Shown here piece after piece: positions 1 through 40,765 of a DNA stretch of 40,765 nt. Origin of the DNA: Gemmatimonadota bacterium (lineage in GTDB: Bacteria > Gemmatimonadota > Gemmatimonadetes > Gemmatimonadales > Gemmatimonadaceae). The number at the start of each line of letters is the position of its first letter. Within the stretch, counting starts at the first letter, position 1. The notes beneath the pieces are model-generated. The model was not told where the DNA came from, searched no databases, and worked only from the letters and a program-made list of their open reading frames with translations. A program made the position numbers and the translations under genes. Where the stretch lies: contig QHUA01000153.1 of the NCBI GenBank assembly GCA_003221805.1, positions 1 to 40,765 on the forward strand, read 5' to 3'.

Positions 1-482
1 CTCTTGCCCGTGAAAAAGAGTCCGACGCCGAAAACGTCGGCCAGGGATCCATGGAGTGAGACGGTTGGCGCAAATTCCATCTCCAGCACCGGCTTGAGGC
101 GGCGGTAGAATTCTGCCGTCTTGAGCTTCGTACGAATCAGAGGAACTCCCGTCGCGGCTGCAGACTCCTTGAGTCCACTCGGCAGTTTCTGCCCTTTCGT
201 TACGAAGACCGCCGGAATTGGGAAAGAAAAAAAGAGGTCGAGAATCTTCTTACGCGCGGCGGGCGCCAGCGATTCGAGATAGGTGATTTCCGTTTCACCC
301 AATACCTGCAGTCTCTCTGCCGAAAAACGCTCGACGTATCCGGCGAGGGCGAGACCGGGGCTGGAGACCTCCGCGTTGCCAATCACGCGATCCACGCCCG
401 TGCCCGGCTCGAGCTCTTCCAGCTGCAGTGTCCCGCGCAACCGGTCGAGGAGCTGACCGACGGTTACCTGCTGATTCGGCAT
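1..482 (-). CDS. hprK: HPr kinase/phosphorylase, N-terminal part (cut by window edge)
   Basis: Translating the minus strand from the ATG at 482 gives 160 residues that run off the left edge. The fragment has the HprK N-terminal domain pattern: a SSPGLALAGY segment, RLQVLGETEITYL, a central PAVFVTKGQ segment, then GVPLIRTKL. It ends in SLADVFGVGLFFTGK, the lead-in to the Walker A loop of the kinase domain, which lies outside the window. HprK phosphorylates and dephosphorylates HPr on a serine and couples carbon state to gene expression in the cytoplasm. A GGGGCAGGA ribosome site precedes the ATG. The gene starts 28 bases after the glycosyltransferase stop and is probably co-transcribed with it. 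Truncation here is only the window boundary. Identity is inferred from the N-terminal domain alone, since the catalytic P-loop is not visible. Confidence 0.85.
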   Translation of the reverse strand, partial: MPNQQVTVGQLLDRLRGTLQLEELEPGTGVDRVIGNAEVSSPGLALAGYVERFSAERLQVLGETEITYLESLAPAARKKILDLFFSFPIPAVFVTKGQKLPSGLKESAAATGVPLIRTKLKTAEFYRRLKPVLEMEFAPTVSLHGSLADVFGVGLFFTGK

Positions 483-510
483 TCCTGCCCCATTTGCTTC
501 GAACTTGGAA

Positions 511-1611
511 TCATTGCGCGACAACTTCCTCCAGATGCGAAAGCGTTTCGTTGGCGGCGCGATCCCAGCCGAAGCCCTCGGCGAATTTTCTTGCCGCCTT
601 CCCCAGCACGTCCACCAGATCCGGAGACTGAACGATTCCCCTCATTGCCGCTGTCATTGCCTCGGGATCGTTCTGTGGGACCAGAAAACCGGTCTCGCCA
701 TCGATCACGGACTCGCGAATCCCGGGCGAGTTGGCGGCGATCACGGGAGTTCCACACGCAGCAGCTTCCAGGTTGCTGATCCCCCACCCTTCTTTCGGCG
801 ACGCCAGAACCGACGCCCACGCACGGCGCAAGAGATGAACCTTTTCATCCTCCGGGATAAAGCCGAGAAAACGCACCCGTTCTTCAAGGTCGAGTGATTT
901 TACCAGACCTTCGAGCGCGGCGCGATAGTCGCCGGTGCCGGCGATCTCCAGTCTTGCTTCGGGCACGTTCAGTCCAGCGAAAGCCTTGATGACGATGTCG
1001 ACACGCTTGTACTTCTTGAGTCGGCCGAGATAAATGAACAGCGGCTGTTCGGATCTCTCACCGGCGTCTGGAGTGAGTCGATTCGAGTCGACTCCATTGT
1101 ATATCACCCGGATCGACTTGCGCGGAATACCGCGTGCCGCCAGATCGTCCGCGGTACTAACGCTGACTGCCTCGAAGGGAACACCGCGGTAAAACGCGCC
1201 CAACGGACGCTCAGAGAGCCACACCGCCGCGGCAACGGGCGGCGATGCCTCGCGAAAAACCGTCCCCCCAAAGAGATGGTGAACGAGCACGACGAGCTTG
1301 TGCAGACCCCACAGCGGCGTGTACAGAGGCACTTTGTTCAGGTCCTCGATGACCACGTCGTAATCGTTGCCGGCGAGATGTCGACGGTAGTAGCGCTGAG
1401 CGACGAACGGATAGGTATGACGAGTCCCGGTGCGGTAAACTTCGATCCCGCCAAGGTTGGCCCGTCGTGGGGCGTTGAACCAGCCGCTGCAAAGCAAATC
1501 AACGCTGTGGCCGCGGTCGACGATACGGCTGAAAATTTCCTGTAAGTGAAGCTCGGCGCCTCCCGCCTGCGGATTCGTGAAATCCTGCCAGTTGAGAACG
1601 AGTATCCGCAC
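511..1611 (-). CDS. GT4-family glycosyltransferase
   Basis: This 366-residue protein has the GT-B fold pattern of family GT4. A glycine-rich N-terminal acceptor loop (QAGGAELHLQEIF, about 15-27) is followed by a Rossmann-like N-domain. The nucleotide-sugar domain starts near LFIYLGRLKKYKR (191-203) and carries the E-x7-E motif at E274 and E282 (EGWGISNLE), followed by AACGTPVIA and GETGFLV. It should move a sugar from a nucleotide donor to a lipid or glycan acceptor at the inner face of the membrane. Donor and acceptor cannot be read from the sequence. It starts with GTG, and the nusB stop overlaps this start (TAGTG), which implies translational coupling. There are no membrane segments. Sugar-specific naming would be a guess. 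Confidence 0.85.
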   Translation of the reverse strand: MRILVLNWQDFTNPQAGGAELHLQEIFSRIVDRGHSVDLLCSGWFNAPRRANLGGIEVYRTGTRHTYPFVAQRYYRRHLAGNDYDVVIEDLNKVPLYTPLWGLHKLVVLVHHLFGGTVFREASPPVAAAVWLSERPLGAFYRGVPFEAVSVSTADDLAARGIPRKSIRVIYNGVDSNRLTPDAGERSEQPLFIYLGRLKKYKRVDIVIKAFAGLNVPEARLEIAGTGDYRAALEGLVKSLDLEERVRFLGFIPEDEKVHLLRRAWASVLASPKEGWGISNLEAAACGTPVIAANSPGIRESVIDGETGFLVPQNDPEAMTAAMRGIVQSPDLVDVLGKAARKFAEGFGWDRAANETLSHLEEVVAQ

Positions 1612-2042
1612 TAGATCATGCCGGCCTGTCGTGCGAAAGCGTCAAGCACTCCGTTGACGAATTTGGCGCTGGCGGACGTACCGAATCGCTCCGCCAATCG
1701 CACCGCCTCCTGAATGGCGACCCGAGGCGGTGTGTCGCCTTTCATCAGCTCGGCGGCGCCCAATCGAAGCACAGATCGCTCGATCGCGCCGAGGCGCTCG
1801 AGCCGCCAGTTCGTCGTCAGGTCGGCGAGGCGCGAATCGAGCTCGCTTCCCGCGTTCGAGACGTCTCGTACCAGCACCCCCGCCAGGCGCCGCTCCTCGG
1901 GTGTGACCGCCAGGTCGTCCCAGACCTGGGTGGCAACACGATCGAGATTCTTGCCCGCCCCCGCCCCCGCCTCCCCGCCTCGCATCTCCCACGCGTAGAG
2001 CGCCTGCAGCGCGCGGGCGCGGGCGCGCGATTCAATCCGCAT
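1611..2042 (-). CDS. nusB: Transcription antitermination factor NusB
   Basis: A 143-residue all-helical protein of the usual NusB length. It begins with RARARALQALYAWEM, the RNA-binding arginine-rich first helix, and ends with the signature AIERSVLRLGAAEL, then AIQEAVRLAERFGT and KFVNGVLDAFAR. NusB pairs with NusE (ribosomal protein S10) on boxA RNA to prevent premature termination of rRNA transcription. It overlaps the end of ribH by 11 bases and its stop overlaps the start of the glycosyltransferase. The order ribH-nusB is common in many bacteria and supports the call. A slightly long, alanine/glycine-rich loop (GGEAGAGAG) follows helix 1. Confidence 0.96.
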   Translation of the reverse strand: MRIESRARARALQALYAWEMRGGEAGAGAGKNLDRVATQVWDDLAVTPEERRLAGVLVRDVSNAGSELDSRLADLTTNWRLERLGAIERSVLRLGAAELMKGDTPPRVAIQEAVRLAERFGTSASAKFVNGVLDAFARQAGMI

Positions 2043-2511
2043 CGTCCGGGTCGAGCCGATTCAGAAGATCGACCATCTCGAGTGTTGCCACCGCCGCGTC
2101 AAAGCCCTTGTTGCCGTGCGCGCCCCCGGCGCGAGCTTCAGCCTGTTCGTCGGTGTCGCAAGTGAGAACCCCGAAGCCGATCGGAGTTTCTGCGTCGGCG
2201 CTCGCGGCGGCGAGTCCCCTGGATGCCTCACCAGCGATGTAGTCGAAGTGCGCGGTCTCACCGCGAATGACCGCACCCACTGCGACCAGTCCATCGTAAC
2301 GCTCGCTCGCCAGTAGCCAGCGGGCTGCGATCGGCAGCTCCCACGCTCCGGGAACCCAAACGACGTCGATATCCTCGAAGGCAACACCGTATTTGACGAG
2401 GGCCTCGAGCGCGCCATCGACGAGTTTCTTTACGATGGGCTCATTGAAGCGACTGGCGACGACCACAATGCGCCGCCCGACGCCGCTTGGCAATCCGTGG
2501 AACTCGGGCAT
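2032..2511 (-). CDS. ribH: 6,7-dimethyl-8-ribityllumazine synthase
   Basis: A 159-residue lumazine synthase that condenses 5-amino-6-ribitylamino-uracil with 3,4-dihydroxy-2-butanone 4-phosphate, the penultimate step to riboflavin. Recognisable motifs are VVASRFNEPIVKKLVDGA near the N-terminus, VPGAWELPIAA, AVGAVIRGETAHFDYI (the substrate and phosphate loop) and GVLTCDTDEQAEARAG. The H in the TAHFD motif is the catalytic base of the family. The C-terminus is GGAHGNKGFDAA, with the conserved NKG. It starts at an ATG immediately after the TAA of ribBA and overlaps nusB by 11 bases. Family members assemble into icosahedral or pentameric shells; which form occurs here is not visible. Confidence 0.97.
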   Translation of the reverse strand: MPEFHGLPSGVGRRIVVVASRFNEPIVKKLVDGALEALVKYGVAFEDIDVVWVPGAWELPIAARWLLASERYDGLVAVGAVIRGETAHFDYIAGEASRGLAAASADAETPIGFGVLTCDTDEQAEARAGGAHGNKGFDAAVATLEMVDLLNRLDPDDAD

Positions 2512-3717
2512 TTAAGAAGCGAAGAGGTGTCCCAGCTTTGCCCTTTTGGCTTCGAGGTAGCTTGAGTTCTCGTCGTGCGCGATCGAGATGATCGGGACCC
2601 GCTCGTCGATGGTCAGAGCGTAACCTTCAAGCCCAACCAGTTTGCGCGGATTGTTGGTGATGGGACGGATTGTCCTGAGGCCGAGGTCGAGGAGAATCTG
2701 TGCGCCGATGCCGTAGTTGCGCAGGTCAGGCTTGAAACCGAGGCGCTCGTTGGCTTCGACGGTGTCGATTCCCTGATCCTGGAGCTCGTAGGCCTTGAGC
2801 TTGTTCAAGAGTCCGATGCCGCGGCCTTCCTGATCGAGATAGACGACGACGCCTTTCCCTTCCTTGGCGATCATTTTCATCGCCGTCTCCAGCTGCCAGC
2901 CGCAATCGCAGCGAAGCGAGTGGAACACATCGCCGGTAAGACACTTCGAATGCATTCTCACCAGGACGCTGTCTTGAGGCCCGACATCACCATATACGAG
3001 CGCAATGTGCTCATGCTTGTCGACATCGTTGCGATAACCGACAACGCGCCAGGTGCCCATTTCGGTCGGGAGACGCGCCTCAGCGACTCGATGGACCAGC
3101 CGCTCCGTTTGCAGACGATAAGCGACGAGCTGAGCGACGGTGATAAAAGTCAGCCCGTGCTTCTGCGCGAAGACCTCGAGCTCCGGACGACGAGCGCTCG
3201 AACCATCTTCGCTCAGGACCTCGCAGATCACCCCCGCGGGGGCGAGTCCTGCCAGTCTCGCCAGGTCGACGGCGGTCTCGGTGTGGCCAACACGCTGTAG
3301 CACACCGCCGTCACGGGCACGCAGCGGTGGCACGTGGCCCGGGCGTCGCAGGTCCGACGGAACTGTATTGGGATCGACGGCGATGCGGATCGTCCTGGCG
3401 CGGTCCTGGGCACTGACGCCAGTCGTGACGCCGAAACGCTCGTCGGCATCGATGCTAATGGTGAACGCCGTCCGGTATTCGTCGGTGTTCACTTCGCTTT
3501 GCGGAGCCAGCTCGAGCTGGTCAGCACGCTCGCTGGTAAGGGCGAGACAAATCCAGCCGCCGGCTTTGCGGATCATGAAGTTGATCATCTCCGGCGTGAC
3601 GAGCTCGGCGGCGCAAATAAGGTCGCCCTCGTTCTCGCGATCCTCGTCGTCGGCGACGATGATCAGCTTGCCCGCTTTTATGTCGGCGATTGCCTGGTCG
3701 ACGGTTCCAAACTGCAT
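2512..3717 (-). CDS. ribBA: Bifunctional 3,4-DHBP synthase / GTP cyclohydrolase II
   Basis: A 401-residue fusion of RibB and RibA, making the two precursors of riboflavin. The N-terminal half carries the DHBP synthase acidic loop DDEDRENEGD (23-32), which binds magnesium, and the segment GHTETAVDLARLAGL. The C-terminal half (from about 205) carries the cyclohydrolase zinc cysteines in KCLTGDVFHSLRCDCG and the YLDQEGRGIGL catalytic loop, followed by the family ending in NNPRKLVGL. The RPGHVPPLRA segment has proline where the family usually has phenylalanine (HVFPLRA); this is not a known catalytic residue. It starts 7 bases after the ribE stop. Length and domain order are typical. Confidence 0.97.
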   Translation of the reverse strand: MQFGTVDQAIADIKAGKLIIVADDEDRENEGDLICAAELVTPEMINFMIRKAGGWICLALTSERADQLELAPQSEVNTDEYRTAFTISIDADERFGVTTGVSAQDRARTIRIAVDPNTVPSDLRRPGHVPPLRARDGGVLQRVGHTETAVDLARLAGLAPAGVICEVLSEDGSSARRPELEVFAQKHGLTFITVAQLVAYRLQTERLVHRVAEARLPTEMGTWRVVGYRNDVDKHEHIALVYGDVGPQDSVLVRMHSKCLTGDVFHSLRCDCGWQLETAMKMIAKEGKGVVVYLDQEGRGIGLLNKLKAYELQDQGIDTVEANERLGFKPDLRNYGIGAQILLDLGLRTIRPITNNPRKLVGLEGYALTIDERVPIISIAHDENSSYLEAKRAKLGHLFAS

Positions 3718-3724
3718 ACTGGGT

Positions 3725-4360
3725 CTAGTGCTCCAACGAGAAATCGGTGAGAGAATTTAGCGCCGAAGCCTCCCTCAGATAGGGTTCGAGCAGGCGCCGC
3801 ACATGTTTAGCGATGATATCGGCCTCCACTTGAACCCTGGAACCTGGCTTTAGATCGCCAAGGTTCGTATGTCGCAGCGTGTACTCGATCAACGAGACCT
3901 GCAGGCCGCGGGGCTTGAGATCGTTGACGGTGAGACTCACGCCATCGATGGCAACGGATCCGTGCAGGACGAACAGCGGCTCGAACGCCGTCGGAAGAGA
4001 GATGTCGACGAGCAGTGCGTCACCCTCGCGCTCAACAGCCGCCACAATACCCACACAATCGACGTGTCCCTGCACGATGTGGCCACCCAGTCGATCGCTG
4101 GCGCGCAGCGCTCGTTCCAGGTTGACTTTCGTTCCTTTCTTCCAGTCGCCGATGGTGGTGCGCTCGAGCGTCGTGGTGACGGCCGCCGCGTCGAACCAGT
4201 CGGCGCCGAATTCACGGACCGTCAGGCAGGCGCCATTGATGGCGATGCTCTCCCCAGCCGTGAGATCGTTGAACGGCGCGCGGATGCGTAGCTCGCGTCC
4301 GGCATCCGTCTGCCGCACGCTCTCCACCTCGCCAACTTGTTCAATCAATCCAGTGAACAT
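3725..4360 (-). CDS. ribE: Riboflavin synthase alpha subunit
   Basis: A 211-residue protein made of two homologous lumazine-binding barrels. The first begins MFTGLIEQVGEV and contains GESIAINGACLTV. The second begins GGHIVQGHVDCVG and contains GSVAIDGVSLTVN. It dismutates two molecules of 6,7-dimethyl-8-ribityllumazine to riboflavin, the last step of the pathway. The ATG overlaps the ribD stop (TAATG), so its translation is probably coupled to ribD. A trimer is the family norm. The symbol ribC is used for the same gene in some bacteria. Confidence 0.96.
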   Translation of the reverse strand: MFTGLIEQVGEVESVRQTDAGRELRIRAPFNDLTAGESIAINGACLTVREFGADWFDAAAVTTTLERTTIGDWKKGTKVNLERALRASDRLGGHIVQGHVDCVGIVAAVEREGDALLVDISLPTAFEPLFVLHGSVAIDGVSLTVNDLKPRGLQVSLIEYTLRHTNLGDLKPGSRVQVEADIIAKHVRRLLEPYLREASALNSLTDFSLEH

Positions 4361-5418
4361 TACGCCTCACGCATCGCAAAAACCGACATCACGTCTTCCC
4401 CGAGCTCCGCACGTCTGATGATTGGCAGACTCGCCAGCCACTCCCGGAAGTCACTCTGGAAGCCGTCAAAGGGGCTCAAAGCATTTGTTCCGAGTGTGAT
4501 GGGTGAATGAAAGATAATCAGTCGGTCGACCAGCTTTCTCTTGAGGAACTCCTGCGCCACACGAGCGCCCCCCTCAACCAGCAGATGCTGTAGCTCGAAA
4601 CCGTGGAGCGCCTCGAGCGCGTCGGGCAGGTCCTCCGCCTCGAAAACATCGACACCGGCGTTATGCAGCGCGGCGAGACGCGTGATCGCCGGATGATGCG
4701 CAAAAATCGCCGTCGGAGTTTGCCGGGCAGTGCGAACGAGGTTCGATTCGAGCGGAGTCTCGGCGTCGCGGTCGAACACCACCCGCAGTGGCGCAATTCT
4801 GGGTCGGATCGGTCCACGGGCGGTAAGCTGTGGATCATCGGCTCTCACTGTCCCCAACCCGACAGCAATCGCATCGACATTCGCCCGCAGTCGCTGAACC
4901 TCGGCGCGTGATTGTTCGTTGCTGATCCACCGGTGTTCGCCGGACGGATCGTTCATCTTCCCGTCGCTCGACAGCGCCAGCTTGAGCGTGACCCAGGGCC
5001 GATTGGGATTGGTCGCCGCAAAGAAGAACGGTGCGTTGAGCTCGAGCGCAGCTGCTTCCTCGACGCCGAAGTCCACCCGTACGCCATAATCTGCCAGGTG
5101 CCGGGCGCCGCCACCTGCGAGTGCCGTCGGATCGGCGGCGGCGATCACTACGCGGCTGACGCGCGCCTGAATGATTGTCTCGGTACAGGGTGGCGTCTTC
5201 CCGAAATGATTGCATGGCTCGAGGGTGACGTACATCGTCGATCCCTGCGCCCGATCGCCGGCTGCTTTTAGGGCAACGACCTCAGCGTGGGCTTCGCCGT
5301 AGCGGGCGTGAAACCCTTCTCCGACAACCACACCGTCACGAACGACAACAGCGCCGACCATAGGGTTCGGCGCTGTTTGACCCCAGCCTTGCTGGGCGAG
5401 GGCGAGCGCGCGACGCAT
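4360..5418 (-). CDS. ribD: Bifunctional pyrimidine deaminase/reductase RibD
   Basis: This 352-residue enzyme deaminates and then reduces the pyrimidine intermediate made by GTP cyclohydrolase II. The N-terminal deaminase has TAPNPMVGAVVV, the zinc ligand and proton shuttle HAEVVAL, and PCNHFGKTPPC with the two zinc cysteines. The C-terminal reductase begins WVTLKLALSSDGKM and has the LLVEGGARV nucleotide-binding segment. The frame stays open upstream to 5679, but that stretch lies over the outer-membrane protein gene and does not look like protein. I choose the ATG at 5418, just before RRALALAQQG, because it has a GGAG ribosome site and starts 22 bases after the previous stop. RibD proteins normally show a few residues (DE.YM) before this point, so a non-standard start slightly upstream is possible. 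Confidence 0.93.
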   Translation of the reverse strand: MRRALALAQQGWGQTAPNPMVGAVVVRDGVVVGEGFHARYGEAHAEVVALKAAGDRAQGSTMYVTLEPCNHFGKTPPCTETIIQARVSRVVIAAADPTALAGGGARHLADYGVRVDFGVEEAAALELNAPFFFAATNPNRPWVTLKLALSSDGKMNDPSGEHRWISNEQSRAEVQRLRANVDAIAVGLGTVRADDPQLTARGPIRPRIAPLRVVFDRDAETPLESNLVRTARQTPTAIFAHHPAITRLAALHNAGVDVFEAEDLPDALEALHGFELQHLLVEGGARVAQEFLKRKLVDRLIIFHSPITLGTNALSPFDGFQSDFREWLASLPIIRRAELGEDVMSVFAMREA

Positions 5419-5440
5419 GTACTCCGCGTCGCGAACGTCG

Positions 5441-6445
5441 TTAGAACCCGAATCGAGCTCCGACCGATCCGTAGAGTCTGGAATCGGCTGCTTGCTTGCC
5501 ACTGAAGGTGTTGTAAGTGTGGATCGTGCCGCCAGATACCTGTCCAATTTCGGCGTTGATCTTGAAAAGCAAAAGGTTAATGGACAAATCGCCGAAAATG
5601 TTGGTCCTGGTGAGGTTCTGCGAGATGGATACCGGGCCAGCATTGGCGGCCGCAGTGGGCGGTACGGTGCGCGCAGCAACGTGCGCAGCTATGTCAGTTG
5701 AGGCGTCGTATTTGTCCTGACCGAAGCCCGCAGCCAGCCCAAAAAGAATCAGACTCTTGCTGGCCGTTACGCGCCATGCCTTCGTCTTTAGGCTGAGGTT
5801 ATTCACGTACAGCGAGTCGCCGCCGTTTGCGCCAGCGATGTTCAGAGTCGGCAGATCGCGGACAAGGTAGCTCACCGAAATTCCCGGAACGAGCAGGGAC
5901 TCCTGCAGAATTCCCACCCGTGCGCCGTAGCCCAGCTTCAGCGACCCGTTCGGCACTTTGACGCTCACGCCGCTGTTATTGAATTCTGGGATGTACGACG
6001 CGCTCACGAGCACATCGATGCCACCGACATTTGTTAGCGCGAGGGGTATGCCTTTGAAAATGCCAATCGCCAAATCGGCTGCTGGCATGGGGAGGTACTG
6101 ACTCTTGGTATCGATCGCAGGCGTATTCTGTGCGCCCGACGTCGACACCTGAATATTCTGAACCTGCGGCAGGCTTCCCTGAACTGCGTTCACGCGCAGA
6201 CCAACCGAAAAGTGGCCTAGTCCACCCAGATTTCCACCTTGTCCAAGTGTCGGGTTCCCACCCGCGATGCTCGTCCCGAGCTGGGGAGCCAGATAACGGA
6301 ATAGATCAATCGCTTTCTGACAGGCATCCTGAGATACCCGTTGTGTTGCCGTCCCCGACGGGCATTGGGGATCGGGTGATTGAGCCCGTAGTGACGCGCT
6401 TGACATCGTCGCAGCGGCGACCAAGACCAACAAACGTGCTTTCAT
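5441..6445 (-). CDS. Exported beta-barrel outer-membrane protein, function unknown
   Basis: A 334-residue protein with a clear Sec signal peptide: MKAR, a hydrophobic core, and a probable cut after ASLRA-Q. The rest is rich in alternating polar/hydrophobic strands and glycine. It ends in GSVGARFGF; a terminal phenylalanine is the usual BamA recognition mark of outer-membrane barrels. Near the N-terminus CPSGTATQRVSQDACQ may form a disulfide. The segment LAPQLGTSIAGG...GHFSVGLRVNAV recalls poorly characterised DUF-type Bacteroidota/Gemmatimonadota barrels, but I do not recognise the family with certainty. The ribosome site (GAGGAA) overlaps the purM stop, and ribD follows 22 bases later, so it sits inside the purine/riboflavin operon. 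A role in substrate passage across the outer membrane is possible but unproven. Confidence 0.8.
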   Translation of the reverse strand: MKARLLVLVAAATMSSASLRAQSPDPQCPSGTATQRVSQDACQKAIDLFRYLAPQLGTSIAGGNPTLGQGGNLGGLGHFSVGLRVNAVQGSLPQVQNIQVSTSGAQNTPAIDTKSQYLPMPAADLAIGIFKGIPLALTNVGGIDVLVSASYIPEFNNSGVSVKVPNGSLKLGYGARVGILQESLLVPGISVSYLVRDLPTLNIAGANGGDSLYVNNLSLKTKAWRVTASKSLILFGLAAGFGQDKYDASTDIAAHVAARTVPPTAAANAGPVSISQNLTRTNIFGDLSINLLLFKINAEIGQVSGGTIHTYNTFSGKQAADSRLYGSVGARFGF

Positions 6446-6456
6446 CGGTTATTTCC

Positions 6457-7485
6457 TCAAGAAAGTATGACTGCGCCTGAGCCCGGTCGGAGCGTGCCGA
6501 TGCGCCAACCCTTCAATCCGGCCTGGGCCGCCGCCGCCAACACAGATGCGACATCTGACGGCGCGCAGATCGCGACCATTCCTACACCCATGTTGAACGT
6601 CCGGTACATCTCGGCGCGCTCGACATGCCCAGCCTCCATAAGGACCCCGAAGACTCTCGGAACCCTCCAACTCGAGACATCTACCACCGCATCCAGCGTT
6701 GGCGGCAACGCACGATCGAGATTCTCCGGCAATCCGCCGCCGGTGATATGCGCCATCGCGTGCACGCGATCGAGCACCGGCTTGAGCGCCAACAAATACG
6801 ACTTGTGCTCCGCGAGCAATACATCTGCGACCGTCCCGCCACCATCGGGAAACGAGTCGGTCATTCGGAGATTGAGTCGATCGGAAATGATCTTTCTCGC
6901 CAGCGAATAACCGTTCGTGTGCAGTCCCGAGCTCGGAAGTGCGATGAGAACGTCATCCGGTCTCACACGATGCGGCCCGAGAACCGCATCTTCTTCCACA
7001 TATCCGACGATGAAACCAGCCAAGTCGTAATCCGGCGGAGTGTACAAACCCGGCATTTCTGCTGTTTCTCCGCCTATTAGCGCGCAGGAATTCTCGCGAC
7101 AGCCGGCCGCAACGCCCGCGACCACCGCTTCGACGACGCCGGGATCGAGCTTCCCAAACGCCACGTAGTCCAAAAAGAACAGTGGAAGTGCGCCCTGAAC
7201 GAGGATGTCGTTGACGCAATGGTTGACGAGATCGCGACCAATCGTGTCGTGTCGTCCAGCGTCGATTGCAACCTTGATCTTTGTACCGACCCCATCCGCG
7301 CTCGACACCAGCACTGGTTTGCGAAGCCCGGGGGGGACCCGAAACATGTCGCCGAATCCACCGAAGCCACCTACGACGCCACGCGTGAAGGTGGATTCTA
7401 CGAGCTTCTTGATGCGATCCTTGGCGGCGTTGGAGGCATCGATGTCCACACCGGCGCTTCCATAGCGAAGCGCATCGTCGCTCAC
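6457..7485 (-). CDS. purM: Phosphoribosylformylglycinamidine cyclo-ligase (AIR synthetase)
   Basis: This 342-residue enzyme closes the imidazole ring in purine synthesis, using ATP to convert FGAM to AIR. Motifs include YGSAGVDIDAS at the N-terminus, VSSADGVGTKIKVA (ATP and substrate loop), DLVNHCVNDILVQGA, the glycine-rich ALIGGETAEMPG and HITGGGLPENLDR. The open frame extends upstream to 7974 over the kinase gene, but that part is nonsense. The start is the GTG at 7485, which overlaps the kinase stop as GTGA and gives VSDDALRYGSAGVD, the normal AIR synthetase N-terminus and length. It is translationally coupled to the PfkB kinase upstream. Confidence 0.95.
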   Translation of the reverse strand: MSDDALRYGSAGVDIDASNAAKDRIKKLVESTFTRGVVGGFGGFGDMFRVPPGLRKPVLVSSADGVGTKIKVAIDAGRHDTIGRDLVNHCVNDILVQGALPLFFLDYVAFGKLDPGVVEAVVAGVAAGCRENSCALIGGETAEMPGLYTPPDYDLAGFIVGYVEEDAVLGPHRVRPDDVLIALPSSGLHTNGYSLARKIISDRLNLRMTDSFPDGGGTVADVLLAEHKSYLLALKPVLDRVHAMAHITGGGLPENLDRALPPTLDAVVDVSSWRVPRVFGVLMEAGHVERAEMYRTFNMGVGMVAICAPSDVASVLAAAAQAGLKGWRIGTLRPGSGAVILS

Positions 7486-8399
7486 GCCGGCAGCGCCTCT
7501 TCGAACGCCACCAATCGACGCATATCGCGCATGCGCTGATCGATCTCGGCTCGGGTGACTGTCATCAAGCGCTCGATCGAGAATTTCTCGACGGCGAACG
7601 AGCCCATTACCGACCCGAAGATCACCGCCCGCCGCATGTTGGCCTCGCTCAGATCGTTGGTGGCGGCGAGGTAGCCGATGAATCCGCCCGCGAAGGAGTC
7701 GCCGGCACCCGTTGGATCGAAAACATTTTCCAGCGGAAATGCCGGGGCGAAGAAAACCGAGCTCTCGGTGAACATGAAGGCGCCGTGTTCGCCCTTCTTG
7801 ATGATGACGTGGCGCGGCCCGCGCGCCATGATCCACTGCGCCGCCTGCACGAGGTTGGCCTTCTCCGAGAGCTGACGCGCCTCTGCATCGTTGAGAGTCA
7901 CGAGATTTACTCTTTCCATCAGCCGCAGCAGGTCGGGACGTCTGCTCTGAATCCAGAAGTTCATCGTGTCGCACGCGACCAACCTTGGCTTCTTCACTTG
8001 CTCCAGCACGTCCAGCTGTAGGCGGGGATCGATGTTGGCGAGGAAGACGTACGGCGATGACCGAAGTTTCTCGGGGATTTTCGGACTGAAATGCGAGAAG
8101 ACTCCGAGGTGGGTTTCGAGTGTCTCTGCCGAATTGAGGTCGTGCCGGTACCGCCCCCGCCAGCGGAACGAATTTCCTTCGGCCCGCTCCAGCCCGCTGA
8201 AGTCCACGCCCCGCTTCTTTAGTGGCTCAAGTTTCTCGATTGGGTAATCCGATCCAACTACCCCGACTACGCTCACCTTGGTCAGGTGGCTGGCCGAAGC
8301 GGAAAAAAAAGTCGCCGAGCCGCCGAGCACGTCGTCGGCTTTGCCGAACGGAGTCTCAACCGAGTCGAGCGCCACAGACCCAACGACAAGCACACTCAT
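7482..8399 (-). CDS. PfkB-family sugar/nucleoside kinase
   Basis: A 305-residue ribokinase-like protein. The N-terminal GSVALDSVETP and GGSATFFSASAS segments form the substrate-binding lid region. The C-terminal PfkB signature DPTGAGDSFAGG (228-239) holds the anion hole and the catalytic aspartate D234. It should phosphorylate a small sugar or nucleoside with ATP; the substrate is not readable. In this order (argS-kinase-purM) it may belong to purine or ribose metabolism, since adenosine kinase and ribokinase are in the same fold family, but this is inference from context. The ATG follows the argS stop by 3 bases with an AAGGA ribosome site. Its TGA overlaps the purM GTG. Confidence 0.9.
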   Translation of the reverse strand: MSVLVVGSVALDSVETPFGKADDVLGGSATFFSASASHLTKVSVVGVVGSDYPIEKLEPLKKRGVDFSGLERAEGNSFRWRGRYRHDLNSAETLETHLGVFSHFSPKIPEKLRSSPYVFLANIDPRLQLDVLEQVKKPRLVACDTMNFWIQSRRPDLLRLMERVNLVTLNDAEARQLSEKANLVQAAQWIMARGPRHVIIKKGEHGAFMFTESSVFFAPAFPLENVFDPTGAGDSFAGGFIGYLAATNDLSEANMRRAVIFGSVMGSFAVEKFSIERLMTVTRAEIDQRMRDMRRLVAFEEALPA

Positions 8400-8402
8400 T
8401 CC

Positions 8403-9974
8403 TTACATCCTCTCCGGGGCGGTGACACCGAGCATTCGCATCCCGTTGCGCAGGACGATCTGTGCGCCCCGCGCCAGCGCCAGGCGCGCCCGAGTCACGT
8501 CTTCGGCCTGCTCGAGAACGTGGTGCTTGTGATACCAGAGATGAGCGAGACGCGCTGTCTCCAGCAGATAGTTGGCGATGCGGTGCGGCTCCAGAGTCTC
8601 CGCCGCCGATTCGACGAGCGCCGGAAAATCGAGCAGCGCTTTTATCAGCTCCTGCTCCTCCGGCTCACTCAGCACCTCGAATTTTACGCCCTCCGCCGAA
8701 ACCGAGGCGGGATCGATGCCACCAACGCGGAAGATTCCGCACATGCGCGCGTGCGCCATCTGGATGTAGTAGACCGGGTTCTCCTCTGATTGCGAAGCGG
8801 CGAGATCGACGTTGAAGATCAGCTGCGAATCGCTCTTCCGCATCAGGAAAAAGTACCGCACGGCATCCCGGCCGACTTCGTTCACCAGGTCGCGGACGGT
8901 GACGTAGCTTCCCGCGCGCTTGGAGATCTTCACCTCCTCACCGTGCTTCATGACGGTGACCATTTGGTGAAGCACGTACTCCGGATAATTCTGGGATACA
9001 CCCATATCAAGCGCCTGCAGGCCAGCGCGAACACGCGTGACGGTGCTGTGGTGGTCGGCGCCCTGGACGTCTATCGCACGCTTGAATCCGCGCTTCCACT
9101 TGGTGACGTGGTACGCGACATCCGGCAGAAAGTACGTATAGGTGCCATCCCGCTTGCGCATCACTCGATCCTTGTCATCCCCAAACTCGGTGGTGCGCAG
9201 CCACAGGTCGTCGACCATACCGTCCGTATACAGAGACGACTCCAGAAAATAGTGGTCGAAGCGAACGCCAAAGGCCTGGAGGTCGAGGTCCTGCTCCTTT
9301 CGCAGCTCGCGCACGGCGAACTCGCGCACCGACTGGCCATCGCCGTCAGCGCTGTAACGCTCGGCCAGCTCCCTGATGTACTCACCGTGGTAACCGCCCT
9401 CGGGAACCTGGGCGGGTTTTCCGCGCAGCTCACTCAACCGCGCTTCCACGCTCGCCGCAAGATTGTCGATCTGGACACCGGCATCGTTATAGTAGAATTC
9501 GCGCGTCACCTTCCAGCCGGTGAACTCGAGCAGCGTCGCTATTGCATCGCCGAGCGCTGCCTGTCGCCCGTGTCCGACGTGCAGAGGGCCGGTCGGGTTG
9601 GCGGAAACGAATTCGACGTTGACTACGCGTCCGGCGCCGACCGAGTTGCTGCCGAATTTCTCGTCGGCAGCGATGATGTCGCGAAGCCCGGACGCAATTC
9701 GCCCGGTATCGATCCAGAAATTCATGAAGCCGGGGCCGGCAATTTCAATTTTCGAGACGCCGGCGCTCTCCAGCTTCATCGCATCGCGCAACCTTTCCGC
9801 GATCTCGCGCGGTTTGGACCGCAAAGGTTTGGCAAGAACCATCGCCAGATTTGTCGCCCAATCTCCGTGCGCCGTTTCCCGAGGGCGCTCCAGGAGTGGG
9901 TCGACATCCTCCGGCGCGCCAATGCCGCGCGCCGCGCGAATCAGCTCGGCGCGGATCTGCTCAGCGGCCGTCAT
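8403..9974 (-). CDS. argS: Arginyl-tRNA synthetase
   Basis: A 523-residue class I synthetase, slightly shorter than the usual 550-590. It has the N-terminal Add-1 domain, then ANPTGPLHVGHGRQAALGD with the HIGH-type motif HVGH (132-135). The KMSKS-type loop is KISKRAG, and the DALR anticodon-binding domain forms the C-terminus, ending GMRMLGVTAPERM. It charges tRNA-Arg in the cytoplasm. Its ATG overlaps the stop of the zinc-ribbon gene as ATGA. A long open frame on the opposite strand over this gene is a codon-bias shadow. Confidence 0.96.
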   Translation of the reverse strand: MTAAEQIRAELIRAARGIGAPEDVDPLLERPRETAHGDWATNLAMVLAKPLRSKPREIAERLRDAMKLESAGVSKIEIAGPGFMNFWIDTGRIASGLRDIIAADEKFGSNSVGAGRVVNVEFVSANPTGPLHVGHGRQAALGDAIATLLEFTGWKVTREFYYNDAGVQIDNLAASVEARLSELRGKPAQVPEGGYHGEYIRELAERYSADGDGQSVREFAVRELRKEQDLDLQAFGVRFDHYFLESSLYTDGMVDDLWLRTTEFGDDKDRVMRKRDGTYTYFLPDVAYHVTKWKRGFKRAIDVQGADHHSTVTRVRAGLQALDMGVSQNYPEYVLHQMVTVMKHGEEVKISKRAGSYVTVRDLVNEVGRDAVRYFFLMRKSDSQLIFNVDLAASQSEENPVYYIQMAHARMCGIFRVGGIDPASVSAEGVKFEVLSEPEEQELIKALLDFPALVESAAETLEPHRIANYLLETARLAHLWYHKHHVLEQAEDVTRARLALARGAQIVLRNGMRMLGVTAPERM

Positions 9975-10348
9975 TCGCCGCTCTTTGATTTGCGCGAGGC
10001 AGCCGGTTTGTCGCCCGGTTTGGGTGTGGCAGTCTTTGCTTCCTTAGCCGGCTTGGCATCCGTGGGCTTCGCTTCTGGTTCGGCGGTGGACTCGGTCTTC
10101 CCACCTTCGTCGCCACCACTCGCAGCACCTTCGCCGGCCGGTGCAGTTTGCGGCTTTTTGCCGTCCTTACCGTAGTCGGTGATGTAGAAACCGGAGCCTT
10201 TGAAGTGAAGGCCACCACCAGCCGACAACTGTCGCTCGGCCAGTTTGCCACACGTCGGGCAATGAACCTCGCGGGGAGCGGCGGCGATGGAGCGATAAAA
10301 TTTCTCGAACTCGTGGCCCTCCGGGCAACGAAACTCGTACGTGGGCAT
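9971..10348 (-). CDS. FmdB-type zinc ribbon protein with charged tail
   Basis: A 125-residue protein whose first 60 residues match the FmdB/putative regulatory zinc-ribbon family (MPTYEFRC...HCPTCG...GSGFYITDYG). The first knuckle reads C8-P-E-G-H12 rather than C-x2-C, so the zinc set would be C8, H12, C30 and C33. The last 60 residues are a low-complexity, Ala/Pro/Lys/Glu-rich tail that is probably disordered. FmdB was named near formamidase genes, but its role is unsettled. Its stop overlaps the argS start, so the two are likely made together. The start has no strong ribosome site. A weak promoter may lie in the 74-base gap before it. Confidence 0.85.
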   Translation of the reverse strand: MPTYEFRCPEGHEFEKFYRSIAAAPREVHCPTCGKLAERQLSAGGGLHFKGSGFYITDYGKDGKKPQTAPAGEGAASGGDEGGKTESTAEPEAKPTDAKPAKEAKTATPKPGDKPAASRKSKSGE

Positions 10349-10422
10349 TATGGATGGGGAGGGGCTGCGCTATCATGAAACCTAGTTGCCAGAGTGAAGC
10401 GTCTCAAGCGCAGCAGCGCGCA

Positions 10423-12045
10423 CTACCCTGCGGGACGATAGTAGCCCCAGTTGCCGGCAAGAGTCTCAGCGATCTCACCAACGGTGGCTCGGGCGCGTAC
10501 CGCGTCGATGATGAGCGGCATCAGATGCAGCTGTGAAGTCTTTGCGGCCGACGCGTCGCGAAGAGCGCCGAGTGTGCGCGTCACTGCCGCGGAGTCTCGC
10601 TTCTTGCGCAAGGCTTTCACGCTCTTGACCTGGGCCTTCTCCAGCGCAGAGTAATCCGGAGCAGGAACGCTCTGCTGGTCCTCGGGGTCGGTGAAGCGAT
10701 TGACACCGACGATCACACACACTCCGGCTTCCACTCGCAGCTGGTGTTCGTATGCGCTGCGCGCGATCTGCTCCTGAAAGAATCCGGCGGCGATTGCCTT
10801 CTCCGCGCCACCCAGCGCATCGATCTTCTCGATCAGCGCCAGCGCGCGTTGCTCGAGCTCGCGAGTCAGATTCTCAACGAAGTAGCTGCCCGCGAGCGGA
10901 TCGGCGGTGTTGGTGATCCCGGATTCGTAGGCGACGATCTGTTGCGTGCGCAATGCCAGCTTCGCCGCTTCAGCGGTCGGCAGCGCGAGGGCTTCGTCAT
11001 ACCCGTTGGTGTGCAGCGACTGCGTCCCGCCGAGTGTCGCGGCGAGCGATTGGATGGCGACTCGCACGACGTTGTTCAGAGGCTGCTGGGCAGTAAGCGT
11101 CACCCCGCCAGTCTGGGTGTGAAAGCGCAGTTTGGCGCTCGACTCTTTGGCGTTGAAACGATCGCGCATTATTCGCGCGTACAGACGCCTCGCGGCGCGG
11201 AACTTGGCGACTTCCTCGAACAGATCGCTGTGCGCGGCGAAAAAGAAAGAAAGTCGGGGAGCGAAAGAATCGACCGCCAATCCAGCCCCGATGGCCCTCG
11301 TGATGTACTCGATGGTATTGCTGAGGGTGAACGCCAGCTCCTGCACCGCCGTCGCGCCGGCCTCGCGGATGTGGTATCCGGAGATCGAGATCGGATTCCA
11401 GTTCGGAACCTCGTCGGCGCAGAAGCGGAACACCTCCGCGATCATCGCCAGACTCGGCTCGGGCGGATAGATGTAGGTGCCGCGGGCGATGTATTCCTTC
11501 AGGATGTCGTTCTGAATGGTGCCGCTAAGCTTGTCGCGGGCGATTCCACGCTCTTCGGCGACCACGATGTACATCGCCAGCAGAGTAGCCGCGGTGGCGT
11601 TGATCGTCATCGACGTCGAAACTTTGTCGAGCGGAATGCCGTCGAGGAGGACGTGCATGTCTTCGACGCTGTCGATGGCGACGCCTGCTCTGCCGACTTC
11701 ACCGAGTGAGCGGGGCGAGTCTGAATCGAGCCCCATCTGCGTCGGCAGATCGAACGCGACGGAGAGCCCGGTCTGGCCCGCGTCGAGTAGCATTCGAAAC
11801 CGCTCGTTGGTCGTCTTGGCGCCGCCGAAACCTGCATACTGGCGCATCGTCCACAGCCGGCCGCGGTACATCGACGCCTGCACGCCGCGGGTAAACGGCC
11901 ACTGTCCGGGGTCGGCAAGCTCGTCGACGTAACTAAGCTCTGCATCCTCGGGTCGATAAACGGTTTTGATTGGGACTCCCGAGGGAGATAGCTTCTCGCC
12001 GGGCTCGTGCTTTTTCACGCGCGCCGGCCCAGGCGCCGGCGGCAC
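10423..12045 (-). CDS. Methylmalonyl-CoA mutase large (catalytic) subunit, no B12 domain
   Basis: A 540-residue protein covering the TIM-barrel catalytic domain of B12-dependent acyl-CoA mutases. Recognisable parts are [16 protein letters not shown] near the start, [13 protein letters not shown], the [12 protein letters not shown] loop, [16 protein letters not shown] and [13 protein letters not shown]. The C-terminal B12-binding domain (DxHxxG) is absent, so the cobalamin-binding small subunit must be encoded elsewhere, as in the split mutases of many archaea and bacteria. It interconverts methylmalonyl-CoA and succinyl-CoA for propionate breakdown; a related substrate such as isobutyryl-CoA cannot be excluded. 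Translation starts at GTG 12045, just after the fbp TGA. The gene shares no obvious pathway with its neighbours. Confidence 0.93.
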
Positions 12046-12046
12046 T

Positions 12047-13102
12047 TCACGCGCCTACCGATCCGACTGGGGATAAGGAGCTCGCGTCCTTGGCACCAGC
12101 ACCCAACATCGCGCGGGCGGCGTCCACATCATTCGCGCTGCCAATGAACAGTGGCGTGCGCTGATGCAGCTCCGTCGGTTGGATGTCGAGTATGCGCTCG
12201 AGGCCATCGGTCGCCGCACCACCAGCCTGCTCGACGATGAAAGCGAGTGGATTCGCCTCGTAAAGGAGACGGAGCTTGCCGCGCTTGTTTCTTCGGTTGG
12301 CGGGATAGGCGAACAATCCGCCGCCGAGGAGATTGCGATGGAAATCCGCCACCAGTGAGCCGACGTAGCGTGTATTCATCGGCTGGCGATTTCCGTCCTG
12401 GCCGCGGTAATAGCGCATCAGATTCTGGACGTTCGGCTCCCACTGGCTGTAGTACGAGTCGTTGACCGACAGGTATCTGCCGACATCCGGCGTGCGGATG
12501 TTGGGGTGAGACAACAGGAATTCGCCGAGCGAAGGATCGAGGGTGAAGCCGTGGGCGCCCTGCCCCGTGGTGTAGACCAGCATCGTGCTCGATCCATAGA
12601 TGACATATCCCGCTGCCACCTGACGTCGACCAGGCTGCAGCATGTCTTCCATCTCCCCGCGGCTGCCGCGTGTGATCTTTCGAACCACCGAAAAGATCGT
12701 CCCGACTGGGACGTTGACGTCGATGTTCGAGGATCCGTCGAGCGGATCGAACAGCAGACAGTACTTGCCGCAGCGGAAATGGGGCGGGATGTCGATGATC
12801 CCCGGCTCCTCCTCTGATGCCATAGCGCACAGCCGGCCCCCGTGATCGACGGCCTTGATGATGATCTCGTTCGCCAGCACGTCCAGCTTCTGCTGCGTCT
12901 CGCCCTGAATGTTCTCCAGGTCGGCAGAGCCGAGTATGTCGGCGAGCCCAGCGCTGCGCACCTTGTTGGCGATCATTTTCGCCGCCAGCGCCAGGTCGTA
13001 AAGCACGCCCGAGAGCTCACCCGTTGCCTCGGGATGCAGCTTCTCCTGCTCGATGATGAAACGGTCGATAGTTACGACTGATGTCGCAGTGTGCTTTACC
13101 AC
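12047..13102 (-). CDS. fbp: Class I fructose-1,6-bisphosphatase
   Basis: A 351-residue class I FBPase. The signature [21 protein letters not shown] carries the metal-binding Asp residues, preceded by ASEEEPGII (metal-binding glutamates). Near the C-terminus [17 protein letters not shown] is the substrate-binding site. It removes the 1-phosphate from fructose-1,6-bisphosphate in gluconeogenesis. The start is GTG at 13102, directly after the TGA of the metallopeptidase gene. The last ~20 residues extend slightly past the usual end. No regulatory site is visible. Confidence 0.96.
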
Positions 13103-13489
13103 TCAGAGATCCTTGTCGACGGCACCGAGGCGCGACGCGGAGTACCGGCGAGCGTCAACTTCGTAAGCGTTACGGCTGTAGCCGTAACGTATGGACTGCC
13201 AAAGATAGCTGACAGGAAAGGCCCAGTGTTCCAAAAATTGGTGAACGTGACGAAGCTCGTGCAAGAGCAGTTCCGCTGAGAGCGGCGTTTCCGGCGCCAG
13301 GAAGATCGTCCGCCGTAGCGTGATCGCTGCAGCTGTGCTGCTGCGAAGCGCCCAGCCGCCAATTCGTACCGGAACGCCGCCGCGACGATAGCTTGCCTGT
13401 CCGAGTTCCGGATAGCTGCGCAATAGATCGGGCGGTAGCTCGAACCGCTCCCCAATCAGCGCTGCGATGAGTCGCGAGCCAGCTCCCAT
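13103..13489 (-). CDS. Small HExxH putative zinc metallopeptidase (DUF4157-like)
   Basis: A 128-residue protein with a zinc-peptidase motif HELRH at 77-81 (LLLHELRHVHQF) and a glutamate at 110 in NAYEVDA, a spacing that fits a minimal gluzincin-like site. The preceding segment RRTIFLAPETPLSAELL resembles the start of DUF4157-type domains, in which a small HExxH core is found alone or in toxin-related proteins. It has no signal peptide. The ATG lies 34 bases inside the end of comEC and the TGA touches the fbp GTG, so it is translated as part of this run. Substrate and role are unknown. Confidence 0.7.
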   Translation of the reverse strand: MGAGSRLIAALIGERFELPPDLLRSYPELGQASYRRGGVPVRIGGWALRSSTAAAITLRRTIFLAPETPLSAELLLHELRHVHQFLEHWAFPVSYLWQSIRYGYSRNAYEVDARRYSASRLGAVDKDL

Positions 13490-15297
13490 TTCTCGCCCTT
13501 CGCCTCGAGTTCGATGTGTACACCGTCCGTCCGAACCACAACCGTGCCCGCTTGGTCAGTTCGCAACACTTCGGCGCCGACACGAGAAAGCGCGTACAGC
13601 ACGTCGCCACTCGGGTGCCCGTATTTGTTGCCCGCGCCCACTGAGATTATAGCGACGGCCGGATGTACCGCCTTCAAAAACGGATCGCTGCTACTGGTGG
13701 AGCTGCCGTGATGCCCAACCTTGAGGACATCCGCGCGCAGCTCATCCCGCTTGTTGGCGAGTAGCCAGTCCTCTTCGGCTCGCTCGGCGTCGCCAACGAG
13801 CAGAAACCGCACCGTGCCGTAACGCACCAGGGCGATCGTGCTGGCGAGGTTCGGATCCTTGAGTCCAACCGTCCAGGCAGAGTCGGGTGCAAGGAAGGAA
13901 ACCGTTACGCCATCGAATGCAACTGAATCACCAGGATGAACGCGGTGCCATTCGATGCCTTCTTTCTTCGCAGCCCCTAACGACGCGATGTATGCGTCTG
14001 ATCCTCCGGCGAAAGCCGCGTCCCAGTACGTGTGGGGATGCAGTCGCGTCAGAACGGTGGCAGCGCCCCCAACGTGATCAGTGTGCGGATGCGAGAGCAC
14101 GAACGCCTCGAGCGAGCCGCCGCGTCGAAGGATGTATGGAAGGATCGTCGTGCGACCGGCATCTCCGCCCGGCCAGGCAGGGCCCGCGTCGAGCAACAGC
14201 CAGCGGTTGCCCCGCGTTCGCAGCAGGATCGCATCTCCCTGACCAACATCGAGAACATGCAGCTCCACCTGACCGATGCGACGAGTGGGGACAAATGGCA
14301 TCACCGCCATGGTTGCCAGTGCGGCAACGCCGGCCATCGCCGGCCGGATCGGATAGCGGCTGGCGCAGGCAACTATCAGGGAGACGCTCGCCACGCCAGC
14401 CAGCACAGCGACGACCAAAGTGGTCGATACAGTCACCGCTGCACCCGGGATGGAGGCGGCGGACCACGCGATCCAGTCAAACGCGAAAAGGAGTGGGTGC
14501 ACTGCTTCGGCGAAGACCCGGGCAATCGCAGCGAAGGGTCCAGCAAGAAGCGCCAGAAATAATATCGGCTGCGCGAGAGTTATCAGCGGCGCGGCGACGA
14601 GATTGGACACCGGTGCGATGAGGCTAATTCGGCCAAACACCCACGCCACCAACGGAGCTGTAACCGCGCATGCAACCAGTGATGTGAGGAGCTCGCGGCC
14701 GATCTTCCCCTTCCAGCCGTCGAGCCGCTGGGCGAGGTGGCGCCTCCACAAAGCGCCTGCCGCGACGAGCGCGCACATACCGAGGACGCTCAATTGATAG
14801 CCAACGTCGATGGCTGTGCGCGGTTGCGCCAGCGGAACGAAAGCACCAACCGCCCAGGTCGCCCACGGCGAAGTTGGGCGCTGCGCAATTCGGGAGACCA
14901 TTGCCACTCCGAGCATTGCCGCGGAGCGCAGAGCCGGTGGCGGCGCGCCAATAATTGCCACATAGACGGCAGTGGCGACGAACGCACCGAGGAGTGAGGC
15001 GCGCCTCGACATGCGCGCAACCTGAAACAAAAGCTCCATCGCTGCAGCGATCACCGCCACGTGGAGACCTGATATCGAGAGCATGTGGATCAATCCCGCG
15101 CCCGCGTAGCGATCGCGCATCTCCGTCGGGATCTGATGCTGGTCGGCGATAAGGAGGGCGCGAGCCAGCGGTGCGTCCTCGCCAAAAGTTCGATCGATCA
15201 CTTTCGCCGCTCGTGCTCTGATCCGCGTTAGCACGTCGCGCTGTGCTCCTCGACGATCGAAGTGAACCGTGGGACGCTCTGCCGACGGAGAAGTCAC
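13456..15297 (-). CDS. comEC: ComEC/Rec2-type DNA uptake channel with metallo-beta-lactamase domain
   Basis: From the GTG at 15297 the protein has 613 residues. Residues 70-330 hold about 8-10 hydrophobic helices with the ComEC competence signature (YAGAGLIHMLSISGLHVAVI). The C-terminal 260 residues are a metallo-beta-lactamase fold: HVLDVGQGDAILL, SHPHTDHVGGA (HxHxDH metal site) and VLKVGHHGSSTSS. The family carries single-stranded DNA across the inner membrane during transformation, and the C-terminal domain is proposed to degrade the other strand. Convincing coding continues upstream of 15297, with two more hydrophobic segments, but no ATG, GTG or TTG occurs before the stop at 15502-15504; a CTG at 15474 has a GGAG five bases before it. 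The OB-like domain between the first helices and the competence core is very short. Start position is uncertain. Confidence 0.88.
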   Translation of the reverse strand: MTSPSAERPTVHFDRRGAQRDVLTRIRARAAKVIDRTFGEDAPLARALLIADQHQIPTEMRDRYAGAGLIHMLSISGLHVAVIAAAMELLFQVARMSRRASLLGAFVATAVYVAIIGAPPPALRSAAMLGVAMVSRIAQRPTSPWATWAVGAFVPLAQPRTAIDVGYQLSVLGMCALVAAGALWRRHLAQRLDGWKGKIGRELLTSLVACAVTAPLVAWVFGRISLIAPVSNLVAAPLITLAQPILFLALLAGPFAAIARVFAEAVHPLLFAFDWIAWSAASIPGAAVTVSTTLVVAVLAGVASVSLIVACASRYPIRPAMAGVAALATMAVMPFVPTRRIGQVELHVLDVGQGDAILLRTRGNRWLLLDAGPAWPGGDAGRTTILPYILRRGGSLEAFVLSHPHTDHVGGAATVLTRLHPHTYWDAAFAGGSDAYIASLGAAKKEGIEWHRVHPGDSVAFDGVTVSFLAPDSAWTVGLKDPNLASTIALVRYGTVRFLLVGDAERAEEDWLLANKRDELRADVLKVGHHGSSTSSSDPFLKAVHPAVAIISVGAGNKYGHPSGDVLYALSRVGAEVLRTDQAGTVVVRTDGVHIELEAKGEKWELARDSSQR

Positions 15298-15563
15298 TGC
15301 GATTACTGCAGCAGCGAGGAAAATCAGCGCGCACGCCGTCCAGGTAGTCTGCCGACGAAAGATCGATATCGCGGTGACAAGAAGCGCGATCGAAACCGCG
15401 ACCCAGGAGTAACCGGCGAAGCCGACGAGTAGGCCGCCGACGTAGGAGAGATATGCGGTCGTGACGAGTGGCAGTCGGGCTCCGATCCTGCTTGCCCGAT
15501 CCTAGCACTTCAGCACGGGCCGCACGAAATCATTCGCGCGGCGCCGCAATCAATCCTGGCGCT

Positions 15564-16898
15564 CTAGACCGCCATCGGCAGCGCGGCGCGCTGCCCGACG
15601 ACCTGCCCCAGAAAAGTCGAGCCGGTCGTGCCCGTGAGCTCGACTTGCAGATACTTCCCGATGAGAGAGACATCTCCGGGAATCATGACTGTCTTGAAGT
15701 CACGAGTCCGCGACTGCAGCAGCCCGCCACGTCGCGCGGATTTTTCGACCAGAACTTCGCGGCGCGCGCCGATGAGTCCCATGTTGCGCTCCCGGCTGCC
15801 CGCGCGGACGGTAGCGATGAGTCGCGCCAGTCTTTCGCTGGCAACATCGTCGGAGATGGTGTCCGATGCGGGGAAGCGGGTGGCCGGCGTCCCATCTCTC
15901 AGCGAGAATTTGAACGTGTACGCGTCGTCGAAGCCGACGGCCTCTATGGCTGTGAGCGTTTCCTGAAAATCTTCTTCGGTCTCGCCCGGAAAGCCAACAA
16001 TCACATCGGTTGTTAACGCGAGCCTGGGAATCGCCGCCCGCAACCGGTCCACGCATTCGAGATACTTCTCTCTCGTATAACGCCGCAGCATTCGTCTGAG
16101 CGTCCTGGTCGAGCCCGATTGCATTGGCAGATGGACGTGCTCGCAGAAAGCCTCGATCTCCGCCATCGCACGGATGACGCGCTCACTGAAATCGTTGGGA
16201 TGCGGGCTGGTGAAGCGCAGGCGTCTGATGCCTGGCACGCTTCCCACCGCGCGCAACAGATCGGCAAAGTCGTGTTTGCCGTCGTAGTACGAATTCACGG
16301 TCTGCCCGAGCAACACCACTTCGGAGATTCCTGAAGCAATGACTGCTTCAGTTTCACGAACAACCTCAGAAAGCTGCCGACTCCTCTCCGGACCGCGGGT
16401 CGTCGGCACAATGCAGTAGGTGCACTTGTAGTCGCAGCCGCGCTGCACCGGGATCCACGCTTTCACTCCGTCGAAGCGGCGTGGAGTGAAATCCTCGTAG
16501 TGCTCCTCGAGGTCGAAGTCGACTGCAGTCGCCTTCACTCCGCCCCGCGCGCTCTCGATCAGTGAAGGCAGCTCGCGATACCCGTCAGGTCCGATAACGA
16601 GGCTGACGTGTTTGACGCGATCCAGCAGCTGCGAGCCCAGCCGCTGCGCCATACAGCCGGTGACGCCGAGCACGGCGTCGCGTTTCATCTTGCTCTTGAT
16701 CTCGCCGAGCCTGCCGATCACGCGCTGCTCGGCGTGGTCGCGAATCGCGCAAGTGTTGATGAGGATTACGTCGGCCCCGTCCGGTTGCTCAACGGATTCG
16801 TATCCCGATGCAGTCAGCTTGCCGAGCATTAGCTCGGTGTCGCTGACATTCATCTGGCAGCCGTAGGTTTCGATGTAGACGGTGGGACGCAGGGCCAT
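15564..16898 (-). CDS. miaB: tRNA-2-methylthio-N6-dimethylallyladenosine synthase
   Basis: A 444-residue radical-SAM methylthiotransferase. The N-terminal UPF0004 domain has its three cluster cysteines in ETYGCQMN, NTCAIRDHAEQ and VTGCMAQR. The radical-SAM cluster is RGCDYKCTYCIVPTTRG (C-x3-C-x2-C), and a C-terminal TRAM domain follows (EVLVEKSARRGG...VELTGTTGSTFLG). It adds a methylthio group at position 37 of tRNAs reading UNN codons. I chose ATG 16898 (ALRPTVYIETYGC); a TTG nine codons upstream (16925) is also possible but no better supported. The three close paralogues (RimO, MtaB) differ in the motif around the second cysteine, and here the pattern fits MiaB. Confidence 0.95.
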   Translation of the reverse strand: MALRPTVYIETYGCQMNVSDTELMLGKLTASGYESVEQPDGADVILINTCAIRDHAEQRVIGRLGEIKSKMKRDAVLGVTGCMAQRLGSQLLDRVKHVSLVIGPDGYRELPSLIESARGGVKATAVDFDLEEHYEDFTPRRFDGVKAWIPVQRGCDYKCTYCIVPTTRGPERSRQLSEVVRETEAVIASGISEVVLLGQTVNSYYDGKHDFADLLRAVGSVPGIRRLRFTSPHPNDFSERVIRAMAEIEAFCEHVHLPMQSGSTRTLRRMLRRYTREKYLECVDRLRAAIPRLALTTDVIVGFPGETEEDFQETLTAIEAVGFDDAYTFKFSLRDGTPATRFPASDTISDDVASERLARLIATVRAGSRERNMGLIGARREVLVEKSARRGGLLQSRTRDFKTVMIPGDVSLIGKYLQVELTGTTGSTFLGQVVGQRAALPMAV

Positions 16899-16980
16899 CT
16901 GGGAAAGATAAGAGCGGAGGGCCAACTGAACACTACCGGCTGCCTGCTGTTCGCTGCCTGCTGATGGCTTCGGCGGAAGA

Positions 16981-18192
16981 TTACCGTGTCGACGCGGTCC
17001 CGGCGGTCTGTTGTGTGCTCGTTCTCGGACCTTCCAAGACCAGCGGATTGGAAGGAAGCTCTATATAAAAGGAGCTGCCCTTCCCTTCCGCGCTCTTGAC
17101 CCAGATGCGGCCGCCATGTCGTTCGACGACGAGTTTGCAAAAGGTGAGGCCGAGCCCCGAGCTGCGGGTGCGCGGTGTGCGCGGCATCTCCACCTGGCCG
17201 AACTTGCGGAAAATCACCTCATGGTATTCGGGAGGGATCCCGGGTCCGTTGTCGCTGACCGTAAAGAGAACTCCGTGTCCGGCGCGGCGCGCGCTGAGGT
17301 CAAGGTGGACTGGATGCGAGGAGTGAGTCACGGCGTTCTGAATGAGATTCGAGAACACCCGCTTGATCAGATTCTTATCAGCGGTGAAGACGGGTGCATC
17401 GTCAGCCACCGAAACCGAGGCCGTCGCGCGCTCCTGCTGGAAGCGGTGTCCCCACTCGTGCACCAACTCGACCAGTAAGGCTCCCGGGGCCACCGGCGCC
17501 AGGCTTAGCGAAATATTGGCCTCCTCGATTCTGGCGACCTCGAGAATGTCGTCGATCAATGCCAGCAGATCCTCCGACTTGGTCTCCGCGTCACCGATTG
17601 CCGCCTTCTGCGGAATCGAGACCTGACCGAAATCACCGTCGGCTAACATCTCCAGCGTGGCCAACACCGAAGTAAGCGGCGTTTTCAAATCGTGCACGAT
17701 CATCTTCATCAGATCGTCGCGCACCTTCTCCAGCTCGCGCAATTTGCGCAGGCTGTCCTCGAGCGCGTCGGTCGCTGCCTTGAGTTTGAGCAGGCTGCGC
17801 ACGCGCGCGCCCAACACCAGCCGGTTGTGGGGCTTGGTAAGAAAATCGTCGCCGCCAGCTTCGATCCCGCGTACACGATCGCTGGTGTCGTTGAGCGCTG
17901 TGACGAAGATCACCGGAATCCGCGATGTGCGCGGATCTCGCTTGATGCGCCGACACACTTCAAACCCCGTCGAGCGGTCGTCGACGCCGAGATCCCCGGC
18001 CGGCATCGCGACATCGAGAATGCAAAGATCAGGATGCTTCTCGAAGGCGGCAGCGACCGCCGACGGACCATCCGCAGCCGTTACCGTCTCGTAGCCGAGG
18101 CTGTTAAGCTGGTCGAGTAGGAGCTCGACGTTGGCGGGAATGTCGTCAGCGACGAGTATCAGTTCGGGCCTGGCCTTGCCCGCGTCAGCCAT
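16981..18192 (-). CDS. Receiver-histidine kinase hybrid (soluble)
   Basis: A 403-residue signalling protein with an N-terminal receiver domain and a C-terminal kinase. The receiver has acidic residues in ILVADDIPAN, the phospho-acceptor D60 (CILDVAMP), T98 and K120. A short linker coil leads to HisKA with H167 in MIVHDLKTPLTS, then the HATPase domain: NLIQNAVTHS, DNGPGIPP and SSGLGLTFCKLVVERHGG. There is no transmembrane segment, so it should sense a cytoplasmic state or be controlled by phosphorylation of its receiver. It starts one base after the stop of the outer-membrane protein gene upstream. No output regulator lies nearby; the partner is unknown. Confidence 0.9.
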   Translation of the reverse strand: MADAGKARPELILVADDIPANVELLLDQLNSLGYETVTAADGPSAVAAAFEKHPDLCILDVAMPAGDLGVDDRSTGFEVCRRIKRDPRTSRIPVIFVTALNDTSDRVRGIEAGGDDFLTKPHNRLVLGARVRSLLKLKAATDALEDSLRKLRELEKVRDDLMKMIVHDLKTPLTSVLATLEMLADGDFGQVSIPQKAAIGDAETKSEDLLALIDDILEVARIEEANISLSLAPVAPGALLVELVHEWGHRFQQERATASVSVADDAPVFTADKNLIKRVFSNLIQNAVTHSSHPVHLDLSARRAGHGVLFTVSDNGPGIPPEYHEVIFRKFGQVEMPRTPRTRSSGLGLTFCKLVVERHGGRIWVKSAEGKGSSFYIELPSNPLVLEGPRTSTQQTAGTASTR

Positions 18193-18193
18193 A

Positions 18194-19378
18194 TCAGGGA
18201 GAAACTCTCAAGCCAATGCTCAGAATGAAGCCGCGCTCCTTTATATCCGCCGCGGATCTGCTCGCGCGCTGTAGCGAAAGATCGAGGCTTGCCCGCTCGC
18301 GAGTCAACGGCACACCCAGACCCGCGGCAAAGGAAGTCTCCGACACTCTTTCAGGGTTAGTGCACGAAGAGCCGGTCGGGATGGGTGGCGCACACGGAGC
18401 TGGATACCCGAACGGAAGGGTGCGGAAGCGAGCTCCCGCTCTAACAGTAATTATACGCTGCAAGATGCGCGGGCCGCTCGCCTCGATGCCTACGCCTGTA
18501 TCCCAACCATCAAAGGCCTGGATTCCTGACGACGACAGATTGGTCAGCGAGCTCCACGCGTCGTGCGCGACGCGCGCCGAAATTACCGCCCCGGGGATTC
18601 CTTCAAAGGTCACCGACGCGGAGTAATGATCGGGGATGCGGGCGCTTCCAATCGCGGTATCGCCCGATTCTGCACGCAGGTCGCCGCCCTTTCTGCCGTT
18701 GATGGAAAATCCGATTGCGCGCGACGGGTGAAACTCGAGGCCGAGCGAAGCCGCGAAACCCGCGTAACTGATGCGGCCATTCTGTGAGGTACTGGTGTAC
18801 CTGGCGCTGTCCGGGAAAAGCTGGGAGAAGGTAATGCGATTGCTGCCGCTGAAGACGTGAGCACCAACTCCGATTCGGAAGATGGGGTTGGTCGACCATG
18901 CCAGCGCCAGTCTTACGTCGTTGATCGCTCCCAGAACCTTGTTCCGCTCGGTCAGGGTTACCGTGTCGGTCGGCGTTCCAACGACTTGCACTCGCTGGAG
19001 ACTAGTCTCGAGCGAACGGTCGAGAAAAGTCGAGGAGCTGAGTCCCAGCGTCCAATCCTGTCCCATCGGGAGAACTCCGGCGACCAATGGAAAGCGCGCG
19101 GTCGTGGTGCTCGCGGAGCCCGACGACGTGGTGACCTTACGGAACTCGGGCGAATACTGGAAGAAAAGCGCAGATGACCCCACACCCGCCAGCGCTGCGG
19201 GGGCGACGAGGCTCAATGCGTCGAAGTCGCCGACACCGCCGCCGGTGCCTTCCGCGCGCGCGCTGAGCTGGCCCGTTGGGTAGCCAAGCCCTTCCAGACT
19301 GAGCGCGCCCTGCGCCTGGACGCGTGACGTGAACGCGAGCGTGAACAGCGCTGTGGCAACGAGGTGACGTTTACGCAT
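18194..19378 (-). CDS. Exported outer-membrane beta-barrel protein, function unknown
   Basis: A 394-residue protein with a signal peptide (RKRHLVATALFTLAF...VQAQ) cut near Ala-Gln. The rest has many alternating strands with Ser/Thr and Gly, several ending in aromatic residues, and looks like a 12-16-strand barrel. A cysteine pair near PAPCAPPIPTGSSCTNPER may form a disulfide. I do not recognise the family; FadL/PorV-type barrels are possible. The ATG overlaps the TAA of the lipoprotein gene (TAATG) and the receiver-kinase follows one base after the stop. The three genes form a unit of lipoprotein, barrel and kinase. Confidence 0.8.
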   Translation of the reverse strand: MRKRHLVATALFTLAFTSRVQAQGALSLEGLGYPTGQLSARAEGTGGGVGDFDALSLVAPAALAGVGSSALFFQYSPEFRKVTTSSGSASTTTARFPLVAGVLPMGQDWTLGLSSSTFLDRSLETSLQRVQVVGTPTDTVTLTERNKVLGAINDVRLALAWSTNPIFRIGVGAHVFSGSNRITFSQLFPDSARYTSTSQNGRISYAGFAASLGLEFHPSRAIGFSINGRKGGDLRAESGDTAIGSARIPDHYSASVTFEGIPGAVISARVAHDAWSSLTNLSSSGIQAFDGWDTGVGIEASGPRILQRIITVRAGARFRTLPFGYPAPCAPPIPTGSSCTNPERVSETSFAAGLGVPLTRERASLDLSLQRASRSAADIKERGFILSIGLRVSP

Positions 19379-20604
19379 TAGGGAAGCCCCAGCGGAACTT
19401 GCTTAGTGTAACTGATTCGGAGCTTGGGCCGCAGTGCCGCCACGGCATCCTCACTCGAGGAGAAGCGAAGCTCCAGCGGCGAGATCCCTTCGATTACCGG
19501 CTTGAGTACTATTGCGCGCGGCAGAGTGTCTGGCTGCTGGATGTGCCAGAGCGCCACGGCGCGCGCGAGCTCGACGTTTACCAAACCAGCGTCACCCGGC
19601 CGCAGAGTGAGCGTATCGGCGGAGATACCGGCGATGATTTGCGCCGCCTTCTGCGGATCCGTGACTACTCTCCCCGCCAGCACGACCTGCGGCATTGGGA
19701 GTTGATTGAGAAGCAGAGTCGCCCGCACGACCGTCGACGAATCGATGATGCTCGAGGGAATGTTGAAGCGGAAATAAACTCTGCGCGGGGGAAGCCCACC
19801 GACAGCGAGTATCGTTGGTGATGCCTGCGGCGGTGCCTTTGCAATTACGGTGTAGTCCGAGAGGTTAGCGGCCAGAATCGCCTGCCCCACGGGAGTCTTG
19901 GAAAAGAGCGTCACCGTCAGCGGTTTGGTCGCAGTATCGGGTGTCGCTCGGAACAGCATTATCGGCGGCACTCCACCTTCAGTGGAGATGATTCGCATCT
20001 GGGACGATCCGGTCCCCGTGGCGCGGAGTCCGATACGAAGCGGCAGCTTGTTCTGAATCTTCGACAGAACTACGTCGTTCGCGATGAAGTACTTGAGCGT
20101 GTCGGTGAGCTGGGCGCGCGTGAACGTCTGCGACGAGATGAATCGATCCGGCCTGAACAGCGCCAGTACGGCCGCCGTCGACGTGTCGTTGGCAGTCGTA
20201 TCGACATCGTAGGCCTCGATCGTCACCGGCGCGTTGCCCCTGATCGATAAAGTGTCGATCTGCAGCCGGAGGTAGGCACTGTCGACTTGCGCGATCGCCT
20301 GCGAGGTGTCGCCGGCCGGTAGAAACTTCTCCGGCAACGAGTCGAACCGAACGACCACCCGAGTGTCGAGAGTGTCCGGGCGGTTCGCGAGCAGCAACCC
20401 GGGCTCCGTGCCCAGTCCTGAAAGCGACTGGACCGTCGTGTCGATGACTATCGCATCGAGGGTTACGTTTTGGACGTCCCCGCCGATTTGAGTGCACAAC
20501 ACCGCGCACACGCCCGAGCTATCGAGATTCTCCGAGCACGACGATACCGAAAAGAACAACGCCGCGATCGCGAGGAAGCGCGGCAACATTGGCGAAAGCT
20601 TCAC
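19378..20604 (-). CDS. Exported lipoprotein, function unknown
   Basis: A 408-residue lipoprotein. The start is the GTG at 20604 (residues MKLSPMLPR), followed by a hydrophobic run and the lipobox VSSC, after which the Cys would be lipidated. A GGAAGA ribosome site lies six bases upstream and the start overlaps the cdd stop as TAGTG. The alternative ATG at 20589 would give a shorter signal peptide. The mature part is rich in Thr/Asp/Val, with two similar halves of about 180 residues (VDSAYLRLQIDTLS and RVYFRFNIPSSII), suggesting jelly-roll or Ig-like beta-sandwich repeats that bind polysaccharide or protein. No catalytic motif is seen. It probably faces the outer membrane with the barrel encoded next. 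Confidence 0.78.
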   Translation of the reverse strand: MKLSPMLPRFLAIAALFFSVSSCSENLDSSGVCAVLCTQIGGDVQNVTLDAIVIDTTVQSLSGLGTEPGLLLANRPDTLDTRVVVRFDSLPEKFLPAGDTSQAIAQVDSAYLRLQIDTLSIRGNAPVTIEAYDVDTTANDTSTAAVLALFRPDRFISSQTFTRAQLTDTLKYFIANDVVLSKIQNKLPLRIGLRATGTGSSQMRIISTEGGVPPIMLFRATPDTATKPLTVTLFSKTPVGQAILAANLSDYTVIAKAPPQASPTILAVGGLPPRRVYFRFNIPSSIIDSSTVVRATLLLNQLPMPQVVLAGRVVTDPQKAAQIIAGISADTLTLRPGDAGLVNVELARAVALWHIQQPDTLPRAIVLKPVIEGISPLELRFSSSEDAVAALRPKLRISYTKQVPLGLP

Positions 20605-21020
20605 TACACTCTTCCACGTGAAGGGTTGAGCACGAAGGCGTGCGGAAGCAACTCGCCCAACGTCCAGGCTGCTTCCTTTCCATCGCGCGTGTAGCTCGAG
20701 ATTTTGATGTGCGGCGCGAACTCGCTCAGGACCTGTCTGCACGCGCCGCAAGGTGGCGTCGGCTCGACGTCATCCGTGGCGATGGCGATCTCGTCAAAAT
20801 CAGTAAGCCCTTGTGAGACAGCAGACGCGACCGCAAGGGTTTCCGCACAGATGGCATTGCCAAAGGCGGAGTTTTCGACGTTGCAGCCGGTGATGATCTC
20901 CCCCGTGCGCGTACGCAGCGCCGCGCCCACCCGAAAGTTCGAGTACGGTGCATAGGCATTGTCCAGCGCGCGCATCGCGGCCTCCCGCAGGGAGGTCACT
21001 TGCGTGGAGCTCCGCTTCAT
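20604..21020 (-). CDS. cdd: Cytidine deaminase
   Basis: A 138-residue homotetrameric-type cytidine deaminase. It has APYSNFRVGAALRT, GCNVENSAFGNAICAETLAVA (zinc ligand C and the catalytic AE) and PTPPCGACRQVL (two zinc cysteines). It converts cytidine and deoxycytidine to uridine forms in pyrimidine salvage. The start is ATG 21020, whose first base is the last of the deoB TGA (TGATG). The frame is open 20 codons further upstream, but that part lies inside deoB. Its stop overlaps the lipoprotein GTG. Confidence 0.95.
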   Translation of the reverse strand: MKRSSTQVTSLREAAMRALDNAYAPYSNFRVGAALRTRTGEIITGCNVENSAFGNAICAETLAVASAVSQGLTDFDEIAIATDDVEPTPPCGACRQVLSEFAPHIKISSYTRDGKEAAWTLGELLPHAFVLNPSRGRV

Positions 21021-22183
21021 CAGGCTACCAGCTCGGACAGAAACGATTGGCCATGACCCCGGAATGAAAGGCCAAACCATTCCGCAACGGTCGCGCCGAG
21101 ATCCGAAAATGTGTCCCGCTCGCCAAGATCGCGCGGTACCACCCTCACGCCACCGGCGAGTAGCGGCACGCGCTCGCGCGCGTGATCCGTGGATGGAGTT
21201 GTAGGGTCGTTGCCGTGGTCGGCTGTGATGAACAGCAGATCGTCCTCTTTCAAACGCGATGTGATTGAAGGCAGAGCCGCGTCGAATTCGCGGAGCGCAC
21301 TATAGAACCCCGCAACATCGTTGCGGTGCCCGAAGAGCTGGTCGAAATCTACTAGGTTGGCAAACAGGAACCCACTTTCCGCCTTCGAAAACCACTCGGT
21401 GATCAATCGGATGCCTTCCGCGTTCGACGCAGTGTGATGCGAAGCAATCGCTCTCCCGGCGAACAGATCGTCGACCTTACCCACGCCAGAGCGAGGAATT
21501 CCCTTTTTCGCGAGAGCATCGAGCAGCGTCTCCGAGGGCGGCTCGATCGAATAGTCGCGTCTGTTGCGGGTGCGCTGGAAGTTCCCCGACGCCCCGGCGA
21601 AGGGGCGTGCGATCACGCGTGAAACGTCGTCCGGGGGCCGAAGCATTTCGCGCGCGAGTTCACACGCGCGGTAAAGCTCTTTGAGCGGAATTACATCTTC
21701 ATGGGCTGCGACCTGGAAGACGGAATCGGCCGACGTGTACACGATCCACTTGCCAGTCGACTTTTGCTCGTCACCGTAACGCTGAATTACATCGGTTCCG
21801 CTGCCGACAACATTGCCGATGACGCCGCGACCTGTCGCGTGGGCAAACTCGTCGATCACGGGCCGCGGAAAGCCATTCGGAAACGTGGGAAAGGGCTTCA
21901 CCAGATGCACACCGGCAATTTCCCAGTGTCCGGTCGTGCTGTCCTTGCCCGCCGACGAAGGTCGCATGCTTCCCCACGCCCCGGCGGCATCCCCACGCCT
22001 GCGCAATCCTTCGAGCGGTTTGATGTTGCCCAGGCCAAACAGCTCCAGGCGGGGAAGCTTCAGCCCACCGCACGCGCGCGCCAGATTGCCCAGCGTGTCG
22101 CTGCCCTCGTCCCCGTAATCGCGTGCGTCGGGGGCCTCGCCGATCCCAACACCGTCGAGAATTATGATCGCGGCGCGCTTCAG
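21020..22183 (-). CDS. deoB: Phosphopentomutase, CTG start
   Basis: A 387-residue phosphopentomutase that interconverts ribose/deoxyribose 1- and 5-phosphates for nucleoside salvage. It has IIILDGVGIGEAPDA (metal-binding D10), GSDTLGNLA, AGKDSTTGHWEIAG, DFDQLFGHRND and the metal-site loop ITADHGND...STDHARERVPLL. The only ATG/GTG/TTG in frame are far downstream; the first, TTG 22006, would delete the metal site. Coding begins right after the alr end: the CTG at 22183 (KRAAIIILDG follows) overlaps the alr stop as CTGA and has GGAGAG five bases upstream. Start-codon use is inferred, and the length then matches the family. Confidence 0.9.
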   Translation of the reverse strand: MKRAAIIILDGVGIGEAPDARDYGDEGSDTLGNLARACGGLKLPRLELFGLGNIKPLEGLRRRGDAAGAWGSMRPSSAGKDSTTGHWEIAGVHLVKPFPTFPNGFPRPVIDEFAHATGRGVIGNVVGSGTDVIQRYGDEQKSTGKWIVYTSADSVFQVAAHEDVIPLKELYRACELAREMLRPPDDVSRVIARPFAGASGNFQRTRNRRDYSIEPPSETLLDALAKKGIPRSGVGKVDDLFAGRAIASHHTASNAEGIRLITEWFSKAESGFLFANLVDFDQLFGHRNDVAGFYSALREFDAALPSITSRLKEDDLLFITADHGNDPTTPSTDHARERVPLLAGGVRVVPRDLGERDTFSDLGATVAEWFGLSFRGHGQSFLSELVA

Positions 22184-23268
22184 CTTCGCTCTCCGGCGTA
22201 GACGCGTTCCACGCGGGAGCGCAGGCCGGTGAGTAGCTCGTACGGCGACATGCCAGCGTCATCACCGACGCGCTCCACAGTAAGGACTGTATCTCCTTCC
22301 CTTGCTCGTCCGATCAAAGTCACCACATCGCCAATGGCGCAATTGATGGTGGTCACATCAATCATCGTCATGTCCATCGTCACTTTACCGGCAATGGGAG
22401 CCAGCGTGCGTCCTACGAGCACCGAGCCGGATCCGCTCAGCGCTCTTGGATAGCCGTCAGCGTAACCCACGGCCAGCGTGGCGATCCTTGCCGGACGGTC
22501 GACACGGAGTGTCGCGCCGTAGCTAACGGTGTCGCCGGGCTCGAGGTCCCGGATCTCGACGATTGGCGCGCGGAGATTCACCACGTTCTCCGGTTGAATC
22601 GCGGCGCTTCTCCCGCTGCCAACACCATACAGAAAAATTCCGGGGCGAACGAGATCCCAGGCGCTGCGCCCCTGACGCGCAATCGCCGCACTGTTTGCCG
22701 TGTGGAGCAGACGAGGCCGCGATGGAAGCGTCGCGATCGCCTCGCGAAATCTGTCTTCCTGCACTTTCATCGTTCCATCATCCAGCTCGGCCGAATGAAA
22801 GTGGGTAAAAGCTCCTTCAGGCGAGAACGATTCTATGAGGCTCCGAATCGAGCGTACTTCGCGCCACGGGATTCCGGCGCGGCTCATCCCGGTGTCGATC
22901 GACAGATGCCACGCCCCACCACCGCTTTGCTTCCAGGCCTCGATCTCCTCCGGAAAGCCGAGGGTGGGAGTCAACCGTGCCGCGCGCGCACGAGGTAGCT
23001 CCTGTTTCAGCAAAGGAGTGAATACGACAATCGGACGGGTGACGCCAAGACTTCGAAGCTCCTCGCCCTCACCGACGGTGGCAACGCCGTAACCCCATGG
23101 CTCCAGCGGATCGAGTGCGCGCACGGAGGCTTCGACGCCGAGACCGTAGGCGTCCGCCTTGATCATCGGCAGCAGTGGCACTCCGGCTCTACGTGCCATC
23201 GCTGCTCCATTACGCCGCAACGCGCCAAGATCGATCTCGATCCGGGCGCGAGCCAAAGACTGCTTCAT
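22180..23268 (-). CDS. alr: Alanine racemase
   Basis: A 362-residue PLP enzyme that makes D-alanine for peptidoglycan. MIKADAYGLG holds the PLP lysine (K37), and the N-domain barrel and SIDTGMSRAG follow. The catalytic tyrosine lies in SYGATLR, about residue 245. The C-terminal barrel ends with the GKVTMDMTMIDVT and GDVVTLIGR segments of the family. I start it at ATG 23268, which gives MKQSLARARIEIDLGALRRN, the usual beginning; the open frame extends 21 codons further into the mazG promoter region. It is divergent from mazG with only 42 bases between the starts. Its stop overlaps the deoB start. Confidence 0.95.
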   Translation of the reverse strand: MKQSLARARIEIDLGALRRNGAAMARRAGVPLLPMIKADAYGLGVEASVRALDPLEPWGYGVATVGEGEELRSLGVTRPIVVFTPLLKQELPRARAARLTPTLGFPEEIEAWKQSGGGAWHLSIDTGMSRAGIPWREVRSIRSLIESFSPEGAFTHFHSAELDDGTMKVQEDRFREAIATLPSRPRLLHTANSAAIARQGRSAWDLVRPGIFLYGVGSGRSAAIQPENVVNLRAPIVEIRDLEPGDTVSYGATLRVDRPARIATLAVGYADGYPRALSGSGSVLVGRTLAPIAGKVTMDMTMIDVTTINCAIGDVVTLIGRAREGDTVLTVERVGDDAGMSPYELLTGLRSRVERVYAGERS

Positions 23269-23310
23269 TAGTACTTGGTGTAAGTTGCGGTTAGTATACG
23301 CCCGACCACG

Positions 23311-24123
23311 ATGGATAATAAGCCTACTCATTCACTCGACGACACTCTGGCGCTGATGCGCGATTTGCGCGCACGTTGCGAGTGGGATGCGGCGCAGACC
23401 CACGAATCGCTGCGCCCATATCTCATCGAAGAAGCGCACGAGCTCGATGACGCGATCAGACTCGAGAACGATAGGCTCGTGCGCGAAGAGCTCGGTGATC
23501 TTTTGCTGCAGGTGCTCTTTCATTCCGTGATAGCCGAGGAGCGTGGAGCGTTTTCGTTCGCAGACGTTGCCGAAGGACTTATTACGAAAATGAAGGGGCG
23601 ACATCCGCACCTTTACGGCGACGCGGCGAAGGAACCGTGGGAGCGAATGAAATCGAAGCAGAGAAAGAGCATCGGCGACGGACTTCCCGCCGGATTGCCG
23701 GCACTGCATCGCGCGCATCGGCTCCAGGATCGCGCCGCCGGAGTTGGCTTCGACTGGCCGGACGTGAACGGCCCGGCCGAGAAAGTCGAAGAAGAGCTAT
23801 CCGAGGTCAGGGAAGAGTTGAGTAGGTCGGCTCCTTCGCGCCATGGCACTACTCCAGTAATGGACGCTCGGCATTACGCGCTCGAGGCAGAGTTGGGAGA
23901 TCTGCTATTCGCGGTGGTGAATCTTTGCCGTAAGGCGGGAGTGCACGCGTCGATCGCGCTCGACAAAGCCAACGCGAAGTTCGAGCGGCGCTTTCAGGAG
24001 ATCGAGCGGCTGGCGAAGGAAAGAGGAATAGATGTCGCGCGCGCTGGACTGGCGAAGCTCGACGAGTTGTGGGACGAGGCGAAGCGTACTGAGGTCTCGA
24101 GCGCGGCGCCGGGCGGAACGTGA
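23311..24123 (+). CDS. mazG: Nucleoside triphosphate pyrophosphohydrolase MazG
   Basis: A 270-residue MazG protein with two tandem MazG domains. The first has the magnesium-binding ExxE signature in LIEEAHELDDAI (E40-E44) and REELGDLLLQV (E60, D63); the second has KVEEELSEVREEL and EAELGDLLFAVVNLCRK. It hydrolyses non-canonical nucleotides to monophosphates and can lower ppGpp levels. The middle KMKGRHPHLYGD and WERMKSKQRKS are family hallmarks. Only 42 bases separate its start from alr, with no obvious ribosome site; leaderless translation is possible. Confidence 0.95.
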   Translation: MDNKPTHSLDDTLALMRDLRARCEWDAAQTHESLRPYLIEEAHELDDAIRLENDRLVREELGDLLLQVLFHSVIAEERGAFSFADVAEGLITKMKGRHPHLYGDAAKEPWERMKSKQRKSIGDGLPAGLPALHRAHRLQDRAAGVGFDWPDVNGPAEKVEEELSEVREELSRSAPSRHGTTPVMDARHYALEAELGDLLFAVVNLCRKAGVHASIALDKANAKFERRFQEIERLAKERGIDVARAGLAKLDELWDEAKRTEVSSAAPGGT

Positions 24124-24169
24124 ACCGCCCAGGGGTCAGGCCAGTACCAGCCTCACTGATAGAGTCCCT

Positions 24170-24538
24170 TCACAGTTGCCACGAGGAGCCTAGCGCCAGG
24201 AACCAGATCGCCAGCAGCAATACCAGTCCGGACAGCACTCCGATGCCGACGAAGAGTCCGCAAAGAACCTTGAGGTATTGAGCCGTCAGCGTCCGTCCGC
24301 GATTGGTGGAGTAAGTCCGTGCACGGTCGAGCAGGCCCCAGACGGCGTAGCAGAAATACGCCCCGCCGAAAGTACCGACTACGGATTTCGCGAATGGCAG
24401 TCTGCTAAACCCGCCGGAAACCAACGCGAAGGCCACGATCGCTTGCGCTATGAGTCGGCTGACCGGCGCCGAGCGAGCGCGGTATTCAAGAAACTCAACG
24501 AGATTGGCGTCAGGCCGAAGCGCAGAGAGAACCATCAT
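24170..24538 (-). CDS. Small membrane protein, hypothetical
   Basis: A 122-residue protein with three predicted membrane helices: LIAQAIVAFALVSGG (about 29-43), VVGTFGGAYFCYAVWGLL (about 53-70) and LCGLFVGIGVLSGLVLLLAIWFLAL (about 92-116). The N-terminal 28 residues are polar and positively charged, so cytoplasmic. No family is recognised. It follows asnS on the same strand with a 23-base gap and has a weak GAGAC upstream of a double ATG. The convergent mazG ends 46 bases away. The reading frame is supported by hydrophobic patterning; function is unknown. Confidence 0.6.
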   Translation of the reverse strand: MMVLSALRPDANLVEFLEYRARSAPVSRLIAQAIVAFALVSGGFSRLPFAKSVVGTFGGAYFCYAVWGLLDRARTYSTNRGRTLTAQYLKVLCGLFVGIGVLSGLVLLLAIWFLALGSSWQL

Positions 24539-24561
24539 GCGTCAAGTCTCGGTGACGAAAG

Positions 24562-25866
24562 TCAGGGGCGCAAGCGGTTCATCGTGCGTGGAAACGCGAT
24601 CGCTTCCCGGATGTGGTGGATGCCGCAGATCCACCCCACGGTCCGCTCGAGGCCCAGCCCGAATCCGGCGTGAACGAAAGTCCCGTATTTTCGCAGATCG
24701 AGATACCAATTGTAGGCTTCTACCGGCAGTCCCTCCTGCTTGATCCTCGCCAGCAGTTTGTCGTGATCGTCCTCCCGCTGTGATCCGCCAATGATCTCGC
24801 CATAGCCTTCCGGAGCCAGCAAGTCGTCACACAACACCGTGCGTGGGTCTGAGGGATTCTCCTTCATGTAAAACGCTTTTGCTTCTTTGGGATAGTTGTA
24901 GATGAACACGGGCCGATCATGCCCTTCGACGAGAAGAGACTCGTCCTCGGCGCCGAGGTCTTCCCCCCATTTCACGGTGCTGCCCTTCCCCTGCAAGATC
25001 TTCACTGCGTCGCCGTAGTTGATACGCGGGAAAGGCGGCTTGATGTTTTCGAGCTTGGAGATGTCTCTCTCGAGCTCCTTTAGCTCTGGCTGACGGCGCT
25101 CGAGCACCCGGGCGACGATGTAAGAAACGAAATCTTCCTGGAGTCGCATGTTGTCGTCGGAGTCGTTGAATGCGACTTCGGGCTCGACCATCCAGAACTC
25201 GGTCAGGTGCCGCCGCGTCTTTGACTTCTCGGCTCGAAACGTCGGTCCGAAGCAGTAGATCTTGCCAAGCGCCGCCGCTGCTGCCTCGCCATAAAGCTGG
25301 CCCGTTTGAGCGAGGTACGCGGTTCCTTCATCGAAGTATTCCGTTCCGAACAACCCGCTGCGTTCGCCGATGGCCGCGGTAAGAATCGGAGTGTCGACCA
25401 AAGTGAAGTCGCGCTCGTAGAAGAAGTCTCTTATCGCCTGCTCGACTTCCGACCTGATGACCGCGATGGCGCGCTGCCGGGGAGAGCGTAGCCATAGGTG
25501 CCGGTTGTCGAGGAGAAAGTCGATGCCGTGCTCTTTGGGCTGGATCGGGTAATCGATCGGACTGGTTCCGTAGATCGACAGCTCTTTGACGGCGAGCTCA
25601 TATCCACCGGGCGCGCGCGCGTCGGGGCGCACCTCACCCTCGACCTCGATCGATGTCTCCTGGGTAAGCTTGCCGAAACGCTCCCAACTCTCGGCGGATA
25701 CAGCGGTCTTGACGAGCACTGCCTGCAGCAGGCCGGCGCCGTCGCGCATTACGACAAACGCAACTTTTCCGGATGATCGGACGTGAGTAACCCAACCGCG
25801 AACGCGGACGGAGTTGCCGGAATGGCCGGAAAGCTCGGAAATGCGAGAGTACGGAGGAGCGGTCAT
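24562..25866 (-). CDS. asnS: Asparaginyl-tRNA synthetase
   Basis: A 434-residue class IIb synthetase. An N-terminal OB domain (VRVRGWVTHVRSSGKVAF) binds the anticodon. The catalytic core has motif 1 near FFYERDFTLVDTPILT, motif 2 FRAEKSKTRRHLTEFWMVEPE and motif 3 GFGLGLERTVGWICGI. The GYGEIIGGSQRED loop and the final HHIREAIAFPRT are typical of AsnRS rather than AspRS or LysRS. It charges tRNA-Asn directly. The ATG follows an AAGGA site six bases upstream. The gene has its own upstream region shared with the divergent iclR. Confidence 0.94.
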   Translation of the reverse strand: MTAPPYSRISELSGHSGNSVRVRGWVTHVRSSGKVAFVVMRDGAGLLQAVLVKTAVSAESWERFGKLTQETSIEVEGEVRPDARAPGGYELAVKELSIYGTSPIDYPIQPKEHGIDFLLDNRHLWLRSPRQRAIAVIRSEVEQAIRDFFYERDFTLVDTPILTAAIGERSGLFGTEYFDEGTAYLAQTGQLYGEAAAAALGKIYCFGPTFRAEKSKTRRHLTEFWMVEPEVAFNDSDDNMRLQEDFVSYIVARVLERRQPELKELERDISKLENIKPPFPRINYGDAVKILQGKGSTVKWGEDLGAEDESLLVEGHDRPVFIYNYPKEAKAFYMKENPSDPRTVLCDDLLAPEGYGEIIGGSQREDDHDKLLARIKQEGLPVEAYNWYLDLRKYGTFVHAGFGLGLERTVGWICGIHHIREAIAFPRTMNRLRP

Positions 25867-25892
25867 TGATCCTTTTTTGGCACTGGCGCGGC

Positions 25893-25921
25893 AAGCTAGA
25901 CGGATTCGTAGCGTAGTGCAA
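25893..25921 (-). promoter_or_regulatory. Candidate promoter of asnS
   Basis: Reading the minus strand, TTGCAC (25916-25921) and TAGCTT (25893-25898) are 17 bases apart, about 30 bases upstream of the asnS ATG. Both boxes are weak. Confidence 0.3.
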
Positions 25922-26013
25922 CCGCACCAAACCGAATGTTGGGCAACACCTTAACGGATTTCACCGAGTGGCAGCCGCCCATAAAAATCCGTCTCGATGA
26001 GGAAAACCCGCGC

Positions 26014-26043
26014 TTGACAACCTCAACGGTTCAAAACCATAGT
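26014..26043 (+). promoter_or_regulatory. Candidate promoter of the iclR gene with overlapping inverted repeats
   Basis: A perfect TTGACA at 26014-26019 and CATAGT at 26038-26043 are 18 bases apart, with the ATG 11 bases past the second. Overlapping AACC/GGTT half-sites in the spacer (AACCtcaacGGTT and GGTTcaaAACC) could be an operator, for example for autoregulation by IclR. The -10 box is only partly consensus, and the short leader leaves little room for a ribosome site. Confidence 0.5.
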
Positions 26044-26054
26044 AGCGACGATTT

Positions 26055-26897
26055 ATGAAACAGCGTTCCAATATTCGCCCACTTGCTGGGACGCGTGCCG
26101 TTATCCGCGCGATCACCGTGCTCAAAGCGCTCGGTCGATCAACGAACGCCTATGGCGTGACCGAGCTTGGAGCCGCGACCGGCCTCAGCAAGGCAACCGT
26201 CTTTCGCCTGCTCGGTGCTCTGGAAAATGAGGGCATGGTCGCGCGTGATGGGTCGAGCGGCACATACCGACTCGGTCCACAGATAATTTCACTCGGAGCG
26301 TCAGCGCTCTCTACCACCGACTTGCGTACGATCGCGCACGACGAGCTGGTGCGGCTTGCCGACGAGTCCGGCGAGACGGCGACGCTGGAGATTCTCACCG
26401 ATTCGGAGGTCGTGGTTCTCGACGAGGTCCAAGCCCGATTCGTCTTCGGGGCGACCCCGGAGATTGGCCGGAGCTGGCCGGCTCACGCGACTTCGACAGG
26501 AAAACTTCTGCTCGCCCTCACTGAACCGACGCCCCAGCTTCCCCGTCTTCCCAAGCTCGCGTCGCGAACGATTACGACACGCTCGGCGCTTGAGCGCGAG
26601 CTGGCGAGAATCCGGCAGCACGGATACGCCGTCGCCGTCGACGAGCTGGAGCCGGGTCTGGTGGCGATGGCTGCGCCGATCCGGAATCACCTTGGTTACA
26701 TCGTCGCCGCACTCAGTCTCAACGCACCGGGAACGCGTCTCGGCCCGAAGCGCCGCCGGACGGTGATCCCGAAGCTTTGCCGAGCCGCAAATCGTGTGTC
26801 CCGCCGGCTCGGTGCATCGATACGACGTACCCCGAGTCATCGGAGATCGAAAGAAAGGTCGGAGGGGCTGGTGTATAGCCCGGCAAACGCGCAATGA
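26055..26897 (+). CDS. IclR-family transcriptional regulator
   Basis: A 280-residue regulator. The N-terminal winged helix-turn-helix is at about 15-75 (RAITVLKALGRS, VTELGAATGLSKATVFRLLGALENEGMV, GTYRLGP). A linker helix leads to an effector-binding domain (about 85-255) with the ATSTGKLLLAL and VAVDELEPGLVAMAAPI motifs. IclR proteins bind small metabolites and repress or activate neighbouring catabolic genes. The last 25 residues are basic and not part of the usual fold. It lies upstream of and in the same direction as the SusC/SusD locus, so it is a candidate regulator of that locus; the ligand is unknown. A promoter is listed separately. Confidence 0.92.
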   Translation: MKQRSNIRPLAGTRAVIRAITVLKALGRSTNAYGVTELGAATGLSKATVFRLLGALENEGMVARDGSSGTYRLGPQIISLGASALSTTDLRTIAHDELVRLADESGETATLEILTDSEVVVLDEVQARFVFGATPEIGRSWPAHATSTGKLLLALTEPTPQLPRLPKLASRTITTRSALERELARIRQHGYAVAVDELEPGLVAMAAPIRNHLGYIVAALSLNAPGTRLGPKRRRTVIPKLCRAANRVSRRLGASIRRTPSHRRSKERSEGLVYSPANAQ

Positions 26898-26900
26898 TTC

Positions 26901-26928
26901 TTGACGCGCGGCGGTCCGTGATTACATC
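26901..26928 (+). promoter_or_regulatory. Possible promoter for the SusC/SusD frame
   Basis: TTGACG (26901-26906) lies just after the IclR stop with TACATC at 26923-26928 (16-base spacing). It would give a long leader of about 190 bases holding the inverted repeats listed here. The match is weak. Confidence 0.25.
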
Positions 26929-27001
26929 GTCCGCGGAGCCGATTCTCGGCGCTGCGAACATTCATATCTCGATCCTACCACCGGGTAGCGTGTACGACCC
27001 A

Positions 27002-27024
27002 GGAAGCAGCGAAGCTACGCTTCC
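27002..27024 (+). promoter_or_regulatory. Hairpin in the leader between iclR and SusC
   Basis: GGAAGC (27002-27007) pairs with GCTTCC (27019-27024) around an 11-base loop. It is followed by GGCAAACAAAAC, not by a T-run, so it is not a clear terminator. Confidence 0.3.
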
Positions 27025-27069
27025 CGGCAAACAAAACTGAAGAAGCAACCAACATAGCGGGCCTTAATT

Positions 27070-27090
27070 CGGTGACCGCCCAGGTCACCG
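27070..27090 (+). promoter_or_regulatory. 8-bp perfect inverted repeat before the SusC start
   Basis: CGGTGACC gccca GGTCACCG is a perfect 8+5+8 palindrome 38 bases upstream of the ATG at 27128, followed by GTGTTTTC. It could be an operator for the IclR protein upstream or an RNA hairpin in the leader. The sequence alone cannot decide. Confidence 0.5.
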
Positions 27091-27127
27091 GTGTTTTCAA
27101 CCGTTACCGTCAACGGGGAGGGGTGCT

Positions 27128-30100
27128 ATGAGGCGTCTGAAAGTTGGTTGGAGATTGTTGGTGGTCGCGTTGATCGCGGCGGCAATGCCGTATCAGCGAG
27201 CGACCGCGCAAGCAACAGGGGTGTTACGAGGAACGGTCATCGACTCGACCTCGCAACAGCCGGTTGCCGGCGCGCAGGTGCAGTTGGTAGGGACCAATCG
27301 AGCGACCTACACTGACGCGGCCGGTGTCTACCGACTGACCGGCGTTCCAGTGGGTGAGGCAACGGTGCGGGTCCAGCGCATTGGGTTCGCTCAGCGCACT
27401 GTGACCGCTATCGTCACGGATGGTGCGACCGTGGCAGCCGATATCCTATTGCAGCCCGTGATAACGACGTTGTCGCAAGTAGTCGTTGTGGGGTACGGGT
27501 CGAGCAGCCGCGCCGAAGTCACCGGCGCTCTTACTACGGTTTCCGCTGCAGACATCAGGAATACGCCGATCGCGGGCGTCGATGCCGCGTTGCAGGGAAA
27601 GGCCGCGGGTGTGCAGGTCACGCAGAACTCAGGCAACCCGGGGAACGGGATTTCGGTTCGCGTCAGAGGCTCGTCGTCGCTGACCGCCAGCAACCAGCCG
27701 CTCTTCGTAATCGACGGAGCGCCGGTTCAAACCGGCGACTTCTCGCAAGTTGGTTTCGGTGGGCAGGACCTCACCGCCGTGACGAACCTGAATCCCGATG
27801 AAATTGAAACCATCACGATCCTGAAAGACGCCGCTTCGGCAGGCATCTACGGCTCGCGCGCCTCCAACGGCGTCGTGCTGATCACGACGAAGCGCGGCAT
27901 TACTGGCGCTAACCGGATCACATTCAATGGATATACCGGCTGGCAGAAAGCGGAGAAACTGCTGCACATGCTGAGCGGTCCTGAGTACGTCGCATATATG
28001 GCGGAAGGAATGAGGAACGACGGCTACACCGACCAGGATATTGCCGATTTCGGATTCGTCACTGGCGTGAACGACCTGGTCAGCACGAACTGGCAGTCCG
28101 AGGTATATCGGACTGCTCCAGTGCGCGACGCGAGTATGGGACTGAGTGGCGGCAGCGGGCGGGTCAGGTATTATGTGTCCGGCTCGTACTTCGGGCAGGA
28201 CGGTGTTCAGATCGCTTCCGCGTACAATCGGTCGAGCGGACGGGCGAATATCGACATAGACGCCACCGAGCGCCTCTCGCTCAAGGCTTCCCTAGCGCTG
28301 GCGCGTGAGGTGAACTACCGGGTCGTCAGCGACAATACGATCAGCGGAATCGGTCCCAACGCGATCGCTGATCAGCCCAACATTCCGGTCCGCGATGCCA
28401 GCGGCGCGTTCAGCACCAACAACTCGAGCGGAATCCAGTACACGAATCCGCTGGCAATCGCCGCGTTCGACTACAACCCTACGACGACCAACAGAGCGCT
28501 GGCCAACGTCGAAGCGAATTACAACGTTGCCAACTGGGTGCAGTTCACGGGCCGAGTGGCGGGCGACCAGCTCGTGCTTCACGAACGAATCTGGGGATCG
28601 CCCCTCGTCGTCGATGAGAACGGCGGTGTCGGCGGCGATGCATCGTCGGGGTACAACTCCGGCAACAGGTTCGTCGGCGAAGGATTTTTCACACTGACGC
28701 CGTGGGCGGGAAGCAGCAGAGGAACTCTGACCGCCATCATCGGCGCCAGCACCGAGCGCAACAAGACCGAGCTCAATTTCGTCGAGGGGACGGGCTTCAG
28801 CAGCCCTGCGCTGCACGACGTCGGCAGCGCGACGACGGTAACCACTTACGACGGGAGCCGCGGCGCCAACAACCTGGTGTCCTATTTCGCCAGAGCGAAT
28901 TTCAATTTCGCGGACCGTTATCTAGCCAGCGCCAGCTTCCGCGCGGATGGCTCGTCCAGGTTCGGACCGAACAACCGCTACGGCGTGTTCCCGGCCGTTT
29001 CGCTGGGATGGGTCATCACCCAGGAGCCGATGCTCAGCGCTCTCTCCAGGCTGGGCTCTATCAAGCTGCGTGGAAGTCTCGGGACGACTGGCAACCAGGG
29101 TATTGGCAATCAGACTTACCGCGCCACGTTCGGATCGGCCAACTACGGGAAGGCCGGCGGAATCTCACCGAACAACTTTGGCAATCCCGATTTGAAGTGG
29201 GAGCAGACGAGAGAAGTCGACGCCGGGTTTGACTGGACGATGTTCGATGGGCGGATCGGTCTGGTTGGTGACTACTACAAGAAGAAAACCTCGAACCTTC
29301 TCGTTTCGCGGCCAATCAGCGCCACCAGCGGGTTCACGAGTTTCACTGACAACATTGGTAACATCGAGAACCGCGGGATCGAGCTGGAGGTGACCGCGGA
29401 AAACTTCCGCAGCAGGGGCCCAGGGAGCTTCTCGTGGCAGACTATCTATAACTACTCGCACAACCGGAACCGCGTAACGGCACTCTACCAGAACCAGCCC
29501 ATTTACAGCGGAATCGACAACATCAACTCGGTGCGAGTCGGTGAACCGATCGGCGCGTTTTACGCGCTGCGCTTCCTGGGGGTTGATCCACAGACGGGCG
29601 ACGCGATGTACCTCGACGCGAACGGCGATGGTGCCATCAACGCCGACGATCGTGTCGTGGTTGGAAATCCGCAGCCGACATCATGGGGCGGCGTGACCAA
29701 CACCTTCACGTATGGACCCTTCGATCTGCGGGCTGCGGTTCTGTTCAGCGGTGGCAATCAGATTTACAACGGCGTCCGTCAGTTCTCGGACGACGGCGGT
29801 TACTTCTACGACAACAAGTTCGCGTACGTGCTGCGGCGGTGGCAGAAGCCGGGCGACATCACCGACGAGCCAAGAGCGAGCTTCGACGGAACTTCACAGG
29901 CGACCCTGAACTCTTCGCGCTTGCTCGAGCCGGGTAACTACACCCGACTTCAGGAAGTGACTCTCGGAATGAAGGTGCCGAAGGGTATGGCTCGCTTCGC
30001 GGGAATGGACAACACCCGCATCTACGTGAGTGGCAGAAACCTTCACACCTGGACTCACTTCAAGGGATACAATCCTGATGTGAACAGCAACGGGTCGGGT

Positions 30101-31543
30101 TCGAATGTCTCGCTCGGCGAGGAGTTTTACTCCTATCCGTTGGCGCGGACGTGGATGGTCGGCCTGACCACGATCAATAAACGCTTCCTGGTTATGGCGG
30201 GACTCGGATTGAGTGCGTGCAGTGGCGTGCTCGATGTACCGCCGACGAGCTCGGTCTCGTCCGAGGCAGCGATTGCCGATGCCGTCGGAGCACGCGCCGC
30301 GCTGGCGGGTGCCTACTCGGGCCTCCAGCAAAGCGGGCTGTACGGACACACGATCGTTGATTGGACCGAAGTCCTGTCTGACAACATGCGTCACGTCGGA
30401 ACTTTCGATAACTACGCGGACGCTGACAATCATTTATTGCGCTCGGACAACTTTTCAGTAGCCTCGGTCTGGAACGCGTCTTACAACGAGATCAATCGCG
30501 TCAATCAGATCATCGCCAAAGTTCCCAACGTTGCGGATTTATCCGCCGCCGAGAAGAGCGAGATACTTGGCGAGGCGTATTTTCTGCGCGCTCTGATTTA
30601 CCACGATCTCGTGAAGCTGTGGGCGGGCGCGCCGCTCCAATTGGCGCCGGTCGCGAGCGCTGCTGACGCCAACCAGATTGCACGTTCGACGGTTGCCGAA
30701 ACCTATACCCAGATCCTCGCCGATCTGGCGCAGGCGAAGCAGCTGATAACCGCCGGTCGTTCGCAGACGCGGCAAGCTTCGCTCGGTGCGGTTTCAGCAA
30801 TCGAGGCTCGCGTCAGACTCTACCAGCAGGACTGGACTGGCGCCGAGGCCGCCGCGGCAACGGTCGAAGGCATGGGGTATTCGCTGGCGCCAAACTTCAG
30901 CGATCTATTCGATGCAACCGGAAACAATACGCCGGAAGACATCTTTAGAGTGACGTTCACGCCAACGCAAGCGCAGTCGGTGAGCTTCTACTACTTGCCG
31001 AAGGCGCTCGGTGGACGTTACGAGGAGGCCCCAACGACTGCTGTCGATAACGCGACCGGCACAACCGGAATTATCGCAGCATTCGACCCGGCGTCGGGCG
31101 GAAACATCGCCAACTATCATCCGACGGACACGCGAGGGATCTGGTCGATCTCGCGCTCGGGAACGCGGACATACGCGGCAAAATTCAGGAATCCGACAGG
31201 CGACGAAGATCTGCACGTGATTCGTCTCGGCGAAGTCATTCTCATTCGCGCCGAGGCACTGGCGCAGCTGAATCGTCTACCGGAGGCCGTCACCGAGTAC
31301 AATCGGCTGCGGGTCCGTGCTGGTCTGGCCGTTGATCCCACCACCGGGCTCACACAGGCGGGAGTATTGGCCGCAATTGCCCGTGAACGACGGCTCGAGC
31401 TGGCGTTCGAAGGCGATCGTTGGCCGGACATGGTCCGCACCGGTACGGGTCTGGCAGCGCTGCCTCCGGCGCAAACGCTGCTTCCGATTCCGCAGGCTGA
31501 GCTCGACGTGGCGCCGAATCTGACGCAGAATCCTGGATATTGA
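27128..31543 (+). CDS. SusC-like TonB-dependent transporter fused in frame to SusD-like lipoprotein
   Basis: One frame of 1471 codons. Residues 1-28 are a signal peptide ending TAQA. About 32-115 is a carboxypeptidase-regulatory-like beta-sandwich (VLRGTVIDSTSQQPVAGAQV). The TonB plug carries VVVVGYGSSSRAEVTGALT, LQGKAAGVQVTQNSG and the hallmark GSRASNGVVLITTKRG. The barrel then runs to about residue 1015 (RTWMVGLTTI). Without any stop, NKRFLVMAGLGLSAC follows at 1017-1031, a lipoprotein signal with lipobox, and then a complete SusD fold ending in LLPIPQ and NLTQNPGY. SusC/SusD pairs import oligosaccharides or peptides across the outer membrane and are normally two genes. A GGGGAGGGG ribosome site precedes the ATG. 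The fusion may be natural, a mutation or an assembly error. A SusD internal start at ATG 30155 is possible. Confidence 0.88.
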   Translation: MRRLKVGWRLLVVALIAAAMPYQRATAQATGVLRGTVIDSTSQQPVAGAQVQLVGTNRATYTDAAGVYRLTGVPVGEATVRVQRIGFAQRTVTAIVTDGATVAADILLQPVITTLSQVVVVGYGSSSRAEVTGALTTVSAADIRNTPIAGVDAALQGKAAGVQVTQNSGNPGNGISVRVRGSSSLTASNQPLFVIDGAPVQTGDFSQVGFGGQDLTAVTNLNPDEIETITILKDAASAGIYGSRASNGVVLITTKRGITGANRITFNGYTGWQKAEKLLHMLSGPEYVAYMAEGMRNDGYTDQDIADFGFVTGVNDLVSTNWQSEVYRTAPVRDASMGLSGGSGRVRYYVSGSYFGQDGVQIASAYNRSSGRANIDIDATERLSLKASLALAREVNYRVVSDNTISGIGPNAIADQPNIPVRDASGAFSTNNSSGIQYTNPLAIAAFDYNPTTTNRALANVEANYNVANWVQFTGRVAGDQLVLHERIWGSPLVVDENGGVGGDASSGYNSGNRFVGEGFFTLTPWAGSSRGTLTAIIGASTERNKTELNFVEGTGFSSPALHDVGSATTVTTYDGSRGANNLVSYFARANFNFADRYLASASFRADGSSRFGPNNRYGVFPAVSLGWVITQEPMLSALSRLGSIKLRGSLGTTGNQGIGNQTYRATFGSANYGKAGGISPNNFGNPDLKWEQTREVDAGFDWTMFDGRIGLVGDYYKKKTSNLLVSRPISATSGFTSFTDNIGNIENRGIELEVTAENFRSRGPGSFSWQTIYNYSHNRNRVTALYQNQPIYSGIDNINSVRVGEPIGAFYALRFLGVDPQTGDAMYLDANGDGAINADDRVVVGNPQPTSWGGVTNTFTYGPFDLRAAVLFSGGNQIYNGVRQFSDDGGYFYDNKFAYVLRRWQKPGDITDEPRASFDGTSQATLNSSRLLEPGNYTRLQEVTLGMKVPKGMARFAGMDNTRIYVSGRNLHTWTHFKGYNPDVNSNGSGSNVSLGEEFYSYPLARTWMVGLTTINKRFLVMAGLGLSACSGVLDVPPTSSVSSEAAIADAVGARAALAGAYSGLQQSGLYGHTIVDWTEVLSDNMRHVGTFDNYADADNHLLRSDNFSVASVWNASYNEINRVNQIIAKVPNVADLSAAEKSEILGEAYFLRALIYHDLVKLWAGAPLQLAPVASAADANQIARSTVAETYTQILADLAQAKQLITAGRSQTRQASLGAVSAIEARVRLYQQDWTGAEAAAATVEGMGYSLAPNFSDLFDATGNNTPEDIFRVTFTPTQAQSVSFYYLPKALGGRYEEAPTTAVDNATGTTGIIAAFDPASGGNIANYHPTDTRGIWSISRSGTRTYAAKFRNPTGDEDLHVIRLGEVILIRAEALAQLNRLPEAVTEYNRLRVRAGLAVDPTTGLTQAGVLAAIARERRLELAFEGDRWPDMVRTGTGLAALPPAQTLLPIPQAELDVAPNLTQNPGY
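30155..31543 (+). other. SusD/RagB-like half with its own lipoprotein signal inside the fused frame
   Basis: The ATG at 30155 (codon 1010) gives MVGLTTINKRFLVMAGLGLSAC, a usable lipoprotein signal with K and R, a hydrophobic core and lipobox LSAC; the Cys codon is 30218-30220. Downstream sequence is a normal SusD: an N-terminal AIADAVGARAALAGAYSGL segment, helical TPR repeats, ARVRLYQQDW, LIRAEALAQLNRLPEAVTEYNRLRVRAGL, RERRLELAFEGDRWPDMVRTG and the conserved end. Length from the Cys is 441 residues, within the family range. No strong ribosome site precedes 30155. Reading this as a separate protein is inference. Confidence 0.6.
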
Positions 31544-31557
31544 TTCTCAGTAACCAA

Positions 31558-31592
31558 AAAACGGCACGTCTCGATCAGAGGCGTGCCGTTTT
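31558..31592 (+). terminator. Bidirectional terminator between SusC/SusD and the M20 gene
   Basis: A 15-base stem (31558-31572 with 31578-31592, one mismatch) and the 5-base loop GATCA. The stem ends AAAACGG and CCGTTTT, giving runs of T on both strands (TTTT on plus, TTTTTT on minus). It lies between two convergent genes. Confidence 0.85.
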
Positions 31593-31612
31593 CATTTTGC
31601 GGTTGCGCTTCC

Positions 31613-32894
31613 TCAGCGTTGATGGGTCAGGCGGTAGATGAGCAACGCCGCGCGCTCGGTCGCCGGTCCTATCGATCGTAGATCCACTCGTTCATCGGGT
31701 GTGTGCGATCCTTTTCCCTTGACGCCGAGTCCATCGAGCGCGTCCAGGTAATCGGATACGTAGGAGATGTCGCCACCACCACGGCGCCCCGGATCCAGAG
31801 CCTCCACTGGTCCCTGCCCAAGAGCGCGACTCACCGAGTCCTCGAGCGCAAGCAACGCCAGGTTACCCTTCGTCGGAGGCATCGCCGGGTTGCCGTCCTC
31901 AAACGTTATAGACGCAGTCGTGCCAGGCAGGTGATCGGCGACGATCGCGCGCATTGCTTCTCTCGCCTTGAGCAGCTGATCCTGGGAGATGAATCGGAGA
32001 TCGCCGCGTGCATAGACCTTGGGGGCGATGATGTTGTCTTTACCGGCGGCAGTTCCAGAGATTTTGCTCGAATCGTAGGTGACGTCAGTCCCCCCGACGA
32101 TCACCGCCGGATTGAACGTAAGGTACTGCTGGTTGGAGAGGTGCTCCCGAAAAGTGTTGAGAATGCGAGCAGCTTCGTAGATCGCTCCGTAGCTGGATCC
32201 GGGAGAGAAGATTCCAGAGGAGTGCGCCTGGCGGCCGGTCACGACAAGCTGCCAGCCGCTGAAGCCACGACGAGCAATCGTTCCCTTGCCCGCGTCCTCT
32301 TCGAATGCCAGGGCGACGTCGCTGCGTTTGGCGACATCGATCAGCGGTTGGCGTGACACGAGGTGCAACGGACCGGCATCCTCCTCGTCGCCCATGAACG
32401 CAACCACGATCCGCGTGCCGTCGAGCGCACCAATGCTTTCCAGTGCTTTGAGCGCGTAAAGGACGACGACGTCCCCGCCTTTCATGTCCGCGCTGCCCGC
32501 ACCGGCAGCGAGCGTGTCCAGCCGAACGAATCTCTCGCTCTCGCCCTCGAAGACAGTGTCCAGGTGTCCGATCAACAGGAGTCGTTTGCCGCGGCCTCCC
32601 TTCCTTTCGGCGAACAGGTGACCGGCGCGACCGACAGCATCAGGCAACGCGATCCACTGTGTCTGGAAACCAAGTGCTGCTGATATTGACCGCCCTTTCC
32701 AGAAAGGCGATCTGCTCCGCTTCGTGCTTACGCACGTAATCGCGGATCTTTTGCTCCGTCGTGGATAGCGCCTGAGCACCCGAGGTCTGGCCGAAGATTG
32801 GCGGGGAACCATAAGACAGACACGTCGCGCAAAGGATCGCGGTGATGCGAACGAGACGCGCACAGGTGACGCGTGACTTGGAGAGGGGTGTCAT
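31613..32894 (-). pseudogene. Exported M20-family peptidase, split by a frameshift
   Basis: The C-terminal ~360 codons read as an M20 zinc peptidase: GHLDTVFE (metal His/Asp), GSADMKGGD, FMGDEEDAG (catalytic Glu), FEEDAGKG and the terminal GSHTPDERVD. The preceding codons in that frame are nonsense. From ATG 32894 another frame encodes a signal-like N-terminus (LVRITAILCATCLSYG) and TEQKIRDYVRKHEAEQIAFLERAVNIS, the normal beginning of the same family, and ends at 32640. The two join near 32675, where about 20 expected residues (after VNISS, before ALGFQTQW) are missing, so a small out-of-frame deletion is likely. All visible active-site residues survive. It faces the SusC/SusD frame and shares its terminator. 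A sequencing or assembly indel would look identical. Confidence 0.75.
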
Positions 32895-32977
32895 GAAGGG
32901 AGACTATCATTGCTTCGCAGTTCCGTCTACCCACGCCAAACGGTAGCTTTCGACGCTCGCCAATTTCAGATTCTGAA

Positions 32978-34462
32978 ATGACCTTGCGCGCCCGCCTCGG
33001 GTGGGGCCTATTTGCCATCGCAGTCGTACTGATCGTACCACTGCTCCTTTCGCTGCGCTCTCTCGAGCACCTCTACGAGACGAGCCGTCTGCTGCGCGAC
33101 CGCGAGTTTGCCGCTTCGATGGTGCTCGGCTCCTTCCGCGAGCGCACCGACGATACGCGTCGCGCCGAAGATGCGCTCCTCTTCGTCCACGACCAGAAAA
33201 GCGCAGCCAGAATGCAAAGCCAGATCGACAGTCTGGTTTCGATGACGGACTCGCTCGATCGTTATCGTCTCGATCTGTCTGCCACCGCGATACGGACGTC
33301 GCTCGACGCGCTGCGCTCGGCCGCCCGAGAGGAGTACGAGCAGGCGTCAGCTGGACGGGCGACCGTGGCGGAAATGATCTCCCAGCAGCGCACTCGACCC
33401 GCGATCGCAGCGGTCGACAGCTCGCTCGGCGTCAGCGCAACGATGCTGCGGAATCGAACCAGGCAGCGTGTGGCTGACGCGACGACCGAGACCCTCAACG
33501 CCGAGAGGTTCGTTGCTGCCTCGCTCCTGATCGCGCTTCTCATCGCATTGGCCATCGCCATTTGGCTGCTGCGGTCGATCAGCCGGCCGGTGCACGAGCT
33601 GGAGCGCGGCATGCATGCCATCGCGGAGGGGGATCTGAGTCATCAGCTCAGCCTGCCCAAGAACGAGGAGACAGAGTTCGGGCGCCTTGCCGCCAGCTAT
33701 CAAACCATGGCGCGGCAGCTAGCGGAGCTCGAGCGATTACGCGCCGAGTTCGTCGGAGTCGCGTCACACGAGCTCAAGACGCCCATAAACGTCATCATCG
33801 GCTACCTCGAGCTGCTTCAGGAAGGCATTTACGGAGAAATACCACCCAAGCAGAAAGAAGTACTGGAGACGATCAACAAGCAGGCGAACACACTCACGAG
33901 GCTCGTCAAGCGGCTGCTGGACATCAGCCGGTTCGAGGCGAGCGGCGGGAAACTCGATGTCCGGCAAGTGGACCTGCGACGGTTCTTCACCACTCTGGAG
34001 AGCTCGTTCTCAGTGCTGGCGTCGCAGCGTGACATAACATTTAGTGTCGATCATCACGAGCCTCTTCCGGCCACGGTGCACTGGGACGAGGATCGCATCA
34101 ACGAAGTGCTCGGCAATCTCCTGTCGAACGCGTTCAAGTTTACGAAGCGGGGTGGCAGAGTAACGTTGACAGTGGCACCGGATGACGATCAGGTAGTCAT
34201 CTCGGTCGCCGATACCGGCGCGGGAATCCCGCCGGAACAGCTGCCGCACATTTTTGATAAGTTTTTCCAGGCCGATAATCAGGCCGCCGCCGCCACCAAG
34301 GGCACCGGTTTAGGCCTGGCGATTGCGAAAGAAATCGTCGAAGCCCACGGCGGCCAGATTACGGTTGATAGCACGGTCGGCGAGGGCACCACGTTTGTCG
34401 TTACGCTGCCGACTGAGCCAAGTGGCGCGGGGAAGCGGCGCGAGCCTGCACCAGTGGGCTGA
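32978..34462 (+). CDS. Membrane sensor histidine kinase (HAMP)
   Basis: A 494-residue kinase with a first membrane segment at about 9-26 and a second at about 180-198, enclosing a ~150-residue periplasmic helical sensor. A HAMP domain (RSISRPVHELERGMHAIAEGDLS) follows, then HisKA with H264 (VASHELKTPINVIIGYLELL). The HATPase has NLLSNAFKFTKRGG, VADTGAGIPPEQ, KGTGLGLAIAKEIVEAHGG and GEGTTFVVTLP. It should phosphorylate a response regulator that is not in this window. Domain order matches the QseE/GlrK class. The lipoprotein begins nine bases after its stop, hinting at QseE-QseG-like pairing. It is divergent from the M20 gene (83 bases between starts). Confidence 0.92.
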   Translation: MTLRARLGWGLFAIAVVLIVPLLLSLRSLEHLYETSRLLRDREFAASMVLGSFRERTDDTRRAEDALLFVHDQKSAARMQSQIDSLVSMTDSLDRYRLDLSATAIRTSLDALRSAAREEYEQASAGRATVAEMISQQRTRPAIAAVDSSLGVSATMLRNRTRQRVADATTETLNAERFVAASLLIALLIALAIAIWLLRSISRPVHELERGMHAIAEGDLSHQLSLPKNEETEFGRLAASYQTMARQLAELERLRAEFVGVASHELKTPINVIIGYLELLQEGIYGEIPPKQKEVLETINKQANTLTRLVKRLLDISRFEASGGKLDVRQVDLRRFFTTLESSFSVLASQRDITFSVDHHEPLPATVHWDEDRINEVLGNLLSNAFKFTKRGGRVTLTVAPDDDQVVISVADTGAGIPPEQLPHIFDKFFQADNQAAAATKGTGLGLAIAKEIVEAHGGQITVDSTVGEGTTFVVTLPTEPSGAGKRREPAPVG

Positions 34463-34471
34463 GGACGAAGG

Positions 34472-35041
34472 ATGAAGAAAGCTCTCCCTATCGCAACATC
34501 ACTGCTGTTAGCCATCGGCTGCGCCCACCTGGAAACGCTCAATCCGCGATTGCAGAGCGATTGGGACAGAACGCTGCTCTACGCCCGCCAGGACGTTGAC
34601 AGCGGTAATTACTTTGCCGCCGACAAACTGCTCGATGAATTCGTGCGCACCCATCCCGACACGCGTGAAGCGCGCGAGATTGCGTTCTGGAAGGCGGCGT
34701 ACCTGCTGGATCCCGCCAATCAGTCCGGCTCGCTGGCGGCCGGGATCGCCGGACTGGACGGATATCTGAGCGCAAATCCCGACGGGTGGTATCGCAACGA
34801 GGCAACGTTATTGAGGCGCACCGCAGCGGTAGCCGCGGGCGTCGCTAACATCGCCAAGCTCGCAGCCGCCGCGACTGATTCGTCTACGGGTGTCAAAGAC
34901 ACGGTGATCGTAGGGAGCAAATCACGCGACGAGCAGATTGCGGCACTGAGGGATCAGCTGGCGGCGAGCAAGGCGGAGCTGGCCAAGGTAAGCGCCGAGC
35001 TGGACCGAATCAAAAAGCGATTAGCAAACCCGAGCAACTAG
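34472..35041 (+). CDS. Lipoprotein with repeat-like helical core and coiled-coil tail (QseG-like position)
   Basis: A 189-residue protein with a lipoprotein signal (KKALPIATSLLLAIGC) and the lipobox Cys at residue 17. About 30-130 is helical with TPR-like spacing (ARQDVDSGNYFAADKLLDEFVRTHPDTREAREIAFWKAAYLL). The last 40 residues (DEQIAALRDQLAASKAELAKVSAELDRIKKRL) form a heptad coiled coil. It follows the kinase by nine bases with GAGG upstream of the ATG, so both are probably in one mRNA. In enterobacteria the lipoprotein QseG modulates the kinase QseE; the resemblance here is in arrangement and architecture, not a demonstrated relationship. It is convergent with recG, nine bases away. Confidence 0.8.
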   Translation: MKKALPIATSLLLAIGCAHLETLNPRLQSDWDRTLLYARQDVDSGNYFAADKLLDEFVRTHPDTREAREIAFWKAAYLLDPANQSGSLAAGIAGLDGYLSANPDGWYRNEATLLRRTAAVAAGVANIAKLAAAATDSSTGVKDTVIVGSKSRDEQIAALRDQLAASKAELAKVSAELDRIKKRLANPSN

Positions 35042-35050
35042 CTCGCGGAC

Positions 35051-37144
35051 TTATCCAACTCTGAACAAGTCGAGTGCGCGCGAGTAGCGTCCACTCAAAA
35101 CTTTCCGCACGCCCGCATTGGCTTTGGTGGAGAGGTCGGGATCGCGTTCCAGCATCGCCTCTGCAGCCACGCGCGCTTTCACGTTCAGGTCTTCGTCGCG
35201 CACCGGATCTGCGATTTTGAACGTGGCTTCGCCGCTCTGTTCTTCACCGAAAAGATTTCCCATCCCGCGTAGCCGCAGGTCGGCGCGTGCGATCTCGAAC
35301 CCGTCGTCCGTATCGACGAAGATCCGCAGGCGCCGGTATGCCTCTTCGCCGACGTCACCGAGCAGGATGCAATAGGAAGCTTCCGCGCCGCGTCCAACGC
35401 GTCCGCGCAGCTGGTGGAGCTGCGAGAGGCCGAACCGTTCCGGATGCTCTACCAGCATGACAGTGGCGTTCTGGACGTCGATGCCAACTTCGATGACGGT
35501 CGTCGAAACGAGGACATCGATTTTCCCGTCGCGAAACGCGCGCATGATCGTTTCGCGCTCATCCGCCGGCACTCGACCGTGAATCAACGCCACTACCCGC
35601 CCGGCGAACGGACCTGCGGAGAGCTGCTCGTACATCGTCGTGGCAGCCTTGAGATCTGTCTTTTCCGACTCTTCGATCACCGGATAAACCACGTACGCCT
35701 GCCTGCCCTTTTCGGTCTCGCGCGCGACGAACTGAAGGACCCGCTCACGCGCTGATTCCGGTCTCATGACTGTGGTGACGGGCTGCCTTCCAGCCGGACG
35801 CTCGTCGAGCGTGCTCACATCGAGATCCCCGTAGACCGTCAGCGCAAGGGAGCGGGGGATGGGAGTTGCGCTCATCAACAACACATCTGGCGACTCTCCT
35901 TTGGCCGAGATCGCGGCCCGCTGCTCAACACCGAAACGATGCTGCTCATCGATGGTGACGAAGCCGAGATGTCCGAAGACCGCACCCTCCTGCACCAGAG
36001 CGTGCGTCCCAACGACGAGCACGGGATCGCTCCCGGCGAGTTTTTCCGCAGCGGCTTTGCGTTCGCGGGTACTAAGACTGCCTGTCAGGAGCACGGGCTC
36101 GATTCCGAGTGGCTCGAGCAGTTTGGTGAAGGTCCTGACGTGCTGCTCCGCGAGAAGCTCTGTCGGCGCCATGATGGCAGCTTGATACCCGTTCTCCATC
36201 GCCAACAGCGCCGCGAAGAGGGCGACGATGGTCTTCCCGCTGCCGACATCGCCCTGCAGCAGGCGGTGCATCTTCCGATCGCTGGCCATGTCGGCCACGA
36301 TCTCGCGTACGGCGACCGTCTGCGCGTTGGTGAGGGTGAACGGCAACACATTCTTGAGTGCGCTCGTTAGTTGTCGTCGATTCTGAAATGCGATTCCGGT
36401 ACGCCGCTGTCTCTTGAGAGCATTCGCCCGACGGTGGAGGATGTGCACGAAAAGCAGCTCCTCGAATGCGAGGCGCGCGCGACCTTGCGCGCCTTCGGCG
36501 AGCGTCTTCGGCCGGTGAACCATCCTGATCGCCTCGCGAAGCGGGGGAACGCCGGCCTCGAGCAGAATGTCGGGGGGCAGATACTCGTTGACGAGCGGCA
36601 AGAGCGCGTCCAGATGGGCATCGATGATTCCGCGAATCATCTTGAACGAAAGTCCTTCGGTTGCCGGATAAACCGCGAGGACTTTTCCGCCTTTCACATC
36701 CGCGTCGTCTTTGCCCAGCTGGATGTACTCTCGCGGTTGGAGCTGGCGGCCGTGGAAAAACCTCACTGATCCGGTGAGCAGCATCATGTCGCCTTTTTCG
36801 ATGCTCCGATCGAGGAAGGGCTGGCCCGGCCAAGATGCCTCGATCATCCCACTATCGTCCTGAAGTACCGCCTGGAAAATCCGCAGACCTTTGCGGGTGG
36901 GAATGATTCCCTTGGAGATGACCTTCCCGATGATCGTTCCATCCATACCCGGCTCGAGCGACGCGATCGGACTGATCGTGCTGGCATCCTCGTAGCGATG
37001 CGGGATGTGATAAAGAAGATCTCGCGCCGTGACGATGCCAAGCCGGCGCAACATCTCCGCGCGCGCCGGTCCCACGCCCTTGAGATAATTCACGGGCATG
37101 TCGAGGCGGACCTTGCCGCTGCGCGTGTCCGTCGCGACAGCCAT
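35051..37144 (-). CDS. recG: ATP-dependent DNA helicase RecG
   Basis: A 697-residue superfamily-2 helicase. The N-terminal wedge/OB domain (KGVGPARAEMLRRLGI) recognises branched DNA. Walker A is GDVGSGKT at 298-305, the DEQH box lies in VTIDEQHRFGV, then motif III SATPIPRSLAL and motif VI QLRGRVGRG. The C-terminal RIFVDTDDGFEIARADLRLRGMGNLFG is characteristic of RecG. It remodels stalled forks and Holliday junctions. It starts directly after the ftsY stop. Start at ATG 37144; the length matches the family. Confidence 0.96.
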   Translation of the reverse strand: MAVATDTRSGKVRLDMPVNYLKGVGPARAEMLRRLGIVTARDLLYHIPHRYEDASTISPIASLEPGMDGTIIGKVISKGIIPTRKGLRIFQAVLQDDSGMIEASWPGQPFLDRSIEKGDMMLLTGSVRFFHGRQLQPREYIQLGKDDADVKGGKVLAVYPATEGLSFKMIRGIIDAHLDALLPLVNEYLPPDILLEAGVPPLREAIRMVHRPKTLAEGAQGRARLAFEELLFVHILHRRANALKRQRRTGIAFQNRRQLTSALKNVLPFTLTNAQTVAVREIVADMASDRKMHRLLQGDVGSGKTIVALFAALLAMENGYQAAIMAPTELLAEQHVRTFTKLLEPLGIEPVLLTGSLSTRERKAAAEKLAGSDPVLVVGTHALVQEGAVFGHLGFVTIDEQHRFGVEQRAAISAKGESPDVLLMSATPIPRSLALTVYGDLDVSTLDERPAGRQPVTTVMRPESARERVLQFVARETEKGRQAYVVYPVIEESEKTDLKAATTMYEQLSAGPFAGRVVALIHGRVPADERETIMRAFRDGKIDVLVSTTVIEVGIDVQNATVMLVEHPERFGLSQLHQLRGRVGRGAEASYCILLGDVGEEAYRRLRIFVDTDDGFEIARADLRLRGMGNLFGEEQSGEATFKIADPVRDEDLNVKARVAAEAMLERDPDLSTKANAGVRKVLSGRYSRALDLFRVG

Positions 37145-38038
37145 CTACTGCTCCAAAACCTCTCGCGCGAAAAGCTCTGGATCGAATTCCTCGAGATCGG
37201 ACGCCTTCTCTCCGATGCCGATGAATTTCACTGGAACGTTGAGGGCTTCGTGGACGGCGAGCACGATGCCGCCCTTTGTCGCTTCCGCAAAAGTCTTAGC
37301 CTTGGCGACCGCATTCTGTCCGATGGTGCCGTCGAGAACGAGGAGCGTCTCGTGCGGCGCGCCGGGAAGTCGTTTCCCGATCACTCGATTGATCTTTTTC
37401 ATCTCGTCCATGAGAGATCCGCTGGTGTGCAAGCGGCCGGCAGTATCAACGATCACGACATCCTTGCCGCGGCTGATGCCGGCGTCGACGGCATCGAAGG
37501 CAACGGCGGCGGGGTCCGACCCGGCGTTGCCACCGACGAAATCGGCTCCCGTGCGCCGGGCCCAGGCTCGCAGCTGATCGATCGCTCCGGCCCGGAAGGT
37601 GTCGGCGGCGCCCACCAGCACCGACATCTTATTCGCCTTGAGCAACTCGGCAAACTTCCCGATGAACGTAGTCTTGCCGGCTCCATTCACTCCGATGACG
37701 AGCACCACGGTCGGTCCTGACTCCGCGCGGATGACTAGCGGATCACTGTTGCCGGAACGCAGCGAAGTCTCGATTCCCTTCTCCAGAGCGTCGAGGAACT
37801 GATCCTGGGTCTTGATGAACCCGCGCCGAGCCTGTCCTTCGATCTCGGCGACCAGCCTCATCGTCGTTGGCACACCAAAGTCCGCCTCGAGCAACACTTC
37901 CTCGAGCTTCTCCAGCGAGCCCTGGATCGAGCCTGCTCTTACTATCGCGCCGACGTCGGTCAGAGCGACGTCTTTTATTTTCGTCCACAGCGAGCGGCTG
38001 GGAACGTCGCCCGCGCGCCTGAGTATCCTGCTTTTCAT
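37145..38038 (-). CDS. ftsY: Signal recognition particle receptor FtsY
   Basis: A 297-residue SRP receptor GTPase with the N domain (SLEKLEEVLLEADFGVPTTMRL) and the G domain. The G1 loop is GVNGAGKTT at 116-124; then DTFRAGAIDQL, DTAGRLHTSGSLMDEM, TIGQNAVAKAKTF and GIGEKASDLEEF. It lacks the long acidic A domain of the E. coli protein, as many bacterial versions do. It docks ribosome-SRP complexes at the inner membrane. The terminator at 38064-38093 lies between it and the M23 gene upstream, so it probably has a promoter of its own in the end of that gene, or relies on read-through. recG follows immediately. Confidence 0.96.
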   Translation of the reverse strand: MKSRILRRAGDVPSRSLWTKIKDVALTDVGAIVRAGSIQGSLEKLEEVLLEADFGVPTTMRLVAEIEGQARRGFIKTQDQFLDALEKGIETSLRSGNSDPLVIRAESGPTVVLVIGVNGAGKTTFIGKFAELLKANKMSVLVGAADTFRAGAIDQLRAWARRTGADFVGGNAGSDPAAVAFDAVDAGISRGKDVVIVDTAGRLHTSGSLMDEMKKINRVIGKRLPGAPHETLLVLDGTIGQNAVAKAKTFAEATKGGIVLAVHEALNVPVKFIGIGEKASDLEEFDPELFAREVLEQ

Positions 38039-38063
38039 TCGACCGGAATTAGATGGATGGGCG

Positions 38064-38093
38064 AAAAAAAACCCGGACCTGGAGGTCCGGGTT
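38064..38093 (-). terminator. Rho-independent terminator after the M23 gene
   Basis: On the minus strand an 11-base perfect stem (38070-38080 with 38083-38093, two-base loop) is followed by a run of seven or more T (38064-38070). It lies 30 bases past the M23 stop and ends the ftsZ-M23 transcript. Confidence 0.85.
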
Positions 38094-38122
38094 CAAGATA
38101 AACTCTGCGAGCTTGGCGCGTC

Positions 38123-39163
38123 TTACTCGGCGACGCTCGCGAAATGCGCCTCGTTCAGACTCGCCAGCGTCTGGTTTCTCATCTTCTGGAAGAGAGAACG
38201 CTCGTCGGCGGGGATTGGCTCACCACTGCGACTCTGTAGCGCAAGCTTCGGATCGCGGGCGACTCCGTTGACACGAATCTCGAAGTGGAGATGCGGTCCC
38301 GTCGCCCAGCCTGTCATGCCGACGTAGCCGATGGTCGATCCCATGGCAACCCGGGTGCCTGGCTTCATGCCCATCGCGAAATTGCGCATGTGGCCGTAGC
38401 GGCTGACCATGCCGTTCCGGTGCCTGATGTCGATCATGTTGCCGTAACCACCGTTGCGTCCGGCGAAAATGACGACGCCGTCGCCGATGGCGCGGACCGG
38501 AGTCCCTTCAGCCGCAGCGTAGTCAGTGCCGGTGTGGTTGCGCCACTCGCCGAAGATCGGATGCTTGCGCGCGCCGAAGACGCTGCTGATGCGACGAAAT
38601 ACCAGTGGAGCGCGAAGGAACGCGGCACGCAGGGACATGCCGCTGGCGTCGTAGTATTGCCCGGTGCTGGAACCCGGCGTATCGAAGTGAATCGCCTCGA
38701 GCGGGCTGTGGCCGTTGGACAGTGCGAGTCGAGCGCCGAGGACCTTGTTGACGATGATCGCGCCATTTGGCTTCTGAAGGCGCTCAACCAGGACGTGGAA
38801 CTTGTCGCCCTGCATCAGGTCGCGGCTCATGTCTACCTTGTACTCGAAAATATCGGCGAGAGACCAGGCCAGCTGGTGACGAGCCGACGGAGGCAGAACA
38901 CCAACGCCGCTCTCATTCAGAGCGTTGTACAGACTGGATTGAATGACGCCGCCGATTGCCAGCGTATCAACCAGTTCTTTATTGGAGGCTTCGACGACGA
39001 GCGGTGAGAGGACGAAATCTGCCGGCTCGAGACCCGGTCTGGAGACGACGACCGGCTGCATTGCAAAGACCTGCTTCTTTTCCAGGGTCGGTGTAAACCA
39101 AATGGCGACCACTGCCAGGGTCGCCACGACCGCATAACTAACGGGCCGAATTCTTTCCCGCAT
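38123..39163 (-). CDS. Membrane-anchored M23 (LytM) peptidoglycan peptidase
   Basis: A 346-residue protein with one N-terminal hydrophobic segment (about 9-24) that anchors it or serves as a signal. A middle region (about 60-190) holds LysM/OapA-like linker domains (VLPPSARHQLAWSLADIFEYKVDM...QGDKFHVLVERL), as in MepM-like proteins. The C-terminal LytM domain has HTGTDYAAAEGTPVRAIGDGVV and the GPHLHFEI zinc site. It should cut peptide cross-links in the periplasm. Its ATG overlaps the ftsZ stop as TGATG, so production is likely tied to FtsZ. A strong terminator follows. Confidence 0.92.
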   Translation of the reverse strand: MRERIRPVSYAVVATLAVVAIWFTPTLEKKQVFAMQPVVVSRPGLEPADFVLSPLVVEASNKELVDTLAIGGVIQSSLYNALNESGVGVLPPSARHQLAWSLADIFEYKVDMSRDLMQGDKFHVLVERLQKPNGAIIVNKVLGARLALSNGHSPLEAIHFDTPGSSTGQYYDASGMSLRAAFLRAPLVFRRISSVFGARKHPIFGEWRNHTGTDYAAAEGTPVRAIGDGVVIFAGRNGGYGNMIDIRHRNGMVSRYGHMRNFAMGMKPGTRVAMGSTIGYVGMTGWATGPHLHFEIRVNGVARDPKLALQSRSGEPIPADERSLFQKMRNQTLASLNEAHFASVAE

Positions 39164-40371
39164 CAGTCCATCTGTCTCCGAATGAATGTCGGGATCTCCA
39201 TATCACTCAGATCCTGCTCAGGAGACGACCGATCACGCTCTGGAGTCACAGCTGGATTTGTGGTCGGAGTGGTCCGTTTTGGAAGCTCGAGCGGAGCCCT
39301 TGTCGCTCCATTTCCGCGTGGCGGACGGAGCGGAATCACCGGCGCGCCGCGCACGATTGGCGACGGCGTCGTGATCAAGGTGCTTGGCTGAGGCGTGGCA
39401 GACTGAGACTGTGGGCGGTCGAAACCCGTGGCGATCACCGTCACTCTGATCTCGCCCTGCATCGCCGGTTCGTGGACCGCGCCGAAGATGATCTCGGCGT
39501 CCTCGCCGACAGCGTCGTGGATGATCTCGTTGATCTGGTGGACTTCGCCGAGTGTCAGGTCAGCGCCACCCGTGATATTGACCAGAACCCCGGTGGCGCC
39601 CGAAACCGACACGTTGTCCAGCAGCGGGCTGGCAATCGCCTGCTGGGCCGCTTCGATAGCGCGATTCTCGCCGCGCCCGATGCCGGTGCCCATCAACGCC
39701 GAGCCGCCTTCCTGCATCACCGTCCGCACGTCAGCGAAGTCGACGTTCACCAGACCGGTAACGCTGATCAGCGAGCTGATACCCTGCGTCGCGTGAAGAA
39801 GGACCTCGTCGGCTTTCTTGAGCGCATCCTGGAACGGGATGCCTTTGCCGACCACCGCCAAAAGCCTTTCGTTCGGAACGACGATCATCGTATCGACGTT
39901 CTTGCGCATCTCCGCGATGCCGAGCTCGGCCTGGCGCATCCGCTTGCGGCCTTCAAAGAGGAACGGCTTGGTAACGATTCCAACGGTCAACGCACCCGCT
40001 TCGCGAGCGAGCTCGCAAAGGACCGGAGCGGCTCCGGTTCCCGTCCCACCGCCCATTCCGCAGGTCACGAAGACCAGGTCGGCATTGTACATCGCCCGCG
40101 CGACTTCCTCACGGTTTTCGTCGATGGCCTGCTTGCCGATCTCGGGTCGCGCACCAGCGCCGAGGCCGCGGGTTAGCTTCTTACCTATCTGGATTTTGAT
40201 GTCTGACTTCGAGTTCAGGAGGGCTTGGGCGTCGGTGTTAACCGATATGAACTCGACCCCTTCGAGGTGCTCCTCGATCATCCTGTTGACGGCGTTTCCA
40301 CCCCCGCCACCCACGCCCACGACCTTCATGCGGGCGCTCTGTGACTGGCTTTCCTCGAATTCGAATATCAT
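39163..40371 (-). CDS. ftsZ: Cell division protein FtsZ
   Basis: A 402-residue tubulin-like GTPase. The core begins [15 protein letters not shown] (G1). The tubulin signature GGGTGTG is at 107-113 and the catalytic T7 loop is in [12 protein letters not shown] ~70-residue variable linker ([14 protein letters not shown] and following) leads to the C-terminal peptide [11 protein letters not shown], which binds FtsA and ZipA-like partners. It polymerises at mid-cell to place the division ring. The promoter and DnaA-box matches upstream are listed separately. No ftsA or ftsQ is visible, although such genes usually precede ftsZ; the 394 bases upstream hold no gene. Confidence 0.98.
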
Positions 40372-40401
40372 CAGGTCGGAAACTCCGCAACGACAGGGCT
40401 T

Positions 40402-40410
40402 TGTGGAAAA
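40402..40410 (-). promoter_or_regulatory. Second, relaxed DnaA box
   Basis: On the minus strand TTTTCCACA matches the relaxed consensus TTWTNCACA; it falls in the ftsZ leader, about 91 bases from the first box. Confidence 0.35.
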
Positions 40411-40446
40411 AATCTCGGGCTAGTATAAGACCGTTAGTCGATAAGT

Positions 40447-40474
40447 ACCATAGGCAAAGACGAACGGAGGTCAA
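40447..40474 (-). promoter_or_regulatory. Candidate ftsZ promoter
   Basis: Minus strand: TTGACC (40469-40474) and TATGGT (40447-40452), 16 bases apart, about 75 bases upstream of the ftsZ ATG. A further TTGACA lies at 40490-40495 and a TATACT at 40422-40427; more than one promoter is possible. Confidence 0.5.
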
Positions 40475-40500
40475 AAAAAGTACAACCCCTGTCAAGCGAG

Positions 40501-40509
40501 TTATCCACA
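40501..40509 (+). promoter_or_regulatory. DnaA box (perfect TTATCCACA)
   Basis: Exact match to the classical DnaA box consensus, next to the TTGACA at 40490-40495 in the region upstream of ftsZ. Confidence 0.55.
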
Positions 40510-40594
40510 CGCAGTTTTTGGCCCGCAGGTTTATGATTTTCTCATAGTGCGGGCGATGGTGAAGGCGCTTCGACCGGCATCTCGGCGCGGGTCA

Positions 40595-40716
40595 GCGAGG
40601 GTATCCTCTTCGGCCGCACGCTCGCTACGGCGGAGGCTAACTACGCTCACTCGCTCTGCTCGCTCGCGCGTCTCCTTGGTCACTCGCTGTAACGCGGCCT
40701 ACGAGGACACCCTCGC
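40595..40716. repeat. 122-bp element bounded by 23-bp imperfect inverted repeats
   Basis: 40595-40617 and 40694-40716 are inverted copies matching at 20 of 23 positions (both begin GCGAGGGT, continue with TCCTC and end GGCCGC when read inward). The 76 bases between are rich in CGCTC/CTCGCT and carry no reading frame. Shape and size fit a miniature inverted-repeat or REP-like element, or a structured RNA. No target-site duplication is evident. Confidence 0.6.
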
Positions 40717-40765
40717 CTCCCTCCACAGATTCGTAGCTGCACTTGTTCCGCCCGGCCCCTCGAAT

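Follow-up and report, generated by a model that had tools for sequence, protein, structure and literature searches.

A SusC–SusD gene pair probably joined into one reading frame by a recent in-frame deletion

The reading frame at positions 27128–31543 of the window, by which we mean the whole 40,765-nucleotide stretch of DNA analysed here, is probably an ordinary SusC–SusD pair in which one recent in-frame deletion has caused two genes to be read as one; this reading is built on comparison of the sequence with those of its relatives. The frame lies on the forward strand and has 1471 codons with no stop between the SusC and SusD parts, corresponding to a protein of 157 kDa. Pfam profiles searched with hmmscan identify CarbopepD_reg_2, Plug (residues 129–249), TonB_dep_Rec_b-barrel (428–791), SusD-like_3 (1056–1231) and SusD_RagB (1340–1471) in this single protein. 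The three SusC/RagA domains (PF13715, PF07715 and PF00593) all score above cut-off, and the SusD/RagB fold is indicated both by its two Pfam domains and by SusD chains matched with Foldseek; because the SusC and SusD domains are both strong profile matches, their joint presence is not due to chance. The original prediction of one continuous SusC–SusD frame is thus borne out, with SusC extending to about codon 1014, and the lipobox Cys that it placed at codon 1031 is found there (30218–30220). The parts of the frame are as follows.

27128–30169, + strand: SusC part, codons 1–1014, with signal peptide, carboxypeptidase-like domain, plug and beta-barrel; the last strand is ARTWMVGLT (codons 1006–1014)
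30170–30220, + strand: what is left of the lipoprotein signal of SusD, 17 codons (1015–1031) ending at the lipobox Cys, from an alignment made by eye
30218–31543, + strand: SusD part, codons 1031–1471 and the stop, from Pfam and the translation of the frame

Codons 1015–1031 read TINKRFLVMAGLGLSAC. The last barrel strand is therefore not terminal, and in place of an aromatic residue and a stop, 457 residues follow ARTWMVGLT.

The nearest relative of the frame is a locus in the same genus (L030, contig C128 of genome G017), to which residues 1–1364 are matched at 72% identity up to the end of the L030 contig. The two are alike in frame and in identity over these 1364 residues, but the L030 alignment path contains one TAG in the same frame, together with a spacer and a separate SusD start, and its SusC and SusD are two ordinary genes. 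SusC of L030 ends in YPLARTWMVGVTGEW followed by the stop (VGVTGEW-TAG), and in-frame ATGs lie 9 and 42 nt past it; the true start of the L030 SusD is not certain because there are two such ATGs, the second of which gives a standard 17-residue signal, MRNKSLLVLLGAALTAC. When the two loci are aligned, the window is shorter by 54 nt exactly at the SusC–SusD junction, a net difference only, since L030 is just 72% identical and does not give the length of the ancestral spacer. The position of the putative deletion is as follows.

30165–30172, + strand: putative deletion junction; compared with L030, the SusC end, the stop, a 42-nt spacer and the SusD start codon are absent (54 nt), the break not being fixed to the base

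In the alignment made by eye, the 17 window codons leading to the lipobox Cys pair one-to-one with the signal that begins at the second ATG of L030, and the position of that ATG is occupied by ACG (30170–30172, codon 1015). The original prediction had ATC standing at the expected SusD start; in this alignment ATC is instead the next codon. The 54 nt can be counted as 1 + 9 + 42 + 2, with the loss running from the final base of the codon three positions ahead of the L030 stop to the first two bases of the second ATG. MAFFT placed the gap a few bases upstream of the by-eye position and a single deletion suffices either way, the relative being too distant for the exact break to be fixed. The relatives examined have a stop, a spacer and a separate SusD start, and comparison with them upholds the earlier suspicion that the terminal aromatic residue and stop of SusC, as well as the start of SusD, have been lost from the window by deletion. 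More distant loci from Gemmatimonadota genomes (L059, L060 and L067), the closest named relatives, are 45–46% identical to the window in the best segment and would place it in Gemmatimonadota.

Such a deletion would have taken the last SusC residues including the terminal aromatic residue, the stop, the spacer and the SusD start, amounting to 54 nt relative to L030. Ribosomes engaged on SusC would then run on to give a polypeptide of about 157 kDa, whose barrel end would be masked and whose SusD would be periplasmic, and translation from the ATG at 30155 may still supply some SusD as a protein of its own.

Among the matches listed in every set examined, the window has the only stop-free SusC–SusD junction, and among the junctions listed the fusion is confined to this one lineage. 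Loci L001–L104, which partly overlap, contain 116 ORF pieces matching the SusC profile and 93 matching the SusD profile; the two ORFs that match both are copies of the window, and no other ORF with both domains was found in these loci or in the further loci fetched. The stop is kept in 64/64 other distinct SusC–SusD junctions of L001–L104, ten of which are in the window's own genome, with 60–190 nt separating the stop from the start of the SusD match; SusC has F, W or Y as its last residue before the stop in 57 of the 64. Each of 11 orthologues from the family (L120–L130) has a SusC ending in W or F and a stop, with a separate ATG before the SusD match. Matches were obtained in 17 of 19 genomes of the genus and, the window excepted, the SusD matches listed are in frames no longer than 646 aa.

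For the broader surveys we used a junction profile built from the window together with eight relatives that had been read through the stop; those relatives match by construction. In the survey of the window's own phylum (395 genomes, up to four candidates scored in each, 147 with a match), 85 of the best 150 rows span both halves in the same frame, and 84 of these 85 contain a stop, the exception being the window. A survey of 395 genomes of Bacteroidota, the phylum of the Chitinophaga genome behind L062 (G402), gave matches at E ≤1e-80 in 109 genomes, and the best 150 rows all span both halves (150/150) and all contain at least one stop (150/150). Both tables tell whether a stop is present and not where it lies within the match; its place was read for L105–L119, and apart from L108, which is the window, all of these have one ORF for SusC and another for SusD. 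In eight further Bacteroidota genomes the stop-free matches listed were one-sided, as judged by reading rather than by count. Within the family, 33 of 179 genomes (three candidates scored per genome) had a match at E ≤1e-170, and five of the 34 rows listed span both halves and four of the five contain a stop. Since the survey figures rest on the best rows listed, rare fusions in distant pairs could escape. We found no natural SusC–SusD fusion in the open-licence literature that was accessible to us, and one may be in print elsewhere; the accessible portions of PMC6499787, PMC7618045, PMC12611786, PMC5849685, PMC1790865 and PMC4319957 mention none.

Long frames in four genomes (G073, G104, G178 and G220) were considered as fusions and rejected, reading of the ORFs giving a separate SusC and SusD in each. 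The extra length came from sequence upstream of SusC, from sequence upstream of SusD that overlaps SusC in a different frame or, in G073, from reading across a stop. In three relatives (L128/L131, L130 and L132), SusD lies inside open frames 834–1568 aa long whose overlap with SusC is out of frame with it, and these very long SusD frames are a trap for automatic gene calling.

The presence of the spacer in the relatives read and the lack of another stop-free junction among the matches listed would also be expected of an assembly or library artefact, in which about 54 bases are skipped in the contig and the stop of SusC, the spacer and the start of SusD are all normal in the organism; the source genome is, moreover, a 3.14-Mb draft in 247 contigs that is 92% complete. 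However, the gap in the window is single, clean and in frame, each half is otherwise intact, ten other junctions of the same genome are normal, and the assembled junction contains no repeat able to cause a wrong join. Within some 200 bases of the junction there is no direct repeat of 9 bases or longer in the sequence as assembled, as distinct from its undeleted ancestor, and the 12-, 14- and 16-mers that span the junction do not recur in the window or in loci L002–L029 of its own genome. In short-read graph assembly the words across a junction must exist in the reads, a consideration that applies here only if such a method was used. Because the assembled junction is free of repeats that would easily mislead an assembler, a real deletion is favoured; we regard the artefact as unlikely and favour a deletion in the organism over one in the assembly, as seen in one assembled contig. 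For what is one SusCD pair among several in the genome, a recent mutation appears most likely and an assembly fault less likely.

To compare evolutionary rates we used a tree of the window, L030, L031, L059, L060, L067, L036 and L037, with 996 columns for SusC and 306 for SusD, the latter being so few because L030 is cut by the end of its contig. Branch lengths for the window and L030 are 0.179 and 0.173 respectively in SusC, and 0.190 and 0.185 in SusD, and Tajima-type relative-rate tests with four outgroups gave no significant difference between the two (p 0.41 to 0.85). Third codon positions diverge far more than first and second positions, and dN/dS is about 0.1, which is a rough guide only because dS is near saturation. 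Decay of one half was rejected, since neither evolves at a faster rate. Both halves have thus been constrained over most of the period since the two lineages diverged, and either the deletion is recent or the parts are still functional, and the rate test cannot separate a recent event from continued function of both halves. The equal rates would fit a recent event.

Evolution of both halves at the rate of the unfused relative would also fit a maintained working fusion, in which one polypeptide provides barrel and lid, either by cleavage at the old signal or with the lid tethered. An open, intact frame is likewise expected of a selected fusion, and the core of the old signal and its Cys are kept. 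In an AlphaFold model of codons 272–1471 the last SusC strand is preserved (model residues 735–743, codons 1006–1014) and is followed by a low-confidence stretch (codons 1017–1044, pLDDT under 50), features that again speak for a working fusion. With a pTM of 0.60 and a linker below pLDDT 50, the model was rejected as a guide to the position of SusD relative to the barrel. Foldseek matched both SusC and SusD chains to the model; the closest solved chains for the SusC half are 8aa4 (dextran utilisome), 5t3r and 6zlu (levan system) and 6sli (RagA), and the SusD half matches 9sje_B, 3kez and 6gcz, with 0/33 matched chain sequences covering both halves in the reported best stretch. The two halves therefore resemble SusCD/RagAB transporters by both Pfam and solved chains, but the window differs from these systems in having one frame for both partners.

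When a barrel has an even strand number and its plug is periplasmic, its C-terminus lies in the periplasm. A SusC of 22 strands has been described (PMC12611786), as has the capping of the extracellular face by SusD (PMC7618045). With the C-terminus of SusC periplasmic and SusD extracellular, a direct fusion would put SusD on the wrong side of the membrane and without its lipid, and because the barrel end would be masked and SusD kept periplasmic, the literal fusion is unlikely to function as a transporter with a lid. The BamA-pairing C-terminal strand no longer ends the protein, there is only a short linker, and the fusion occurs in one genome only among the matches listed; we consider a maintained working fusion very unlikely. 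One form of it, a single-chain SusCD in which the old signal FLVMAGLGLSA (1020–1030), after a turn INKR (1016–1019), crosses the outer membrane beside the barrel in a strand-like manner and carries a tethered SusD lid to the surface, strikes us as extremely far-fetched.

In-frame gene fusion by loss of an intercistronic stop is a general class of mutation. The present case is like other members of the class in that the genes are adjacent and co-directional and an in-frame stop and start are lost, but differs in that SusD needs lipidation and export to the other side of the membrane. Because SusD must be lipidated and exported across, the fusion is not expected to be neutral, and transport is rather likely to be impaired. 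The original prediction had offered four explanations, namely an internal SusD start, cleavage of the polypeptide, a fusion mutation and a deletion in the assembly; comparison with relatives supports a deletion, an internal start is possible with its site at background level, and nothing was found in favour of an evolved, cleaved polyprotein.

Two in-frame codons are candidates for an internal start.

30155–30157, + strand: ATG, codon 1010, the likeliest internal start leaving a usable SusD signal, with 22 residues through the lipobox Cys
30140–30142, + strand: TTG, a weak alternative start with GAGGAG 15 nt before it (30119–30142, within the SusC coding sequence), −8.3 kcal/mol and poor spacing

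The ATG at 30155 is in frame, as had been proposed. Its duplex energy with the anti-Shine-Dalgarno sequence is −3.2 kcal/mol, compared with a background median of −2.4 at random positions; this equals the value for the second ATG of the L030 SusD (−3.2) and is weaker than that for the first (−5.5). The median is −2.8 for the ribosome sites of 13 window genes and −3.2 for ATGs inside SusC (n=11), and the start of SusC itself has −11.5. The ribosome site of ATG 30155 is no better than background, and hence gives no positive evidence for initiation. Stronger matches are predicted for the near-cognate codons CTG 30164 (−6.1) and ATC 30173 (−6.2); near-cognate codons are poor translation starts. 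SusD has kept its signal core and Cys and lost the homologous start codon, with ATG 30155 as a possible start upstream. Initiation there would leave a plausible lipoprotein signal, with Lys-Arg in the n-region, the hydrophobic stretch FLVMAGLGLSA and the Cys; the hydrophobic core is the weakest of nine (2.03 versus 2.40–3.04 for seven SusD signals and that of SusC). Any working SusD is more likely to come from an internal start, such as ATG 30155, than from the literal fusion, and a useful rescue by this route is conceivable if doubtful.

If ATG 30155 or a near-cognate codon served as an efficient start for SusD, and the read-through of SusC were harmless, the two would amount to overlapping genes and the pair would be near-normal. 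The in-frame ATG with its plausible signal is consistent with this, as are its energy, which matches that of the second L030 ATG and is near the median of the 13 window genes, and the stronger ribosome matches predicted for CTG 30164, ATC 30173 and TTG 30140. However, the same energy is near those of random positions and of ATGs inside SusC, SusC would still be without its terminus, and the hydrophobic core of the SusD signal scores below those of the eight other signals, and we regard this arrangement as highly improbable. Should the favoured deletion be real, the frame is a natural test of the tolerance of SusC to a C-terminal extension and of whether internal initiation can supply SusD; a working fusion would be an exception to the accepted view of SusCD as a two-protein, two-sided system. 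Annotation of the fused frame as a new protein architecture is not warranted; it is a variant of a known system that has been seen once.

Any link between the fused frame and the genes on either side of it, both from the ORF scan, would be putative.

26055–26897, + strand: IclR-family regulator upstream of the SusCD frame
31613–32863, − strand: M20 family peptidase gene, convergent with the fused frame

No glycan-degrading gene is present among the ten neighbours scanned, so the substrate of this SusCD may not be a glycan, and no gene hinting at a substrate is common to these ten neighbours and the ten ORFs around L059 and L067. A scan of 26850–31700 detected no promoter-like site, its count of terminator-like sites (5) was at the level of shuffled sequence (4.3), and an Rfam search of the whole window gave nothing at gathering scores. 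Between the end of the IclR gene and the start of SusC there is a terminator-like hairpin of 9 pairs with a T run (27069–27091), which is probably the IclR terminator or a leader element.
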